Shown here: piece after piece, positions 1-64,000 of the stretch
How the letters are laid out: every line of letters starts with the position of its first letter
How positions within the stretch are numbered: the first letter of the stretch is position 1
Origin: Clostridia bacterium
GTDB lineage: Bacteria; Bacillota; Clostridia; Oscillospirales; CAG-272
Assembly: GCA_017463485.1 (NCBI GenBank)
Contig: JAFTPD010000007.1
Location: 62,001 to 126,000 of the forward strand
Length of the DNA stretch: 64,000 nt
Direction of reading: 5' to 3'
Made by a program: the position numbers and the translations under genes
The notes under the pieces: model-generated
The model's input: the letters and a program-made list of their open reading frames with translations, nothing else
Told to the model about the DNA's origin: nothing
The model's database searches: none

Positions 1-594
1 GCCCTCTATCCCGCCAAGGTAGTATTCCCCAACGCGACCTCCATCAGCTACTCCAAGAGCTATGATGAAACCGTCAAGGAGGCTGACGAAACTGAGGGCT
101 TGCCCGCTTACACCTACGGCTCTTACTTCAAAAACGCCGTGTCGAGAAGCATGTACGACATCTTTACTGCGTCCCCCTCGGCTGTCGCGGAGGTTGGCGG
201 CGAGCAGTACGAGATATCTACGTCACAAAATATATTCAAGCTTATGACGATCACCTCGGAGACGCGCATAGTTCAGGAGGGTAGCAGTGACACGCAGGGA
301 CTCAATATTCCCTCCTACGTTGCAGTCTGTGCATCTACCGAGATCGTGTCCGACGAGCTTCTTTCATCCGCATCCTACGGCAACACCGACCTTATGCTCG
401 CTTGCCTGCGAGGGATCGGCAGAGAGATAATTCCCGTGGATATTCCCTTTAAGGCTATGGTCGTTACCGAGATCGATTCGGAGGCATACACCCCCGACGG
501 TGCGGTTGCCACCGCCATCTGCCTTGCGGTAATTCCTACGGCTGTTTGCTTCGGCGTGGGAATTTACGTCAACGTAAAGAGAAAGTACCTGTAA
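1..594 (+). CDS. C-terminal part of a probable GldG-like ABC-transporter auxiliary protein (5' end outside window)
   Basis: The frame is open from the first base, so the visible 197 residues are the end of a longer protein. They contain an extracytoplasmic-looking stretch and finish with one hydrophobic segment (about the last 30 residues) followed by a short basic tail, which suggests a C-terminal membrane anchor. The next gene encodes a DUF4340 protein; DUF4340 and GldG-type proteins are commonly encoded together with ABC-2 type transporters, and that neighbourhood is the main reason for the call. No catalytic motif is visible in this fragment. The family assignment is an inference from context; a generic membrane-anchored protein is the alternative. 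Confidence 0.55.
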   Translation, partial: ALYPAKVVFPNATSISYSKSYDETVKEADETEGLPAYTYGSYFKNAVSRSMYDIFTASPSAVAEVGGEQYEISTSQNIFKLMTITSETRIVQEGSSDTQGLNIPSYVAVCASTEIVSDELLSSASYGNTDLMLACLRGIGREIIPVDIPFKAMVVTEIDSEAYTPDGAVATAICLAVIPTAVCFGVGIYVNVKRKYL

Positions 595-652
595 ATCAAA
601 ACGTAATCACAGTGCGGCGCACGTTGCCGCCTGAAAGGAATGGAAGCATTTG

Positions 653-3091
653 ATGCAAAACGAAATTCACCTTATATTCAACCCCGGGCGGGGAGAGGTC
701 GCTATCCGCTCCGTGACCGCAGTGCGCGGCGACAGAGTAGGCGCTCTGCCCGCTCCCGCCCGCAAGGGATACAGCTTTGAGGGCTGGTTTACCTTCCCCG
801 AGGGCGCGGATATTCCCGCCGACGGCTTTGGCGGACGTGTGTTGCCCGAGCATATTGTGGACGACAGGCTGAGCGATGATACCGTGCTCTTTGCCCACTG
901 GAAAAAGCTGACCCGCAAGGTCGGTCGTAAGACCTCTCTGCGCAACCAGAAGCGCGCTCTTATCGCTCTGGCGGCGGCTGTGGTCCTGCTTGTCGGCGCG
1001 TTGATATTTGTAAATTATATCGTTGATATATATACCTATACCGACGTCGACGGCGTGGAGTATACTCTCAAAAAGAGGGACGGAAAGTACGCCCTGTTCC
1101 TTGACGGAGAGCTTTGCGACATAAACCACGAAGGCTTTTATCAGACCAAAAGCGGCACGCTTCTTGACGTGGACGAGTCCACGGGCGATTACGAGATCTA
1201 CGCCGTAGTCCACACCGCACAGACAGAGGAGCTTGGTCACAATCGCCGCGTGCTTATGTTCAAGCAGCTTACCTACGATATGTCCTCCACCAAGGACGAA
1301 AGCAAGGTAATAAAAGAGATACGACTCAAAAACGAGTACGGCGAGATGACTCTTGTCCGCGGCGACAGCAACAGATTTTTTGTCGAGGGCCACGAAGGAC
1401 TTTTGCTTGACGACGAGCTGTTTGCTACCCTTGCATCCGCCTGCGGCTACACTATTTCCACTCACCGCTTGGCTGATCCCGTGAAAAATTCCGACGGCTC
1501 TGTTGACCTGTCTGAATACGGTCTTGTCAGCGAGCTTCGCACGAAAACCGAATATCCCGAAGGCACTGATGCCGAAACGGACGGCTCTCTTTCGGATATG
1601 GCAGGCGAGGGCGTGACGGTGGAATACATGTACGAGCCCACCAAATACACTATTACCACCATGACAGGTGATGAGTATACCGTCACCGTTGGCGACATGA
1701 CGCTGACGGGTAGCGGTTACTACGCTATGTACGAGGGCAGAGATACCGTTTACGTACTCAACGCCACCAACATTACCGCAGGAATGATGATCCCCGTCGA
1801 AGCACTTGTAGTGCCTACGATAGTGTATACTTCGTCCAATCAATATTATGACGTATCCGATTTCACCTATCGCTCGCATATTGACTACGACGAGATGTAC
1901 CTCGGACTTCTCTCCGAGCTTCTTGATGTGCCGCGCGAAGATCTGACCAACGCTACCGACGAGGAGCTTGCGCAGTACGAGAAGCAATACGACGAGATAA
2001 TCGCGGAAATGCCCGACGACGAGTTTGCAAAAATGTACGACGAGGCGCTTGAGAAAAACTCCACCGTCGTCACCTCATTCTCATATATTCCCCTGTCAGA
2101 CAGAGAAAATCAGCTCTATTCCACGCTCCCCTTCCAGATGTCGTCAAAGTACATGGCGGGATATCTTCCTGACTCCAACAACATTTATTCCGTCTTGCAG
2201 AGTCTGAACACCATGACTATCGACAAGGTAGTGAAGCTTGATCCATCCGACGATGACCTTGAAAAATACGGCTTGAGCAACTCGGCGCATATCATAAGCT
2301 ACTACCTCAACACATCAGAGGGCAGTGTTTACAATTACGTTGAGATAAGCGCCAACGCCGAGGGCGTTTACTACGCATATTCCCCCGACTACGATATGAT
2401 AGTAGAGTTTGCCGAACATCAGGCTCCCTTCCTCGAGTGGGAGGACTTGGATTGGTACAGCCGCGAATTCTTCGGCTTCAATATCGCTCATATCACCGAG
2501 ATAATCGTTGAGAGTAAAGGCGAAACCATTCATTTTTTGCTTGACAATTCCGCTTCGACCAAGGTGGATGAAAATGGCACTCCCACTATCGGTACGGATA
2601 AGCTGACGGTATACGCAAACGGCAAAAAGCTGGATTACAGCATATACGTTACAAAGCCCTCGGGCTCGTCCACAAAGGAAACGGCAACGTATAATTTCAA
2701 GCGTTTCTTTGCTTACGCCCTTGCTACTGCCTCGCTTGAGGGCATGGCGGAGCTGTCGGATGACGAGATACAGGCGTTCCTTGATTCTCCCGACTCCGAG
2801 TGTCAGCTCAAGCTCACCATTATCGGCGACGACAGTGACTATATTGCACGCGACAAGGACGGAAATCCCGTGCGCGAGGCAAACTCGGTCTGCAACGTAT
2901 ACAGATTCTATCAATACTCCGAGCGCAAGTCCTTCATGACCGTTGAAGCTCTCGACTCGCCAAGCTCGGCAAGCGATCCTTCGCAGGCGCAGGGCAGATT
3001 CTACGTTTCCCGCTCCTTCTGCGACAAGATAATCGCGGACGCCGTGCGCGTGATAAGCGCCAAGGAAGTACCCCTCGATTCCAAATACTGA
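653..3091 (+). CDS. DUF4340-domain membrane protein with N-terminal InlB-type repeat
   Basis: The product has 812 residues. The ATG at 653 directly follows a TTG and lies about 12 nt after an AGGAA ribosome site. Residues about 1-85 resemble a Listeria-Bacteroides (InlB B-type) repeat, with a GYSFEGWF core. A transmembrane helix follows at about residues 100-120 (ALIALAAAVVLLVGALIFV). The long C-terminal part looks extracytoplasmic, acidic and rich in beta-strand patterns as in DUF4340 proteins, which accompany GldG-like ABC transporter components. It starts 58 nt after the preceding gene and is probably cotranscribed with it. The molecular role of DUF4340 is unknown to me; envelope or export-linked function is inferred. 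Confidence 0.7.
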   Translation: MQNEIHLIFNPGRGEVAIRSVTAVRGDRVGALPAPARKGYSFEGWFTFPEGADIPADGFGGRVLPEHIVDDRLSDDTVLFAHWKKLTRKVGRKTSLRNQKRALIALAAAVVLLVGALIFVNYIVDIYTYTDVDGVEYTLKKRDGKYALFLDGELCDINHEGFYQTKSGTLLDVDESTGDYEIYAVVHTAQTEELGHNRRVLMFKQLTYDMSSTKDESKVIKEIRLKNEYGEMTLVRGDSNRFFVEGHEGLLLDDELFATLASACGYTISTHRLADPVKNSDGSVDLSEYGLVSELRTKTEYPEGTDAETDGSLSDMAGEGVTVEYMYEPTKYTITTMTGDEYTVTVGDMTLTGSGYYAMYEGRDTVYVLNATNITAGMMIPVEALVVPTIVYTSSNQYYDVSDFTYRSHIDYDEMYLGLLSELLDVPREDLTNATDEELAQYEKQYDEIIAEMPDDEFAKMYDEALEKNSTVVTSFSYIPLSDRENQLYSTLPFQMSSKYMAGYLPDSNNIYSVLQSLNTMTIDKVVKLDPSDDDLEKYGLSNSAHIISYYLNTSEGSVYNYVEISANAEGVYYAYSPDYDMIVEFAEHQAPFLEWEDLDWYSREFFGFNIAHITEIIVESKGETIHFLLDNSASTKVDENGTPTIGTDKLTVYANGKKLDYSIYVTKPSGSSTKETATYNFKRFFAYALATASLEGMAELSDDEIQAFLDSPDSECQLKLTIIGDDSDYIARDKDGNPVREANSVCNVYRFYQYSERKSFMTVEALDSPSSASDPSQAQGRFYVSRSFCDKIIADAVRVISAKEVPLDSKY

Positions 3092-3119
3092 TACAATACC
3101 CGAAAGGAAATTTGACGTT

Positions 3120-3575
3120 ATGGCAAAATTACAGATAAGAAAGCTGGGCGACGAGGCTCTCCGCAAGGTGTGCCGTCCCGTTGAAGCTATAACCCCCCGT
3201 GTTCACCGTCTGCTGGACGACATGGTGGAAACCATGCGCGCCGCAAACGGATGCGGACTTGCAGCTCCCCAGGTGGGAATTCTCCGCAGAATAGTAGTTA
3301 TCGAGGTGGAGGAGGGACAGGTCATTGAGCTGATAAACCCCAAGATCGTTGCCTTCTCGGGCGAGCAGGAGGCGGAGGAGGGTTGCCTTTCCGTCCCCAA
3401 CAGATGGGGAACGACCAAACGCCCCATGCACGTTACCGTCCGCGCGCTTGACCGCAACGGCAAAGAGATAGAGCTTACGGGAAGCGATCTGCTCGCCCGC
3501 GCCTTCTGTCACGAGCTTGACCATCTTGACGGCAAGCTGTTTATCGATATTGCCAAAATGGCGGAGGATCAATAA
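3120..3575 (+). CDS. def: Peptide deformylase
   Basis: This 151-residue protein removes the N-formyl group from the initiator methionine of nascent proteins. All three signature motifs are visible: GCGLAAPQVG (motif 1), EEGCLS (motif 2, with the metal-binding Cys) and HELDH (motif 3, with two metal-binding His and the catalytic Glu). The length is normal for a bacterial deformylase. A ribosome site (AAAGGAAA) precedes the ATG. Its stop codon directly abuts the ATG of fmt, so formylation and deformylation are coupled in one operon, a common bacterial arrangement. Confidence 0.96.
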   Translation: MAKLQIRKLGDEALRKVCRPVEAITPRVHRLLDDMVETMRAANGCGLAAPQVGILRRIVVIEVEEGQVIELINPKIVAFSGEQEAEEGCLSVPNRWGTTKRPMHVTVRALDRNGKEIELTGSDLLARAFCHELDHLDGKLFIDIAKMAEDQ

Positions 3576-4529
3576 ATGCGCATACTCTTTATGGGCACTC
3601 CCGATTTTGCCCTGTTTTCCCTTAAGGCGCTTTGTGAGGCGGGACGCGACGAGATAGTCGGAGTCGTCACTCAGCCCGACAAGCCCAAGGGCAGAGGCTA
3701 TACCCTCACGCCTCCACCCGTCAAGGTGTACGCAGAGGAGCGCGGTATTCCCGTTTTCCAGCCTACGACCTTGAAGGACGGAGCGTTTGCGGGTGAGCTT
3801 GATTCCCTTGCACCCGACCTTATTGCCGTTGTGGCGTATGGAAAAATTTTGCCCACATACGTTCTCGACTACCCCAAGCACGGTTGTATAAACGTCCACG
3901 GCTCGCTTCTTCCCGCATACCGCGGAGCCGCGCCCATGCAGCGCGCGATAATGGAGGGATGTCCCATCACGGGAATCACCACCATGTATATGGCGGCGGG
4001 ACTTGACACGGGCGATATGCTGCTGAAAAAAACATTTAAAATAGACGAAGATTACAATTTTGAGGACGTTCATGACGGGCTTGGCGCACTTGGCGCGGAA
4101 ACCTTGCTTCAAACCATCGAGCAGATACGCCTTGGCGTTGCCGTCCGCGAGGTGCAGGACGACAGCCTTGCAACCTATGCGGCAAAAATTGAAAAATCCG
4201 ATTGCCTTATAGACTTTTCAAAAGACGCGCAGACTATCCATAACACCGTGCGCGGTCTTTCCCCCATTCCGCTCGCCTTCACCAAAATGCCAAACGGTAA
4301 GCTGCTAAAGCTGGTCCGCTCTCGCGTTTGCCGTGATATGCACACCGACGCCGCTTGCGGCACCGTCATTGCTCTTGACGACGCAGGTGACGGACGGGTG
4401 CTTGTCGCTTGCGGCGGCGGAACGGTCATTTCGTTTGAGCGCCTGCTCCCCGAGGGCAAGGGACAAATGAATGCGGCTGATTTCATTCGCGGCAGACGGC
4501 TGTCCGTGGGTGACCGACTCGGCGAATAA
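3576..4529 (+). CDS. fmt: Methionyl-tRNA formyltransferase
   Basis: This 317-residue enzyme transfers a formyl group from 10-formyltetrahydrofolate to initiator Met-tRNA. The N-terminal Rossmann-like domain carries NVHGSLLPAYRGAAP, which includes the catalytic Asn and His, and an LDTGDML segment that supplies the expected Asp. The C-terminal OB-like domain follows from about residue 205. The start ATG directly follows the def stop codon without a gap, so translation is likely coupled. Length and motif order are standard. Confidence 0.96.
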   Translation: MRILFMGTPDFALFSLKALCEAGRDEIVGVVTQPDKPKGRGYTLTPPPVKVYAEERGIPVFQPTTLKDGAFAGELDSLAPDLIAVVAYGKILPTYVLDYPKHGCINVHGSLLPAYRGAAPMQRAIMEGCPITGITTMYMAAGLDTGDMLLKKTFKIDEDYNFEDVHDGLGALGAETLLQTIEQIRLGVAVREVQDDSLATYAAKIEKSDCLIDFSKDAQTIHNTVRGLSPIPLAFTKMPNGKLLKLVRSRVCRDMHTDAACGTVIALDDAGDGRVLVACGGGTVISFERLLPEGKGQMNAADFIRGRRLSVGDRLGE

Positions 4530-4545
4530 ATTTTCGGAGGTTTCC

Positions 4546-5256
4546 ATGTTATTTGGACTCTTTATGGGCGACTGGACGCTTGTTCCGCTCTTTATCGCCA
4601 TGATTTTTACGTTTGTCGCGCAGATAAACGTAAAGTCCACGTTTAATAAATACCAAAATGTCCGCAACAGGCGAAGCATCACGGGAGCTGAGGCTGCTCG
4701 AAAAATACTTGATGCAAATGGACTTTCACACATCAGCGTGGAGCGCGTATCCGGCGAGCTTACCGATCACTATGACCCACGCACCGACGTTATACGTCTG
4801 TCTGACAGCGTGTATTCCTCCACCTCTGCCGCCGCAGTCGGAATCGCGGCTCACGAGGCGGGTCACGCAATTCAGCACGCTCAGAATTACGCGCCTATCA
4901 AGATCCGCGCGGCTATCATTCCCGTAACAAATATCGGCTCGCGCCTCTCCTGGCCGCTCTTTCTAATCGGTCTTTTGCTTGCGGGCGCGCCCTACGGCAG
5001 TATTCTTATGCTTGCGGGAATTGTTTGCTTTTCCTTCTCGACTTTGTTCCAGCTTGTCACACTTCCCACTGAGTTCAACGCATCTGAACGTGCCATGCGC
5101 ACGCTTGAAAGCACGGCTATGCTTGACGGAGAGGAGCTTGTCGCGGCAAGAAAGGTACTGTCTGCTGCCGCCATGACTTACGTTGCGGCTCTGGCGTACT
5201 CCCTTGTCTATCTGCTCCGTCTTATTCTTATATTTAACGGCAACCGCCGCAGATGA
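4546..5256 (+). CDS. YugP-like zinc metallopeptidase, membrane bound
   Basis: The product has 236 residues and belongs to the Zn_peptidase_2 (YugP) family. The ATG at 4546 is chosen because it follows a good ribosome site (CGGAGG) by 6 nt; an upstream in-frame extension would overlap fmt. An N-terminal transmembrane helix (residues about 5-25) is followed by a soluble stretch with the zinc motif HEAGH (about residue 103) and then hydrophobic segments. The substrate is not known. Genes of this family often sit beside fmt and rsmB, as here. It ends 7 nt before the rsmB start. Confidence 0.85.
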   Translation: MLFGLFMGDWTLVPLFIAMIFTFVAQINVKSTFNKYQNVRNRRSITGAEAARKILDANGLSHISVERVSGELTDHYDPRTDVIRLSDSVYSSTSAAAVGIAAHEAGHAIQHAQNYAPIKIRAAIIPVTNIGSRLSWPLFLIGLLLAGAPYGSILMLAGIVCFSFSTLFQLVTLPTEFNASERAMRTLESTAMLDGEELVAARKVLSAAAMTYVAALAYSLVYLLRLILIFNGNRRR

Positions 5257-5263
5257 CCGAAAA

Positions 5264-6664
5264 ATGAAAAACAAAAACATTGATACACAAAAAAATTCCG
5301 CCACTTCTCCGCGTTTGCTCGCACTTGACGTGCTGATTCGGGTAGAGGGCGGACAGTATGCAAATATCGCGCTCGACACCGCCCTTAGCAGGCACGAGCT
5401 GTCCGCCGAGGACAAAGCATTGTTCACCTCCATTGTGTACGGCGTGCTTGAACGTCGGGTAACGCTGGATTTTATTTTGTCCCAATTTTCGGTGCGCAAG
5501 CTTTCCGACGTGGACGTGCAGACGCTTTGCGCCATGCGAATGGGGCTGTATCAGCTGATCTACCTTGACCGCGTGCCCGATTTTGCCGCTATCAACGAAA
5601 GCGTTGCCGTCGTCCCGCGAAAAAGCTCGGGATATGTCAACGCCGTTTTGCGCGCATACCTTCGCTCGGTCGATGGCAAGGAGCGCGAGGCTCGCTTTAC
5701 TCCCACCGATTTTGCAGACCGATATTCCGCGCTTGAGGACAAGCCCGACCTTGCCCGCGCGGTGGCTTACGGACTCCCCCTCCCTCTCGCGGAGAAATTT
5801 ATTGCCGCATTTGGAGAGAAAAAGGCAGAGCGCATTATGGCGGCGTTTGCACAAAAGCCGCCCATCACTTTGCGAGTAAACACTCTGAAAACAACCGTAG
5901 ATGCGGTCAAAAACAGCTTGTCGAAGCAAGGATTCTCTCTGTCCGACGGACTGTATCTGGATTCCACTCTCCGACTTGAGAAGGGCGGAGTTTTTGACGG
6001 TGATGAATTCAAAAACGGTCACATATTCGTTCAGGACGAGGCGTCGCAGGTTTGCGTTGAGGTGCTTAGCGCACAGGCGGGCGAGCTTGTGATCGACACA
6101 TGCTCCTGCCCCGGCTCAAAGGCATTCGGCTGTGCCATTCGCATGAAAAACAGCGGGGAAATATACAGCTTTGACCTCCACGAAAGCAAGCTTTCTCTCG
6201 TACAAAAGGGCGCGGAGCGACTTGGTATCAACATTATAAAAACACAAAGGCGCGACGCGCGAGATCCCGACGAGTCCTTGATAGGCAAGGCGGATCGCGT
6301 GCTTTGCGACGTTCCCTGCTCCGGACTCGGCGTTATTTCCAAAAAGCCCGAAATACGCGGAAAGGATCTTGCCGAAGCTGCAAAGCTCCCCGCAATTCAG
6401 CGGGATATCCTTGAACAGAGCGCAAAATACTTAAAGTGTGGCGGCGTGCTTGTTTACTCTACCTGCACTCTGCTGCCCGAGGAAAACGGTGCGGTAGTCA
6501 GCGATTTTCTTAAAAACCACCCCGAATTTTGCGCGGTGGATTTCGAGATCTCCGCACGGTGTGACGATCTGCCTGCTATAAAGTCGTCGGAAGGATGCAT
6601 AACGCTCACCCCCGACGAGCACAACACCGACGGCTTTTTCATTGCCAAGCTAAAAAGACTTTAA
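5264..6664 (+). CDS. rsmB: 16S rRNA (cytosine-967-C5)-methyltransferase
   Basis: The protein has 466 residues: a NusB-like RNA-binding domain (residues about 15-145) and a Rossmann-type SAM methyltransferase domain. Catalytic Cys motifs are present as DVPCSGLG and YSTCTLLPEEN, the two-cysteine signature of RNA m5C methyltransferases. The SAM-loop motif reads DTCSCPGSKAF, whereas the common form is DxCAAPGGKT, so motif I is divergent. The ATG at 5264 is preferred because an earlier in-frame start would overlap the peptidase gene; there is no strong ribosome site, which suggests translational coupling. Confidence 0.9.
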   Translation: MKNKNIDTQKNSATSPRLLALDVLIRVEGGQYANIALDTALSRHELSAEDKALFTSIVYGVLERRVTLDFILSQFSVRKLSDVDVQTLCAMRMGLYQLIYLDRVPDFAAINESVAVVPRKSSGYVNAVLRAYLRSVDGKEREARFTPTDFADRYSALEDKPDLARAVAYGLPLPLAEKFIAAFGEKKAERIMAAFAQKPPITLRVNTLKTTVDAVKNSLSKQGFSLSDGLYLDSTLRLEKGGVFDGDEFKNGHIFVQDEASQVCVEVLSAQAGELVIDTCSCPGSKAFGCAIRMKNSGEIYSFDLHESKLSLVQKGAERLGINIIKTQRRDARDPDESLIGKADRVLCDVPCSGLGVISKKPEIRGKDLAEAAKLPAIQRDILEQSAKYLKCGGVLVYSTCTLLPEENGAVVSDFLKNHPEFCAVDFEISARCDDLPAIKSSEGCITLTPDEHNTDGFFIAKLKRL

Positions 6665-6691
6665 ACCTTTACACACAAAGGAAATTTATAC

Positions 6692-7753
6692 ATGAATAAC
6701 AATCTTCCCTCCCTCCTGTCAATGTCGCGGGAGGAGCTTTGCGAGCTTATGATTTCTATCGGCGAGCCGAAGTACCGCGCCGAGCAGCTGTTCGTCCAGC
6801 TTCACCGAGGGCTGTCCCCCGACGAGATGACAAATATCGGCAAAGCCACGCGCGAAAAGCTTGCGGCTGTGGCAAGCTACCACCTGCCGCGCCCCAAGCG
6901 ACGACTTGTCAGCGCCATTGACGGTACGGTCAAATACTTATTCGAGCTTGCCGACGGCAACTGCGTGGAATCGGTGGTCATGAAATATGAGCACGGAAAC
7001 ACGATATGCATATCCTCGCAGGTGGGCTGTCGCATGGGCTGCAAATTCTGCGCCTCCACTATCGGCGGCAAGGTGCGCGACCTTGATGCGGGCGAGCTGC
7101 TCGGTCAGGTGATCGCCGCGCAAAAGGACTCAAACGAGCGCATCTCCAACATTGTTATGATGGGAATCGGTGAGCCGCTTGACAACTACGACAACGTACT
7201 GAAATTTTTGCGCCTTGTAGGTGACGAAAAGGGTATTTGCATAGGTCAGAGACACATTTCGCTTTCTACCTGCGGTATCGTTCCCAAGATTTACGAGCTG
7301 GCGAAGGAAAATCTGCAGATCACTCTCTCCATCTCGCTTCATGCGGCAGATGACACGACTCGCAGTGCCATCATGCCCGTCAACAACAAGTGGGGTGTCG
7401 AGGAGCTGATGCGCGCCTGCAAAGATTATTATAGTGCGTCGGGACGCAGAATTTCGTTTGAATACACTCTGATATCGGGCAAAAACGACTCTCGCAAAAG
7501 CGCCTTGGCACTTGCCGAGCTGCTCAACCGCAGTCTGCGGACGCGCAGTAGCACCATGCCCATTCACGTCAACCTTATTCCCGTCAACGAAGTAGAGGAG
7601 ACCGGCTTTGTTCGTGCGGACGATTCGGCTATCCGCACGTTTGCCAAAACCCTTGAATCCAAAGGGATTCGCGCCACGGTGCGCCGCAAGCTTGGGGCGG
7701 ATATCAACGCCTCCTGCGGTCAGCTTCGTCGGGCGGACGGAAAGGAGCTTTAA
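6692..7753 (+). CDS. rlmN: Dual-specificity 23S rRNA / tRNA adenine-C2 methyltransferase
   Basis: This 353-residue radical SAM enzyme methylates C2 of adenosine in 23S rRNA (A2503) and in some tRNAs. The radical SAM cluster motif CRMGCKFCAST (CxxxCxxC) is seen at about residues 109-119, and the conserved C-terminal Cys that carries the methyl adduct lies in NASCGQLRR. A ribosome site (AAAGGAAA) precedes the ATG. The stop codon overlaps the next ATG (TAATG), which points to coupled translation. This modification can affect sensitivity to ribosome-targeting antibiotics in other bacteria. Confidence 0.95.
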   Translation: MNNNLPSLLSMSREELCELMISIGEPKYRAEQLFVQLHRGLSPDEMTNIGKATREKLAAVASYHLPRPKRRLVSAIDGTVKYLFELADGNCVESVVMKYEHGNTICISSQVGCRMGCKFCASTIGGKVRDLDAGELLGQVIAAQKDSNERISNIVMMGIGEPLDNYDNVLKFLRLVGDEKGICIGQRHISLSTCGIVPKIYELAKENLQITLSISLHAADDTTRSAIMPVNNKWGVEELMRACKDYYSASGRRISFEYTLISGKNDSRKSALALAELLNRSLRTRSSTMPIHVNLIPVNEVEETGFVRADDSAIRTFAKTLESKGIRATVRRKLGADINASCGQLRRADGKEL

Positions 7754-8277
7754 TGTCATACACCCGATATTCCTTTTCCACCAAAAAGCCGTCCGCGCTT
7801 ATACACTCGGCGGTGATAATATCCTACGTTCTGGGCGTCCTTTTGTATGCGACGTCAACGATGGAGAACATTCCTTATCCTGTCATATTTCAGACGGCTA
7901 CTATTTTACTGCTTGCCGTAGGAACGTATCTGCTTTTTCGTTTCGTATTCAAAAAATTTACTTATGAGATAAGTGAAAACAGCGAGCGCGACCTTGACCT
8001 CGTTATCACCGAAACGGTAGGCAAAAAGCAGACCGTTGTGGCGAGGCTGGCGCTTTCAAAAATCAGCCGCGCAGAAATCGTGGACAAAAAAGCATTGAAA
8101 AAAGAGCTTGCGTCCAAGGGCAAAAGCCGTCCGCTTTTGTTTCGATATGACACAAATCCTTCCGACCAAAGGGTAATTTTAATAGATTTTCCAAGCGAAA
8201 ATTCGTGGGTGATAATCCCCGAGGATAAAACCATGGGGCAAATTTTAAAAGTCCATATAGGTCAAAGCGAGCAATAA
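7753..8277 (+). CDS. Small two-helix membrane protein, unrecognised
   Basis: The product has 174 residues. Two hydrophobic segments (about residues 17-35 and 45-62) are followed by a roughly 110-residue cytoplasmic-looking domain with alternating strands, which resembles the PH-like fold of some small bacterial membrane proteins. I do not recognise a family. Its ATG overlaps the rlmN stop codon and it is the last gene of the def-fmt-rsmB-rlmN run, directly followed by a strong terminator. Confidence 0.75.
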   Translation: MSYTRYSFSTKKPSALIHSAVIISYVLGVLLYATSTMENIPYPVIFQTATILLLAVGTYLLFRFVFKKFTYEISENSERDLDLVITETVGKKQTVVARLALSKISRAEIVDKKALKKELASKGKSRPLLFRYDTNPSDQRVILIDFPSENSWVIIPEDKTMGQILKVHIGQSEQ

Positions 8278-8321
8278 AAGAGAAAAACACTTGCACTGCG
8301 GTGCAAGTGTTTTTCTCTTTT
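8276..8321. terminator. Bidirectional intrinsic terminator, perfect 21-bp stem
   Basis: A 21-nt arm (8276-8296) and its exact reverse complement (8301-8321) enclose a TGCG loop. The arms start with AAAAGAGAAAAA and end with TTTTTCTCTTTT, so a U-tract follows the stem on both strands. It ends the rlmN run on the plus strand and the lipoprotein gene on the minus strand, and overlaps the stop codon of the former. Confidence 0.93.
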
Positions 8322-8337
8322 AATACCCGTATTTCAT

Positions 8338-10554
8338 TTATTTCACAGTATATTCTGTGTAGACTACCCCGTGTGTAACGCTGTCGCCGTTATGTACGGA
8401 ATACGAGAGGCGGTAGGTTCCGCTCTCAAGCGCTGTTTCGTCACCCTCCAAAGTATTCCACTCTCCGTCTGCACCCAGCCTTTCCACGATCGCTCCGCTG
8501 TCCACAAAGCCGTAACGGTAAGCCTCTTGTGCAAGAGCGTTGTACATAGCTTCATAGGAGCAGCTGCCGTCAATAGCAATATCCACCTTGACGTCGGACC
8601 TTGCCGAATACTTCACCGTCAGCGTTCCGTCGTTTGCCTTGGCAAAGGAAACATCAGAAGCAGCTGCGATATTTTCCGTATTGGTAACGGAGCTGAATTT
8701 TACAGGAATGTATCCGCTTGAGCGTATACCGTCGGCAGTAGTCACAAACGCCACGGGGACGTAAGAGCCCTCATTAAGAATAGGGAGAGAAAGTGCTACG
8801 TCTGCTCCGGAAACGGTAAAGGTCTTTTCTCCCGTATATGCTACCGTTTTCCCCGTGTAATCAATAAGTATCAGCCTGCCTTCAGCATCGCACAGGGCAA
8901 AGCTTATGGTATATTTTTCATTTTCCACCAAGAGCAGAGTATCACTCATAGTGACCGAAATGCTCTTGACAGATACGTTCAATGCATCCAGCGTTGCACT
9001 GCCCTCGGCGGTCACGTTGGCCAAATGAGCGTTAAGCTCCATACTCTGCACGTCCGAGCCGTCAATTATCTCTGCATCCTTTACGGCATCAAATTCGTCA
9101 TTCCACGCCTTAAATTTCGCGTCGCGATTTTCGTAGCCGCGCGCAATATCCGCTTTAGTTGTTATCTTGCTTTCATTCCACATCTGGTATCTGGCAAACT
9201 GCGCGAGCTCATCCTGAGCCTGTATCAGAGCGTCCGTTATATATCCGAAATCGCGCCGACATTCAAGTCCCACCTCGGCAAGGAACGCTTGAAGCAACTG
9301 AATATTTTCGGTGTGTCCAACGCCGTCTACGAGGATGGAAAGCGTAGGAACGTAGGATCCCGATCCGCCATACCAATAATGTGTTACGTAGCTTGATATA
9401 ACGGTAACTCTGCCGCCGACGAAGGTGTCGCCGTGGCTTATCCGAGTTCCGTTTTCGGTTACGACCGTCGGATAGGGCTCACCCGTAGTTGCATATACCG
9501 TTTTGCCGTCCTCATTACTGTAATAAAGAGCGCCGGGATCATCTACCTCCAATTCAACGCGGTCAACGCCGTTAAAGCCCTGAAGCTGAAGGTCTATTAA
9601 TGCAGATCCACCGTCTGACATATAGAAAAACAGATCCGTCTTCTTGTCGGCACTAATCAGCTTTATAAAATCCGCTCTCTGCGTGGCGGGAGTGTAGAAG
9701 GCATCGATGCAACAATCCTCCTTCAGGACCATGCAGGAAACGTTGTACTCTCCGTCTACGGGGGAATTAACGTCAACAACCTCCCAATATCCCTTGGTGT
9801 TGGTTGCAAGGAAATTATGATCAAAGCCGTCGTTCGCCTGATAAGTATATTCGCACATCTCTCCGGGAATATAAACCATTCGGGACTCGCCCAGATCATT
9901 TTTATAAAACACCTCGTAAACGTTACTGCCCTTTTCGTTCTTGGTTCTCGTACAGCCTTGCAGTTCGTTGCTTACGGTATCGTTGCAGAGCAGCAGCTCC
10001 GTGTTTGCCTCCACGTGAAGATAATACCTGACGCCGTCGAAATCCACCCATTTATCGAGAACGCGAACGTTCTTTTTTATATAGTCGATAAGCTCCGCTC
10101 CCGCCTCGGAGGAGCTTATTATGTTTCCCGTTAAATTCTTAAAATATTCGTAAGAGTTTGAGCTTTCCGAAAAGTCTCTCCATGTATATACGTTTCCGTT
10201 GACCTCGACAGAGCTTCCGTCGCCGGTCGTATATCTTTGAGCAGACGTGTCGGTTTGCGAAAGCAGCATAAACGTCGGATCGGAAACGGTATTATCAAAA
10301 TTTTCTGCCGTAAGATACGCGAGATTTTCAAGCGCATCAAGTCCCGCAGAAAAAACACTTTCACTATCCTTGAGCTGATCAGCATCAAGTCGCTCGTTTG
10401 CGAGTAGCAGGCGCACGGCATCAAGCCCCGTGACGCTCTTCCCCGTACCTTGGGAACCATCCCCCGTACCTTGGGAACCCTCCCCGGGGGTACAGGAAGC
10501 AAATGCCCCTAAAGATAATATCAAAGTCAAAACAATAGCAGCTATTTTTTTCAT
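8338..10554 (-). CDS. Large predicted lipoprotein with N-terminal tandem repeat
   Basis: This product of 738 residues starts with a signal peptide (MKKIAAIVLTLILSLGAFASC) whose Cys21 fits a lipoprotein-type cleavage site, although the -3 residue is Phe. The ATG is preceded by AAGGAGG with a 5-nt gap. After the Cys comes a linker in which a 7-residue unit (GSQGTGD/K) is repeated, encoded by a 21-nt tandem repeat at 10441-10479. The rest is acidic and beta-rich, and the last 250 residues look like immunoglobulin-type beta domains. No catalytic motif or known family is recognised; a surface or binding role is inferred only. Confidence 0.75.
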   Translation of the reverse strand: MKKIAAIVLTLILSLGAFASCTPGEGSQGTGDGSQGTGKSVTGLDAVRLLLANERLDADQLKDSESVFSAGLDALENLAYLTAENFDNTVSDPTFMLLSQTDTSAQRYTTGDGSSVEVNGNVYTWRDFSESSNSYEYFKNLTGNIISSSEAGAELIDYIKKNVRVLDKWVDFDGVRYYLHVEANTELLLCNDTVSNELQGCTRTKNEKGSNVYEVFYKNDLGESRMVYIPGEMCEYTYQANDGFDHNFLATNTKGYWEVVDVNSPVDGEYNVSCMVLKEDCCIDAFYTPATQRADFIKLISADKKTDLFFYMSDGGSALIDLQLQGFNGVDRVELEVDDPGALYYSNEDGKTVYATTGEPYPTVVTENGTRISHGDTFVGGRVTVISSYVTHYWYGGSGSYVPTLSILVDGVGHTENIQLLQAFLAEVGLECRRDFGYITDALIQAQDELAQFARYQMWNESKITTKADIARGYENRDAKFKAWNDEFDAVKDAEIIDGSDVQSMELNAHLANVTAEGSATLDALNVSVKSISVTMSDTLLLVENEKYTISFALCDAEGRLILIDYTGKTVAYTGEKTFTVSGADVALSLPILNEGSYVPVAFVTTADGIRSSGYIPVKFSSVTNTENIAAASDVSFAKANDGTLTVKYSARSDVKVDIAIDGSCSYEAMYNALAQEAYRYGFVDSGAIVERLGADGEWNTLEGDETALESGTYRLSYSVHNGDSVTHGVVYTEYTVK

Positions 10555-10582
10555 CAAAGCCTCCTTGAGTTTTTTGTTGATT

Positions 10583-10740
10583 GCGAAGCCCGGCTTGCGC
10601 AGCAAGACTTGCTGTGTTTATTATACCATAAAGCAAAAATGCTTGCTTGCAAGGGCATTTTTGCGAAGCCGTCAATAACATACGGCGAAGCCCAAAGGCT
10701 TGCGCAGCAAGACTTACTGTGTTTATTATACCATAAAAAA
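10583..10740. repeat. Dispersed intergenic repeat, family A, copy 1 (with an internal duplication)
   Basis: Two similar units of about 50 nt (10583-10632 and 10685-10737) share GCGAAGCC, a GGCTTGCGCAGCAAG segment and TGTTTATTATACCATAAA. The stretch between them (10633-10680) holds a GCTTGCTTGCAAGG hairpin and ATTTTTGCGAAGCCGTCAATAA. A related copy lies at 28485-28635. Both copies lie directly upstream of minus-strand genes in the same orientation, and both carry an extended -10-like element (here TATAAT on the minus strand at 10620-10625), 66-69 nt before the start codon. The region 10555-10955 otherwise holds only the cca promoter. Confidence 0.75.
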
Positions 10741-10884
10741 CCCCAAGACGGAAGCTATCCTCAAAAAAATTTACATATTCAGGACGATTTTTTCTCGAAA
10801 GCTTTCTGCATGCCGCAGTAGCAATAATTCAAAAGAAAAAATTTTGAAATATCGCAATTATATGGAAAAACTCCGCAAAAAACC

Positions 10885-10913
10885 TTTACAACCACAAGAA
10901 AATATGTTATACT
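10885..10913 (+). promoter_or_regulatory. Sigma-A promoter of the CCA-adding enzyme gene
   Basis: TTTACA (10885-10890) and TATACT (10908-10913) are separated by 17 nt. The predicted start lies about 35 nt before the ATG at 10956, which has an AAAGGAGG ribosome site at 10941-10948. Confidence 0.8.
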
Positions 10914-10955
10914 TATGATGAATAAGTATGTATAACCGCGAAAGGAGGAACTGCT

Positions 10956-12260
10956 ATGAAAAAGTCTGCGCTGATATTGACGACAGAAAAGCGACTTTTT
11001 GAAGCCTGCCCTCCTTTTCTGCTCTCTCTCATTCGCTTTTTTGCCGCTCACGGCGAGCGCGCATATCCCGTTGGCGGCTGTGTCCGCGACACCATGATGG
11101 GACGCGAGCCTCACGATTGGGATATTGCCGTCACCACGTCCCCTGACCGCACGGTAGAGCTGTGCGCCATGCTGGGGCTCAAAACTGTCCCCACAGGTAT
11201 CGCTCATGGCACAGTTACCGTCGTTTTTCCCGACAAGTCCACCGTGGAAGCTACCACCTGCCGCACCGACGGCGAGTACAACGACTCCCGCCACCCCGAA
11301 AACGTTACCTTTACGGGTAAGATCGAGGACGACCTATCCCGCCGCGATTTCACGGTAAACGCTATGGCGGCGGACCTTGACGGCACGGGAAGATCGTTTG
11401 AGATCATTGATCTTTTTGACGGCGCCTCTGACATTGAGAAAAAAATTATTCGCGCTGTTGGCGACCCCGAGGTGCGCTTTACGGAGGACGCCTTGCGCAT
11501 TCTCCGCGCCGTCCGTTTCGCCGCGCGGCTGGGCTTTGAAATTCATCGCGACACCGAAGAAGCGGTGGCAAAGACCCATCACGGACTACACAAAATATCC
11601 CGCGAGCGCGTATCCTCCGAGCTTGCGCAGATCCTCACGTCCGACTCTGCCGACGGGGGCATCCGCCTGCTTGTCGACCTGAACATCCTCGGCGTGACCT
11701 TGGGACTTGATGCGGACGAGCCACTACGACTCAACCCGAGCGTGCAGCTGTCCTCGCTTGACAGTACACTCCCCTTGCGCCTTGCCGCGCTCATCATGAG
11801 CCTTGACCTTGACGGCGACAAGGCTGACGCTGTAATAGAGTCGCTCAAGCTCCCCACCGCCGTATCAGACGAATGTAGGCTTTATCTGTCGGCTCAAACT
11901 GCCGATTTTGAAGTATCTCCCGTAGGTGCGCGCAGATTGCGCAAAGCCTTTGGCGACAGCACGTACAACCTTATTGCGCTTGCCGAGGAGCTGTCCCTCT
12001 GCAATCTTGACTCCGCCTCCGCCGCTCAGCTTTACCACCTTGTGGCGCGCTCCGAAATTGACGGCGACTGTATCAGTCTGCGACAGCTTGCGCTGTCGGG
12101 CGACGACCTTATCACCCTTGGTGTCCCTCGCGGACGAGCCGTTGGCGAAGCGCTTAACACCTTGCTTGAGCAGGTAATTTTGCGCCCTGAGCTGAACACG
12201 CGCGAGCAGCTTGCGGATATGGTAGAGAAAATATGCAATTATTCGTCGAAAAATGAATAA
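10956..12260 (+). CDS. cca: CCA-adding tRNA nucleotidyltransferase
   Basis: This 434-residue protein belongs to the class II poly(A) polymerase/CCA-adding family, which builds or repairs the 3' CCA of tRNAs. The nucleotidyltransferase head has GGCVRD followed by HDWDIA, whose acidic residues bind the catalytic metals, and the nucleotide-recognition segment RRDFTVNAMA. Further on are RFTEDALRILRAVRFAARLGF and the helical neck and body. There is no HD phosphohydrolase motif in the C-terminal half that I can see. Both tRNA genes in the window already encode CCA, so the role here may be mainly repair. Confidence 0.9.
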   Translation: MKKSALILTTEKRLFEACPPFLLSLIRFFAAHGERAYPVGGCVRDTMMGREPHDWDIAVTTSPDRTVELCAMLGLKTVPTGIAHGTVTVVFPDKSTVEATTCRTDGEYNDSRHPENVTFTGKIEDDLSRRDFTVNAMAADLDGTGRSFEIIDLFDGASDIEKKIIRAVGDPEVRFTEDALRILRAVRFAARLGFEIHRDTEEAVAKTHHGLHKISRERVSSELAQILTSDSADGGIRLLVDLNILGVTLGLDADEPLRLNPSVQLSSLDSTLPLRLAALIMSLDLDGDKADAVIESLKLPTAVSDECRLYLSAQTADFEVSPVGARRLRKAFGDSTYNLIALAEELSLCNLDSASAAQLYHLVARSEIDGDCISLRQLALSGDDLITLGVPRGRAVGEALNTLLEQVILRPELNTREQLADMVEKICNYSSKNE

Positions 12261-12293
12261 TTATTCACTATATATTCAGTTTTGTTGAATATA
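12252..12293 (+). promoter_or_regulatory. Candidate ArgR boxes upstream of the arginine operon
   Basis: AATGAATAATTATTCACT (12252-12269) matches the established ArgR/AhrC box pattern WNTGAATWWWWATTCANW almost completely and overlaps the cca stop codon. A second inverted repeat, TATATTCA N7 TGAATATA, follows at 12271-12293. They lie about 50-90 bp upstream of the argC -35 element. Regulation of the operon by an ArgR-type repressor is inferred; no argR gene is in this window. Confidence 0.65.
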
Positions 12294-12339
12294 ATCACAT
12301 TTTTCGCTTGCGTTTTAGAATGTTTATGCATAAATTATC

Positions 12340-12367
12340 TTGACATACGCGAAAAATTTGATATAAT
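12340..12367 (+). promoter_or_regulatory. Sigma-A promoter of argC
   Basis: TTGACA (12340-12345) and TATAAT (12362-12367) are consensus hexamers with a 16-nt spacer. A partial ArgR-like half site (TGCATAAATTA, from about 12327) touches the -35 element, which would suit repression by occlusion. Confidence 0.85.
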
Positions 12368-12406
12368 AGTAGAAAACTGAAAAAATATACTCGGAGGAGT
12401 ATCTCC

Positions 12407-13372
12407 ATGGATCAAAAAATCAAGGTTTTCATAGACGGCAAGGAGGGCACGACAGGCCTTCAGATATACGACCGAATGATGGCACGCGGCGACGTTGAGC
12501 TTTTGCTTTTGCCCGACGAACTTCGAAAGGACGTAGATGCCCGACGTGAATTTATAAATAAAAGCGACGTGACCTTCCTCTGTCTGCCCGACGCGGCGGC
12601 TATCGAGGCGGCGGCGCTGTGTCAAAACGACAAGACAATAATAATCGATGCCTCCACCGCACACCGAACCGATCCCAATTGGGATTACGGCTTTCCCGAG
12701 CTGTCAGCGGCTCACCGCGAGGCAATCAAGGTCAGCCGACGTATCGCAAACCCCGGCTGTCACGCCAGCGGATTTTTAGCCCTTGTTTATCCGCTTGTGA
12801 AAATGGGCATTATTGCTCCCGATTATCCGCTGGTTTCTTATTCTCTGACGGGCTACTCGGGCGGCGGCAAAAAGATGATTGCCGAATACGAGGCGGCAGA
12901 CCGCGACGTTTTGCTTGACTCCCCGCGGCAGTACGCCATAGGGCAGACTCACAAGCACCTGCGCGAGATGCAGGCGGTTGCGGGACTGACTCATCCCCCC
13001 GTTTTCTCCCCCATTGTCGGCGACTTCGCACAGGGCATGGAGGTCAGCGTTCCGCTTTACGGACATTTGATGAGCGGCGTTTCAAGTCTTGAGGAATTGC
13101 ATGCCAAATTCTGCGAATATTACAAGGGACAGCCTATGGTAGAGGTCCTCCCGCTTATGGGCGAGGGTATGCTTGACCGTGGCTTTGTTCCCTCGAACAT
13201 GTACGCGGGTGACAACCGTATGCATATTCTGGTTGCGGGAAATCTTAAGGACGGCGAGGGCAGAGTTCTGCTTTGCGCGCTGTTTGATAATCTGGGCAAG
13301 GGCGCTTCGGGCGCGGCTGTGCAGAATATGAATATCGCACTCGGACTTGACGAGTGTATGGGACTTATCTGA
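12407..13372 (+). CDS. argC: N-acetyl-gamma-glutamyl-phosphate reductase
   Basis: This 321-residue enzyme reduces N-acetylglutamyl phosphate to the semialdehyde with NADPH, the third step of arginine synthesis. The N-terminal KVFIDGKEGTTGLQI segment is the dinucleotide-binding region typical of the short (type 2) ArgC enzymes, and the catalytic Cys lies in NPGCHASGF. The ATG follows a CGGAGGAG ribosome site. It is the first gene of argC-argJ-argB-argD-argF with gaps of only 13-25 nt, so one transcript is likely. Confidence 0.95.
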   Translation: MDQKIKVFIDGKEGTTGLQIYDRMMARGDVELLLLPDELRKDVDARREFINKSDVTFLCLPDAAAIEAAALCQNDKTIIIDASTAHRTDPNWDYGFPELSAAHREAIKVSRRIANPGCHASGFLALVYPLVKMGIIAPDYPLVSYSLTGYSGGGKKMIAEYEAADRDVLLDSPRQYAIGQTHKHLREMQAVAGLTHPPVFSPIVGDFAQGMEVSVPLYGHLMSGVSSLEELHAKFCEYYKGQPMVEVLPLMGEGMLDRGFVPSNMYAGDNRMHILVAGNLKDGEGRVLLCALFDNLGKGASGAAVQNMNIALGLDECMGLI

Positions 13373-13393
13373 CGAAAGGAATTTGATCTTATC

Positions 13394-14614
13394 ATGAATT
13401 TTATATACTCCGACAAGGGAATTTGTCTTCCCCGCGGCTTCCGCGCTTCGGGAATACACTGCGGCATCCGCAAAAATAAAACCAAACGTGACCTTGCGCT
13501 TATTGTCAGTGACGTGCGCTGTGCGGCGGCGGCTCTTTACACATCAAATCTTGTTAAGGGCGCACCCATTACCGTTACCAAGCGAAATATTGGCGACGGC
13601 TACGCGCAGGCGGTGATCGCTAACAGCGGAAACGCCAACACCTGCAACGCAAACGGTATTGAGATCGCCGAGCGTATGTGCGCTCTGGTTGAAAAGCACA
13701 CGGGAATTCCCGCCGCTGACGTTGTGGTGGCATCCACGGGCGTTATCGGTCAGCCGCTCGACATAACCCCTATTGAGGGCGGAATGGACGAGCTTGTCGC
13801 AAATCTTGGATACGATAACAGCGTCCACGCAAACGAGGGAATTATGACTACGGACGTAAAGACCAAATCCGTAGCCGTTAGCTTTGAGCTTGACGGAAAA
13901 ACTTGCTCCGTCGGCGGAATTGCCAAGGGCTCAGGCATGATACACCCCAACCTTGCGACCATGCTCGTTTTCCTCACCACAGACGTTGCCATCACCCCCG
14001 AAATGCTCAAAAAGGCACTGGTCTGCGACGTTGCCGATACCTTTAACATGACCAGCGTTGACGGCGACACCTCCACCAACGACACCCTTTGCATTCTTGC
14101 AAACGGCATGGCGGGCAACGCGCTTATCGACTGTGACGGCGAGAGCTTTGAAATATTCAAATCCGCCCTCCACGCGCTGACCTCCAAAATGTGCAAGATG
14201 ATTGCCGAGGACGGAGAAGGTGCGACTCATCTGCTTATCTCCACTGTTACGGGCGGCAAGACCAAGGACGATGCGCGCAAAATAGCAAAGAGCATTGTTT
14301 GCTCCTCGCTTACAAAGGCGGCTATTTTCGGCGCTGACGCTAACTGGGGTCGCGTGCTTTGCGCTATCGGTTACAGCGGCGCTGACGTAAATATCGACGG
14401 CGTTGACGTTGATTTCGTTTCTTCGGCGGGCGAGATAGCAGTCTGCCGCGGCGGTGCGGGAGTTGAATTCTCGGAGAAAAAAGCCAAGGAGATATTGCTC
14501 CAAAAGGAGATCACCGTCAGAGTCACTCTCCACGACGGCGACGCGAGCGCAGAGGCTTACGGCTGTGACCTTACTTATGATTACGTCAAAATAAACGGCG
14601 ACTACAGAACTTAA
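13394..14614 (+). CDS. argJ: Bifunctional ornithine acetyltransferase / N-acetylglutamate synthase
   Basis: This 406-residue enzyme transfers the acetyl group of acetylornithine back to glutamate, and in many species can also acetylate glutamate from acetyl-CoA. The autoproteolysis and nucleophile site is visible in KGSGMIHPNLATMLVFLTTD, where cleavage before the Thr of ATM makes alpha and beta chains. Its presence shows that the organism uses the acetyl-recycling route, so neither argA nor argE is strictly needed. Ribosome site GAAAGGAA precedes the ATG. Confidence 0.96.
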   Translation: MNFIYSDKGICLPRGFRASGIHCGIRKNKTKRDLALIVSDVRCAAAALYTSNLVKGAPITVTKRNIGDGYAQAVIANSGNANTCNANGIEIAERMCALVEKHTGIPAADVVVASTGVIGQPLDITPIEGGMDELVANLGYDNSVHANEGIMTTDVKTKSVAVSFELDGKTCSVGGIAKGSGMIHPNLATMLVFLTTDVAITPEMLKKALVCDVADTFNMTSVDGDTSTNDTLCILANGMAGNALIDCDGESFEIFKSALHALTSKMCKMIAEDGEGATHLLISTVTGGKTKDDARKIAKSIVCSSLTKAAIFGADANWGRVLCAIGYSGADVNIDGVDVDFVSSAGEIAVCRGGAGVEFSEKKAKEILLQKEITVRVTLHDGDASAEAYGCDLTYDYVKINGDYRT

Positions 14615-14627
14615 AGCGGAGGCTATT

Positions 14628-15476
14628 ATGATCAGCAACGAAATAAAATCACAGGTGCTTATTCAGGCACTCCCCTACATCAAAAAATATTCGGGACAGA
14701 TCGTAGTTATCAAATACGGCGGAAACGCGATGATAAACGAGGAGCTGAAGGATGCCGTTATGAACGATATCGTTCTGCTCACTCAGATCGGCATCAAGGT
14801 CGTGCTGGTACACGGCGGCGGCCCTGAAATCTCTGCGGCTCTCAAGCAGATGAACATTCAGTCCACCTTCGTGGGCGGTCTGCGTAAGACCGACGAGGAA
14901 ACCGTAAAGGTAGTGCAGATGGTGCTGGCGGGAAAGGTCAACAAGGATCTTGTCAACCTCATTCAGCTTCGCGGCGGAAACGCTATCGGACTTTGCGGAA
15001 TTGACGGTCACATGCTCACCGCAGAGAAGATAAACGACGACCTCGGCTTTGTCGGCGACATTACCGAAGTCAATTCAAAGCCAATACTTGACGCGCTCTC
15101 GCTCGGCTACATACCCGTTATCTCCTCCGTTGCCTGCGACGGCGACGGCAACGTATATAATGTCAACGCGGACACTGCGGCGGCAAAGATTGCGGGCGAG
15201 CTTCGCGCTCACAGCATGATCTCGCTGACAGATATCGAAGGCTTGCTGGAGGACGTCAACGACCCCGCATCCCTTATCCCCGACGTATCTATCGGACAAG
15301 TTCCGAGAATGATAAAGGAGGGCATCATATCCGGCGGTATGATCCCCAAGATCGACTGCTGTGTCGAGGCTATCCGCCGCGGCGTAAAGCAGGTTGCCAT
15401 TATCGACGGCAGAGTGCCGCACTCCATTTTGGTGGAGCTGCTCTCGGACAAGGGTATCGGCACGCTGTTCCATTAA
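14628..15476 (+). CDS. argB: Acetylglutamate kinase
   Basis: This 282-residue amino acid kinase phosphorylates N-acetylglutamate. The nucleotide and substrate loops VIKYGGNAM and VHGGGPEIS are present, as is the C-terminal GMIPKIDCC segment with the conserved Lys. In cyclic arginine pathways this kinase is usually the step inhibited by arginine; such regulation is not directly visible here. The gene starts 13 nt after argJ with a GCGGAGG ribosome site. Confidence 0.96.
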   Translation: MISNEIKSQVLIQALPYIKKYSGQIVVIKYGGNAMINEELKDAVMNDIVLLTQIGIKVVLVHGGGPEISAALKQMNIQSTFVGGLRKTDEETVKVVQMVLAGKVNKDLVNLIQLRGGNAIGLCGIDGHMLTAEKINDDLGFVGDITEVNSKPILDALSLGYIPVISSVACDGDGNVYNVNADTAAAKIAGELRAHSMISLTDIEGLLEDVNDPASLIPDVSIGQVPRMIKEGIISGGMIPKIDCCVEAIRRGVKQVAIIDGRVPHSILVELLSDKGIGTLFH

Positions 15477-15501
15477 AATTCCTTTACCGAAAGGCGTTTT
15501 C

Positions 15502-16671
15502 ATGAATATAAACGAGATAAAAAAAGACGACGGCGAATTTATTGCCAACACCTACGCCCGCTTTGATCTGCTGCTTGATTCTGCAGAGAACGGCTTGCTG
15601 TGCGGAGAGGGCAAAAAATATATTGATTTTGGAAGCGGAATCGGCGTTTCCGCATTTGGAGTTTCGGACGAGATTTGGGCGGATGCCGTGTGCGAGCAGG
15701 CGCGAAAGCTCTCTCACACCTCCAACCTCTACTACACTGCTCCCTGCGTGGAGCTTGCCAAGAAGCTTTGCACCCGCACGGGCATGAAAAAGGTATTCTT
15801 CGGCAATTCGGGTGCGGAGGCAAACGAGTGCGCTATCAAGACCGCGCGCAAATATTCCTGCGACAAGTACGGTGCTGACGCCAAGAGATACACCGTTGTA
15901 ACTCTTGTAAACTCCTTCCACGGTCGGACAATGCTGACCCTTGCCGCAACAGGGCAGGACGTTTTCCACACCGACTTCTATCCCTTCCCCGAAGGATTCA
16001 AGCACACCCCCGCAAACGACATTGAAGCACTCAAGGCGGCACTGACGGATGATGTTTGTGCGCTTATGATAGAGTGCGTGCAGGGCGAGGGCGGAGTTCT
16101 TCCGCTTGACGCCGAGTTTGTCACGGCGGCAAGAACACTGTGCGACGAAAGAGATATTCTTCTTATCGTGGACGAGGTACAGACGGGCAACGGACGCACG
16201 GGCGCGCTTTACGCCTACATGAATTTCGGCATAATCCCCGACATTGTTACCACCGCAAAGGGACTTGGCGGCGGGTTGCCTATCGGCGCGTGCATGATGG
16301 GCGAGAAGGTTGAAAACACTATGACCGCAGGCAAGCACGGCTCTACCTTCGGCGGAAATCCTATCGCCGCGGCGGGTGCTGTCACCGTCATTGACAGGCT
16401 GGACGACGAATTTCTCGCTACGGTGCGTGAAAAGTCAGCGTATCTTAAAGAAAAGCTTTCAAAGATCAACGGTATTCATTCCGTGTCGGGCATGGGACTT
16501 ATGCTCGGACTTGAGGTGGACGACGCAAAAGCGGTGCTTAAAAAATGTCTTGAGCGCGGACTTCTTGTGCTGACGGCTAAAACAAAGCTCCGCTTGCTCC
16601 CTCCCCTCAACATTACCTATGAACAGATTGACGAGGCGGTAGCTATTATCGCCGACGCATTGAGCGAATAA
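15502..16671 (+). CDS. argD: Acetylornithine aminotransferase
   Basis: This 389-residue class III PLP-dependent aminotransferase converts N-acetylglutamate semialdehyde to N-acetylornithine. The PLP-lysine is in TTAKGLGGGLPIGA, the phosphate-binding segment is GNSGAEANECAIK, and VDEVQTGNGRTG carries the Asp that contacts the PLP ring. The ATG at 15502 is chosen because the in-frame extension upstream would run into argB. It may also act in lysine synthesis (succinyl- or acetyl-DAP transamination), as ArgD does in some bacteria. Confidence 0.94.
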   Translation: MNINEIKKDDGEFIANTYARFDLLLDSAENGLLCGEGKKYIDFGSGIGVSAFGVSDEIWADAVCEQARKLSHTSNLYYTAPCVELAKKLCTRTGMKKVFFGNSGAEANECAIKTARKYSCDKYGADAKRYTVVTLVNSFHGRTMLTLAATGQDVFHTDFYPFPEGFKHTPANDIEALKAALTDDVCALMIECVQGEGGVLPLDAEFVTAARTLCDERDILLIVDEVQTGNGRTGALYAYMNFGIIPDIVTTAKGLGGGLPIGACMMGEKVENTMTAGKHGSTFGGNPIAAAGAVTVIDRLDDEFLATVREKSAYLKEKLSKINGIHSVSGMGLMLGLEVDDAKAVLKKCLERGLLVLTAKTKLRLLPPLNITYEQIDEAVAIIADALSE

Positions 16672-16693
16672 ATTCAAAAAAGGAAATACTTAT

Positions 16694-17599
16694 ATGAACC
16701 ATTTTCTCACGCTTATGGACTGCACCCCCGAGGAGATAGTAGATCTCCTTGACGTGGCGGATCAGCTCAAATACGAAAATCACCACAACATTCCCCACAA
16801 GCACCTCGACGGCTGCACGCTGGGAATGATATTCGCAAAATCCTCTACCCGTACCCGCGTTTCCTTTGAGGTGGGTATGTATCAGCTTGGCGGCCAGGCA
16901 CTCTTTCTGTCCTCCAACGACATTCAGCTTGGTCGCGGCGAGCCCGTAAGAGATACCGCTCGCGTGCTTTCACGCTACCTTGACGGTATTATGATAAGAA
17001 CCTTCAAGCAGTCGGATGTTGAGGAGCTTGCAAGTTACGGCTCTATCCCGATCATCAACGGTCTTACCGACTACTGCCACCCCTGTCAGGTGCTGGCGGA
17101 TCTGCAAACCATCCGCGAGTACAAAAAATCCTTCAAGGGACTCAAGCTTACCTTTATCGGCGACGGTAACAATATGGCAAACTCCCTTATCGTAGGCAGT
17201 ATCAAGATGGGTATGCAGTGCGCTATCGCCTGCCCCAAGACCCACCAGCCCGACGAAGCTCTTATGAAATGGGGCTTTGATCAAGGTCTGCTCACCGTCA
17301 CCGACAATATCGAAGAAGCGGCGGCAGGCGCGGATATCCTCTATACCGACGTATGGGCAAGCATGGGTCAGGAGGCAGAGGCTGAACGCCGCAAGAAGAT
17401 CTTCGCAGGCTTCCAGATAAACTCCAAGGTGATGGAGGCGGCTAACCCCGACGCTATGGTCCTCCACTGCCTCCCCGCTCACAGAGGCGAGGAAATCACC
17501 GACGACGTCCTTGAATCCCACGCCGATAATATCTTCGACGAAGCAGAAAATCGCCTCCACGCCCAAAAGGCTGTTATGCTTACTTTGATGAGAAAGTGA
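16694..17599 (+). CDS. argF: Ornithine carbamoyltransferase
   Basis: This 301-residue enzyme makes citrulline from ornithine and carbamoyl phosphate. The carbamoyl-phosphate loop SSTRTRVSFE and the ornithine-loop motif HCLPAHRGEEI are present; the HPCQ motif is also seen (CHPCQVLAD). It directly consumes the product of the carAB genes that follow after a 331-bp gap. The gap holds a dispersed repeat and no gene, so carAB may have its own promoter or depend on read-through. Confidence 0.96.
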   Translation: MNHFLTLMDCTPEEIVDLLDVADQLKYENHHNIPHKHLDGCTLGMIFAKSSTRTRVSFEVGMYQLGGQALFLSSNDIQLGRGEPVRDTARVLSRYLDGIMIRTFKQSDVEELASYGSIPIINGLTDYCHPCQVLADLQTIREYKKSFKGLKLTFIGDGNNMANSLIVGSIKMGMQCAIACPKTHQPDEALMKWGFDQGLLTVTDNIEEAAAGADILYTDVWASMGQEAEAERRKKIFAGFQINSKVMEAANPDAMVLHCLPAHRGEEITDDVLESHADNIFDEAENRLHAQKAVMLTLMRK

Positions 17600-17605
17600 T
17601 TTGGA

Positions 17606-17775
17606 TTATTGTATGCGGGGCGTTGCCCCTGCACCCCACCAAACTTTCTTGAAAGAAAGTTTGGATCAAAGAACTTTGCTGACAAATTTATTTTTTGCTA
17701 AAGTTGTTTCGTATGATGACAACAAAAGCCATCTCTATAACCCCTGTGGGTCCCTTACCCACTCGGTTATTGGAT
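17606..17775. repeat. Dispersed intergenic repeat, family B, copy 1
   Basis: The block contains a GGGGCGTTGCCCC stem, the perfect palindrome AAACTTTCTT-GA-AAGAAAGTTT (17641-17662), ATCAAAGAACTTT, and ATCTCTATAACCCCTGTGGG followed by TCCCTTACCCAC. A second copy with the same order lies at 39610-39785. The remaining part of the argF-carA gap (17776-17930) has a GGAAGATTTCCGCCACGGCGGAAATC hairpin, a short AATTTTC tandem repeat (about 17817-17840), and no supported gene. Confidence 0.75.
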
Positions 17776-17930
17776 TGAAAAAGGAAGATTTCCGCCACGG
17801 CGGAAATCAACCATCATTTTCAATTTTCAATTTTCAATTTTAAATTACCCCGCGTAACGGGCAGATGACGTTGCGTGACGGTTTTAATAAAAATTCAATC
17901 CAAGCGCTCAAAAAAAGGAGAAAGAAACGT

Positions 17931-19022
17931 ATGAAAAAGGTCTATCTGATTCTTCAAAACGGCAGGATCTTTGAGGGCAGAGCATTTGGCGCAGACGGCC
18001 AAGTGTGCGGAGAACTCGTTTTCTCTACCGGTGTTACAGGCTACCTTCAATCTTTGACCGACCCGTCCTATTACGGGCAAATCTTGGTTCAAACCTTTCC
18101 CTTGATCGGCAACTACGGTTTAGTTCCCGAGGAATTCGAATCCCCCGACACTCACCTTGCGGGCTACGTCGTCCGCGAATGCTGTGATGCCCCGTCAAAC
18201 TATCGCTGTAAGGGTAGACTTGACGAATGGCTGAAGGAACGCGGCGTGGTGGGAATATGCGGCGTTGACACACGCGCGCTGACCGCCGTCATCCGCGAAT
18301 ATGGCTCTATGAAGGCTATCATTACGGACACACCGCCCGCTGAGAATTCTCTTCCCGACGAGCTGACCGTATACAGCGTGCGCGAGACGTCAAAGAATGC
18401 GGTCGCGGCAGTAAGCTGTAAAGAGCCTGAAGTCTTCGCTCCCGCAAACGCAAAATTCAAGGTTGCTCTTTACGATTTCGGAGTAAAAAAGAGTCTTATC
18501 CTCTCCTTGCTTGAAAATGGCTGCTCCGTAACTCTCCTTCCCTACAACACCCCTGCGTCCGAGGTACTCTCGGGCGGCTATGACGGCGTCGTGCTGTCGG
18601 GCGGCCCGGGTAACCCTGAGGACGATCCGCAGGTTATTATTGAAATTCGCAAGCTCATCTCAAAGCTGCCCATTCTGGCAACCGGACTTGGATTCCAGCT
18701 TCTCGCTCTGTCGGTGGGCGCGTCCACGTCCAAGCTCAAATGCGGACACCGCGGCTCAAATCAGCCCGTCCGCGACCTGTCGCTTGACATCTGCTGCACC
18801 ACCTACCAAAATCACGGATACACCGTGGATGCGGCAACGCTGCCTCCCTATGCGCGCGTCAGCTTTGTGAACGTAAACGACGGCTCGGTCGAGGGTATCG
18901 ACTACCCCGCGCACCGCGCGATCTCGGTACAGTTCGACCCCGAAATGGACGGTCCGAAAAATCACCGCCGACTGTTTGATGAGTTTGTTGCCATGATGGC
19001 AAATACGGAGAAAGGAGAATAA
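17931..19022 (+). CDS. carA: Carbamoyl-phosphate synthetase small subunit with an inactivated glutaminase site
   Basis: This 363-residue protein has the CarA architecture: an N-terminal domain (to about residue 150, with TGVTGYLQSLTDPSYYGQ) and a class I glutamine amidotransferase domain. The family nucleophile Cys (LGICLGHQ context; E. coli Cys269) is Gly252 here, in ATGLGFQLL; the following His is Phe255; and the catalytic His of QFHPE (E. coli His353) is Asp336 in QFDPE. Glu338 is kept. The codons are GGA and GAC. Glutamine hydrolysis should therefore be impossible, and the protein may only support an ammonia-using CarB. The ATG has an AAGGAG ribosome site 10 nt upstream. Confidence 0.93.
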   Translation: MKKVYLILQNGRIFEGRAFGADGQVCGELVFSTGVTGYLQSLTDPSYYGQILVQTFPLIGNYGLVPEEFESPDTHLAGYVVRECCDAPSNYRCKGRLDEWLKERGVVGICGVDTRALTAVIREYGSMKAIITDTPPAENSLPDELTVYSVRETSKNAVAAVSCKEPEVFAPANAKFKVALYDFGVKKSLILSLLENGCSVTLLPYNTPASEVLSGGYDGVVLSGGPGNPEDDPQVIIEIRKLISKLPILATGLGFQLLALSVGASTSKLKCGHRGSNQPVRDLSLDICCTTYQNHGYTVDAATLPPYARVSFVNVNDGSVEGIDYPAHRAISVQFDPEMDGPKNHRRLFDEFVAMMANTEKGE

Positions 19023-19024
19023 CC

Positions 19025-22000
19025 ATGCCGCTTGATAAGTCTATTAAAAAGGTTTTAGTTATCGGCTCGGGTCCTATCGTTATCGGTCAGGCAGCCGAAT
19101 TCGACTACGCAGGCGCGCAGGCGTGCCGCGTGCTGAAATCCCGAGGTATTGACGTAGTTCTTCTCAACTCCAACCCCGCGACTATTATGACGGACAAGGC
19201 TCTCGCCAACGAGATATACCTTGAGCCGCTTACCCTTACAACAGTTAAGCGCATAATCGAAAAGGAAAAGCCGGACTCTATTCTCGCCACACTCGGCGGT
19301 CAGACGGGACTTACCCTTGCTATGCAGCTTTACAAGGAAGGCTTCTTTGAAACGCATAACGTCCGCCTGCTGGGTACTGACGCCGAGGCTATCATCAAGG
19401 CAGAAGACAGAGAGCTTTTCAAGGACACCATGCTGAAAATCGGTCAGCCTCTCATTCCCTCGGATATTGCCGAAACGCTTGACGAGGCGAAGGAGATCGC
19501 CACCCGTATCGGTTACCCCGTTATCATTCGACCCGCGTTTACCCTCGGCGGTTTTGGCGGCGGCGTTGCAGACAATGAGGAGGAGCTTTGCGAGGTCGCG
19601 GCAAACGGACTTGAACAGTCCCCCATCACGCAGATTCTGGTTGAAAAATATATATACGGCTGGAAGGAGATCGAGTTTGAGGTCATCCGTGACCACAAGG
19701 GCAACCACCTTGCGGTCTGCTCCATGGAAAACGTTGACCCCGTAGGTGTTCACACGGGCGACTCTATCGTCGTAGCTCCCGCTATGACCTTGGCGGCAGA
19801 GGAATACAACATGCTCCGCACCGCTTCACTTGACATTATTGACGAGCTGGGCATTGAGGGCGGCTGTAACTGTCAGTTCGCGCTTGATCCCGTGTCCAAG
19901 CAGTACGCTGTTATCGAGGTTAACCCCCGCGTTTCCCGTTCCTCCGCGCTTGCATCCAAGGCGACGGGATATCCCATCGCAAAGGTGTCGGTACAGATAG
20001 CCCTCGGATACACCCTTGACGAGATAAAGAACGAAGTCACGGGCAAGACCTTTGCTTGCTTTGAGCCTACCGTTGACTACGTGGTGCTGAAAATGCCCAA
20101 GTGGCCCTTTGATAAGTTCGCACAGTCCACTCGATTGCTCGGAACTCAGATGAAGGCAACGGGCGAGGTCATGAGCATTGCTCCCTCCTTTGAGGAGGCG
20201 CTGATGAAGGCGGTAAGAGGTGCGGAAATTTCGCAGGACACCCTCAACTGCAAGCTCGACCTTCTTGGCGACGATCCTTACGCCGCTCTCGGAAGGAACG
20301 ACGACAGACGCCTGTTCCGCATCTTCGCGGCTCTCAAGGCAGGTATTTCCATTGACGACATTTACACTATCACAAAGATTGATAAATTCTTCCTCTCCAA
20401 GCTCGCCGCTCTGGCAGACTTTGAAAAAGAGCTTGCTACGGTTAAGAATATTGGCGAGGAGCTTTATACAAAGGCAAAGAAGCTGGGCTACACCGACGAG
20501 GCTATCAGCCGTATTTCGGGTATTGACTCCCTTCCCGCACACCGCGCGACCTGCTACAAGATGGTTGACACCTGCGGCGGCGAGTTTATGGCAGAGCGCC
20601 CCTACTTCTACGGCACACACGACGACATATCGGGCGACGAAACCAAGCCCTTTATGAATCCCGACAAAAAGACGGTTGTTGTTCTCGGCTCAGGACCTAT
20701 CCGTATCGGTCAGGGTATCGAGTTTGACTACTCCTCCGTCCACTGCGTATGGGCGCTCAAGGATATGGGCTACGACGTTGCTATCATCAACAACAACCCC
20801 GAAACCGTTTCCACCGACTTCGATATTGCGGACAGACTCTACTTCGAGCCGCTTACCCCCGAGGATGTGTGGGACATTCTGCAGCTTGAAAAGCCTATCG
20901 GCGTCGTAGTTGCGTTTGGCGGTCAGACAGCTATCAAGCTGACGGGCTTCCTCGACAAGATGGGCGTTCCCGTGCTTGGAACTTCGGCTGACGGTATTGA
21001 CCTTGCCGAGGACAGAGCAAGATTTGACGCGCTGCTTGAATCCATGAACATTCGCCGCCCCTCGGGTATGGGTGTTTCCACCCTTGAGGAGGCACTCAAT
21101 GCAGGCGCGACTCTCGGATATCCCGTTCTCCTCCGTCCCTCTTACGTTATCGGCGGTCAGAACATGGTTATCGCTCACGAGCCGGCAGACGTTGAAAAAT
21201 ATATGAACAAGATACTGTCCACGGGAATTGACAACCCTGTTCTCGTCGATAAGTATATGATGGGCACGGAGCTTGAGGTTGACGTTATCTCCGACGGCAA
21301 GGACGTTCTTATCCCGGGTATCATGGAGCATATCGAGCGCGCAGGCGTTCACAGCGGTGACTCTATCGCGGTATACCCGCCCTACAATCTCACCGACAAG
21401 ATGCGCGAAACCCTTTGCGAATGCTCTACAAAGCTGGCTCTCAGCCTCGGCACAAAGGGGCTTGTAAACATTCAGTACCTTATCTACGAAAACGAGCTTT
21501 ATGTTATTGAGGTAAACCCCCGCGCGTCCCGTACCATTCCTTACATCAGTAAGGTAACGGGTGTGCCTATGGTAGATATCGCTTCGCAGGTAATGGTCGG
21601 CAAGCCGCTCCGCGAGCTTCGTTACGGCACGGGACTCTACAAAGTCCCCCCCTACTGGGCAGTAAAAGTTCCTGTATTCTCCTTTGAAAAGCTGTCCGAC
21701 GTAAACACTCAGCTCGGTCCGGAAATGAAATCCACGGGCGAGGTGCTTGGAGTTGGTAAAACTCTTGACGAGGCTATATTCAAGGGCTTCGTTTCCGCAG
21801 GATTTAACCTCAAAACACCTACCGCGGCAAACGACGTCGGCGTGTTTATCTCGGTCGAGGATCACGACTATTTCGAGATCGTCGGACTCGCAAAGAAGCT
21901 GGACGACCTCGGCATGAAGCTGTACGCTACAAGCGGAACAGCGGCGGCTATCTCACAGCTTGGAATTGACGTGGAGGTGGTGGCAAATCTGACCGACGAC

Positions 22001-23074
22001 GCTCACGCCCTGCTTGAAAGCGGCAAGGTCGGCTATATCGTTTACACGGGCGCGCTGCTGGACGACACTATAAACGAGTTTATCGCCCTGCATCGCAAGG
22101 CTATCCAGCTCTCTATCGCAACACTCACCTCGCTTGACACGGCAAACGCTATGGCTGACGTTATTGCCAGCCGTTACTCTCAGTACAACACCGAGCTGGT
22201 TGACCTCAACCACATGCGCCGTGACCGCATGACTCTGCACTTTGCAAAGATGCAGACGCTTGGAAACGACTATATCTATCTTGACAATCTTGACGGAGAG
22301 TCGCAGATAAGCTGTCCCGAGTCGCTCGCGCTCAAGCTGTGTGACCGTAACTACGGAATCGGCGGCGACGGTATCGTGTTTATCGAAAGATCCAATCACT
22401 ACGACGCGAAAATGCGTATATTCAACCGCGACGGCAGTGAAGGCAGAGTTGCGGGCAACCCCTTGCGTTGCGTTGCAAAGTATCTGTACGACAAGGGACT
22501 TGTAGACGACACGGATATGGTCATTGACACATGGAGCGGACCGAGAACGGCGCACGCCATCCTTGCGGGCGGCGAGGTCGGCTCGGTAACGGTGGATATG
22601 GGCGATTACACTCTCGATCCCGCACAGCTTCCTACCACTCTGTCAGCAGACCAAATGATCGACGGCAGTATTAATATTGGCGGTGATACTTGCAGGATGA
22701 CCTGCGTTGGTATCGGTAACCCGCACGCCGTCGTGTTCGTTGGCAACGTTGACGCCGTGAACGTGGGAACGGTTGGTCCTGAGATCGAAAATCTCCCTAT
22801 CTTCCCTGAGCGTACAAACGTTGAGTTTATCCGAATTGTCAACCGTACCACAATTAAGATGCGCGTTTGGGAGCGCGGCAACGGCGAAACGCTTGCCTGC
22901 GGTTCGGGCGCGTGCGCGGCGGCTGTTGCAGCTGTTGTGAACGGACTTTGCGACACGGATAAGGATATCACGGTCAAGCTGCGCGGCGGCGACCTGCTGG
23001 TGCGTGTGAGCGACAACCACGTAAGCCTTACAGGTGACGCGAAGATGGTATTCGAAGGTACTACCGTAATTTAA
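19025..23074 (+). CDS. carB: Carbamoyl-phosphate synthetase large subunit fused to a DapF-like (diaminopimelate epimerase) domain
   Basis: This single frame of 1349 residues starts 2 nt after carA. Residues 1-1068 are a full CarB: two ATP-grasp halves, each opening with GSGPIxIGQ, an oligomerisation part, and a C-terminal MGS-like allosteric domain ending in SLDTANAMADVI. Residues 1069-1349 are a full-length DapF: FAKMQTLGNDYIY, GIGGDG, and the second catalytic Cys in ACGSGACAA (Cys1292). The first catalytic Cys is Ala1143 in RVAGNPLRC, where active enzymes have CGNxxRC. The Met at 1069 (22229) has no ribosome site, so a separate DapF is unlikely. CarB activity is expected; normal DapF activity is doubtful. 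Confidence 0.94.
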   Translation: MPLDKSIKKVLVIGSGPIVIGQAAEFDYAGAQACRVLKSRGIDVVLLNSNPATIMTDKALANEIYLEPLTLTTVKRIIEKEKPDSILATLGGQTGLTLAMQLYKEGFFETHNVRLLGTDAEAIIKAEDRELFKDTMLKIGQPLIPSDIAETLDEAKEIATRIGYPVIIRPAFTLGGFGGGVADNEEELCEVAANGLEQSPITQILVEKYIYGWKEIEFEVIRDHKGNHLAVCSMENVDPVGVHTGDSIVVAPAMTLAAEEYNMLRTASLDIIDELGIEGGCNCQFALDPVSKQYAVIEVNPRVSRSSALASKATGYPIAKVSVQIALGYTLDEIKNEVTGKTFACFEPTVDYVVLKMPKWPFDKFAQSTRLLGTQMKATGEVMSIAPSFEEALMKAVRGAEISQDTLNCKLDLLGDDPYAALGRNDDRRLFRIFAALKAGISIDDIYTITKIDKFFLSKLAALADFEKELATVKNIGEELYTKAKKLGYTDEAISRISGIDSLPAHRATCYKMVDTCGGEFMAERPYFYGTHDDISGDETKPFMNPDKKTVVVLGSGPIRIGQGIEFDYSSVHCVWALKDMGYDVAIINNNPETVSTDFDIADRLYFEPLTPEDVWDILQLEKPIGVVVAFGGQTAIKLTGFLDKMGVPVLGTSADGIDLAEDRARFDALLESMNIRRPSGMGVSTLEEALNAGATLGYPVLLRPSYVIGGQNMVIAHEPADVEKYMNKILSTGIDNPVLVDKYMMGTELEVDVISDGKDVLIPGIMEHIERAGVHSGDSIAVYPPYNLTDKMRETLCECSTKLALSLGTKGLVNIQYLIYENELYVIEVNPRASRTIPYISKVTGVPMVDIASQVMVGKPLRELRYGTGLYKVPPYWAVKVPVFSFEKLSDVNTQLGPEMKSTGEVLGVGKTLDEAIFKGFVSAGFNLKTPTAANDVGVFISVEDHDYFEIVGLAKKLDDLGMKLYATSGTAAAISQLGIDVEVVANLTDDAHALLESGKVGYIVYTGALLDDTINEFIALHRKAIQLSIATLTSLDTANAMADVIASRYSQYNTELVDLNHMRRDRMTLHFAKMQTLGNDYIYLDNLDGESQISCPESLALKLCDRNYGIGGDGIVFIERSNHYDAKMRIFNRDGSEGRVAGNPLRCVAKYLYDKGLVDDTDMVIDTWSGPRTAHAILAGGEVGSVTVDMGDYTLDPAQLPTTLSADQMIDGSINIGGDTCRMTCVGIGNPHAVVFVGNVDAVNVGTVGPEIENLPIFPERTNVEFIRIVNRTTIKMRVWERGNGETLACGSGACAAAVAAVVNGLCDTDKDITVKLRGGDLLVRVSDNHVSLTGDAKMVFEGTTVI

Positions 23075-23083
23075 ATTCAATTT

Positions 23084-23127
23084 AAAAGCGCTCCGCCGCG
23101 GAAATATCTGCAGCGGAGCGCTTTTTT
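23084..23127 (+). terminator. Intrinsic terminator after carB
   Basis: The 13-bp perfect stem AAAAGCGCTCCGC / GCGGAGCGCTTTT is followed by further T residues. It ends the arginine-carbamoyl phosphate run 10 nt after the carB stop codon. Confidence 0.92.
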
Positions 23128-23216
23128 ATGTTGCAATAATCATGCCGCTTTCTGCGTCAACAGAAGGTAACATATAATTCATTTTAAACCACTTACAACT
23201 TATTTTAAAAATATCA

Positions 23217-23245
23217 TTGTAATTTCCGCCGATATGTGGTACAAT
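23217..23245 (+). promoter_or_regulatory. Sigma-A promoter of pyk
   Basis: TTGTAA (23217-23222) and TACAAT (23240-23245) are 17 nt apart and about 55 nt upstream of the pyk ATG. Confidence 0.7.
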
Positions 23246-23299
23246 TATATTGTAAAAAATAACCTTGTTTTTCCGTGTGCGGAAAGCAAAGGAGGAAAT

Positions 23300-24712
23300 A
23301 TGAGAAGAACCAAAATAGTTTGCACTCTCGGCCCTGCGACCGACAGCCGAGATATCCTTATCGGCATTTGCAAAGCAGGAATGAACGTGGCAAGACTGAA
23401 CTTTTCCCACGGCGTTCATGCCGACCACCAGATGCGTATTGATCTTGTTAAATCGGTGCGTGAGGAGCTTGGGCTTCCTATCGCGATAATGCTGGATACC
23501 AAAGGCCCTGAGTATCGTATCAAGACCTTTGAAGGCGGCAAGATCACACTTAGCGAGGGCGATACCTTCACCTTTACCACCGACGACGTGGTGGGCGACA
23601 GCACCCGCGTCTCGGTCAGCTACCCCAAGCTCACCGAGGATATTGCCGCAGGCGACACCATTCTGCTCAATAACGGACTTTTGTCCTTCTCGGTCGAGCG
23701 TGTCGAAGGCGCGGATATTATTTGCCACGTAGTCTGCGGCGGCGAGCTGTCCGACCGCAAGAGCATGAGCTTCCCGGGCAAGGTCATGAAGCAAAAATAC
23801 TTGTCAGATCAAGACAAAGCCGACATCAAGTTTGGCGCGGATAACGGCATTGACTATATCGCTTGCTCCTTTGTTTCGGGCAAGCAAGACCTCGTTGACG
23901 TCCGCAATTATCTCAAGGAGATAGGCGCTGACGATATCGAGCTTATCGCAAAAATCGAAAACCAGTCGGGCTACGATAATATCGAGGAGATCTGCCAGTG
24001 CTGTGACGGTATTATGATAGCGCGCGGAGATATGGGCGTGGAGGTTCCCTTCGAACAGCTCCCCGCCATGCAAAAATACCTTATCACCAAATGCAGGTTG
24101 CTGGGTAAGCGTGTTATTACTGCCACCGAGATGCTGGAGTCCATGATACACAATCCCCGTCCTACCCGTGCCGAAATATCCGACGTTGCAAACGCCGTTT
24201 ACGACGGAACGAGCGCTATCATGCTGTCGGGCGAAACGGCGGCGGGTAAATATCCCGTACAAGCCGTCACCACAATGGCAAAAATAGCAGAAACTACCGA
24301 GGGAAATATCAATTACAGCAAGCGTTTTTATAGCTCCGAGTTCAAAATCAAAAATGCCGTTGACGCTATCTCTCACGCCACCTGCGGAATGGCTATCGAC
24401 CTCAACGCAAAGGCCGTCGTGGCTTGTTCCCTGTCTGGAATGACAGCGCGAATGGTATCCCGTTTCCGCTCGCCCGTTCCGATAATCGGTCTTACCACCA
24501 ACGAAAGCACGTGGAGAAAGCTTGCCATGTCCTGGGGCGTTATCCCAGCTATGTGCGAGCAGTTTTCCTCCACCGACGTGCTGTTCTATATGGCTAAAAA
24601 TATAGCCAAGACTACTCTTGGACTCTCACGCGGAGAAAAGATCGTCGTTACAGGCGGCGATACGTCGGGAAAGTCCGGAAAAACAAGCCTTATCAAGGTT
24701 GAGGAAATTTAA
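23300..24712 (+). CDS. pyk: Pyruvate kinase
   Basis: This 470-residue enzyme converts phosphoenolpyruvate and ADP to pyruvate and ATP. It begins with the usual RRTKIVCTLGPA, has LDTKGPEYRI in the active-site barrel, and the signature IENQSGYDNIEEIC plus MIARGDMGVEVP and ITATEMLESM. The length matches the classical form without the extra C-terminal PEP-utiliser domain that many Bacillus-type enzymes carry. The ATG follows AAAGGAGG. It has its own promoter and terminator, so it is probably monocistronic. Confidence 0.96.
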   Translation: MRRTKIVCTLGPATDSRDILIGICKAGMNVARLNFSHGVHADHQMRIDLVKSVREELGLPIAIMLDTKGPEYRIKTFEGGKITLSEGDTFTFTTDDVVGDSTRVSVSYPKLTEDIAAGDTILLNNGLLSFSVERVEGADIICHVVCGGELSDRKSMSFPGKVMKQKYLSDQDKADIKFGADNGIDYIACSFVSGKQDLVDVRNYLKEIGADDIELIAKIENQSGYDNIEEICQCCDGIMIARGDMGVEVPFEQLPAMQKYLITKCRLLGKRVITATEMLESMIHNPRPTRAEISDVANAVYDGTSAIMLSGETAAGKYPVQAVTTMAKIAETTEGNINYSKRFYSSEFKIKNAVDAISHATCGMAIDLNAKAVVACSLSGMTARMVSRFRSPVPIIGLTTNESTWRKLAMSWGVIPAMCEQFSSTDVLFYMAKNIAKTTLGLSRGEKIVVTGGDTSGKSGKTSLIKVEEI

Positions 24713-24715
24713 AAT

Positions 24716-24752
24716 AAAACAGCGGTTTCGCAAATCGAAACCGCTGTTTTTT
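24716..24752. terminator. Intrinsic terminator between pyk and the RpiB-like gene
   Basis: The 15-bp stem AAAACAGCGGTTTCG / CGAAACCGCTGTTTT with a 5-nt loop is flanked by T residues on the plus strand and A residues on the other side, so it can serve both converging genes. Confidence 0.9.
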
Positions 24753-24756
24753 GTTA

Positions 24757-25329
24757 TCACTCCGGCTTTTTCTCAAGCTTCAGGGGGTAATCGCCCAGAT
24801 GCTCCATCTTAAAGCCGTTCTTCTTGTACTCCTCGTAGTTGAATGCCTCAAGCTCGTCGATAGCCAGCTTGTGAAACTCGTAGAAGTTGTACCACCACTC
24901 GTAACCCGAGCCAAGCTCAGCGTTAAGGTATGCGTCAGCAATGTCACAGCCCATAGCGGGAGCAACGTAGAACGCGCCCATTGCCAGAACGTTTACACCG
25001 TTACCCGTGATAGCGCGGAGAGCGGCGGGTACGCTTTCAACAACACCCGCGTGAACGTGGGGGCACTTGCTTGCCGCGATATGGATTCCCATACCCGTTC
25101 CGCAGAACAAAAGCGCGCGCTCAAATTCACCCTCGGAGATCTTGCTTCCTACGCGCAGTCCAACGCGGTGGAACATATTTTCAGTGTCGTCGGGATCGCT
25201 GTCAGCAACTACACCAAGGTCTGTGATCTTCCAACCCTTTTCTTTAAGGTGCGCAACGACTGCTTCCTTGAGAGGATAACCTGCAAAGTCAGCACCGACA
25301 ACGAGATATTTGTCCTTTACCGTTTTCAT
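24757..25329 (-). CDS. Divergent RpiB/LacA/LacB-family sugar-phosphate isomerase homologue
   Basis: The product has 190 residues. The ATG at 25329 follows GGAAGGAG. The fold signature is visible: VVGADFAGYPLK near the N-terminus and FCGTGMGIHIAASK, which keeps the catalytic Cys of RpiB. However, the usual DHAG motif reads DFAG (the His is lost), and the His that opens the sugar ring (in the SRQHND region of E. coli RpiB) is not found in RAITGNGVNVL. There is also a C-terminal extension of about 45 residues rich in aromatic and acidic residues. A pentose or other sugar-phosphate isomerase with a different substrate is possible. Confidence 0.75.
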   Translation of the reverse strand: MKTVKDKYLVVGADFAGYPLKEAVVAHLKEKGWKITDLGVVADSDPDDTENMFHRVGLRVGSKISEGEFERALLFCGTGMGIHIAASKCPHVHAGVVESVPAALRAITGNGVNVLAMGAFYVAPAMGCDIADAYLNAELGSGYEWWYNFYEFHKLAIDELEAFNYEEYKKNGFKMEHLGDYPLKLEKKPE

Positions 25330-25420
25330 AATTTTTCTCCTTCCTAAAATCATTTGTTTTTAGTAATTTAATTATATCACGCAGTGATATAGTTGTCAAG
25401 GAAAAGGACAAATTTTTTAA

Positions 25421-25852
25421 TCAGATACCTGGTCTATCATCGATATCATACATGATCCAGCTGTTATACTCCGCCTGTGTGATCAAGCAATCATCATAGA
25501 GCCGCCATATCTCTCGTTTGTATTCTGATTCAGAACGTTTGCTTTTCTGCAAATCTAAAACGTAAGCGCGTGCAGATATCCTTGCGTTGTCACACGCTGC
25601 ATCTATGAGCACGCCGTAACCGTACAAAAGCCACGTGCCAATCAAAGAAATCAGTGGACCAAAAACTATTGTCAGCAAACCAATCCACCATAATTCGCCG
25701 CCAAATATATCTCCGTCCAAAAACAACGCATCGATCAAAAACAATGCGCCTGTTATAATTGACAGTATTGTACCGATTGCAAATAATATGATGGCTAATT
25801 TTCTTATTTTCGGTGCTATATTTCTATACAAGGGATAGAGTCTTTTGAACAT
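25421..25852 (-). CDS. Small membrane protein downstream of a structured leader
   Basis: The product has 143 residues. The ATG at 25852 has a GAGGAG ribosome site 9 nt upstream; the frame is open further upstream but that part lies within folded leader sequence. Two hydrophobic segments (about residues 15-37 and 45-70) are followed by a soluble C-terminal tail with many charged residues (SESEYKREIWRLYDDC). I do not recognise the family; the tail recalls short SHOCT-like C-termini but this is weak. Expression is probably controlled by the leader (25853-26100). Confidence 0.7.
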   Translation of the reverse strand: MFKRLYPLYRNIAPKIRKLAIILFAIGTILSIITGALFLIDALFLDGDIFGGELWWIGLLTIVFGPLISLIGTWLLYGYGVLIDAACDNARISARAYVLDLQKSKRSESEYKREIWRLYDDCLITQAEYNSWIMYDIDDRPGI

Positions 25853-26100
25853 TATAATATTCTCCTCAAAAATAAATGAAATAAAAAAGATGCGCCAACC
25901 GAAGCGGGCGCACCCGAAAAACGCAAACCCCGATTGTCGCCAAACAAATCGAAAATTATAAGGCATATTAATATACGGCGAATAATTTCCACAGATGGTT
26001 TGCGGTTTTACCACATTAATTCTGTGAAAATTATTACCCAAAAAAGGGATAGTATGCCTAAATAAAAATACCCCTTGATAAATATTCGATTTGTTTGGCA
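25853..26100 (-). promoter_or_regulatory. Long folded 5' leader with a terminator-like hairpin before the ribosome site
   Basis: Read on the minus strand, the leader begins near 26100 and can form nested stems: GCCAAACAAATCGAA near its start pairs with TTCGATTTGTTTGGC (about 25937-25952), AGGCATA pairs with TATGCCT, and AATAATTTTCACAG pairs with CTGTGGAAATTATT. It ends with a GTGCGCC / GGCGCAT stem (25890-25913) followed by a run of U residues (25883-25888), then GAGGAG and the start codon. This is the layout of an attenuator or riboswitch. No known riboswitch class is recognised, and a palindromic mobile repeat is the alternative. Confidence 0.55.
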
Positions 26101-26145
26101 AATTCATTATATCACAAACAAAACAAAATATCAAGGGGTATTTTT
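26064..26145. terminator. 17-bp inverted repeat with large loop, probable nfnB terminator enclosing a promoter
   Basis: AAAAATACCCCTTGATA (26064-26080) is exactly complementary to 26129-26145, with a 48-nt loop. Behind nfnB on the minus strand this gives a stem followed by U residues. The loop and right arm also hold the promoter of the next minus-strand gene, so termination and initiation overlap here. Confidence 0.6.
26106..26134 (-). promoter_or_regulatory. Sigma-A promoter for the leader and small membrane protein
   Basis: On the minus strand, TTGATA (26134-26129) and TATAAT (26111-26106) are 17 nt apart. Transcription would start near 26099, which gives a 5' untranslated region of about 247 nt. 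Confidence 0.75.
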
Positions 26146-26161
26146 TATTTTAAAGATATGT

Positions 26162-27577
26162 TTATTTACTCAGTGCCACGTCGATAGCCTTCGCCGCGAC
26201 TTTGCCCGCGCCCATTGCGGAAATGACGGTTGCCGCGCCCGTTACCGCGTCACCGCCTGCATAGACGGCGCGACGGGAGGTCAGCCCGTCCTCATTTACT
26301 ATAATTCCGCCGCGGCTGTTTACCTCCAGCCCCTCGGTGGTGGATTTTATCAGAGGATTCGGCGACGTTCCGATAGACATAATAACTGTGTCCACCTCAA
26401 TTTCAAACTCGCTGTTTGGTATCTCCACGGGGCGGCGGCGACCCTTAGCATCAGGCTCGCCAAGCTCCATGCGCACGCATTTCATACCCGTAACGAATCC
26501 GTTTTTGGGGTCGCGCAAATCGTCAGGATTGTGATATCCCACGATTTCGGTGGGGTTGCAAAGCAGACGGAATTCGATTCCCTCCTCCTCTGCGTGCTCC
26601 ACCTCCTCGCGGCGCGCGGGAAGCTCATCCATTGATCGGCGGTAGACGATATAAACCTTTTCCGCGCCCAGACGGAGTGCCGTTCTTGCCGCATCCATAG
26701 CGACGTTTCCGCCGCCGACCACCGCGACCTTACCTCCCTTCATAATGGGAGTGTCGGAGTCGGACAGATATGACTTCATCAAATTGCTTCGCGTCAGAAA
26801 TTCGTTTGCAGAATACACGCCGTTCAGCCCCTCGCCGAGTATACCCATAAAGTTGGGAAGACCCGCGCCCGAGCCGATAAACACTGCCTCATATCCCATT
26901 TCAAACAGCTCGTCAACCGTCAAGGTCTTGCCGATAACCACGTTAGTTTGGATTTCAACTCCCAACGCCACCAGTGTATCAACCTCTTTTGCCACGATCT
27001 TTTTTGGCAGACGGAATTCGGGAATACCGTAAACAAGCACGCCGCCCGCGGTATGAAGCGCCTCAAAAACCGTTACCTCATAACCTTTTTTTGCGAGATC
27101 ACCCGCGCAGGTGAGTCCCGAAGGTCCAGAGCCGACGACTGCCACTCTGTGACCGTTGCTCTCGGGGCGCACGGGTGCGTCCGACGCAAACGTGTTGTGC
27201 CAATCTGCGACGAAGCGTTCAAGTCTGCCGATACCCACCGACTCGCCCTTGATGCCGCGCACGCACTTGGACTCGCACTGCGTTTCCTGCGGACAAACAC
27301 GTCCGCAGACGGCGGGCAGAGATGATGATCTATTGATTATCTGATATGCACCCTCAAAATCACCCTCCTTGATTTTGGAGATGAATTCGGGAATATGGAT
27401 CTTAACGGGACAGCCGTCCACGCACGGCATATTTTTGCAGTTAAGGCAGCGCGCCGCCTCGTCGATAGCCTGCTCTTCGCTGTAACCGAGAGCAACCTCG
27501 TCAAAATTGTGGGCGCGCACACTTGCATCCTGCGTAGGCATTACGTTTCTTGTGAGCGACATATTTGCCTTTGCCAT
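26162..27577 (-). CDS. nfnB: NfnB, large subunit of NADH-dependent ferredoxin:NADP+ oxidoreductase (GltD-like)
   Basis: This 471-residue flavoprotein has the glutamate-synthase small-chain architecture: N-terminal iron-sulfur segment (CLNCKNMPCVDGCPVKIHIP, and VCGRVCPQETQCESKCVRG) and two Rossmann nucleotide sites (VAVVGSGPSGLTCAGDLA for FAD, VAVVGGGNVAMDAARTALRLG for NAD(P)). The length matches NfnB, and the partner just upstream is an NfnA-type protein, so the electron-bifurcating transhydrogenase is more likely than a glutamate synthase subunit. The ATG at 27577 is chosen for its GGGAGG ribosome site; it lies 1 nt past the nfnA stop codon. Confidence 0.88.
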   Translation of the reverse strand: MAKANMSLTRNVMPTQDASVRAHNFDEVALGYSEEQAIDEAARCLNCKNMPCVDGCPVKIHIPEFISKIKEGDFEGAYQIINRSSSLPAVCGRVCPQETQCESKCVRGIKGESVGIGRLERFVADWHNTFASDAPVRPESNGHRVAVVGSGPSGLTCAGDLAKKGYEVTVFEALHTAGGVLVYGIPEFRLPKKIVAKEVDTLVALGVEIQTNVVIGKTLTVDELFEMGYEAVFIGSGAGLPNFMGILGEGLNGVYSANEFLTRSNLMKSYLSDSDTPIMKGGKVAVVGGGNVAMDAARTALRLGAEKVYIVYRRSMDELPARREEVEHAEEEGIEFRLLCNPTEIVGYHNPDDLRDPKNGFVTGMKCVRMELGEPDAKGRRRPVEIPNSEFEIEVDTVIMSIGTSPNPLIKSTTEGLEVNSRGGIIVNEDGLTSRRAVYAGGDAVTGAATVISAMGAGKVAAKAIDVALSK

Positions 27578-27578
27578 T

Positions 27579-28433
27579 TCAGCGCACCTCCCCTTTAAAC
27601 AGATTGCAGGTGGCATCATGCGCATGACGCTCAAACTCACCGTACATTCTGCCACGTGACATAGCCTCGTCAAAATCTATCTCGTAGCCATTGAAATCGG
27701 GACCGTCAACGCACGCAAATTTGGTTATTCTTTCGCCGTTGCGGTGGAGCGTTAGCCGACAGCCTCCGCACATCCCCGTACCGTCGATCATAATAGGATT
27801 CATGGAAACGGTGACGGGCGTGCCGTGCGGCTTTGCCGTTGCCACAACGAATTTCATCATGATAAGCGGGCCTATGGTGATTATCATATCGAATTTTTCG
27901 CCCGCTTCAAGCATTTCTCGGAGAGGCGCGGTCACGTTTCCGCGCTCACCGTAAGAGCCGTCGTCGGTCATGACGCGAAGCGTATTTGAGCAAGCCTTAA
28001 ATTCGTCCTCAAGGATAAGCAGATCCTTGTTACGGAAGCCGATAATGCTCGTGACGTCAGCGCCCATATCGTGGAGCGCCTCCGCGATAGGCAGAGCGAT
28101 AGCACAGCCAACGCCGCCGCCAACGATACACACCTTTTTGAGTCCGTCAAGATGAGTCGCAACGCCAAGTGGGCCGACGAAATCCTGCAAATATTCCCCA
28201 GCCTCCTTGTGCGACAGCTTTTCAGTGGTCGCGCCGACGACCTGATAAATGATCTTGACAGCTCCGCGAGTCTTGTCAACACCCGCCACGGTCAGCGGAA
28301 TACGCTCGCCCGTCTGGTCAACGCGTAGGATAATGAACTGTCCCGGCTTTGCCTTGCTTGCTACAAGCGGAGCTTCTATCCAAAGCTGTACCACTGTGGG
28401 ATTGAGTATCTTTTTATCAAGAATTTTATACAT
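27579..28433 (-). CDS. nfnA: NfnA, small flavoprotein subunit of the Nfn transhydrogenase
   Basis: This 284-residue protein is a ferredoxin-NADP reductase-type module: an FAD domain (PGQFIILRVDQTGERIPLTV), an NAD-binding part (KVCIVGGGVGCAIALPIAEAL), and Cys residues MCGGCR plus a downstream FACVDGPDF that would hold a [2Fe-2S] cluster. NfnAB couples NADH and reduced ferredoxin to NADP+ reduction in fermenting anaerobes. Related proteins act with dihydroorotate dehydrogenase or sulfide dehydrogenase, but the adjacent nfnB-like gene favours Nfn. The ATG at 28433 follows a TTGGAGAA ribosome site. Confidence 0.87.
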   Translation of the reverse strand: MYKILDKKILNPTVVQLWIEAPLVASKAKPGQFIILRVDQTGERIPLTVAGVDKTRGAVKIIYQVVGATTEKLSHKEAGEYLQDFVGPLGVATHLDGLKKVCIVGGGVGCAIALPIAEALHDMGADVTSIIGFRNKDLLILEDEFKACSNTLRVMTDDGSYGERGNVTAPLREMLEAGEKFDMIITIGPLIMMKFVVATAKPHGTPVTVSMNPIMIDGTGMCGGCRLTLHRNGERITKFACVDGPDFNGYEIDFDEAMSRGRMYGEFERHAHDATCNLFKGEVR

Positions 28434-28484
28434 TTCTATTCTCCAATCGAAAAATTTGAGGTGCAGACGGGCAAAACAGCCCCG

Positions 28485-28635
28485 CACCGTGCGGTGTTTT
28501 TATTATATCATGAAGCAAAATGTGTGCTTGCACGGACATTTTTGCGAAGTCATCAATAATACAGGCGCACGGCATTGCGCATAGCACGCAGTGCCAAGAC
28601 TTGCGCAGCAAGTCTTGATGTATACATTATAACAC
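28485..28635. repeat. Dispersed intergenic repeat, family A, copy 2
   Basis: Segments such as AGCAAAATG..GTGCTTGCACGGACATTTTTGCG and AAGTCATCAATAA match copy 1 at 10631-10677, and CCAAGACTTGCGCAGCAAGTCTTG is a clean palindrome around the shared GCGCAGCAAG core. On the minus strand the block carries TATAAT at 28507-28502, 69 nt before the nfnA start, so it may supply the nfnA promoter. The 28434-28873 interval has no gene. Confidence 0.7.
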
Positions 28636-28675
28636 ATTTTTGTATATGTTTCAATAGTAAATTTTATAGCTTTAA

Positions 28676-28733
28676 CAAGCAAAAAAGCACTGCTTTTGCA
28701 GTGCTTTTCGCTTGGTGGGGGATGGTGGATTCG
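28676..28733 (-). repeat. 58-bp duplicate of the tRNA-Tyr 3' end and its terminator
   Basis: These 58 nt are identical to 28837-28894, which contains the tRNA-Tyr terminator hairpin, the encoded CCA and the acceptor and T-arm 3' half. The copy ends inside the T-arm, so it is a truncated tRNA fragment and not a second tRNA. The 103 nt between the copies hold no gene. Such direct repeats are typical of integration sites at tRNA 3' ends or of local duplication. Confidence 0.85.
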
Positions 28734-28841
28734 TGACCACATCCTCGCTTCGCTCGGGGCAAGAACCACTTTTAAATCAATATTTTTTCGTATGCTGCGG
28801 TTCTTGCGTCGAGCTCCTCGTCCAACCTACTCTCACCAAGC

Positions 28842-28871
28842 AAAAAAGCACTGCTTTTGCAGTGCTTTTCG
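28842..28871 (-). terminator. Intrinsic terminator of the tRNA-Thr/tRNA-Tyr transcript
   Basis: On the minus strand AAAAGCACTGC and GCAGTGCTTTTTT form an 11-bp stem with an AAAA loop and a U-tract, 3 nt past the encoded CCA of tRNA-Tyr. An identical hairpin is present in the duplicate at 28681-28710. Confidence 0.88.
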
Positions 28872-28873
28872 CT

Positions 28874-28958
28874 TGGTGGGGGATGGTGGATTCGGACCAC
28901 CGAAGTCAGTGACAACAGATTTACAGTCTGCCCCCTTTGGCCGCTCGGGAAATCCCCC
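28874..28958 (-). tRNA. tRNA-Tyr (anticodon GUA)
   Basis: This 85-nt gene folds as a long-variable-arm tRNA. The acceptor stem is GGGGGAT / ATCCCCC, the anticodon loop is CUGUAAA with GUA at 34-36, and the T-arm GGTGGTCCGAATCCACC is present. The CCA end is encoded. The length and the long variable arm fit bacterial tRNA-Tyr. Confidence 0.95.
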
Positions 28959-28962
28959 ATAT

Positions 28963-29037
28963 TGGAGCTGGTGATCGGAGTCGAACCAACAACCTGCTGA
29001 TTACAAATCAGCTGCTCTGCCATTGAGCCACACCAGC
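28963..29037 (-). tRNA. tRNA-Thr (anticodon UGU)
   Basis: This 75-nt gene has the acceptor stem GCTGGTG / CACCAGC with a U discriminator, a D-arm with GGCTCAATGGCAGAGC, and anticodon loop UUUGUAA giving UGU. The T-loop GGTTCGACTCC is normal and CCA is encoded. It lies 4 nt upstream of tRNA-Tyr in the same direction, so the two share a transcript. Confidence 0.95.
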
Positions 29038-29080
29038 AAAACATTTATTCTTTTTGCCCGCTCATTCGCAGAACGGTAGT

Positions 29081-29109
29081 ATTATACCACACTCTTTTCC
29101 CTTTGTCAA
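29081..29109 (-). promoter_or_regulatory. Sigma-A promoter of the tRNA pair
   Basis: On the minus strand, consensus TTGACA (29109-29104) and TATAAT (29086-29081) are separated by 17 nt. The predicted start lies about 37 nt before tRNA-Thr. Confidence 0.9.
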
Positions 29110-29169
29110 TACTTTTTTCGAAAAATCTGACTCTTTTTTTGAGGATTTTTTTAATATTTCTTTTTTCAC

Positions 29170-29198
29170 TTGACAAAAATTGCTTACGGTGCTATAAT
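29170..29198 (+). promoter_or_regulatory. Sigma-A promoter of the 29252-30760 gene
   Basis: Perfect consensus hexamers TTGACA (29170-29175) and TATAAT (29193-29198) are 17 nt apart, which predicts strong expression. An AGGAGG ribosome site (29241-29246) precedes the ATG. Confidence 0.92.
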
Positions 29199-29251
29199 CT
29201 TTCGTGAGGGATAATTTTCTTTATTATTATGTCCCATTATAGGAGGCTTTT

Positions 29252-30760
29252 ATGGTTCTTACCCTGATAATTGTCGGCTACATACTTATTTCCGCCGGCC
29301 TGTACGCCCTCTCTGCCCGCAAGCACACTTGGATGGGCAGTGCTATGCGTACCGTTTTGATAATCGTTTCTGTTGTTCTTTCCTGCTTGATTTCTACGGG
29401 CATATCCTCTATATTCGGCGAGTCTATCCACTCCATGATAGTTGAGCCTATGCTCTCGGGTATGGGAGATATCGTTACAAGCGTTCCGCTCCTCGGTAAC
29501 ACACTGACAGCTGTCGCTTCTATGCTTCTCGCACCATTCATTTTTATCGTTATTTTCTCTATTCTCCGTCTGGTGCTCAGCCTTCTCGGCAAGATTCCGG
29601 AGAAGCTTGTTCTCGAAAAATTTGTGCCCAAAAAGCTGCACATTAAATGGATCAGCCCCGTTGTTGGTGCTGTAAACGGTGCTTTGGTAGCTATTATAAC
29701 CATCGTTCCCATCTGCGGCTACATGATGCTTGCATCCGACGTGATCGCGGCTACCGCTACTCTGACCGACGACGGCAACTCCACCGAAACTGTTGAGCTT
29801 GCCGCAGAGGAAGGCGAAGGCGAGGGCGTAAATATTCTTGATTCCCTTGCGACTCTCGGCGAAAATCCTGCGGTTAAGGTAGTCAGCACGGTGGCTTCAC
29901 CCATTTTCGACGCGCTGACCACTGCTGACGTTCCTACGGGACACGCTGACGGCTCGACCGTTAAGTTTACCCTTAGCAAGGACGTTTCAAACATTTTTAA
30001 TATTGTTGACCACGTTACCGTTTTCATGGACGACATGACGAGCGGCACGGTTTCGGATAACACACAGCAGAACATGCACGATCTCAGCGACGCATTTTCA
30101 AAGACCGAGTGGAGCCGTTGCTTTGCAAGTGATACCTTCTCCTCTATGGCAAACGCTTGGCTTGAGGGCGGCGATTTTATGGGCATGGCTGCGCCTGAGC
30201 TGCCTCCTGTATTTGCTCCTACCTTTGACAAGGCACTTGAGGTTATCGGCGACGTTACTCCTGCAACAGTAGACGACGACCTGGACACCATCTTTGACGT
30301 ATTCTACTACTTCCTCAAGGGCGATCTTATGAACGGTGGAGCTGCCTCCAACGACATTATGACCACTCTCGGTGAGGGCGAGATCCTCTCGGGAATCATT
30401 AATACCCTTAACGCAAACGAGCGCTTTGCTCCTCTTGCTGACGAAATCACCGACATGGGTATGCGCGTAGTTGCATCCAGCATCGGTAAGGTTGAGCTTG
30501 GAAGCGACGAGCAGTACGATAAACTCGTCGGCGAGCTGTCCAACTCTCTTAACAGCACTCTTGATATGAGCAAGGAAGAGCGTGACGAGTACGTTAAGGA
30601 GTCCATGAAAACGGCATTCGTTGACTACGGAATGGAAGTCCCCGAGGACGTTGCACTGACCTTCTCCGACAAGATGATAACCGATCTCGGAAGCGACGGT
30701 GAGATCACCGACGAAGAGGTTCACGCTTACCTTGACAGCTACGTTGTAGTTGAGGAATAA
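29252..30760 (+). CDS. Membrane protein with large acidic C-terminal domain, unrecognised
   Basis: The product has 502 residues. The first 180 contain about four hydrophobic helices (about residues 3-20, 32-50, 80-110 and 135-160), an arrangement that recalls CvpA-like proteins, though I cannot confirm the family. The rest is acidic and soluble, and ends with a segment (SDGEITDEEVHAYLDSY) that resembles a degenerate EF-hand-like acidic stretch. It has a consensus promoter, so it should be well expressed. It is the only plus-strand gene in a long minus-strand block and is closed by its own terminator. Confidence 0.75.
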   Translation: MVLTLIIVGYILISAGLYALSARKHTWMGSAMRTVLIIVSVVLSCLISTGISSIFGESIHSMIVEPMLSGMGDIVTSVPLLGNTLTAVASMLLAPFIFIVIFSILRLVLSLLGKIPEKLVLEKFVPKKLHIKWISPVVGAVNGALVAIITIVPICGYMMLASDVIAATATLTDDGNSTETVELAAEEGEGEGVNILDSLATLGENPAVKVVSTVASPIFDALTTADVPTGHADGSTVKFTLSKDVSNIFNIVDHVTVFMDDMTSGTVSDNTQQNMHDLSDAFSKTEWSRCFASDTFSSMANAWLEGGDFMGMAAPELPPVFAPTFDKALEVIGDVTPATVDDDLDTIFDVFYYFLKGDLMNGGAASNDIMTTLGEGEILSGIINTLNANERFAPLADEITDMGMRVVASSIGKVELGSDEQYDKLVGELSNSLNSTLDMSKEERDEYVKESMKTAFVDYGMEVPEDVALTFSDKMITDLGSDGEITDEEVHAYLDSYVVVEE

Positions 30761-30860
30761 TATCTAAAACAGAATAAAAAGCGCAAGGAATTGCCCAACT
30801 TCTCGTAAGGAAGTTTGCTTTCGGCGTGCAAAATTTGCTTCACAATAATCAAATAATAAG

Positions 30861-30890
30861 CCCCGACAGATTTTAATGTCTGTCGGGGTT
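30861..30890 (+). terminator. Intrinsic terminator after the 29252-30760 gene
   Basis: CCCCGACAGA and TCTGTCGGGG form a 10-bp stem with an 8-nt loop, followed by TTTT. It lies about 100 nt after the stop codon. Confidence 0.88.
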
Positions 30891-30933
30891 TTGCGATTTG
30901 CAAAGGTATGCTTCCTATTCTTACTGTCAAATT

Positions 30934-31728
30934 TTATATCATATAAAATTTGAATATTTCCTTTGCCCAACCGAGTGAGGACGGAATGTTTGCATCAAGC
31001 CATTCCACGATTAATAGCATATCCGCAGAGGATAGCGTTCCAATGTGGCTATAAACGCTTCCTTGTGCAACCGATTCGCCTATTGCAATCAATGCGTGGG
31101 CATGGTCGCCGACGGCAACATATTTACCAATCGCGAGTGCGCCTGATGAAAAACAACCTACCGAAAGCGCACCGAAGGATACAAGTCCTACGCTGATCGC
31201 GCCTGCCGCAAGCAAGCCGAGCGCAATAGCGCCTACAGCAAGAAGTCCGAGCGAGAAGGTTCCGGCAGAGATCAGACCAAGGGACAAAATTCCAATGGAA
31301 ATAATACCGAGGGACAACAGTCCAAGAGAGAAAATTCCCTTTGACATAAGTCCAATGGAGAACACTCCCCGCGCCTTAAATCCAATAGCAAAGAATCCGT
31401 GAGCGTTGCGACCGATATGATAAAGTGGCATACCTAACACCATTTTTTCACTCTTGCGTTCGTGAAATTGCTTTTTGAACTTATCCCAAAGCGTTTCGGT
31501 TTCTTTTGGTTTGATATCTTGCTTTTCGGTAATATCCTCGTTTAGTAGATAGTCCATCGAGCAGTCAAACAGCTTTCCCATTTTAATCAGCTTATCGGTT
31601 TCCGGATAGGCTATATCCGACTCCCATTTACTGATGGACTGGCGGGAAACGCCGAGGATGTCGGCAAGCTGCTCTTGTGTGTAATTATATTCTTTTCTGA
31701 GTTTTGATAGCTTTTCGCCAAGTGTCAT
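30934..31728 (-). CDS. XRE-family regulator fused to 20 glycine pentapeptide repeats
   Basis: The product has 264 residues. Residues 5-60 are a Cro/C1-type helix-turn-helix (TQEQLADILGVSRQSISKWE). After a charged linker (65-97), glycine occurs at every fifth position from Gly106 to Gly201, giving 20 units of the form G-hydrophobic-x-S/A-hydrophobic, for example GLLSL, GIISI and GILSL. This regularity suggests a beta-solenoid, perhaps membrane-associated, as a sensing or scaffolding part. A short non-repeat tail follows. The ligand and target genes are unknown; the domain pairing itself is clear. Confidence 0.85.
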   Translation of the reverse strand: MTLGEKLSKLRKEYNYTQEQLADILGVSRQSISKWESDIAYPETDKLIKMGKLFDCSMDYLLNEDITEKQDIKPKETETLWDKFKKQFHERKSEKMVLGMPLYHIGRNAHGFFAIGFKARGVFSIGLMSKGIFSLGLLSLGIISIGILSLGLISAGTFSLGLLAVGAIALGLLAAGAISVGLVSFGALSVGCFSSGALAIGKYVAVGDHAHALIAIGESVAQGSVYSHIGTLSSADMLLIVEWLDANIPSSLGWAKEIFKFYMI

Positions 31729-31950
31729 AATTGTTTTGCTCCTTTATGTTTTCTATCGCCGCGATGTCATCATTGTAGCATGGCAGAAGAAAACATACCA
31801 CCAATCGGGCGTTTCTTTATGTAAACTTGAGGTTGCATATTGGTTTATCTTTCCGTTTTATCGCGCCGGTTTCGCCTTTGTATTACAGCGTTGCAAGCAA
31901 CGCGGGCACAGGGCAAAGCCCATACCCTAAAGATGCGCGAGCTCGTCCAT

Positions 31951-32095
31951 AGGCTCCCTCCGGGAGGGAGCTGTCGCCGCAGGCGACTGAGGGAGAATGC
32001 GTTACTGTAAAGTTAATCTTAACTCAAAGTCACGCAGGCTCCTTCCACCGCTAACGCGGTCCCCCTCCCTCTCGGAGGGAGGCTCTTGGCTAGTT
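31951..32095. repeat. Two inverted copies of a GC-rich dispersed repeat
   Basis: A block AGGCTCCCTCCGGGAGGGAG followed by CTGTCGCCGCAGGCGACTGAGGGAG (31951-31995) is followed by a similar block in opposite orientation (32037-32089, with CTCCCTCTCGGAGGGAGGCTC and ACCGCTAACGCGGT). I recall this repeat type from intergenic regions of gut Clostridia, but cannot check copy number here. The remainder of 31729-32230 shows no supported gene. Confidence 0.65.
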
Positions 32096-32230
32096 CCATT
32101 ATATCACAAAATCGGCAGAAAGAAAAGTCCTTCTGCCGAAATTTGTTTGTCATGGACCGTCGGGGATGCCGGTTCCTACAATTTGTAAATATTCCTTATG
32201 AAAACCAACATAATGCTCGCGCTTTTTATT

Positions 32231-32860
32231 TTAACACGGAGAATTGAGATACCAATCTCCGTTTTCGTATACGAATGAAAGCGTCAGCGTAAATCTTTCG
32301 TCCGCATCATCTTCGTCGTATGCCTCGATCTCCACCCGCACAGTCGTTTCGGTGCTGTCGGACAGGATAGTCATTGTCGCGTAGTCGTAAACCTTCGCGC
32401 CACTCGTCAGCGGTGTGACTGTCGAATTCTGATAAAGGCTTTTTTCGTCCTCTGAATATTTGGGAAGCAGTACCGTTCCAAGCTCCTCTGCGGTGTAACC
32501 CGTGAAAAGCGACTCGTACAACGACTCAAGATATTCGTCGCAATACACCTGCTCTGCCGCCGCCTTTATTTCGTCAATGCTTGAAAACATGGCGTACGGC
32601 TTTACGTATTCGTTACCGTCATCCGCTGCTCCGTAGTACATATTCTGCTTTTGCGCTTCTTCGCCGTCGCGTGAATAAACGGGCAACCCCTCGCCGAAAA
32701 ACACGGTATTTATGTCAGTGGCATTTTCGATAAGGTAAACAAATCTGTCATAAACCGCTGACAGCTGGGGCGGCTGTGGGGCTGAACAGCCCGTGGACAG
32801 GAGCAGACACCCCCCCACAACCAACGTCAAAAAGCTTTTGATAAATATGAGCTTTTTCAA
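32231..32860 (-). CDS. Small predicted lipoprotein downstream of gyrA
   Basis: The product has 209 residues. A hydrophobic signal segment (residues 8-24) ends at Cys25 in LLSTGC, a loose lipobox. The mature part is acidic and beta-rich, ending in a VYENGDWYLNSPC segment similar to the end of NTF2-like or DUF-type secreted domains. The start is TTG, 1 nt after the gyrA stop codon, with a GGAGAG ribosome site inside the gyrA end, so it is cotranscribed with gyrA. Function is not recognised. Confidence 0.78.
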   Translation of the reverse strand: MKKLIFIKSFLTLVVGGCLLLSTGCSAPQPPQLSAVYDRFVYLIENATDINTVFFGEGLPVYSRDGEEAQKQNMYYGAADDGNEYVKPYAMFSSIDEIKAAAEQVYCDEYLESLYESLFTGYTAEELGTVLLPKYSEDEKSLYQNSTVTPLTSGAKVYDYATMTILSDSTETTVRVEIEAYDEDDADERFTLTLSFVYENGDWYLNSPC

Positions 32861-32861
32861 T

Positions 32862-35540
32862 TTAATTCTCTCCGTTTACGTCAGCCTCGGTCACAAGCAA
32901 GCCATCATTTTCGGGAGCTTCGGTTGCATCAACTGCTTCTGTGGGAGCAGGCTCCTCGCCCTCAACTGCATCACCGACATTCTCCCCGTCCTTTTCCTCC
33001 GCCTTTGCGACCTTGGTAAAGTTAACGATATTCTGTCCCTCGCCAAGACGCATTACGATAACGCCTGCGGCACTTCTGGAAAGCAGCGATACGCCCGCCG
33101 CAGGAGTGCGGATGATAGTACCCAGATTTGTTATCATCATCAGGTCGTCGTCCTCGGCAACTGCGGCGATACCCGCAAGTGCGCCCGTCTTTTCGGTGAT
33201 GTTCTGGCAGATAACACCCATACCGCCGCGGCTCTTCATTACGCGGAAGTTATCAAAGGGTGAACGCTTACCGTAACCGTTTTCGGTAATGGTAACAAGA
33301 GTTTTAGTGTCGTCAACGATAACAGCGCCAACTACGTAGTCGTCGTCGCGCAAGGAAATTCCGCGCACACCGCGAGCAGTTCTGCCCATAGGTCTTACGT
33401 TCTCCTCGGAGAATCTTACGGCACTTCCGTTATGCGTTGCCAGCATGATATCCGACGCGCCCTGCGTATGCATTACGTAAAGCAGCTCGTCGCCCTCGTC
33501 AAGATTGATGGCGATCTTTCCGCCCTTGCGCTGATACTCATACTCGGACAGCAGCGTGCGCTTGATAACACCCCGCTTGGTTATCATGGTAAGGTACTCG
33601 CCCTCAGGGAATCCACCCACGCTGATAAGTGCGGTAACTCGCTCACCGTCGGTAAGCTGAATAAGATTTACGACGTTAGTTCCCTTGGACGTTCTGGACG
33701 CCTCAGGGATCTGGAACGCGCGCATAGCCTGAACGCGACCGGTATTGGTAAACAGCATTACGGTGGAGTGAGAATGAACCTCCATTACCTTTTCAATGAA
33801 GTCCTCCTCCTTGGTGGACATACCGATAATACCCTTTCCGCCGCGGTGCTGTGCGGAATATACGTCAGAGGGCTGACGCTTGATGTAGCCCGCGTTGGTA
33901 AGAGTGAGCACGCAGTTGTGCTTATCAACAAGATCCTCGTCAAATATCTCGTCGGCAACAGCCTCTATATTGGTGCGACGCTCGTCGGCATACTTATTCT
34001 TTATTTCAATGATCTCTTCCTTAATGATCTCTCTGATGCGGTTGATATCACCGAGTATCGCACGGTATTCCTTGATAGCCGCAAACAGCGAATCCAGTTT
34101 TTCCTGTATCTTCTGTCTTTCAAGTCCCGAAAGGCGTCCGAGAGTCATGGAAACTATCGCCTGCGCCTGCTCCTCCGAAAGTCCGGGCTTGTCCGAGCCT
34201 GCAAACTCCGCAAGGTCGATCTCGCCTACCTTGATAGGTCCGTCGAAGCGCTTCATAAGGTTTATTTTCGCCGTGGGAGTATCGGGAGATGAGCGAATGA
34301 TGCTGATGACCTCGTCGATATTGTCGATAGCTACCTTGTATCCCTCGTAGATATGGGCGTCATGCAGTGCAGATTCAAGATAATACTTAGTTCTGCGGGT
34401 AATAACGTCCTCCTGATGGGCGATATAGTGGTCAAGCACCTGCGCAAGATTGAGAATTTTCGGCTCGTTATTGACGAGAGCCAGCATATTGACAGCACAG
34501 GTATCCTGAAGCTGTGAGTAGCGGTAGAGCTGATTAAGCAGCACGTGACCGTTAACGTCACGTCTGAACTCAACAACGATACGGATACCGTCCTTGTCCG
34601 ACTCGTCACGCAGATCGATAATTCCGTCAACCTTCTTATCCTTGGCAAGTCCCGCAATAGCCTCGCAAAGCAGACTCTTGTTGACGCCGAAGGGGATCTC
34701 CGTAACTACGATACGGTGCTTTTCCTCCTCGACCTCTGCCTTTGCACGCACGCTGATGCGTCCCTTGCCCGTCATGTAAGCGTCCTTGATTCCGTTTACA
34801 CCGTAAATGGTAGCGTATGTGGGGAAATCGGGACCCTTTACAAACTGCATAAGCTCGGGGATAGTACACTCGGGGTTCTCCATACGGTAAACGGTAGCGT
34901 CAATGACCTCACCAAGGTTATGGGGAGGAATATTGGTCGCCATACCTACGGCGATACCCATAGATCCGTTTACAAGGAGGTTCGGAAAGCGCGAAGGCAG
35001 AACGGAGGGCTCTTTAAGACGGTTATCAAAGTTTGGAACCATCTTGACGACGTTCTTGTCGATATCCCTCATCATTTCGTCCGCGATCTTGTCCATCTTT
35101 GCCTCGGTATAACGGTAAGCTGCAGGCGGGTCACCGTCCACCGAACCGAAGTTACCCTTTCCTCGGATAAGAGTATATCTCATAGAGAAGGGCTGGGCAA
35201 GTCTTACCATAGTTCCGTAAACGGACGCATCACCGTGAGGATGGTATCTACCAAGCACGTTACCTACCGTGGTCGCCGACTTGCGGAATTCCTTATCGTA
35301 GGTAAGATGATCCTCGTACATAGCGTACATAATACGGCGCTGTCCGGGCTTCATACCGTCGCGCACGTCGGGAAGTGCACGCGACATGATTACGGACATG
35401 GAGTATTCGATAAAGGATTTCTTTACCTCCTTCTCCATATCAATATCAACTATTTTCTGATTTTCAAAAAGCAAGCTTTCCTGTTCCTTCAGCTTTTCTC
35501 TTTCTTTTCTGTCCACTTTGCTTTTACCCGTTCCTTTCAA
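32862..35540 (-). CDS. gyrA: DNA gyrase subunit A
   Basis: This 892-residue type II topoisomerase subunit cuts and rejoins DNA for negative supercoiling. The catalytic Tyr144 is in RYTEAKM, and the gyrase-specific GyrA-box is QHRGGKG (a variant of QRRGGRG). The quinolone region reads [11 protein letters not shown], so the positions equal to E. coli Ser83 and Asp87 are Ala105 and Gly109. Most GyrA proteins start close to the [10 protein letters not shown] segment; here there is a charged extension of about 30 residues if the TTG start at 35540 is used, and the start is uncertain. The C-terminal tail is acidic. It follows mreD by 18 nt. Confidence 0.95.
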
Positions 35541-35558
35541 AAATTGCTTTGGAATTGT

Positions 35559-36107
35559 TTATTGTTTATTTGAAGCTTTCGCGTATAGCCTTACTAAAAG
35601 ATATATTGGAATTGAGAGTACGACCGTCAGCACAATACCCGCTACCAATGATAGCAGCGCGTTTTTGTAAAATCCGCCAGTGACTGTTGCCGTCAGCAAA
35701 ATATCAGCGCCAAACGACACGAGTGCCGCCACCGCCAAAAATACGAGATATGACGCAAGATTTTTTCCGAGTATTCTGTCTGTCAGTATTCCCGTAAGAT
35801 AACCGAGGGCAAAATACAAAAGAGGAAAAATAAATATTCCGTCCCCCTCGGCGCACTCACAAAGAAAGCCGGAAAAAAGTCCTGTGACTCCGCCCTCGCT
35901 CTCCCCCATCAGAAATCCAACCGCCACCGACATTCCAAGGCACAGCATAGGCGAGGAATATCCAAGCAGGGGCAGCTCTATTGAAGAAAACCACGTGCTT
36001 TCAATTGCGCACAGAGCGCATGCGAGTATGACACCGAAAATTATGGCTTTTATTCTTGCCGCGTACACGTCGGCGTTGCGTGAGAACGCAGATCTTCCGC
36101 CTGCCAT
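35559..36107 (-). CDS. mreD: MreD-like rod-shape membrane protein
   Basis: This 182-residue protein is almost entirely hydrophobic, with about five membrane helices after a charged N-terminus, as in MreD of the elongation (rod) complex. The ATG overlaps the mreC stop codon by one base (TAATG). The call rests mainly on position after mreC and on hydropathy, as MreD sequences are weakly conserved. Next to it on the same strand is gyrA. Confidence 0.8.
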   Translation of the reverse strand: MAGGRSAFSRNADVYAARIKAIIFGVILACALCAIESTWFSSIELPLLGYSSPMLCLGMSVAVGFLMGESEGGVTGLFSGFLCECAEGDGIFIFPLLYFALGYLTGILTDRILGKNLASYLVFLAVAALVSFGADILLTATVTGGFYKNALLSLVAGIVLTVVLSIPIYLLVRLYAKASNKQ

Positions 36108-36982
36108 TACTCCGCCTCCGTTTCGCTCTCGGGCAGTCTTGTTTCAAAGCCGGTTATGACCATAACGTGACTGTCAGAGGAAAAGTCCATATCCACGAAT
36201 GGCTGACACACTGCCTCCACCGTTCGGTTGAGGGCGTTTTTCTCTACCGACACCACTCGTCCGACAGGCACGGAATAAGGATACAGCTTGCCGTCGCCGC
36301 GGGTGACGATTATCTCTCCCACCTCAAGCTCTGCGTCGCCGCTGATTTCCGTGAGTCGAAAATATCCTTCATCCACAAGGGAATAATCCCCTACTGCCAT
36401 ACCACTTTCGCCGCTTGTGACACAAAGCGCGCTGACAACGCAGGAGCTTGACATCAGCGTTTTCACTCTGCACCACTCACTGCTGACCTCGCAAACGTAG
36501 CCGACGAGTCCCGTCTGCGTTACGACGGGCATATTTACCTCAACTCCACTTGATGAGCCGCAGGACAGCGTTATGTACACGGCATTCTCGCTCTGCACCT
36601 TTTCGGTCGATATGACCGTAGCCTGACACAGCTCGAAATCTGTGAACAGCTCCTTCATTGAAAGGTAGCCGTAAAGCCGCATATTTTCCTCGGCGATTAT
36701 CTCCGCCTCGATAAGCTGCCCCTTCATCTCCTCGTTTTCGGCACGCAGGCTTTCGTTTTCTTCTATCAGCTCATCAATTGACGTAAAGTACCTCGCCGCG
36801 CCGTCAAAGGACTCTCCCACCGTGGTAAAAAGCCACTGAAAAGGATACAAGAGGGTTGCACCAACCTCGCGCAACAAATTAGCTCTGCCCATAGCGGCAA
36901 AGGTGGCAGAAAACAGTGCGACCGCCACCGCAAGGCTTATACAAACTATCAGAAATTTGTTAACTTTACGCATGATCCTCAC
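36107..36982 (-). CDS. mreC: Rod-shape-determining protein MreC
   Basis: The product has 291 residues: a short cytoplasmic end, one membrane helix (about residues 10-30), a coiled coil (about 70-100, ELIEENESLRAENEEMKGQLIEAE) and a periplasm-type beta-domain with VVTQTGLVGYVCEVSSEWCRVKTL, the usual MreC core. It organises peptidoglycan synthesis along the side wall. The start is either GTG at 36982 (AAAGGA upstream) or ATG at 36973. No mreB is next to it. Confidence 0.92.
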   Translation of the reverse strand: MRIMRKVNKFLIVCISLAVAVALFSATFAAMGRANLLREVGATLLYPFQWLFTTVGESFDGAARYFTSIDELIEENESLRAENEEMKGQLIEAEIIAEENMRLYGYLSMKELFTDFELCQATVISTEKVQSENAVYITLSCGSSSGVEVNMPVVTQTGLVGYVCEVSSEWCRVKTLMSSSCVVSALCVTSGESGMAVGDYSLVDEGYFRLTEISGDAELEVGEIIVTRGDGKLYPYSVPVGRVVSVEKNALNRTVEAVCQPFVDMDFSSDSHVMVITGFETRLPESETEAE

Positions 36983-37573
36983 TCAAAGATCCTTTGCCGA
37001 AAAATTTTCCACAGGGGTAAACCGCTCGGATATTGGAGAAAACGAGCGTCTTTTTTGATTGTTAAAATGTCGTTGTAAATGTCGTGGTAAAAATACCCGA
37101 CTTTTTTATCACATTTTTTCCATTTTTCGATTTTTCACGACTTTTTACGGCTTTTTTCAATTTACAAACGAATTGTAAATTTTGTTTTCCACAGCCTCCA
37201 AAAATTTGATTTTACGATTTTAGCAGGTTAAACACCCTTGAAACCAAAGAAAAATTTTTGGAAAAGTCCGAAAAGTTCAAAATAAGGTCAAAAATAACCG
37301 CTTGATTATTTACTTTTCCACACAGTTTTCCACAACCTGTGGAAAACTTTTTGAGTGGAATTTTCGTATGTGCAAATTGCATGATTAAAATGTCGGCGCA
37401 AATGTCGTCGGTTCACATTCTTTTCAAAAATTACCGCTCCACGAGTGCGACATTAATGCGACATTTTACGACACGAAATCTGCAAATTTCTGCAAAAATC
37501 TACATTATTTTTACAAATTCAATAGAAATACGCACGTTTTCCACAGGTTGTGGAAAACTGCTGTGGAAAATCC
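36983..37573. other. AT-rich intergenic region with eight TTTTCCACA DnaA-like boxes
   Basis: Exact TTTTCCACA or its complement occurs at 37005, 37185, 37314, 37326, 37338 (-), 37537, 37549 (-) and 37562 (-), each start given for a 9-nt box. Several are only 12-13 nt apart and arranged as inverted pairs. The sequence differs from the classic TTATCCACA box in one base. There is no credible gene. It may be an origin part, a DnaA-titration site or the regulatory region of mreC. Confidence 0.7.
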
Positions 37574-39595
<2,022 letters not shown>

Positions 39596-39609
39596 TTATG
39601 TGTGATATG

Positions 39610-39785
39610 AATATGTGTTGATTGTATTTGGGGCGCTGCCCCAAGCCCCGCAAAACTTTCTTGAAAGAAAGTTTTGATCAAAGAACTTTACTGCAAAATT
39701 ATTTTTTGATAAATTTGTTTCGCTATTTTATAACTAAATCCATCTCTATAACCCCCGTGGGTCCCTTACCCACTGCGGTATTTAC
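39610..39785. repeat. Dispersed intergenic repeat, family B, copy 2
   Basis: The same order of elements as at 17606-17775 is seen: a GGGGCGCTGCCCC stem, AAAACTTTCTTGAAAGAAAG, ATCAAAGAACTTTACTG, then ATCTCTATAACCCCCGTGGG and TCCCTTACCCACTG. It lies between gyrB and remB, directly next to the ATATCACT hairpin array. Confidence 0.75.
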
Positions 39786-39787
39786 TA

Positions 39788-39881
39788 ACGCGCCGCAGGC
39801 GCATATCACTGCGTAGCAATATCACTCGCCGCAAGGCGAATATCACTTGCCCGCAGGGCAAATATCACTCCGCGTAGCGGA
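39788..39881. repeat. Array of small hairpins separated by ATATCACT
   Basis: Four exact ATATCACT spacers (39803, 39819, 39840 and 39862) separate short inverted repeats of different sequence: GCGCCGCAGGCGC, GCGTAGC, CGCCGCAAGGCG, TGCCCGCAGGGCA and CCGCGTAGCGG. The stems change while the spacer is constant. The array runs into the remB stop codon. No gene is present in 39572-39881. Confidence 0.8.
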
Positions 39882-40160
39882 CTACCCCATGGTTCCGTCG
39901 TCCTCGCCGCCCGACATACGTCCGTACAGTGCGGCTGTGGAGAGCTGTGAAAATACTATTCTGTATTTTTTGCTCGCCCTATCTCTATACAAAACGAAGG
40001 ATTTAGGGATCTCCTCCACGGCAGAGCTTACAAGTCCACGCCGCTCGGATGCGGCAAGATATTTTCTCGTTATGGACGAGGTAGTAGTCCTGTCCGCGTC
40101 GAAAATGCCGATTATATCCCGACGGCGTATATTCTGTTTACTTCCTATATGCAGATACAT
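39882..40160 (-). CDS. remB: DUF370-family protein (RemB/YaaB-like)
   Basis: This 92-residue protein begins MYLHIGSKQNIRRRDIIGIFD and continues with SITRKYLAASERRGLV, matching the DUF370 proteins encoded between recF and gyrB in Bacillus (YaaB). Its relative RemA is a DNA-binding regulator of matrix genes in Bacillus; the role of the RemB type is less clear. It has a good GGAGG ribosome site and lies 12 nt after recF. The position is the standard one. Confidence 0.88.
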   Translation of the reverse strand: MYLHIGSKQNIRRRDIIGIFDADRTTTSSITRKYLAASERRGLVSSAVEEIPKSFVLYRDRASKKYRIVFSQLSTAALYGRMSGGEDDGTMG

Positions 40161-40172
40161 ACAAGTCCTCCG

Positions 40173-41312
40173 TCACGAAAAATATCTTCCGCCCTCGACC
40201 TTTATGAGATTTATTCCCGCCGATACGTCCTGCGACAGCTCGCAGGTGCTCATAATGACCTGACGGGAATCCATTTTTTCCATAAGGTACGCGCGTCTGT
40301 GAGCGTCAAGCTCGGATAGCACGTCGTCAAATAAAAACACAGGCATATCTCCACCGAAATCCGCCGCAGATATATCTCCCTCGGCAAGCTTCATGGCAAG
40401 AGCCAGCGATCTTTGCTGTCCCTGGGACGCGAAAATTCGCGCAGGACGACCGCAAAGACTTATTTTGATGTCGTCCCTGTGTACGCCGTAAAGGGTGCTT
40501 CCCGCCAAAATTTCGCGCTCCTTGCGCGTTGTCAGCAGCTCAAGGTACTTATCCCTGACAGCGCCCACGTCGGACAGAATGCTCTCGTCATCCTGCGCCG
40601 CGCGGCTGGCGTACTCAAGCTTTGGCACTTCCCCGCCTTCGGTTGCATTTGGAAAGCAGCTCGACATATCCGCAAATATCTCGGCTACAAGCCCGTCCGC
40701 ACGCCTTACGTATTCCGCTCTTGCACATGTGATGCGCGCTGCCTCCTCGGCAAGCTGCTCCGACCAGAAATCAATGGTGGCGTCAAAGGTACGTCTGTCC
40801 TCCTCTGCACGTCGGATAAGCGAATTGCGCTCCTTGAGTATCTGGTTATACCTTTGCAGGGATCGCAGATACATGGGACGGAGCTGGGAAATCGCCACGT
40901 TGAGGTAATTGCGGCGCATTTCAGGCCCGCCCTGAACCAGCGACAGATGCTCGGGACAGAACAAAACCACCCGAAACTGTCCGACAAGCTCGGACATACG
41001 GGACAGCTTTATCCCGTTATGCTCCACGACTCGCTTTGCTCGTCCCGACGACAGCCGCACGGATATCCTTTGCTCCCGCACGCTGTCCTCAAAAACGTTT
41101 TCAAGTCTTGCGCCCTCACAGCCAAAGCGGACGAGCTCCGCCTCCTTGACGGGACGAAAGCTCTTTCCGAGCGCCGTGAAATATATTGCTTCAAGCAGGT
41201 TGGTCTTTCCCTGCGCGTTGTCCCCCGCCAAGACGTTTACTCCGCGGGTAAGCTCCACGCTGCAGCTCTCGATATTGCGAAAGTCTGCCGCGCTTATCTT
41301 TTTTATTACCAT
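40173..41312 (-). CDS. recF: Recombination protein RecF
   Basis: This 379-residue SMC-like ATPase helps load RecA at gaps. The Walker A motif is DNAQGKTNLLEAIYF, the signature region is YGVHRDDI with FASQGQQRSLALAMKLAE, and the Walker B-type sequence is VFLFDDVLSELDAHRR. The length is typical. It lies between dnaN and remB on the same strand with 12-nt gaps, which is the standard origin cluster order. Confidence 0.96.
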   Translation of the reverse strand: MVIKKISAADFRNIESCSVELTRGVNVLAGDNAQGKTNLLEAIYFTALGKSFRPVKEAELVRFGCEGARLENVFEDSVREQRISVRLSSGRAKRVVEHNGIKLSRMSELVGQFRVVLFCPEHLSLVQGGPEMRRNYLNVAISQLRPMYLRSLQRYNQILKERNSLIRRAEEDRRTFDATIDFWSEQLAEEAARITCARAEYVRRADGLVAEIFADMSSCFPNATEGGEVPKLEYASRAAQDDESILSDVGAVRDKYLELLTTRKEREILAGSTLYGVHRDDIKISLCGRPARIFASQGQQRSLALAMKLAEGDISAADFGGDMPVFLFDDVLSELDAHRRAYLMEKMDSRQVIMSTCELSQDVSAGINLIKVEGGRYFS

Positions 41313-41324
41313 AAGGTGAAATTA

Positions 41325-42476
41325 TCAGTCCTTCATTCTGACGGGGAGCAGCATGAACAGCTCCTTATCGTCACCACTGTCCTCGTCGGGCTCGATATTC
41401 ATGCTGGTGAGCGGAGAAGAGAGGGACAGCTTTACTCTGTCCGCAGTGCATGCGCGGAGAGTGTCCATAAGATAACGGTTGTTGAACGCAATAACGATAT
41501 CGTCGCCCTCGTGGTCCACAAGCAGCTCGTCGTAAGCCGAGCCAATTCCCGAGGTCGCGCTGACCTTGAGAATGCTTCCGCTAACCTCTACCTTAACGTG
41601 AGGACGCACGCTTCCCGCAACCTTTTCCTCGGTAATGAGCGCACTTCTTTCAAGAGCGGACACCAAAGCGTCCTTATCAACGTAAACGCCGATCTTATGA
41701 TTGCGCACGATAATGCGGTCGTAGTTGATGTATTCGCCCTCAATGAGCTTGGAGAAAAACAGAATATCGCCAAAGGAGAAAATAATGTTCTTTCTGTTCA
41801 TGAAAATAGTCACAGTCGCTTCGTCGTCGCCGTCGAGCAGCTTGTAAAGCTCGGTTACAGACTTGTTAGGCAGAATGAACTTGAAATCAAGACCGTCACT
41901 GCCGTCATTAAGATTTTTCAGTTCAGTCTGCGTCGAGCAAACAGCCATTTTGAAGGAGTCGCAGGAAACCAGCGACAGCTCGTTTCCGTTGACGGTAAAG
42001 TACATACCGTTGAGCACAGGGCGCTGATCGTTTACACCCATAGCAAAGGTACATTTGGAGATCATGGATTTAAATACGCCGAGATTTGCGATAAATCCGT
42101 TCTGGGATGTCAGTCTCGGAATCTCGGGAAAATCACTGCCCGGCAGAGCGCTCATGGTATGCGATGCCTTTCCGCTCTGGATTCCGACCTTCATACGGCT
42201 GTCAACGGTGAGAGTGATATCAGCTCCGTCCATAGCGCGAATGGTCTGATTGAATTTCGTAGCGTTGATGATAGCGCTTCCCTCCTCGATAACGTCAGCC
42301 TTGACGGTGATGCGTACACCCTTTTCAAGGTCAAAGGTGGTCATAACGCAGGTGTCGGGAGCGGTAGCCTCAATAAGAATACCCTCCGCAGCAGGAAGTG
42401 TCATTTTGGATGAAACGCCGCTCATAAGAGGGGCAACTGCCGTACAAAGCTCGTTTTTGTTGAATACTATTTTCAT
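41325..42476 (-). CDS. dnaN: DNA polymerase III beta sliding clamp
   Basis: This 383-residue protein forms the ring that tethers the replicative polymerase. The three clamp domains can be followed, and the C-terminus ends in LPVRMKD, close to the usual (L/M)P(V/M)R motif. Its N-terminus (MKIVFNKNELCTAVAPLMSGVSSKMTLPAAEGILIEA) is typical. It is separated from dnaA by 580 bp that hold several DnaA-like boxes. Confidence 0.96.
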   Translation of the reverse strand: MKIVFNKNELCTAVAPLMSGVSSKMTLPAAEGILIEATAPDTCVMTTFDLEKGVRITVKADVIEEGSAIINATKFNQTIRAMDGADITLTVDSRMKVGIQSGKASHTMSALPGSDFPEIPRLTSQNGFIANLGVFKSMISKCTFAMGVNDQRPVLNGMYFTVNGNELSLVSCDSFKMAVCSTQTELKNLNDGSDGLDFKFILPNKSVTELYKLLDGDDEATVTIFMNRKNIIFSFGDILFFSKLIEGEYINYDRIIVRNHKIGVYVDKDALVSALERSALITEEKVAGSVRPHVKVEVSGSILKVSATSGIGSAYDELLVDHEGDDIVIAFNNRYLMDTLRACTADRVKLSLSSPLTSMNIEPDEDSGDDKELFMLLPVRMKD

Positions 42477-43056
42477 TATCGTCGTCCTTTCTTTTCAAGT
42501 CGCGCCTCTCTCTGCGGACTTGATTTCTGATTTTTTTGGGGCGGTGTCAGCGACACTCTCACGCGCGCACGCGCAAGAGAACAAACACAACAAACTTAAC
42601 ATACAAAACAAGTAATAGCACCAGTAGGGGCTGTTGAAATTGTGGAAAGCGGGAAAAGCTTTACCGCCAAAGGAAAATTTTTCGCGAAAATGCGAGAAAT
42701 GCTGTTGATATCCTGCTAAAAAGCTGTTGGACTTTTGTGGAAAAGTGTTTTTTGTCGGATTCTGTCGTTATCACAAGCGATTTTTTTACTACGACATTTG
42801 TGTCGTTGTTGATTTTGGGACTGTTTAAAAGTCCCGTCGGTCTCTCACTCAATTGCCGTCGTATAAGTAGGCTTCCACACCCCTTGCGCTTGTCGGGCTG
42901 TGGAAAAAATATTCTTTATCGCAAAAGGAAAAATCAAATCAAGCTCAAATTTTTCAACAGACTTTTCCACAACGTCTTGTCGGCTTTTCAAAGCTGTTGA
43001 AAAATATGATGAAAACCGTTTGGAAACAAGTTTTTCCCTATCTGACTATAAAAAAA
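42477..43056. other. dnaA-dnaN intergenic region, candidate replication origin part
   Basis: Exact TTTTCCACA-type boxes are at 42736 (-), 42899 (-) and 42963 (+), with a near match TGTGGAAAG at 42641 and TTTTCAACA / TGTTGAAAA variants near 42950 and 42994. AT-rich stretches adjoin the boxes. No supported gene is present. In Bacillus-type origins the unwinding element lies between dnaA and dnaN, so this is the first choice for oriC by position. Confidence 0.65.
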
Positions 43057-44433
43057 TTACTTTCCCTTTATTTCCTTGATAAGCTCGTCGATCTCAGCGG
43101 CGAACAGCGGGCTTTGAGCCATCTTTTTCTTTATCAGCTCCTCGGATGCGTGAACGGTAGAGTGATCCCGACCGAACAGACGTCCTACACTTGGGAGTGA
43201 CATCTCTGCTATGGAGCGCAAAAGGTAAATTGAAATATGCCTTGCACTTGCTATCTCCTTATTGCGCTTGGAGCTGAGGATATCCTCGCGGCGGATATTG
43301 TATTTCTTGTATATAGCCGCGAATATCTTGTCAAGCGTGACAGCAATAGGCTCTGTATCTCCCAGAAGCTCTGCGATACACTTTCGAGCCACCTCCATGG
43401 TGATGTTGTTACCTTCAAGGAATGACATAGCGCCCAGCTTTTTGATAGCGCCCTCTATCTGTCGGATATTGGAGCGGAGATTTTCGGCAAGGAAGGTGAG
43501 CACCTCGTCGGGAATGTTGACGTGTACCTGCTCTGCCTTCTTCTTGATAATAGCAATTCTCAGCTCAAGATCGGGCGGCTGAATGTCCGCGACTATTCCC
43601 CACTCGAATCTCGTGACAAGTCGCTCCTCCAGATCCTTTATCTCACGCGGCGAGCGGTCAGAGGTCAGAATTATCTGTCCGCCGCTTTCGCGGATGGCGT
43701 TGAAGGTGTGGAAGAACTCCTCCTGCGTTGAGTTCTTGCCCGCAATAAACTGAATATCGTCGACAAGCAACACGTCGCACGACCGGTACTTCTCGCGGAA
43801 ATCAGCCATAGCCTGCCTTGCAAGGCTGTCTATCATCTGATTTGTGAAATCCTCGCTCTTTATGTAGATAACGTTGATGTCCTTCTTTTTCTTTTGAAGC
43901 TCGTTTGTGATAGCGTAAAGCAGGTGAGTTTTTCCAAGTCCACTCGGACCGTAAATAAAGAGCGGGTTGTAGTCGTGCGACAGCCTGTCTGCAATTGCAA
44001 GGCAGGCGGCGTGAACGAATTTGTTGGACTCGCCTACGATAAAGTTTTCGAAGGTGTATTCAAAATTGAACGGGGGCATGGTTGAGCCTATTGTAGTTGC
44101 CCGCGTTACCGTTTCCTCGCCGTTTCTTATCTTCTGATAGTTCGCGGCAACACGTATGGCGTCAAGCTCCTCGGAGGATTCGGCGCAAACAAATTCGACG
44201 GTGATATCAAAGCCGAGCATATCGCCGAAGCGCCGCTCAATGTCCTCCTTGTATTTCATGGTAAGGACCTTGGTTTTGATTTCGGAATCTGCCGCCATGG
44301 TGAGCTTGTTGTCGGAGAATGATACGATCTCAAGTCCGGTAAACCACAAGTCGATAATGGCGTCACACAGTCCGTCGCGGAATGATTCTTTTACCATCTG
44401 CCATACACGGCAGATATCGTCAAGATGCGACAT
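43057..44433 (-). CDS. dnaA: Chromosomal replication initiator protein DnaA
   Basis: This 458-residue AAA+ ATPase opens the origin. The N-terminal domain I is followed by FENFIVGESNKFVHAA, Walker A GPSGLGKTHLL, Walker B VLLVDDIQF, and the C-terminal DNA-binding domain with the signature GRDHSTVHAS. The divergence of the final helix from E. coli does not affect the key box-contacting residues that I can see. A TTGCTT-N17-TATAAT promoter lies just upstream. Confidence 0.97.
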   Translation of the reverse strand: MSHLDDICRVWQMVKESFRDGLCDAIIDLWFTGLEIVSFSDNKLTMAADSEIKTKVLTMKYKEDIERRFGDMLGFDITVEFVCAESSEELDAIRVAANYQKIRNGEETVTRATTIGSTMPPFNFEYTFENFIVGESNKFVHAACLAIADRLSHDYNPLFIYGPSGLGKTHLLYAITNELQKKKKDINVIYIKSEDFTNQMIDSLARQAMADFREKYRSCDVLLVDDIQFIAGKNSTQEEFFHTFNAIRESGGQIILTSDRSPREIKDLEERLVTRFEWGIVADIQPPDLELRIAIIKKKAEQVHVNIPDEVLTFLAENLRSNIRQIEGAIKKLGAMSFLEGNNITMEVARKCIAELLGDTEPIAVTLDKIFAAIYKKYNIRREDILSSKRNKEIASARHISIYLLRSIAEMSLPSVGRLFGRDHSTVHASEELIKKKMAQSPLFAAEIDELIKEIKGK

Positions 44434-44493
44434 TTTTTCGTCCTTTCTTACTATTTTAAGTTATCTAAAATCGAAAAATTATATATATAATAT

Positions 44494-44522
44494 ATTATAA
44501 AATATTATAAATTAAAAAGCAA
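44494..44522 (-). promoter_or_regulatory. Sigma-A promoter of dnaA
   Basis: On the minus strand, TTGCTT (44522-44517) and TATAAT (44499-44494) are 17 nt apart, inside a very AT-rich stretch (44465-44515) that could also melt easily. Confidence 0.65.
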
Positions 44523-44590
44523 CCCACATTTTCATAAATTTACAGCACAACGACAAAAAATTTAAAATTGTATTTTGATTTTTATGCTTT

Positions 44591-45275
44591 AATGCCACTT
44601 TCTGTTGATACAGAAAGTGGCATTAATACTGTAATAGTTTTTTATATTACTTTCTGTCTTAACAGAAAGTAACCAAAGAGTAACCAAAGGTTGGGAGGAT
44701 GAGTCGTGATTTCAATTTTTACAAAATTGAAATTTCACTCCTCAATTCCTCCCTCCCTTTGGAATCCCACCCACCTTGGGGTTTGGTTCGTAGGTGGAGA
44801 ACCGTCATACAAACGCTCTTACAAATTATACCGAAAGGTTGCAAATTGGAAATCAGACACGACCGATGTACGCGGCAATTTGTTGGGGGAACAACGCCGA
44901 AAAAGATTTGAAATTTTTCGCCGTTAACTTTCAAATCTCATACGGCTTTAAAACAACTGCCCGCCTAAGGCGTACTCTTACCGACCAAGTTGTCGTCGCT
45001 CCGACGGGAACTTGGCGAGAAGGGTATGTGACAACTTTGGCGCGCAATCATGCCTTGCCGCAGGCTTGCGGCAAGGCGGCGCGCAGAGGAATGAGGGTTT
45101 ATTAAGGGAGAAAACCGTGGGTTTTCTCCCTTAATTCGTTCTTGGTTACTTCTGTCGATACAGAAGTAACATAAAGAAGTAACATAAAAACAATTACACC
45201 ATCAACAAAGTGCAGACTGAACAATGCGCGTTTTTATAACGAAAAATTATTGATAATAATATTTTTGAAAATGTG
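44591..45275. repeat. Hairpin-rich non-coding segment upstream of dnaA
   Basis: Three related hairpins flank the segment: AATGCCACTTTCTG / CAGAAAGTGGCATT (44591-44624), TTACTTTCTG / CAGAAAGTAA (44648-44673) and GTTACTTCTG / CAGAAGTAAC (45145-45170). Inside are a 10-bp stem GCCTTGCCGC / GCGGCAAGGC (45052-45077) and a perfect TTAAGGGAGAAAAC / GTTTTCTCCCTTAA stem (about 45103-45137). Short open frames exist at 44699-45105 but have no ribosome site or recognisable domain. It may be a decayed or non-autonomous mobile element. Confidence 0.5.
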
Positions 45276-45304
45276 TTGAAAAATATTTTTCTGTGTGGTA
45301 TAAT
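45276..45304 (+). promoter_or_regulatory. Sigma-A promoter of the candidate small RNA
   Basis: TTGAAA (45276-45281) and TATAAT (45299-45304) have a 17-nt spacer and an extended -10 TGG. The predicted start (about 45311) coincides with the first base pair of the 13-bp closing stem of the RNA. Confidence 0.82.
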
Positions 45305-45310
45305 AAACGT

Positions 45311-45470
45311 GCGACACAAGTGAATATTATCGTATTATGCACGGTATGCTATTTTATCATTTGATAAAATGCATACTCTTGTTTCGCATATCGTTGCATT
45401 ACGATCGAAACACTTGTGTCGCAGCAAGGAGTTATGCGTTTTTGTGCGCAGCTTCGGTTGCGCACTTTTT
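45311..45470 (+). ncRNA. Candidate structured small RNA, not recognised
   Basis: The 5' end TGCGACACAAGTG (45310-45322) pairs perfectly with CACTTGTGTCGCA (45411-45423). Inside is a second long helix, GTATGC-T-ATTTTATCA against TGATAAAATGCATAC (45344-45376), with unpaired stretches between; the 3' unpaired side can form a small ATCGT / ACGAT hairpin. A terminator GTGCGCA / TGCGCAC with five U residues (45444-45470) follows. No credible start codon with ribosome site is inside. Paired ends with a central bubble recall 6S RNA, but it is shorter than usual and I cannot assign it. Confidence 0.65.
45444..45470 (+). terminator. Intrinsic terminator of the small RNA
   Basis: GTGCGCA (45444-45450) and TGCGCAC (45459-45465) enclose an 8-nt loop and are followed by TTTTT. 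The end touches the stop codon of the converging ribbon-helix-helix gene. Confidence 0.85.
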
Positions 45471-45657
45471 ATTTGCTTTCATCAGCGGGAAACTTGATAG
45501 CACCCTCTTGTGCTTCGAATTCCTTTATAGATTGTCTTATCAGATACAATATATGACCGTTTGCAGAACGTCCGTAATATTTGGATATAAAACGAAGCTT
45601 ATAGTGCAATTCGGGATCAACTTCTATTCCAAGATGCTTGTTATTTTTATTTCTCAT
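45469..45657 (-). CDS. Small ribbon-helix-helix (Arc/CopG-like) DNA-binding protein
   Basis: The product has 62 residues. HLGIEVDPELHYKLRFISKYYGRSANGHILYLIRQSIKEFE fits the beta-strand, helix, helix plan of Arc-type repressors, with a short polar N-terminus and acidic tail. The ATG at 45657 follows GGAGG by 5 nt. It is divergent from the SLOG-domain gene at 45771, and the 113-bp gap holds several palindromes, so it may regulate itself and its neighbour. An antitoxin role is conceivable, but no toxin gene is adjacent. Confidence 0.8.
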   Translation of the reverse strand: MRNKNNKHLGIEVDPELHYKLRFISKYYGRSANGHILYLIRQSIKEFEAQEGAIKFPADESK

Positions 45658-45681
45658 AAAAACCTCCAAAAAAATCTTAAT

Positions 45682-45745
45682 TTAAGTACATTTTAAGATA
45701 ATTTTGTGGTATAATGGGGTAAGTATACTTGAAATAAGTATACTA
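45682..45745. promoter_or_regulatory. Divergent control region with palindromic operators and extended -10 promoter
   Basis: TATAAT (45710-45715, plus strand) is preceded by TGG as an extended -10. Immediately downstream AAGTATACTT (45721-45730) and AAGTATACT (45736-45744) form two palindromes spaced by 5 nt, well placed to block transcription. CTTAATTTAAG and TTTTAAG lie toward the divergent gene. These are good candidate sites for the ribbon-helix-helix protein. Confidence 0.55.
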
Positions 45746-45770
45746 AATTTTAAAAAAATGGAGGAAAATT

Positions 45771-46118
45771 ATGAAAATCGCGATAATAGGAAGTCGGACG
45801 GTGACTGTTAACAACATGGGAGATTATCTGCCCGACGGCTGTGATGAGATCGTGTCGGGCGGTGCGGCGGGGATAGACACCTGCGCTGCGGAATACGCTG
45901 TTCAAAACGGCATCAAGCTGACGGTTTTTAAGCCCGAATACTCAAAATACGGGCGCGCCGCGCCTATCGTGCGCAACAAACAGATAGTTGATTACAGCGA
46001 CATTGTTATAGCCTTTTGGGACGGAAAATCAAGGGGGACGAAGTCTGTGATAGACTACTGCGAAAAGACGGGAAAGCCTTGCAAAATAGTGTTGTCAGAG
46101 CAGGATGTTTTGGCTTAA
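45771..46118 (+). CDS. SLOG-fold (DUF2493-like) nucleotide-binding protein
   Basis: This 115-residue protein has the compact Rossmann-like SLOG signature: KIAIIGSRTV at the start, IVSGGAAGIDTCAAEYA in the middle, and SDIVIAFWDGKSRGTKSVIDY near the end. Such proteins bind nucleotides or nucleotide-derived ligands; some families act as sensors in defence or conflict systems, and others are standalone with unknown roles. The ATG follows GGAGGAAAA. No effector gene is directly attached, so a defence role is only a possibility. Confidence 0.82.
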   Translation: MKIAIIGSRTVTVNNMGDYLPDGCDEIVSGGAAGIDTCAAEYAVQNGIKLTVFKPEYSKYGRAAPIVRNKQIVDYSDIVIAFWDGKSRGTKSVIDYCEKTGKPCKIVLSEQDVLA

Positions 46119-46136
46119 ATTAACCATAAACCGTAA

Positions 46137-46157
46137 GGGCGGATTCCATATCCGCCC
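46137..46157 (+). repeat. GGGCGGAT / ATCCGCCC inverted repeat
   Basis: An 8-bp perfect stem with a TCCAT loop lies 19 nt after the SLOG gene, without a T-run. A related TGGATATGCG motif is found about 55 nt on. It looks like a short dispersed repeat and not a true terminator. Confidence 0.5.
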
Positions 46158-46235
46158 GTTTGCATCTCACACAATACCGTGGTAGCATATATAATGCTCC
46201 CCTACGACGGTTGGATATGCGAAATGCGTAACTCA

Positions 46236-46274
46236 AAAAAGCACGGCTCGTTTTATCGACGAGCCGTGCTTTTT
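46236..46274. terminator. Bidirectional intrinsic terminator
   Basis: A 16-bp perfect stem, AAAAAGCACGGCTCGT with its complement, is flanked by A and T runs. It separates the SLOG gene from the converging small lipoprotein gene. Confidence 0.9.
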
Positions 46275-46293
46275 ATTTACGTTGATATTATAT

Positions 46294-46434
46294 TTATTCT
46301 GTAATTCCTGCAACTGCTGCAGTAATGTCATCAGCAAGGTTATCTATTGAAAAATCGTAATTGTTGCATGCAACCATAACGATACAAGCCAGAACAAGTG
46401 CTACGATTGCGCTGATGAATCTGAATCTTCTCAT
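46294..46434 (-). CDS. 46-residue predicted lipoprotein with strong promoter
   Basis: The short frame reads MRRFRFISAIVALVLACIVM, then VACNNYDFSIDNLADDITAA and VAGITE. The first 22 residues are a signal peptide with a Cys at 23 in a VAC lipobox-like context, and the mature part is only about 24 residues. An AAAGGAAA ribosome site precedes the ATG by 11 nt. A consensus promoter (46510-46538) and a strong terminator bracket the gene, which supports real and high expression. The function is unknown; similar tiny lipoproteins can be peptide signals or envelope factors. Confidence 0.7.
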   Translation of the reverse strand: MRRFRFISAIVALVLACIVMVACNNYDFSIDNLADDITAAVAGITE

Positions 46435-46509
46435 TTTCCGCGTTTCCTTTCGTGTAATATTCGGTACAAGCTGCCGCCGTAGCGGTTGCCGCCGAACTTG
46501 CCGCGGGAT

Positions 46510-46538
46510 ATTATACCATTTTAAAATTTTTTTGTCAA
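46510..46538 (-). promoter_or_regulatory. Consensus sigma-A promoter of the small lipoprotein gene
   Basis: On the minus strand, TTGACA (46538-46533) and TATAAT (46515-46510) have a 17-nt spacer and an extended TGG before the -10. The transcript has a leader of about 70 nt. Confidence 0.9.
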
Positions 46539-46645
46539 CGTAAATTCTATGTGTATTTTACACACTTTTTTAATGAATTTTTGTTATCTTTGACTAAAAA
46601 TCGGATGCTTTTGAGAGATTTAGATTTTTATTGACCGCTTTACGA

Positions 46646-48952
46646 TCACTTTCTGCGTTTGAGTCTGAGGGCGTTGCAAACTACGCTGACAGACGAAAAG
46701 CTCATTGCTGCCGCGGCTATCATGGGACTGAGCGCGATACCGAATGCAGGGAAAAGTACGCCTGCTGCTACGGGAATTCCAACGCTGTTATAAAACATTG
46801 CCCAAAAAAGATTCTGACGGATTATACGCATTGTTCTGCGCGACAGACGCACTGCGCGAACAAGCGAATTTACGCTATCTCCCGTCAGCACCACGTCGGC
46901 GGAGTCGATAGCCACCTCCGTACCCGTACCCATAGCCACGCCTACGTCGGCGCGGGCAAGGGCGGGCGCGTCGTTTATACCGTCGCCAACCATAGCCACA
47001 AGCGACTTGCGGTGCTTACCGTCCTTCTCAACTTCAACAGCTTCGCGCACTATCCTCTCCTTATCCTCGGGGAGCAAAGATGCGCGATAATCGTCAATGC
47101 CCGCCGCACGCGACATAGCCGCCGCCGTGCGCTCATTATCCCCTGTCAGCATTACGGTTTTAACACCCAGCTTGTGAAGCTGTTCGATAGCCTCGCGGGT
47201 GTCCTCGCGAATAGTGTCACTGATGCACAAGATACCTGCCGCACTGCCGTCAATCGAAACGGCAACAACGGTCTTACCCTTGTCCTCCTCGGCTTCAAAA
47301 GCCGCTGTAAAGGCGGAATTTAAGTTTACTCCTCTGTCGCAAAGAAGGTCAGGCTTGCCGATAAGAACGGTTTTCCCGTCCACCACAGCGCCTATTCCCT
47401 GCCCTGTGACCGAGAAAAAGCCTTCGGTGGGAAGCTCGGCGGCTGAAATTTCCTCCGCATAGCTGCAAACTGCGGCGGATAGCGGATGTGACGACATTTT
47501 TTCTACCGAATAAGCAACACTTACAAGCTCGCCCTCGGATATTTCCGCGCCGTCGGCGACTATTACGTCGCTGAGCGTCGGCTTTCCGCAGGTGACTGTA
47601 CCCGTTTTATCAAAGAAAACAGTCCTTACCTGACCGAGATATTCAAGCGCCTCGGCGTTGCGGAAGAACACGCCCTCACGCGCGCCTCTGCCCGTACCGA
47701 TAAGCACGGCGGTAGGCGTTGCAAGTCCGAGAGCGCAGGGGCAGGATATGACAAGCACGCACACGGCACTCCTGAGTGCGGCTGAAAAATCGCCGCTGAA
47801 GATCATCCAAGAACCAAACGTGACAATGGAAATTCCTATTACAACGGGAACGAAAATTCCGCTTACTCTGTCCGCAAGACGGGATATGGGTGCCTTAGTG
47901 GCTGACGCTTCTTCAAGCAGTTTAATTATGCGTGAAAATGCGGTATCCTCGCCTATTTTTTCAACCCTTGCGCGGATATATCCCGACACAAGGGTGCAAG
48001 AGCCGCTTACCTTTGCACCGATAGCCTTAGAAACGGGTATGCTCTCTCCCGTCAGCGAGGATTCGTCAGCTCCTCCCTCGCCCTCGATAACGACGGCGTC
48101 GGCGGGAATGACCTCACCGCTCTTTACGATTATAATATCACCCATCTCAAGCTGTTCGGCGGGTATTTGCATCTCCGCTCCGTCCCGAAGCACGCGGGCG
48201 GTGACGGGCAGCATTGCCGTCAGAGCCGCTACTGCATCAGCGGCATTCTTTTTTGCTTTTCCTTCAAGGGTTTTTCCAAGGCTGACGAGCGCGAGTATCA
48301 TAGCCGCCGACTCGAAATAAAGGTCATGCACGTAAGTGTGGACGAGCTGTGTATCTCCCGTGTGCTTGCCGTAAAATATCATGACGGTGGCGACGATACC
48401 GTAGAGCATTGACGAGCCTGAGCCTATGGCTATCAGCGTATCCATATTGGGTGCGCCGTGGAAAAGCGAGAACATTCCGCGAGAGTAAAATCCGAAATTC
48501 AGCACGACCACAGCAAGCGAAATAACGAACTGCACCAAGGCAAAATTCTGCGGATTTACGTCACTTGAAATAACGTCGGGCAGGTGAAGTCCCACCATGT
48601 GACCCATGGAAACCGCCATGAGCAGTAAGGTTAGCGCAAGCGAGATTATAAGCCGCGTAACGGGTGAGATAAGTCCTTTTTTGTCCGCCTCTGCTCCGTT
48701 GTCGGAGGTGTGGTCCTTCATGACGTAGCCGCCCTTTTTTATCGCCTTTTTTAATTTATCTTCAATTTCCGAAATTTCCTTTTTAGTCATTCCGTCGGGG
48801 TACGACACCGTCATTGAATTTGACAAAAGTACAACGGTGGCAACGATCTTTCCTTCGTATCCCGTCTCCGAAATAACGGCGTCAGCACTCCTTTGCACGT
48901 GCGCCGAGCAGGCGGCACAGGACATTCCGCTGACTGTGTATCTGACGTTCAT
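46646..48952 (-). CDS. copA: Copper-translocating P1B-type ATPase
   Basis: This 768-residue pump exports copper(I) at the cost of ATP. It has one N-terminal heavy-metal domain (GMSCAACSAHV), eight predicted helices, the ion motif SCPCALGLATPTA, phosphorylation site DKTGTVT, TGES in the actuator domain, and GDGINDAPALARADVGVAMG near the end. The ATG at 48952 follows GGGAGG. No copper chaperone or CsoR-type regulator is next to it, so it appears to be a lone gene. Confidence 0.94.
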   Translation of the reverse strand: MNVRYTVSGMSCAACSAHVQRSADAVISETGYEGKIVATVVLLSNSMTVSYPDGMTKKEISEIEDKLKKAIKKGGYVMKDHTSDNGAEADKKGLISPVTRLIISLALTLLLMAVSMGHMVGLHLPDVISSDVNPQNFALVQFVISLAVVVLNFGFYSRGMFSLFHGAPNMDTLIAIGSGSSMLYGIVATVMIFYGKHTGDTQLVHTYVHDLYFESAAMILALVSLGKTLEGKAKKNAADAVAALTAMLPVTARVLRDGAEMQIPAEQLEMGDIIIVKSGEVIPADAVVIEGEGGADESSLTGESIPVSKAIGAKVSGSCTLVSGYIRARVEKIGEDTAFSRIIKLLEEASATKAPISRLADRVSGIFVPVVIGISIVTFGSWMIFSGDFSAALRSAVCVLVISCPCALGLATPTAVLIGTGRGAREGVFFRNAEALEYLGQVRTVFFDKTGTVTCGKPTLSDVIVADGAEISEGELVSVAYSVEKMSSHPLSAAVCSYAEEISAAELPTEGFFSVTGQGIGAVVDGKTVLIGKPDLLCDRGVNLNSAFTAAFEAEEDKGKTVVAVSIDGSAAGILCISDTIREDTREAIEQLHKLGVKTVMLTGDNERTAAAMSRAAGIDDYRASLLPEDKERIVREAVEVEKDGKHRKSLVAMVGDGINDAPALARADVGVAMGTGTEVAIDSADVVLTGDSVNSLVRAVRLSRRTMRIIRQNLFWAMFYNSVGIPVAAGVLFPAFGIALSPMIAAAAMSFSSVSVVCNALRLKRRK

Positions 48953-49060
48953 TTTCCGTCCTCCCATATCTTTTTTCTCTACTTAATATGATACCACTTT
49001 TTGTCCAAAAGTCAAGACGGTGATAAAAAATCATTATTACTATATTGTAGAGTTTTCAGC

Positions 49061-49099
49061 AAAAAAATCAAGGGGACGGCTCACTTGAGCCGTCCCCTT
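49061..49099 (-). terminator. Intrinsic terminator of the pyruvate:ferredoxin oxidoreductase gene
   Basis: A perfect 13-bp stem (AAGGGGACGGCTC and its complement) with a 4-nt loop is followed on the minus strand by TTGATTTTTTT. Confidence 0.9.
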
Positions 49100-49115
49100 T
49101 CGGGACTATTCAGAA

Positions 49116-52100
49116 TCAGTTGTTATACAGATCCTTCATCTTTTCAAGACGAGCGTACTTCGCAGCAGCATTCTCACGAGCCTGAGCGAACAGCTTTTCT
49201 GCGCGCTCGGGGTTGGACTGTGCAAGGCGAGCGTAACGGTTCTCGGACTTGATAAAGTCAACGTAGTCAGCCGTAGGAGCCTTGGAGTCAATGGTGAGAT
49301 TTCCACTCTCAAGAGTAGGATTGTATCTGAACAACTGCCAGTAACCCGACTCAACAGCCTTCTTCATCTCGAGCTGGCAGTTCTGCATGCCGCCCTTTAC
49401 GCCGTGCATTTCGCAAGGAGCGTAACCAATGATAAGGGAAGGACCGTTGTATGCCTCAGCCTCGGTAAGAGCCTTGAGGAGCTGGTTCATGTCAGCGCCC
49501 ATAGCAACCTGTGCTACGTATACGTAACCGTAGGACATAGCGATCTCTGCAAGATTCTTCTTGCCGATTGCCTTACCTGCAGCCGCAAACTGTGCAACCT
49601 GTCCGAGGTTGGAAGCCTTGGATGCCTGTCCGCCGGTGTTGGAGTAAACCTCGGTATCGAATACGAATACGTTTACGTTTTCGCCGGTAGCAAGAACGTG
49701 GTCAAGACCGCCAAATCCGATATCGTATGCCCATCCGTCACCACCAAGGATCCATACGGACTTCTTGGAGAGGTATGCCTTCTCGTCAAGGATAGCGGGA
49801 GCTGTGGGGCAACCTGCAGCTGCAGCCTTTTCAAGCTCAGCTACGAGAACCTTGGTAGCTGCCTCGTTAGCCTTACCGTCGTCAGCAGTTGCAAAGTAAT
49901 TCTCAGCAGCAGCCTTGAACTCTGCAGTTGCCTTGTCGGACTCTGCCATCTCGCGTACCTTGCCCATCAGCTTCTCACGGATAGCCTTCTGTGCAAGAGC
50001 CATACCCAGACCGTGCTCTGCGTTGTCCTCAAACAGGGAGTTAGCCCATGCAGGACCTCTGCCGCTTTCACGGTTTACGGTGTAAGGAGTTGCGGGAGCG
50101 GAGCCACCCCAGATGGAAGAACATCCGGTAGCGTTGGAGATATACATTCTCTCACCGAACAGCTGGGTGATAAGACGTGCGTAAGAGGTCTCTGCACAAC
50201 CTGCGCAAGAGCCGGAGAATTCAAGCAGAGGCTGCTTGAACTGGCTTCCCTTTACGGAATCCTCCTTGAAAGGAAGTTCCTTGGAGGAAACGTTTGCTAC
50301 ACAGTAGTCGAAGGGAGCCTGCTGGTCTGCCTGAGTTGCCTGAGGAACCATGCGGATAGCCATATCCTCTGCCTTTACCTTCTCGCCTGCTGCAGCTGCC
50401 TTCTTCTCTGCGGTTGCATTTACGGGACAAGCCTTAACGCAGAGGGTACAACCCATACAGTCAAGAGGAGATACGGCGATGGTGAACTTGTAGCCCTCGC
50501 AACCCTTACCTGTCATCTTAGCCGCGAACTTGGTGGATTCGGGAGCGTTTGCAGCCTCCTCCTCGTTGAGCGCGTAAGGACGGATGGTAGCGTGAGGACA
50601 TACGAAGGAACAGTTGTTACACTGGATACACTTGTTAGGATTCCACTCGGGAACGTAAACAGCAACACCGCGCTTCTCGAATGCGGAAGATCCCTGGGGG
50701 AACTGACCGTCAACGTACTCGGTGAATGCGGAAACAGGCAGGCTGTCACCCTTCATCTCGTTTACGGGAACAACGACGTTGTTTACGAATGCCTCGAGGT
50801 CCTTTCTGTCAGCTGTCTTTGCAGCCGTGGGAGTGTCTGCGGGGCAGGTCTTCCAAGCCTCGGGAACGTTGATCTCTACGTAAGCGTCTGCGCCTGCGTC
50901 GATAGCGGCATAGTTGAGGTCAACCATTGCCTGTCCCTTCTTAATGTAGGACTTGTATGCCATCTTCTTCATGTACTCGATAGCGTCTGCCTTGGGCAGG
51001 ATGGAAGCGAGTGCAAAGAACGCGGACTGAAGAATGGTGTTCTTAACCTTTGCGTTACCGATCTTCTTGGTTGCGAGGTCGGTTGCGTTGATGGTGTAGA
51101 ACTTGATACCGTTGTTAGCGATATACTGCTTAACGGTTGCGGGAAGCTGAGCGTCAAGCTCGTCAGCAGACCACTGGCAGTCAAGCAGGAAGGTTCCGCC
51201 GGGCTTGAGGTCCTGAACGATATCGTACTTGTTGATGTAGGACTGGTTGTGGCAAGCTACGAAGTCAGCCTTGTTGATGTAGTAAGGAGACTTGATAACG
51301 GTGTCACCGAAGCGCAGGTGGGAAATGGTAATACCACCGGTTTTCTTGGAGTCATACTGGAAGTACGCCTGAATGTACTTGTCGGTGTGGTCACCGATAA
51401 TCTTGATGGAGTTCTTGTTTGCGCCAACGGTACCGTCGCCGCCGAGACCCCAGAACTTGCAGGATACAGTACCTGCTGCCGCGGTATCGGGAGCGGGAAC
51501 CTCGTCCAGCGAGCAGTTGGTAACGTCATCAACGATTCCGATGGTAAAGTTAGCCTTGGGCTCGTCCTTAGCAAGGTTTGCGTAAACTGCGAAAATGGAA
51601 GCGGGAGTGGTGTCCTTGGAGCCAAGGCCATAACGTCCGCCAACAACCTTCTTGGACACGCCGTTAGTAGCAAGAGCGGTAACAACGTCAAGGAACAGAG
51701 GCTCACCGAGAGAGCCGGGCTCCTTGGTGCGGTCGAGAACTGCGATCTTCTGTGCAGTTGCAGGGATAGCCGCGATAAGCTTTTCAGCAGAGAAGGGACG
51801 GTAAAGTCTTACCTTTACAAGACCAACCTTCTCACCGTTAGCGTTCATGTAATCGATAACCTCTTCGATAACGTCACATACAGAGCCCATAGCAACGATT
51901 ACGCGGTCAGCGTCGGGTGCGCCGTAGTAGTTGAAGAGCTGGTAGTTAGTGCCGATCTTAGCGTTGACCTTCTCCATGTACTCCTCAACGATAGCGGGAA
52001 GATCATTGTAGAACTTGTTGCAAGCCTCTCTGTGCTGGAAGAAGATATCGCCGTTCTCTGCAGAACCGCGGAGAGAGGGATGCTCGGGGTTGATACAATG

Positions 52101-52721
52101 GTCGCGGAATGCCTTAACAGCATCCATGTCAACCATTTCAGCAAGATCGTTGTAGTCCCATACCTCGATCTTCTGGATCTCGTGAGAGGTACGGAAGCCG
52201 TCAAAGAAGTTCAGGAAAGGAACGCGACCCTTGATAGCTGCAAGGTGTGCAACTGCGCCGAGGTCCATAACCTCCTGTGCGTTGGTGTTAGCCAGCATAG
52301 CGAAACCGGTCTGGCGGCAAGCGTAAACGTCGGAGTGATCTCCGAAGATGTTCAGCGCGTGAGATGCAACACAACGTGCAGAAACGTGGAATACGCAGGG
52401 GAGAAGCTCACCCGCGATCTTATACATGTTGGGGATCATCAACAGAAGACCCTGAGATGCTGTGTAGGTGGTTGTGATAGCACCTGCAGCAAGTGAACCG
52501 TGAACGGTTCCGGCAGCGCCTGCCTCGGACTCCATCTCCATTACCTTTACGGTAGTGCCGAAGATGTTTTTCAGTCCCTGTGCGGACCACATATCAACGT
52601 AGTCAGCCATGGGGCTGGAAGGGGTAATGGGGTAAATACCTGCAACCTCGGTAAATGCGTAGCTTACCGTAGCGGCGGCCTGGTTACCGTCCATTGACAC
52701 CTTTTTTCTTTCAATAGCCAT
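49116..52721 (-). CDS. por: Pyruvate:ferredoxin (flavodoxin) oxidoreductase, single chain
   Basis: This 1201-residue enzyme oxidises pyruvate and CoA to acetyl-CoA and CO2 and reduces ferredoxin. All domains are in one chain: the N-terminal pyrimidine-type domain (VAGIYPITPSSPMADYVD), gamma domain, two [4Fe-4S] motifs (CIQCNNCSFVCP and CMGCTLCVKACP), and the C-terminal TPP domain (GCAGCAETSYARLI and GGDGWAYDIGFGGLDH). The reduced ferredoxin can feed the NfnAB enzyme encoded in the same window. The ATG at 52721 follows AGGAGG by 9 nt. Confidence 0.97.
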   Translation of the reverse strand: MAIERKKVSMDGNQAAATVSYAFTEVAGIYPITPSSPMADYVDMWSAQGLKNIFGTTVKVMEMESEAGAAGTVHGSLAAGAITTTYTASQGLLLMIPNMYKIAGELLPCVFHVSARCVASHALNIFGDHSDVYACRQTGFAMLANTNAQEVMDLGAVAHLAAIKGRVPFLNFFDGFRTSHEIQKIEVWDYNDLAEMVDMDAVKAFRDHCINPEHPSLRGSAENGDIFFQHREACNKFYNDLPAIVEEYMEKVNAKIGTNYQLFNYYGAPDADRVIVAMGSVCDVIEEVIDYMNANGEKVGLVKVRLYRPFSAEKLIAAIPATAQKIAVLDRTKEPGSLGEPLFLDVVTALATNGVSKKVVGGRYGLGSKDTTPASIFAVYANLAKDEPKANFTIGIVDDVTNCSLDEVPAPDTAAAGTVSCKFWGLGGDGTVGANKNSIKIIGDHTDKYIQAYFQYDSKKTGGITISHLRFGDTVIKSPYYINKADFVACHNQSYINKYDIVQDLKPGGTFLLDCQWSADELDAQLPATVKQYIANNGIKFYTINATDLATKKIGNAKVKNTILQSAFFALASILPKADAIEYMKKMAYKSYIKKGQAMVDLNYAAIDAGADAYVEINVPEAWKTCPADTPTAAKTADRKDLEAFVNNVVVPVNEMKGDSLPVSAFTEYVDGQFPQGSSAFEKRGVAVYVPEWNPNKCIQCNNCSFVCPHATIRPYALNEEEAANAPESTKFAAKMTGKGCEGYKFTIAVSPLDCMGCTLCVKACPVNATAEKKAAAAGEKVKAEDMAIRMVPQATQADQQAPFDYCVANVSSKELPFKEDSVKGSQFKQPLLEFSGSCAGCAETSYARLITQLFGERMYISNATGCSSIWGGSAPATPYTVNRESGRGPAWANSLFEDNAEHGLGMALAQKAIREKLMGKVREMAESDKATAEFKAAAENYFATADDGKANEAATKVLVAELEKAAAAGCPTAPAILDEKAYLSKKSVWILGGDGWAYDIGFGGLDHVLATGENVNVFVFDTEVYSNTGGQASKASNLGQVAQFAAAGKAIGKKNLAEIAMSYGYVYVAQVAMGADMNQLLKALTEAEAYNGPSLIIGYAPCEMHGVKGGMQNCQLEMKKAVESGYWQLFRYNPTLESGNLTIDSKAPTADYVDFIKSENRYARLAQSNPERAEKLFAQARENAAAKYARLEKMKDLYNN

Positions 52722-52797
52722 TGGAATATTCCTCCTGTATTTTTTTCGTCCCTGCCGATATTGCAAAATTTCGGACGGGAACTATTTTTACTCCTAT

Positions 52798-52826
52798 ATC
52801 ATAACACATTTCTTTCAAAAAGTAAA
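52798..52826 (-). promoter_or_regulatory. Sigma-A promoter of the oxidoreductase gene
   Basis: On the minus strand, TTTACT (52826-52821) and TATGAT (52803-52798) are separated by 17 nt, about 70 nt upstream of the ATG. Confidence 0.65.
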
Positions 52827-52918
52827 GGGTTTTTTGAAATTTTCGTCGCATATTTTACAGAAAATATATATATTTATGCATTTTTTATCCACCACTGCCC
52901 TATTTCGGAGTCGACCTA

Positions 52919-52947
52919 TTGACGGATAAAGGATTTTGTGCTAAAAT
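52919..52947 (+). promoter_or_regulatory. Sigma-A promoter of mnmG
   Basis: TTGACG (52919-52924) and TAAAAT (52942-52947) are 17 nt apart. A TTATCCACC sequence just upstream (about 52888) is a near match to a DnaA box. The divergent gap 52722-53021 holds nothing else that I can support. Confidence 0.65.
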
Positions 52948-53021
52948 ATAAAAAATCTTACCCATAAAAAGGCAAAAAATGGAAATTTATTCAAAATCCG
53001 AGCAAAAGGGGGACGAATGAT

Positions 53022-54908
53022 ATGAATACGGTAGCGGCACAGACTGTTGACGCGGCGATAATAGGCGCGGGACACGCGGGAATCGAAGCGGCACTCGCTT
53101 GTGCGCGACTGGGACTTAAAACCGCGCTGTTTACAATGTCCCTTGATGCAGTTGGAAATATGCCGTGCAATCCGTCTATTGGAGGCACGGCAAAGGGACA
53201 CCTCGTTTACGAGATTGACGCTCTTGGCGGCGAGATGGGACGAGCGGCTGACAAAGTGACGCTCCAGAGTCGTACGCTCAACCTCGGCAAGGGTGCAGCG
53301 GTACATTCCAAGCGCATACAGGCAGACCGCCGAAAGTATCAGAATATAATGAAGCATACCCTCGAAACGTGCGAAAATCTTTTGCTCATTCAAGCGGAAA
53401 TTGTGGATATAATTACCGAAAAAAGCATTGATGGACAAAGAGTTTGCGGAGTTATCACCAAGCTTGGCGAGAGATTTGACTGCGGCGCTGTAATAATCGC
53501 TTGCGGTACTTTTCTCGAAGGCAGGGTTTTTGTGGGCGACGTCAACTATGAGGCGGGGCCCGACGGTATGCTCCCCGCAAAGGGACTGTCGGCAAGTCTT
53601 GAACGCCTCGGAATTCGGCTGATGAGGTTTAAAACGGGTACTCCCGCAAGAGTCAAGCGCGCGTCAATAAACCTTGATGCGCTTGAAGAACAGCCGGGTG
53701 AGGATGTGATAATCCCCTACTCTGCCCTCACTCCCGCCGATGCCTTTGACGGCTTTGTACAGACCCCTTGCCATATCGTTTACACCAACGCCGAAACGCA
53801 TAAAATCATCAAGGATAATATCCACCGAAGCGCTATGTATTCGGGACATATCCACGGCACGGGCCCGAGGTACTGCCCGTCCATTGAGGATAAGATCGTG
53901 CGCTTTGCAGACAAGGAGCGCCATCAGCTTTTCGTCGAACCCATGGGCGAGAAAAACGAGGAAATGTATATTCAGGGATTTTCCACTTCCCTTCCGACCG
54001 ACGTTCAGCATAAGATGCTAAAATCCTTGTCAGGCTTTGAAAAAGCGGAGATTATGCGTTACGCATACGCTATCGAATACGATTGCGCAGACCCCACCCA
54101 GCTTGACGCAACGCTTGAATTCAAAGATATCAAAGGACTCTACGGCGCGGGACAGTTTAACGGCACGTCGGGATATGAGGAAGCGGCTGCGCAGGGACTT
54201 GTTGCGGGAATAAATGCGGCTTTGGCGCACTACGGGCGCGAAAAGCTGACACTTCCCCGTTCCTCGAGCTATATCGGCACGCTTATCGACGACCTTGTCA
54301 CCAAGGGAACTAACGAGCCGTATCGCATGATGACCTCGCGCTCTGAATTTCGGCTTTTGCTCCGTCAGGACAACGCCGATAGCCGTTTGACGCCTATCGG
54401 ACACGACGTGGGACTGATAGACGACGAGCGATTTACAAATTACGAGGAAAAGCAAAAAAGTATTGATACAGAAAAGAAAAGGTTGGAGGATACACATCTG
54501 TCCCCTGCAAAGGTCAATCCCCTTCTTGATTCGCTCTGTGAGGAACATGTAAGCTCGGGCGTATCTCTTGCCGACCTGTTGCGCCGTCCGCGCGTGACCT
54601 ACGCGGAGCTTGCCGTAATTGACGAAAAACGCCCCGATCTGCCGAGCGCAGTAGTTCGTACAGTTGAAATTGACGTAAAATACGCGGGATACATCAAGCG
54701 CGAGCTTGCGGAGGTTGCAAGACAGAAAAAATTAGAGGAAAAGCGATTGCCGGACGACATAAATTACGCAGAAATGCAGGGATTGCGTCTTGAAGCAAGA
54801 CAAAAATTGGAAAAAATACGTCCTTTGACGGTGGGACAAGCCGCACGCATAAGCGGAGTCAGCCCCGCAGATATCTCTGTCTTGCTGCTTTACCTCGGCA
54901 TGAAATAA
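53022..54908 (+). CDS. mnmG: tRNA uridine-5-carboxymethylaminomethyl modification enzyme MnmG
   Basis: This 628-residue FAD protein, with MnmE, modifies wobble uridine of several tRNAs. The FAD site AAIIGAGHAGIEAALA is at the N-terminus, followed by MSLDAVGNMPCNPSIGGTAKGHLV, and a C-terminal MnmE-binding helical part. The partner gene mnmE, which usually lies directly upstream, is absent here. rsmG follows 15 nt downstream, the usual order. Confidence 0.96.
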   Translation: MNTVAAQTVDAAIIGAGHAGIEAALACARLGLKTALFTMSLDAVGNMPCNPSIGGTAKGHLVYEIDALGGEMGRAADKVTLQSRTLNLGKGAAVHSKRIQADRRKYQNIMKHTLETCENLLLIQAEIVDIITEKSIDGQRVCGVITKLGERFDCGAVIIACGTFLEGRVFVGDVNYEAGPDGMLPAKGLSASLERLGIRLMRFKTGTPARVKRASINLDALEEQPGEDVIIPYSALTPADAFDGFVQTPCHIVYTNAETHKIIKDNIHRSAMYSGHIHGTGPRYCPSIEDKIVRFADKERHQLFVEPMGEKNEEMYIQGFSTSLPTDVQHKMLKSLSGFEKAEIMRYAYAIEYDCADPTQLDATLEFKDIKGLYGAGQFNGTSGYEEAAAQGLVAGINAALAHYGREKLTLPRSSSYIGTLIDDLVTKGTNEPYRMMTSRSEFRLLLRQDNADSRLTPIGHDVGLIDDERFTNYEEKQKSIDTEKKRLEDTHLSPAKVNPLLDSLCEEHVSSGVSLADLLRRPRVTYAELAVIDEKRPDLPSAVVRTVEIDVKYAGYIKRELAEVARQKKLEEKRLPDDINYAEMQGLRLEARQKLEKIRPLTVGQAARISGVSPADISVLLLYLGMK

Positions 54909-54923
54909 ATAAGGAATAAAACT

Positions 54924-55658
54924 ATGAACGACGTTCAATTTCAAGAATTTTGCCGAATTTTTGAGGATATTTTCGCAAAAAATAGAATATCGGAGTACGA
55001 TACACCAGAAAACCGACAAAAATTCGCAATACTCGCAGAATATTTAATAGAAGAAAGCCAAAAATACAACCTTACCGCGCTGTGCAGTATGGATAAAATA
55101 ATTCCCTTACATTTTGCGGATTGTGTGATTGCGGCAAAATATATTCCCACAGGTGCAAAAGTGCTTGACGTAGGCTGTGGAGGCGGCTTCCCTACCCTGC
55201 CGCTTGCCATAGTTCGCCCCGATATCACCGTCTATGGACTTGACAGTACGGCAAAAAAACTGGGATTTATTAATTCTGCCGCCCAACAGCTTCAAATTTC
55301 CAACGTATGCACGCTTACGGGCCGCGCAGAGGAGCTTGTTTGTGATAGACGCGAAAACTTTGATATTGTAATAAGCCGCGCAGTCGCAAGACTAAATATT
55401 CTTTCCGAGCTATGCCTCCCCTTTGTAAAGGTTGGCGGAAGCTTTATCGCACTTAAAGGCTCGGCAGGCGCAGAGGAGCTTGCAGAAGCCCAGAAAGGCA
55501 TTAAAATTCTCGGCGGAAGGGTCGAAAAAACCGAAAAATATGATATTTTTACTTGTGTAGGCGAAGAAAAACGTGTAAATATTATAATTTGCAAACAATC
55601 CACCACCCCCACCGCTTATCCACGACAGTTCGGAGCTATTAAGAAAAAGCCGTTGTAA
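54924..55658 (+). CDS. rsmG: 16S rRNA (guanine-527-N7)-methyltransferase
   Basis: This 244-residue SAM-dependent enzyme methylates G527 of 16S rRNA. The motif I region is KVLDVGCGGGFPTLPLAI, followed by the conserved YNLTA near the N-terminus and SRAVARLNILSELCLPFVKVGG. It lies between mnmG and parA as in most Firmicutes. Loss of this enzyme gives low-level streptomycin resistance in other bacteria. Confidence 0.95.
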   Translation: MNDVQFQEFCRIFEDIFAKNRISEYDTPENRQKFAILAEYLIEESQKYNLTALCSMDKIIPLHFADCVIAAKYIPTGAKVLDVGCGGGFPTLPLAIVRPDITVYGLDSTAKKLGFINSAAQQLQISNVCTLTGRAEELVCDRRENFDIVISRAVARLNILSELCLPFVKVGGSFIALKGSAGAEELAEAQKGIKILGGRVEKTEKYDIFTCVGEEKRVNIIICKQSTTPTAYPRQFGAIKKKPL

Positions 55659-55675
55659 TTCATTAAAAGCAACAA

Positions 55676-55753
55676 CGTTCCACGTGAAACATCATCTCAC
55701 AATGGTTTCACGTGGAACATTTTAATGATAGCGCGACCGTTTCACGTGGAACA
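55676..55753. promoter_or_regulatory. Cluster of three parS-like centromere sites
   Basis: Three 16-bp sites fit the parS consensus TGTTNCACGTGNAACA with one mismatch each: CGTTCCACGTGAAACA (55676-55691), GGTTTCACGTGGAACA (55704-55719) and CGTTTCACGTGGAACA (55738-55753). They are 28 and 34 nt apart and lie directly before parA. ParB should load here to organise origin segregation. Confidence 0.92.
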
Positions 55754-55795
55754 CATTAAAAAAGCAAAAAAATCTTAAAAAATATCAAATTGCTA

Positions 55796-55824
55796 TTGAA
55801 AAAAGATAAAAAATATGTTATACT
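55796..55824 (+). promoter_or_regulatory. Sigma-A promoter of parA-parB
   Basis: TTGAAA (55796-55801) and TATACT (55819-55824) are 17 nt apart, just downstream of the parS sites, which suggests that ParB spreading could affect the promoter. Confidence 0.75.
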
Positions 55825-55894
55825 GTTTTACAGAGTCAATTTCTGTACGGTGTCGCGCAGAAAAAGGACAAATAAAACGTTACGGAGGTGCAAA

Positions 55895-56659
55895 TTGGGC
55901 AAAATCATATCATTTGCAAACCAGAAAGGCGGAGTTGGAAAGACCACGTCGGCTGTGAATATTGCGGCTTCTCTCGGAATTCTGGGATACAAAACCTTAC
56001 TTATAGACCTTGATCCTCAGGGTAACGCCACCAGCGGCGTCGGAGTTGCCAAGAGAAATCTTAAGCTTACCATAAAAGATGTTCTTGCGGGCGATTGTGT
56101 TGCAAAAGAGGCGATTTTGGAAACAAAATTCCAAAATCTCAGCGTTCTTCCTGCAAATATTACCCTTGCGGGCGCGGAATTTGACCTTTTTCAAGAGGAA
56201 GAAGCTCCTCACGAGGTCATAAAGAAAGCATTTGCCGAGATCAAGGACGAGTACGATTATCTTATCGTCGACTGTCCGCCCTCGCTTGGCATGCTGACAC
56301 TCAACTCGCTTTCCGCAAGTGACGGCGTTGTTATTCCTATGCAGTGCGAATTTTATGCGCTCGAGGGACTTTCCCAGCTTATGATAACCATTGGAAAGGT
56401 CAAAAATCACTACAACAACAGCCTTAACGTCACGGGAATCCTTATTACCATGTATACAAATCGACTTTTGCTGACTCAACAGGTAAAAAGCGAGCTAAAA
56501 AAGCACTATTCTGGCAAGCTGTTTGACACTCACATTTCTCGTGGAGTCAAGCTTTCTGAAGCTCCGGGCTTTGGTTGCCCTGTGTATTATCACGACAAGC
56601 GCTCCAAGGGGGCGGATGAATATTTGTCCGTAGCACACGAGCTTGCTACCCGAATTTAA
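55895..56659 (+). CDS. parA: Chromosome-partitioning ATPase ParA (Soj)
   Basis: This 254-residue Walker-type ATPase has the deviant Walker A motif KGGVGKTTSAVN, LIDLDPQGNAT and VDCPPSLGMLTLN. The start is TTG at 55895, chosen because GGAGGTG precedes it by 5 nt and the protein then begins LGKIISFANQKGG as usual. It works with ParB and the three nearby parS sites to segregate or regulate the origin. Confidence 0.95.
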   Translation: MGKIISFANQKGGVGKTTSAVNIAASLGILGYKTLLIDLDPQGNATSGVGVAKRNLKLTIKDVLAGDCVAKEAILETKFQNLSVLPANITLAGAEFDLFQEEEAPHEVIKKAFAEIKDEYDYLIVDCPPSLGMLTLNSLSASDGVVIPMQCEFYALEGLSQLMITIGKVKNHYNNSLNVTGILITMYTNRLLLTQQVKSELKKHYSGKLFDTHISRGVKLSEAPGFGCPVYYHDKRSKGADEYLSVAHELATRI

Positions 56660-56707
56660 GCGAAAAAACGGCTATTTTCATCAATTTTATAGGAGGAAAC
56701 AGCAAAA

Positions 56708-57601
56708 ATGGCTAACAAAAGAGGTCTTGGACGTAATTTTTACGATATTCTGGACGATAATACCCTTGATTTGAATCAGGAGGGCGTGGCTTCCATATCC
56801 ATTGGCAAGATAGAGCCTCGCCGCGACCAGCCCCGAAAGGACTTTGATCAGGCGGCGCTTCAGACTCTTGCCGATTCTATCGCTGAGCATGGCGTTATTC
56901 AGCCTATCGTTGTACGCGAGTACACCGATCCTTCCTTGGCAGGAAACTATGAGATAATTGCAGGTGAGCGCCGTTGGCGTGCCGCAAAAATGGCAGGACT
57001 TAACGAGATTCCCGTTGTTGTTATGACGGGCGACGATCTTAAGATGGCTCAGGTTGCGCTGATTGAGAACCTTCAGCGCCAAGATCTGAACACCGTTGAA
57101 GAAGCGCTGGCTTATAAGGCGCTTATTGAAAAGTTCAATATGACGCAGGAGGAGCTTGCGCGTCAGGTCGGAAAAAACCGTTCTACCATAACGAATATTC
57201 TCCGATTGCTTGATCTTCCCGACGACGTTCTCGTGCTTTTGCGCGAGGGCAAGATCAGTATGGGACACGCACGTGCGCTCTTGGCGCTTGAGATGGAAGA
57301 GGATATGTCCGTTCTTGCTAACAGAATAGTTGAAAAGGAATATTCCGTCCGCGAGGTGGAGCGTGCGGTCAAGCTGATAAACAGCCGTTACCACGAAACT
57401 CCCGAGGAAGAAGAGCCTGCTGAGCGCGTGCAAAAGCGCATATATATGAAGGACCTTGAGCAAAAGGCAATGAATGCTATGGGCAGAAAGGTCAAGATCA
57501 ATCAGTCAGGCAAGAAAAAGACGGTCGAGCTTAGCTTTGAGGACGACGCAGACCTCGAAGAGCTGCTCACAAAGCTTTGCGGCAGTGCAATCTTTAATTG
57601 A
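56708..57601 (+). CDS. parB: Chromosome-partitioning protein ParB (Spo0J)
   Basis: This 297-residue CTPase/DNA-binding protein loads at parS. The N-terminal domain has EHGVIQPIVVREY, AGERRWRAAKMAGL (the box that binds CTP) and IENLQRQDLNTVEEA; the helix-turn-helix is TQEELARQVGKNRSTITNILRLL; the C-terminal dimer domain follows. It follows parA by 48 nt with an AGGAGG ribosome site. Confidence 0.95.
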   Translation: MANKRGLGRNFYDILDDNTLDLNQEGVASISIGKIEPRRDQPRKDFDQAALQTLADSIAEHGVIQPIVVREYTDPSLAGNYEIIAGERRWRAAKMAGLNEIPVVVMTGDDLKMAQVALIENLQRQDLNTVEEALAYKALIEKFNMTQEELARQVGKNRSTITNILRLLDLPDDVLVLLREGKISMGHARALLALEMEEDMSVLANRIVEKEYSVREVERAVKLINSRYHETPEEEEPAERVQKRIYMKDLEQKAMNAMGRKVKINQSGKKKTVELSFEDDADLEELLTKLCGSAIFN

Positions 57602-57647
57602 AAAACAAACAAATTACCAAATATTACCAATCAGTGAGGTAAAAATT

Positions 57648-58925
57648 ATGATAGATATCAAATACATCAAGGAAAATCCCGACGAGGTCATAGCAAGACT
57701 TGCAAAAAAAGGAAAGGATGCCCGCGAGGACATTGAAAACATTCTCCGACTTGACGGCGAGCGCCGTGCGCTTATCGCCGAAACGGAAGCAATGAAGGCG
57801 GAGCAGAACAAGACTAACAAGCTCATTCCTCAGTACAAAAAAGAGGGTAAGGACGTCAGCGAGCTGTTCGTCCGCATGAAGGAAATTTCCAACACCACCA
57901 AGGAAAATGACGCAAAGCTCAAGGCTATTGACACCGAGTTCAAGTCATGGATGCTGGGATTGCCAAACCTGCCCGACGAGGACCTGCTCGCGGGTGGCAA
58001 GGAGAACAACCAGCCTCTACGCTACTACGGTGAAGCGAGAACCTTTGATTTTGAACCCAAGAATCACGTTGATCTTTGCACCAACCTCGGTCTTATCGAC
58101 TATGAGCGCGGAACGAAGCTGTCCGGATCCGGCTTCTGGATCTATCGTGGAATGGGCGCACGCCTTGAGTGGGCGTTGCTCAATTACTTTATCGACACTC
58201 ATATCGGCGACGGCTACGAGCTTGTGCTTGTTCCTCACATGCTCGGCTACGAGTGTGGACTTACTGCGGGTCAGTTCCCGAAGTTCCAAGACGAGGTTTA
58301 CTGGCTTGAAACTGCGGAGGATGAGCGCCGCCGTTTCATGCTTCCCACGGCTGAAACTGCGCTTGTTTCCCTTCATAGAGATGAGATTTTGACCGAGGCT
58401 GATTTGCCTCGCAAGTATATCAGCTACACCCCTTGCTTCCGTCGTGAGGCGGGATCTTACCGTGCCGACGAGCGCGGAATGGTGCGCGGACATCAGTTTA
58501 ACAAGGTCGAAATGGTACAGTACACCTTGCCCGAGCAGAGTGACGCGGCATTTGAGGAGCTGGTAGGCAAGGCAGAGGCGCTTGTTCGCGGACTCGGCTT
58601 CCACTTCCGCACTGTAAAGCTTGCGGCAGAGGACTGCTCGGCGTCCATGGCGAGAACGTACGATATTGAGATAAATATCCCGTCCATGAACGGATATAAG
58701 GAGGTTTCCTCTGTATCCAACGCGCGCGATTACCAGGCTCGCCGCGGCATGATGAGAGTAAGACGCGCTGATGGCAGAATTGAGTATATGCACACGTTGA
58801 ACGGCTCGGGACTTGCGACCAGCCGCGTGCTTCCTGCGCTCGTTGAGCAGAATCAGAACGCTGATGGCTCGATCAACGTCCCTGAGGTGCTTCAGAAGTA
58901 TATCGGTACGGATATCATCAAATAA
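57648..58925 (+). CDS. serS: Seryl-tRNA synthetase
   Basis: This 425-residue class II synthetase charges tRNA-Ser (and tRNA-Sec where present). The N-terminal coiled coil (about residues 30-100) binds the long variable arm of the tRNA. Motif 2 is CFRREAGSYRADERGMVRGHQF and motif 3 is LNGSGLATSRVLPALVEQ. The ATG at 57648 is used because the longer frame would overlap parB and because MIDIKYIKENPDEV is the normal N-terminus. Confidence 0.96.
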   Translation: MIDIKYIKENPDEVIARLAKKGKDAREDIENILRLDGERRALIAETEAMKAEQNKTNKLIPQYKKEGKDVSELFVRMKEISNTTKENDAKLKAIDTEFKSWMLGLPNLPDEDLLAGGKENNQPLRYYGEARTFDFEPKNHVDLCTNLGLIDYERGTKLSGSGFWIYRGMGARLEWALLNYFIDTHIGDGYELVLVPHMLGYECGLTAGQFPKFQDEVYWLETAEDERRRFMLPTAETALVSLHRDEILTEADLPRKYISYTPCFRREAGSYRADERGMVRGHQFNKVEMVQYTLPEQSDAAFEELVGKAEALVRGLGFHFRTVKLAAEDCSASMARTYDIEINIPSMNGYKEVSSVSNARDYQARRGMMRVRRADGRIEYMHTLNGSGLATSRVLPALVEQNQNADGSINVPEVLQKYIGTDIIK

Positions 58926-59119
58926 AATTCGCAAAACGGTCAGAAAAATTCAAGCTGTCTTTCAATATTGCACATCAAATTTTTGAAAAGGCGGAGTAAA
59001 ATAGAGTTGCTCGTGAGGAAAGGGCACTCCTTTATATTGACGGCGGCGAGGCGGAGATGTTTACCGTCCCGCCGCCAATCGCAAATTTTCGTCCCGCGCG
59101 TGCGGGGAAAGGAATACTA

Positions 59120-59812
59120 ATGTCAGGTTTTCACTTGTCGGCGTTGATGCTTTCGACGGGGGATCAGTCCTTCTGGTCGGAGCTTTGGACGGCGATAGAG
59201 GATAGATATTTTTCGGTAAACGTCGGAAATTATCAGAATATAGATATAAACAGAAACTCATTTTTGTCGCTTCAGATCATAGTTCTCGGAATTTTTCTCG
59301 GGATAATAATATCAACGGTGTTCGTCGTCTACGATAAGCGCAAGCTCGGCGGATTTGTGCGGCAGGTGATATCCGAGGGCTGTCTTTCTCCTGAAAAGGC
59401 AAAAACCCTTGATGAGCTTGGGTATTTGAAGGACCCCGCAGTACGCGGAAATCTCAAACGCGGTGGCGTTTTGTCAAGAGCTGTGAAATGCGTGGAAAGA
59501 GACAAATTCCTTGAGGACGTCGAATTTATGCGTCAGAAATACATAGAGCAAAACGGCAACGACAAGGGCTTTTGCGAGCCGGAATTTCGAATCGACCTTG
59601 AAAATGCGCATTTTTATATCCCCGACGAGGAGCATTACAGGGCAGAGCTGCGATTTGATCAAAAGGGAACGGGCTGGCGATCTGTTTTGCTGGTGATACT
59701 GATATCGGTGATAGGCGCGATAATGGTTTGCTTCCTGCTACCCGAAATGCTGCAGCTTGTGGACAATATGATTGGAATATTCAACGGTCAAAATAACGGA
59801 ATAGTCACCTGA
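59120..59812 (+). CDS. Two-helix membrane protein, unrecognised
   Basis: The product has 230 residues. A transmembrane helix lies at about residues 50-73 and a second near the C-terminus (about 192-212), with a charged domain of about 115 residues between them (KRKLGGFVRQVISEGCLSPEKAKTLDELGY). The ATG follows AAAGGAA. The upstream gap contains a GC-rich stem (about 59040-59078) of unknown role. No family is recognised. Confidence 0.7.
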   Translation: MSGFHLSALMLSTGDQSFWSELWTAIEDRYFSVNVGNYQNIDINRNSFLSLQIIVLGIFLGIIISTVFVVYDKRKLGGFVRQVISEGCLSPEKAKTLDELGYLKDPAVRGNLKRGGVLSRAVKCVERDKFLEDVEFMRQKYIEQNGNDKGFCEPEFRIDLENAHFYIPDEEHYRAELRFDQKGTGWRSVLLVILISVIGAIMVCFLLPEMLQLVDNMIGIFNGQNNGIVT

Positions 59813-59834
59813 TGATAAAAAATCGAATATAATG

Positions 59835-59863
59835 GAATACCGACTGCAACGCAGTCGGTATTC
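59835..59863 (+). terminator. Intrinsic terminator
   Basis: AATACCGACTGC and GCAGTCGGTATT form a 12-bp stem with an AAC loop followed by CTTCACTTTTT. Confidence 0.82.
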
Positions 59864-59972
59864 TTCACTTTTTAGAAAAAAATGCGAATTTTTGCATGAT
59901 TTGCCGCCACTTTTGGTGTTAAAATGTGAAAATATCGGCATTTTTCTCCCACTTTACAAGCGAGGTGGCAAT

Positions 59973-60659
59973 ATGACACGAAGACCCGTAATAGGAATAA
60001 CGCAAAGCAGAGGAAGGGAGGGAAGACTTGACGTCGGGGAAGGATATCTGTGCGCCGTTTGGGACGCAGGCGGCGTGGGTGTTACTCTGCCCTGTCTTGC
60101 GGAGAAAGCTGAGGAATATGCCGAATACTTTGATGGATTTATATTCGGAGGTGGCGGGGATATTTCTCCTTGGTACTACGGGGAAAACGAGTTTCCGAGG
60201 GAGCTTCTCGACATTGATGAAAAGCGGGATACTTTTGAATGGCGGTTGCTTGAATGTGCAATCAAAAAGCAAAAGCCTATACTTGGAATATGTCGCGGCG
60301 CGCAGGTGATGAACGTGTTTTTTGGCGGCACGCTATATCCGTACATAGAAGGGCATATTTCAAAAGCTCAAAATCGTGAAATATGGCATAATTTAAGCGT
60401 TTTTAAGGGAAATACGCTCCACAAATGCACCAAAAACGGCAAAATAACGGTAAATAGCCGCCACAAACAGAATATTAAGGCGAGAGGACGGGGCATCAAC
60501 GTCTGCGCGTTGAGCGACGACGGATTTATTGAAGCGATAGAGCTTGAGGGCTACCCGTCGTTTTTTCTCGGGGTGCAATTTCATCCCGAGCGATATTACG
60601 AGAGCGACGCGGCAGCGAGGGGGATATTTGAGGAGCTGGTGGAAAGTGCGAAAAATTGA
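59973..60659 (+). CDS. Gamma-glutamyl-gamma-aminobutyrate hydrolase-family protein (class I GATase)
   Basis: This 228-residue protein is a standalone glutamine-amidotransferase-like hydrolase of the PuuD family. The nucleophile is Cys107 in LGICRGAQVMN, the catalytic His is in GVQFHPERY, and the N-terminal GITQSRGR and GGGGDISPWYYG segments fit the family. The substrate could be a gamma-glutamyl amide. Unlike the CarA in this window, all the active-site residues are present. The ATG follows GAGGTGG. Confidence 0.85.
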   Translation: MTRRPVIGITQSRGREGRLDVGEGYLCAVWDAGGVGVTLPCLAEKAEEYAEYFDGFIFGGGGDISPWYYGENEFPRELLDIDEKRDTFEWRLLECAIKKQKPILGICRGAQVMNVFFGGTLYPYIEGHISKAQNREIWHNLSVFKGNTLHKCTKNGKITVNSRHKQNIKARGRGINVCALSDDGFIEAIELEGYPSFFLGVQFHPERYYESDAAARGIFEELVESAKN

Positions 60660-60758
60660 AAATGGAAAATTGAAAATGGAAAATGGGGGTGCGGTGCGAG
60701 AGGGGAAAAATGCGTATATATAAAATAGTAAACAAAATGTGAATTTAGCAAATGCCCC

Positions 60759-60787
60759 TTTACAAATGAGGAAAGCTGTGGTATAAT
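60759..60787 (+). promoter_or_regulatory. Sigma-A promoter of rpsO-pnp
   Basis: TTTACA (60759-60764) and TATAAT (60782-60787) have a 17-nt spacer and a TGG extension before the -10. The transcript would have a leader of about 125 nt, long enough for S15 autoregulation as known in other bacteria. Confidence 0.85.
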
Positions 60788-60919
60788 GGTTTAGCATGTG
60801 GGACTTTGGTCTTAATGCAAATGACGTCTGACACGGTGCGCGGACAAAGCTGTAATTCAGCACTTCACCAACCGCCTGCTGTGCCTACGCCGAAAAATTT
60901 AAAGAAAGGTGAAAAAACA

Positions 60920-61183
60920 ATGACCAGTCAGGAAAAACAGGCGATTATTGAAAAATACGCCACACATGAGGGTGACACAGGCTCTCCCGAGGTTCAGATT
61001 GCTGTTCTTACTTACAGAATCAACAATCTTACCCAGCATCTGAAGGCAAACGCGAAGGACCATCACAGCCGCCGCGGTCTGCTCAAGATGGTAGGTCACA
61101 GACGTAACCTCCTCGGTTATCTGCAGAAGGTAGACATCAACCGCTACCGTGCGATCATCGAGAAGCTGAACCTGAGAAAGTAA
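60920..61183 (+). CDS. rpsO: Ribosomal protein S15
   Basis: This 87-residue protein binds 16S rRNA in the central domain of the 30S subunit. The sequence [27 protein letters not shown] and [21 protein letters not shown] is diagnostic. The ATG at 60920 follows AAAGGTGA; the longer frame upstream is leader sequence. It precedes pnp, the common gene pair. Confidence 0.97.
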
Positions 61184-61390
61184 TCCGACACACGGGAGTG
61201 CGGAACGGCTTCGCCGCTCCCACTCCCTTGCGTTTACCCTTACGTCACAAGAAAATTCAAATTGTAAAAAACGTTTTACTGTACGAGGGATTAGTTCTTA
61301 ACCCTGCGCCGCAGGGCGCGCCTTGCGGCGCGGAGTTAAGTGCTAAACCTCCGATGGTGAAACAAAAAATAAAAAAACGGAGGTACAATT

Positions 61391-63532
61391 ATGTACAGCA
61401 TCACAAGTTCCGAAATGGAATTCAAGAACTACAAGAAGTTTGAGTACAACTTTGCAGGCAGACCTCTTGTAATCGAAACGGGCAAGGTAGCAGGCCTTGC
61501 AAACGGCTCTTGCCTTGCAAGATACGGTGAGACCGCAGTTCTTTGCTGCGCTACCGCATCCGAAAAACCCCGCGACGGTATTGATTTTCTCCCTCTGTCC
61601 GTAGACTTTGACGAGAGAATGTACGCTGCAGGTAAGATCCCCGGCGGCTACCTCAAAAGAGAGGGACGTCCTTCCGAGAAAGCGATTCTTACCGCTCGCG
61701 TTATTGACCGTCCTATCCGCCCTCTTTTCCCGAAGGATCTGCGTAACGATATCGCTCTTACCCTTACCGTAATGTCCCTCGATCCCGACTGCTCCGCAGA
61801 GATCACCGCAATGGTTGGCGCGTCTATCGCTCTTTCCATCTCGGATATTCCGTGGAACGGACCTATCGGCGGCGTATTTATGGGACTTTGCGACGGTCAA
61901 ATCGTAGTAAACCCCACCGAAGCGCAGAGAAAGGTGAGCGATCTTGAGCTTACCGTTGCCGCTTCCATGGAAAAGGTAGTTATGATAGAGGCAGGCGCAC
62001 GCGAGGTTGACGACGATACTATGTACGACGCAATTATGCAGGCGCATGAGGAGATCAAGGGACTTCTCGGCTTCATCAACGGCATTATCGCCGAGATCGG
62101 TAAGCCCAAGTTCGACTATCCCTCGGGCGACCTCGACCACGATATGTTCGACAAGATCTTCGACTTCTGCGAGAAGGACGTTATGGCGGCGCTTGACACC
62201 GACGACAAGAACGTAAGAGACGCAAGAATGGTGCCCGTTAAGGACGCTATCCTTGAAAAGTTCTCCGAGGAGTATCCCGATCTGCCCACACAGATGGAGG
62301 AGCTTGTTTACAAGATCCAAAAGAAGATCGTTCGCCGCTGGCTGCTTGTTGATAAGAAGCGTGTTGACGGACGAGCTATGAATCAGATCCGTCCCCTCAC
62401 CTCCGAGGTAGGACTTCTGCCTCGCGCTCACGGCTCGGGACTCTTTACCCGAGGTCAGACGCAGGTGCTTACCGTTGCGACTCTCGGCACTCTTTCCGAG
62501 GCACAGATGCTTGACGGTATGGACAGCGAGACCTCCAAGAGATATATGCATCATTACAATATGCCCGGCTTCTCCACAGGTGAAGCAAAGGCAGTTCGCT
62601 CTCCCGGACGCCGCGAGATCGGTCACGGCGCACTTGCAGAGCGCTCTCTCGTTCCCGTTCTTCCCTCCGAGGAGGAATTCCCCTACGCTATCCGTCTTGT
62701 TTCCGACGTAGTTTCCTCTAACGGTTCTACCTCTCAGGGCTCCGTTTGCGGATCTACCCTCGCACTTATGGACGCAGGCGTTCCGATCAAGGCTCCCGTT
62801 GCAGGTATTTCCTGCGGTCTTATCACCGACGAGGACGGTAGCTGGGATACCATGATCGACATTCAGGGACTTGAAGATTTCTACGGCGATATGGACTTCA
62901 AGGTTGCGGGAACTCACAAGGGTATCACCTCCATTCAGATGGACCTTAAGGTTGACGGACTTACTCCCGAGATCATCAGACAGGCACTCGATCAGACTCA
63001 CGCAGGCCGTGACTATATCATCGACGAGGTACTTCTCAAGGCTATCCCCGCACCCCGTGCAGAGGTTTCCAAGTACGCTCCTAAGATGACTACCATGAAG
63101 ATCGACCCCGACAAGATCCGCGAGGTTATCGGTAAGGGCGGCGCTGTTATTCAGAAGATCGTTGCCGATACGGGCGCTAAGATCGACATTGAGGATGACG
63201 GTACTATCCACATCGCGGCTGTAAACGGTGAGCAGGCAGAGGCGGCACACGCTGCTATCGCGGCTATCGTATTTGAGCCCGAGGTAGGCTGCACCTACAA
63301 CGCAAAGGTAGTAAAGATCCTTGCAAGCAAGGACAAGCCTAACGAGGATATCGGATGCTTCGTTGAGTACGCACCCGGTAAGGACGGTATGGTTCACATC
63401 TCCAAGATCTGCAACCGCCGTATCAATAAGGTTACCGACGCGGGCATCGACGTAGGCTCTGAGGTCAAGGTCAAGTACATGGGTCTTGACAAGAAGGGAA
63501 GAATGGACTTCTCTATTAAGGATGCGGAATAA
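61391..63532 (+). CDS. pnp: Polyribonucleotide nucleotidyltransferase (PNPase)
   Basis: This 713-residue 3'-5' exoribonuclease degrades RNA phosphorolytically. Two RNase PH-like domains are separated by a helical linker; the second contains FTRGQTQVL and SNGSTSQGSVCGSTLALMDAGVP. The KH domain (VIGKGGAVIQKI) and S1 domain (MVHISKICNRRI) are at the C-terminus. The 207-nt gap from rpsO includes GC-rich stems (about 61300-61340). A GGAGG ribosome site precedes the ATG. Confidence 0.97.
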   Translation: MYSITSSEMEFKNYKKFEYNFAGRPLVIETGKVAGLANGSCLARYGETAVLCCATASEKPRDGIDFLPLSVDFDERMYAAGKIPGGYLKREGRPSEKAILTARVIDRPIRPLFPKDLRNDIALTLTVMSLDPDCSAEITAMVGASIALSISDIPWNGPIGGVFMGLCDGQIVVNPTEAQRKVSDLELTVAASMEKVVMIEAGAREVDDDTMYDAIMQAHEEIKGLLGFINGIIAEIGKPKFDYPSGDLDHDMFDKIFDFCEKDVMAALDTDDKNVRDARMVPVKDAILEKFSEEYPDLPTQMEELVYKIQKKIVRRWLLVDKKRVDGRAMNQIRPLTSEVGLLPRAHGSGLFTRGQTQVLTVATLGTLSEAQMLDGMDSETSKRYMHHYNMPGFSTGEAKAVRSPGRREIGHGALAERSLVPVLPSEEEFPYAIRLVSDVVSSNGSTSQGSVCGSTLALMDAGVPIKAPVAGISCGLITDEDGSWDTMIDIQGLEDFYGDMDFKVAGTHKGITSIQMDLKVDGLTPEIIRQALDQTHAGRDYIIDEVLLKAIPAPRAEVSKYAPKMTTMKIDPDKIREVIGKGGAVIQKIVADTGAKIDIEDDGTIHIAAVNGEQAEAAHAAIAAIVFEPEVGCTYNAKVVKILASKDKPNEDIGCFVEYAPGKDGMVHISKICNRRINKVTDAGIDVGSEVKVKYMGLDKKGRMDFSIKDAE

Positions 63533-63637
63533 AATTTGACTTACATCGCCGAGGAGAGCAGTTCCGTTCCCCTCGGCGAGTATTGCCTTTGGATGAATTG
63601 CCGCTATCGGGCGCGCGGCGGAAAGGAAAACGTTTTT

Positions 63638-64000
63638 ATGAGTATGAATAAGGATTTTCACGGTTTTAATACCGTAAACAACAGCAATCTTCCCAGAAGG
63701 GAGAGAAAGGCGCGCCAACAGAGAGTGGCTATTCTTGCCGCTTTTGCGGTGCTTGCACTTATGCTTATCATAGGTGTGGCTATCATTATCAGCTCACTGT
63801 CGGACGGTAAAAACGGCGGCGAGCTTGAAAGCAACGACAACAATTATGAGAATTCGGAGCTCATGGATGCGGCGAAGGATATCGTTTACGCTTCCGTGAC
63901 CTTGTCGGATGCAGACGCAAAAAAGGGTACGCTCGTGCTGGTCGACAGAGAACATGCTTACAGCTTCCCCGAGGATAACACGCATCTTGCACGTATATTC
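63638..64000 (+). CDS. N-terminal part of a membrane-anchored protein (3' end outside window)
   Basis: The first 121 residues are visible. A basic cytoplasmic end (RREKARQQR-type region) is followed by a hydrophobic anchor at about residues 34-55 and an acidic linker. The last part, KGTLVLVDREHAYSFPEDN, resembles the start of extracytoplasmic carboxypeptidase-type proteins (VanY/M15-like) of Clostridia, but this is tentative. The ATG follows GAAAGGAAAA. Confidence 0.6.
   Translation, partial: MSMNKDFHGFNTVNNSNLPRRERKARQQRVAILAAFAVLALMLIIGVAIIISSLSDGKNGGELESNDNNYENSELMDAAKDIVYASVTLSDADAKKGTLVLVDREHAYSFPEDNTHLARIF

Follow-up and report, generated by a model that had tools for sequence, protein, structure and literature searches.

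A predicted ammonia-only carbamoyl phosphate synthetase with a glutaminase-dead CarA in a Clostridia arginine operon

Glutamine is the physiologically relevant nitrogen donor of the Escherichia coli carbamoyl phosphate synthetase (CPS), and ammonia use by this enzyme requires very high, likely physiologically irrelevant concentrations, according to the available text of PMC6245113. In human CPS1 the glutaminase-like domain is kept but inactive, with Ser294 in place of the Cys; the enzyme uses free ammonia, which is thought to be admitted from outside by a different route, and blocking or perforating the tunnel of the E. coli enzyme leaves its activity with external ammonia normal (both as given in the available text of PMC4655335). 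An ammonia CPS with a dead glutaminase is therefore familiar from vertebrates, and an ammonia-only bacterial CPS runs against the textbook rule for bacteria. In the open-licence literature, with most subscription papers outside the scope of the search, we found no description of a bacterial CPS of this kind that naturally depends on ammonia alone, and the bacterial, repeated and staged form of this change, accompanied by co-loss of glutamine enzymes, appears to be new.

The window (the whole stretch of 64,000 nucleotides analysed) carries, on the plus strand and in this order, argC, argJ, argB, argD, argF, carA and a carB-dapF fusion, followed by a pyruvate kinase gene (Table 1). By its profile matches the window CarA is a full-length bacterial CarA (PF00988, 169 bits; PF00117, 120.5 bits; NF009475, 388 bits).

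Table 1. Features of the arginine and carbamoyl phosphate locus, in window positions.
Feature	Position	Strand	Basis
argC	12407..13372	+	TIGR01851
argJ	13394..14614	+	TIGR00120
argB	14628..15476	+	TIGR00761
argD	15394..16671	+	TIGR00707 match from residue 50; listed open frame, true start probably near 15502
argF, ornithine carbamoyltransferase, carbamoyl phosphate consumer	16694..17599	+	TIGR00658
carA, glutaminase-dead CPS small subunit (predicted)	17931..19022	+	363 aa; NF009475 388 bits, TIGR01368 369 bits, PF00988, PF00117
Gly252 codon GGA, at the catalytic Cys place (E. coli Cys269)	18684..18686	+	alignment with E. coli CarA
Phe255 codon, at the conserved His272 place	18693..18695	+	alignment with E. 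coli CarA
Asp336 codon GAC, at the catalytic His place (E. coli His353)	18936..18938	+	alignment with E. coli CarA
Glu338 codon, retained (E. coli Glu355)	18942..18944	+	alignment with E. coli CarA
carB-dapF fusion, 1349 aa, DapF C-terminal	19025..23074	+	NF003671 1387 bits over 1-1050; TIGR00652 262 bits over 1072-1347; PF02787, PF01678

Alignment with E. coli CarA confirmed what the first-pass annotation had read from the letters alone, namely that Gly stands in the place of the catalytic Cys, Phe in that of the next His and Asp in that of the catalytic His, with the Glu retained. Instead of the Cys269-His353-Glu355 triad of a glutamine-hydrolysing CPS (CPS II) the protein thus has Gly252, Asp336 and Glu338, and in sequence it has the marks of an ammonia-dependent CPS, in which the glutaminase domain is there but catalytically incomplete. 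Because the available text of PMC6245113 names Cys269 and His353, and not His272, as essential in CarA, we treat Phe255 as a side detail. Asn240, found in 64 of 64 live copies scored across the family, is replaced by Gly, and Gly241, Gly243 and Asn311 are retained. Also retained are Ser47 and Lys202, which we take to be parts of the glutamine site. Judged from these residues, the known glutaminase reaction is impossible for the window CarA, yet the protein is under selection.

The latter point follows from a sister genome (G003, 95% complete), whose CarA differs from that of the window's genome (G000) at 10 amino acids, 7 of them within residues 153-185. The comparison gave dN 0.014 and dS 0.154, a dN/dS of 0.093 that rests on 11.5 non-synonymous changes only; it is the highest of nine genes compared (0.018-0.092 for the other eight) and far below 1. 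This purifying selection on an intact 363-aa frame agrees with the earlier view that carA is maintained and not decaying. The sister carA has 50 nucleotide differences and carries the same Gly, Phe and Asp codons, so that assembly error, which the first-pass annotation had raised as a possible source of the Gly and Asp codons, is unlikely. The full-genome search for a second carA that it had proposed, a profile search of a 1.74 Mb draft in 21 contigs (90.8% complete) for which 14 of 14 controls were positive, returned one CarA only.

To place the change among relatives, as had also been suggested, we surveyed 196 genomes of the same family with PF00988 for CarA and PF02787 for CarB, each of which matched 14 of 14 control genomes. 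PF00988 was found in 100 genomes and PF02787 in 159; 64 had CarB without CarA, 5 had CarA without a CarB match and 32 had neither. From the 113 CarA matches we left out two fragments in G117, a third copy in G031 and a fragment in G086 (G117 and G086 being the two genomes left unscored) and added G010 from a genus list outside the 196, which brings the scored set to 110 copies from 99 genomes. Of these, 64 are live, with Cys, His and Glu all in place, and 45 are without the Cys (Gly in 34, Ser in 6, Ala in 4 and Glu in 1); the His has gone as well from 41 of the 45; one further altered copy keeps Cys and His and has Gln in place of Glu. The change is thus no peculiarity of the window's genome, and its frequency goes far beyond chance. 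Each of the 46 altered (dead) copies is a single open frame of at least 351 aa, and no stop occurs within the matched domain in any of the 113 CarA matches. The most relaxed columns of the altered copies are Cys269, Asn240, His353 and Ser47, then Asp362, Ile205 and Glu355, with Lys202 nineteenth; relaxation at Cys, His and Glu follows from the definition of the class, whereas that at Asn240 and Ser47 does not. Outside the triad, 86 columns are conserved in ≥95% of live copies; the altered copies retain them at a mean of 85%, with 92% in the N-terminal domain and 81% in the glutaminase domain. A tunnel block of the human CPS1 type, with Gln at the place of E. coli Gly293, was considered and rejected: Gln occurs there in 0 of the 46 altered copies, the window CarA has Ser and the column is variable whether a copy is live or dead.

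The loss seems to have arisen more than once. On a quick CarA tree, built with the motif columns excluded, live and dead states change 13 times, with at least 7 changes forced by well-supported branches, and on a CarB tree (FastTree) the dead state changes 11 times, with at least 9 forced; several origins of dead CarA within the family are thus well supported. A separate origin in the window's own lineage is likely. Its CarA and that of the sister genome stand beside the live CarAs of G058 and G015 in a set of four (support 98). On the CarB tree, from which G058 and G015 are absent, the sister CarB stands beside the CarBs of G027 and G089, whose CarAs are dead (support 100), and the case for a separate loss therefore comes from the CarA tree. 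Nineteen dead copies of pyrimidine (pyr) type, from several genera, form one group on the CarA tree (support 82) and do not form one group on the CarB tree.

The genomes with CarB and no CarA include 37 at ≥90% completeness and ≤5% contamination. We examined 20 CarB-only loci, 17 from these 64 genomes and the others from G002, G005 and G008 of a genus list, and carA was absent from all of them. A pyrC-type (dihydroorotase) gene adjoins carB in 18 of the 20, and pyrK-type (17), pyrD (15), pyrE-type phosphoribosyltransferase (13), pyrF (12) and pyrB-type carbamoyltransferase (11) genes are also present, the names being taken from one scanned representative each. On the CarB tree 19 of the 20 CarB-only sequences group in a single clade, which attaches with support 84 to three CarBs paired with a dead CarA; L258, the remaining one, is a long branch whose placement is uncertain. 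The CarB-only class resembles the end stage in a progression from live CarA through dead CarA to no CarA. Because 19 of the 20 share one clade, we do not claim many independent losses of carA; the tree indicates one spread of the end stage. Columns conserved in the CarB partners of live CarA are lost from the CarB-only enzymes at 12-18% per 100-residue bin at positions 200-600, against 8-9% at 0-200, 3-5% at 600-1000 and 11% after 1000, a profile that fits loss of the CarA docking contact and is confounded by the common descent of the clade.

In the window's own fusion protein, CarB occupies about residues 1-1050 and DapF (diaminopimelate epimerase) about 1072-1347. At 29 of the scored CarA loci in the family the frame encoding CarB also gave a DapF match, and one cluster of the relatives (L238) has a separate dapF gene after carB. 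The CarB residue alignment took in the sister genome's CarB, not that of the window's genome, and judged on this sister the active site and tunnel gate are in place: it equals E. coli at 13 tested synthetase and tunnel-gate residues (R129, R169, G175, G176, E215, H243, Q285, E299, N301, R303, C232, A251 and A314), the choice of which positions matter being our own assumption. It differs at E208 (Lys), L210 (Ile), I211 (Tyr), M240 (Val) and V284 (Cys), and these letters are shared with the partners of live CarAs. No CarB change tied to ammonia use was identified among the CarBs compared.

The state of CarA is linked to two further genes of glutamine and ammonia metabolism across these drafts of varied completeness. 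PyrG (CTP synthase) occurs in 58 of 63 live-CarA, 0 of 35 dead-only and 5 of 64 CarB-only genomes, and Amt (ammonium transporter) in 38 of 63, 0 of 35 and 2 of 64, respectively; the dead-only class includes G153, in which Glu alone is changed, and without it both counts are 0 of 34. Family-wide, PyrG matches lie above the cut-off in 76 of 196 genomes and are missing from 120, those of the window and its sister included, even though CarB-only relatives retain genes of pyrimidine synthesis; the match in G150, below the cut-off, was scored absent. Among the better genomes the pattern holds for 45 live (PyrG 41, Amt 31), 18 dead-only (0, 0) and 37 CarB-only (1, 0). Live-CarA genomes are mixed with dead-only or CarB-only ones in 25 genera. 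When labels were shuffled within genera, a procedure that ignores kinship inside them, the observed PyrG or Amt counts were reached in 0 of 20000 shuffles; for live against dead-only genomes, with the same caveat, the figures were 0 of 20000 for PyrG and 2 of 20000 for Amt. Kinship between genera is therefore no explanation of the link. The exceptions are the five live-CarA genomes without PyrG and the five CarB-only genomes with it.

The window's genome carries the same deficits. Profile searches of it (90.8% complete) found no PyrG, for which no replacement was identified, no Amt and no GATase_6 domain (PF13522; 14 of 14 controls positive), and none of the three was matched in the sister genome (95% complete). 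PF13522 is presumably the domain carried by GlmS, PurF and AsnB, and the usual GlmS and PurF therefore seem to be missing; family-wide, its matches average 3.5 per live, 1.4 per dead-only and 1.4 per CarB-only genome. The GMP synthase GuaA (L220, G000:C2:1972-2247) has 401 aa and aligns to the GuaA model, which has 512 positions, over 196-512 only, from which we conclude that it lacks the N-terminal glutaminase half. Both this protein and the dead CarA are named glutamine-hydrolysing, with scores above cut-off, by NF000848 and TIGR01368, respectively; these NCBIfam names are likely a database naming error. Besides CarA, the PF00117 proteins found are a HisH-like and a PuuD-like protein, both with intact motifs. 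Since HisH keeps its motifs, the organism would not be wholly free of glutamine. With that reservation, the best reading of these genes is that the window's lineage has largely abandoned glutamine as a nitrogen donor.

Elsewhere in the family, 17 of the 35 dead-only genomes have, among the matches listed, GuaA frames of 172-409 aa. Across the family as a whole short frames of GuaA are frequent, and certain genomes combine, among the matches listed, a long GuaA with a short one. The 28 frames of at least 500 aa among the best GuaA matches have the Cys motif in 28 of 28 and the QFHPE motif in 27 of 28. In the CarB-only genome G022 a full-length GuaA (L214) has the Cys motif and is without the QFHPE motif; judging from these motifs, its glutaminase is possibly heading for loss. 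Among the matches listed, G022 and G062, both CarB-only and without PyrG, have GuaA frames of 519 and 513 aa, with room for a glutaminase domain, and the glutamine steps are thus not always lost together.

In some live-CarA relatives the corresponding genes are neighbours. Of the 58 live-CarA, PyrG-bearing genomes, 18 have PyrG on the same contig as a CarA, and in 15 the two are ≤5 kb apart. Twenty clusters (L231-L250), picked for holding these genes and therefore informative as to content and not frequency (for which 18 of 58 is the unbiased figure), contain PyrG (16), PurF-like (14), CarA (14), CarB (13), type III glutamine synthetase (12), full-length GuaA (12), AsnB (11), PurC (8), PurA (7), PurB (7), Amt-PII fusion (6), other glutamine synthetase (6), glutamate synthase parts (5) and ANTAR-domain (4) genes, named from one representative each or from the match positions of the CarA, CarB and PyrG searches. 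We read the clustered glutamine genes as a putative set for scarce ammonia. A wider proposal, which we hold tentatively and at slightly less than even odds, is that the family has two nitrogen economies. The glutamine set, for scarce ammonia, would comprise live CarA with CarB, PyrG, full-length GuaA, AsnB, PurF, type III glutamine synthetase, Amt-PII fusion, split glutamate synthase and an ANTAR regulator, often clustered; the ammonia set, for plenty, would comprise GuaA without its glutaminase half and either dead CarA or CarB alone. Lineages of the window's type, having lost or never had the first, would live on free ammonia alone and would need an ammonia-dependent CTP route without PyrG.

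Our main reading, to which we give a probability of about 0.8, is that the window encodes an ammonia-only CPS for arginine synthesis, in which CarB retains the dead CarA as a partner for docking, stability or regulation. CarB, fused to DapF, would form carboxyphosphate and carbamoyl phosphate as usual; since CarA is without the Cys to open glutamine, the nitrogen would be free NH3 that enters the enzyme and reaches carboxyphosphate in CarB, and CarA would serve in docking, stability, structure or regulation. Such access, and a structural or regulatory CarA, are proposed by analogy to human CPS1 and the E. coli tunnel variants. Three points of this reading are inferred, namely the in vivo use of NH3 as donor, the continued binding of CarA to CarB, and a steady supply of ammonia as the condition that permitted the change. 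As E. coli CPS needs very high ammonia (in the available text of PMC6245113), a better ammonia affinity or high internal ammonia must be assumed. Family-wide, the series from live CarA through dead CarA to a pyrimidine operon with carB and without carA is likely. The first-pass annotation's own prediction, ammonia use as in mammalian CPS I, has become the best-supported reading of the sequences, given the missing Cys and His, the single CarA, the purifying selection, the CarB residues mostly kept in the sister, the absence of Amt and PyrG matches and a GuaA without a glutaminase domain.

The explanations that compete with this reading differ in how much of the above they can absorb. Assembly or binning error could be suspected in a draft of 21 contigs, but it is in practice refuted by the codons shared with a sister carA that differs at 50 sites, and the Cys is missing from 45 copies in 42 of 99 genomes; its chance is negligible. 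Another glutaminase might pass ammonia to CarB and leave glutamine as the indirect donor, and the HisH-like and PuuD-like proteins, motifs intact, would be the candidates. We consider this very improbable, given that the HisH-like gene sits among genes read by eye as hisB, hisA and hisF, that the PuuD-like protein best fits a gamma-glutamyl-GABA hydrolase (below cut-off), that no second CarA was found in the window's genome, and that Amt and PyrG are absent along with live CarA, a pattern that speaks for ammonia.

Decay of CarA deserves more weight. On this view CarB alone works and carA is a disappearing remnant. In its favour, a CarB-only class exists (64 of 196 genomes), whose CarBs adjoin, on the CarB tree, those paired with dead CarAs; the dN/dS of carA is also the highest of nine genes, with 7 of the 10 differences from the sister crowded into residues 153-185. 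That ratio is still 0.093, however, all 46 altered copies are single frames of at least 351 aa with no stop in the matched domain of any of the 113 matches, and the 19 pyr-type dead copies group together across several genera on the CarA tree (support 82), though not on the CarB tree. We therefore judge decay unlikely, and less likely than retention of the dead CarA as a CarB partner, with the CarB-only class showing that loss can follow. Of slightly greater probability, though still on the unlikely side, is general genome reduction with auxotrophy, in which cytidine, purines and amino sugars come from neighbours and no switch to ammonia took place. A 1.74 Mb genome that lacks PyrG, with no replacement identified, and lacks PF13522 matches, so that the usual GlmS and PurF are seemingly missing, suits this account; it accommodates less readily the retention of argC, argJ, argB, argD and argF with the CPS in the window, that of pyrimidine genes at the 20 CarB-only loci and the selective trimming of GuaA, where the glutaminase half alone was dropped and the synthetase half kept.

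The family offers present-day examples of each stage, which opens the evolution of an ammonia-only CPS to experiment in several cases. The pattern predicts which bacteria of the family depend on free ammonia, and the absence of PyrG suggests either CTP biochemistry of an unknown kind or obligate salvage.

Among the systems compared, the live CarAs of the family (G058, G015 and G011) have the same domains, with G058 and G015 nearest to the window pair on the CarA tree, but unlike the window CarA they keep Cys, His and Glu, and their genomes have PyrG and Amt. E. coli CarAB has the same two subunits (CarA, 245.7 bits) and uses glutamine; dead CarA and CarB alone, which are natural here, are laboratory states there, reportedly as the Cys269-mutant and large-subunit-only forms of Rubino, Nyunoya and Lusty (1986-87). 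Vertebrate CPS I (human CPS1, PDB 5DOT and 6UEL) belongs to the same family (184.5 bits) and supplies carbamoyl phosphate for citrulline, much as the window encodes ArgF beside its CPS; activation by N-acetylglutamate is a further mark of the vertebrate enzyme. The window enzyme differs in being bacterial, in having carA and carB as separate frames and not one polypeptide, in the fusion of CarB to DapF and in the replacements themselves, Cys by Gly and His by Asp where human CPS1 has Ser294. On the best reading of these sequences, the window CPS would work like vertebrate CPS I but would have arisen separately.
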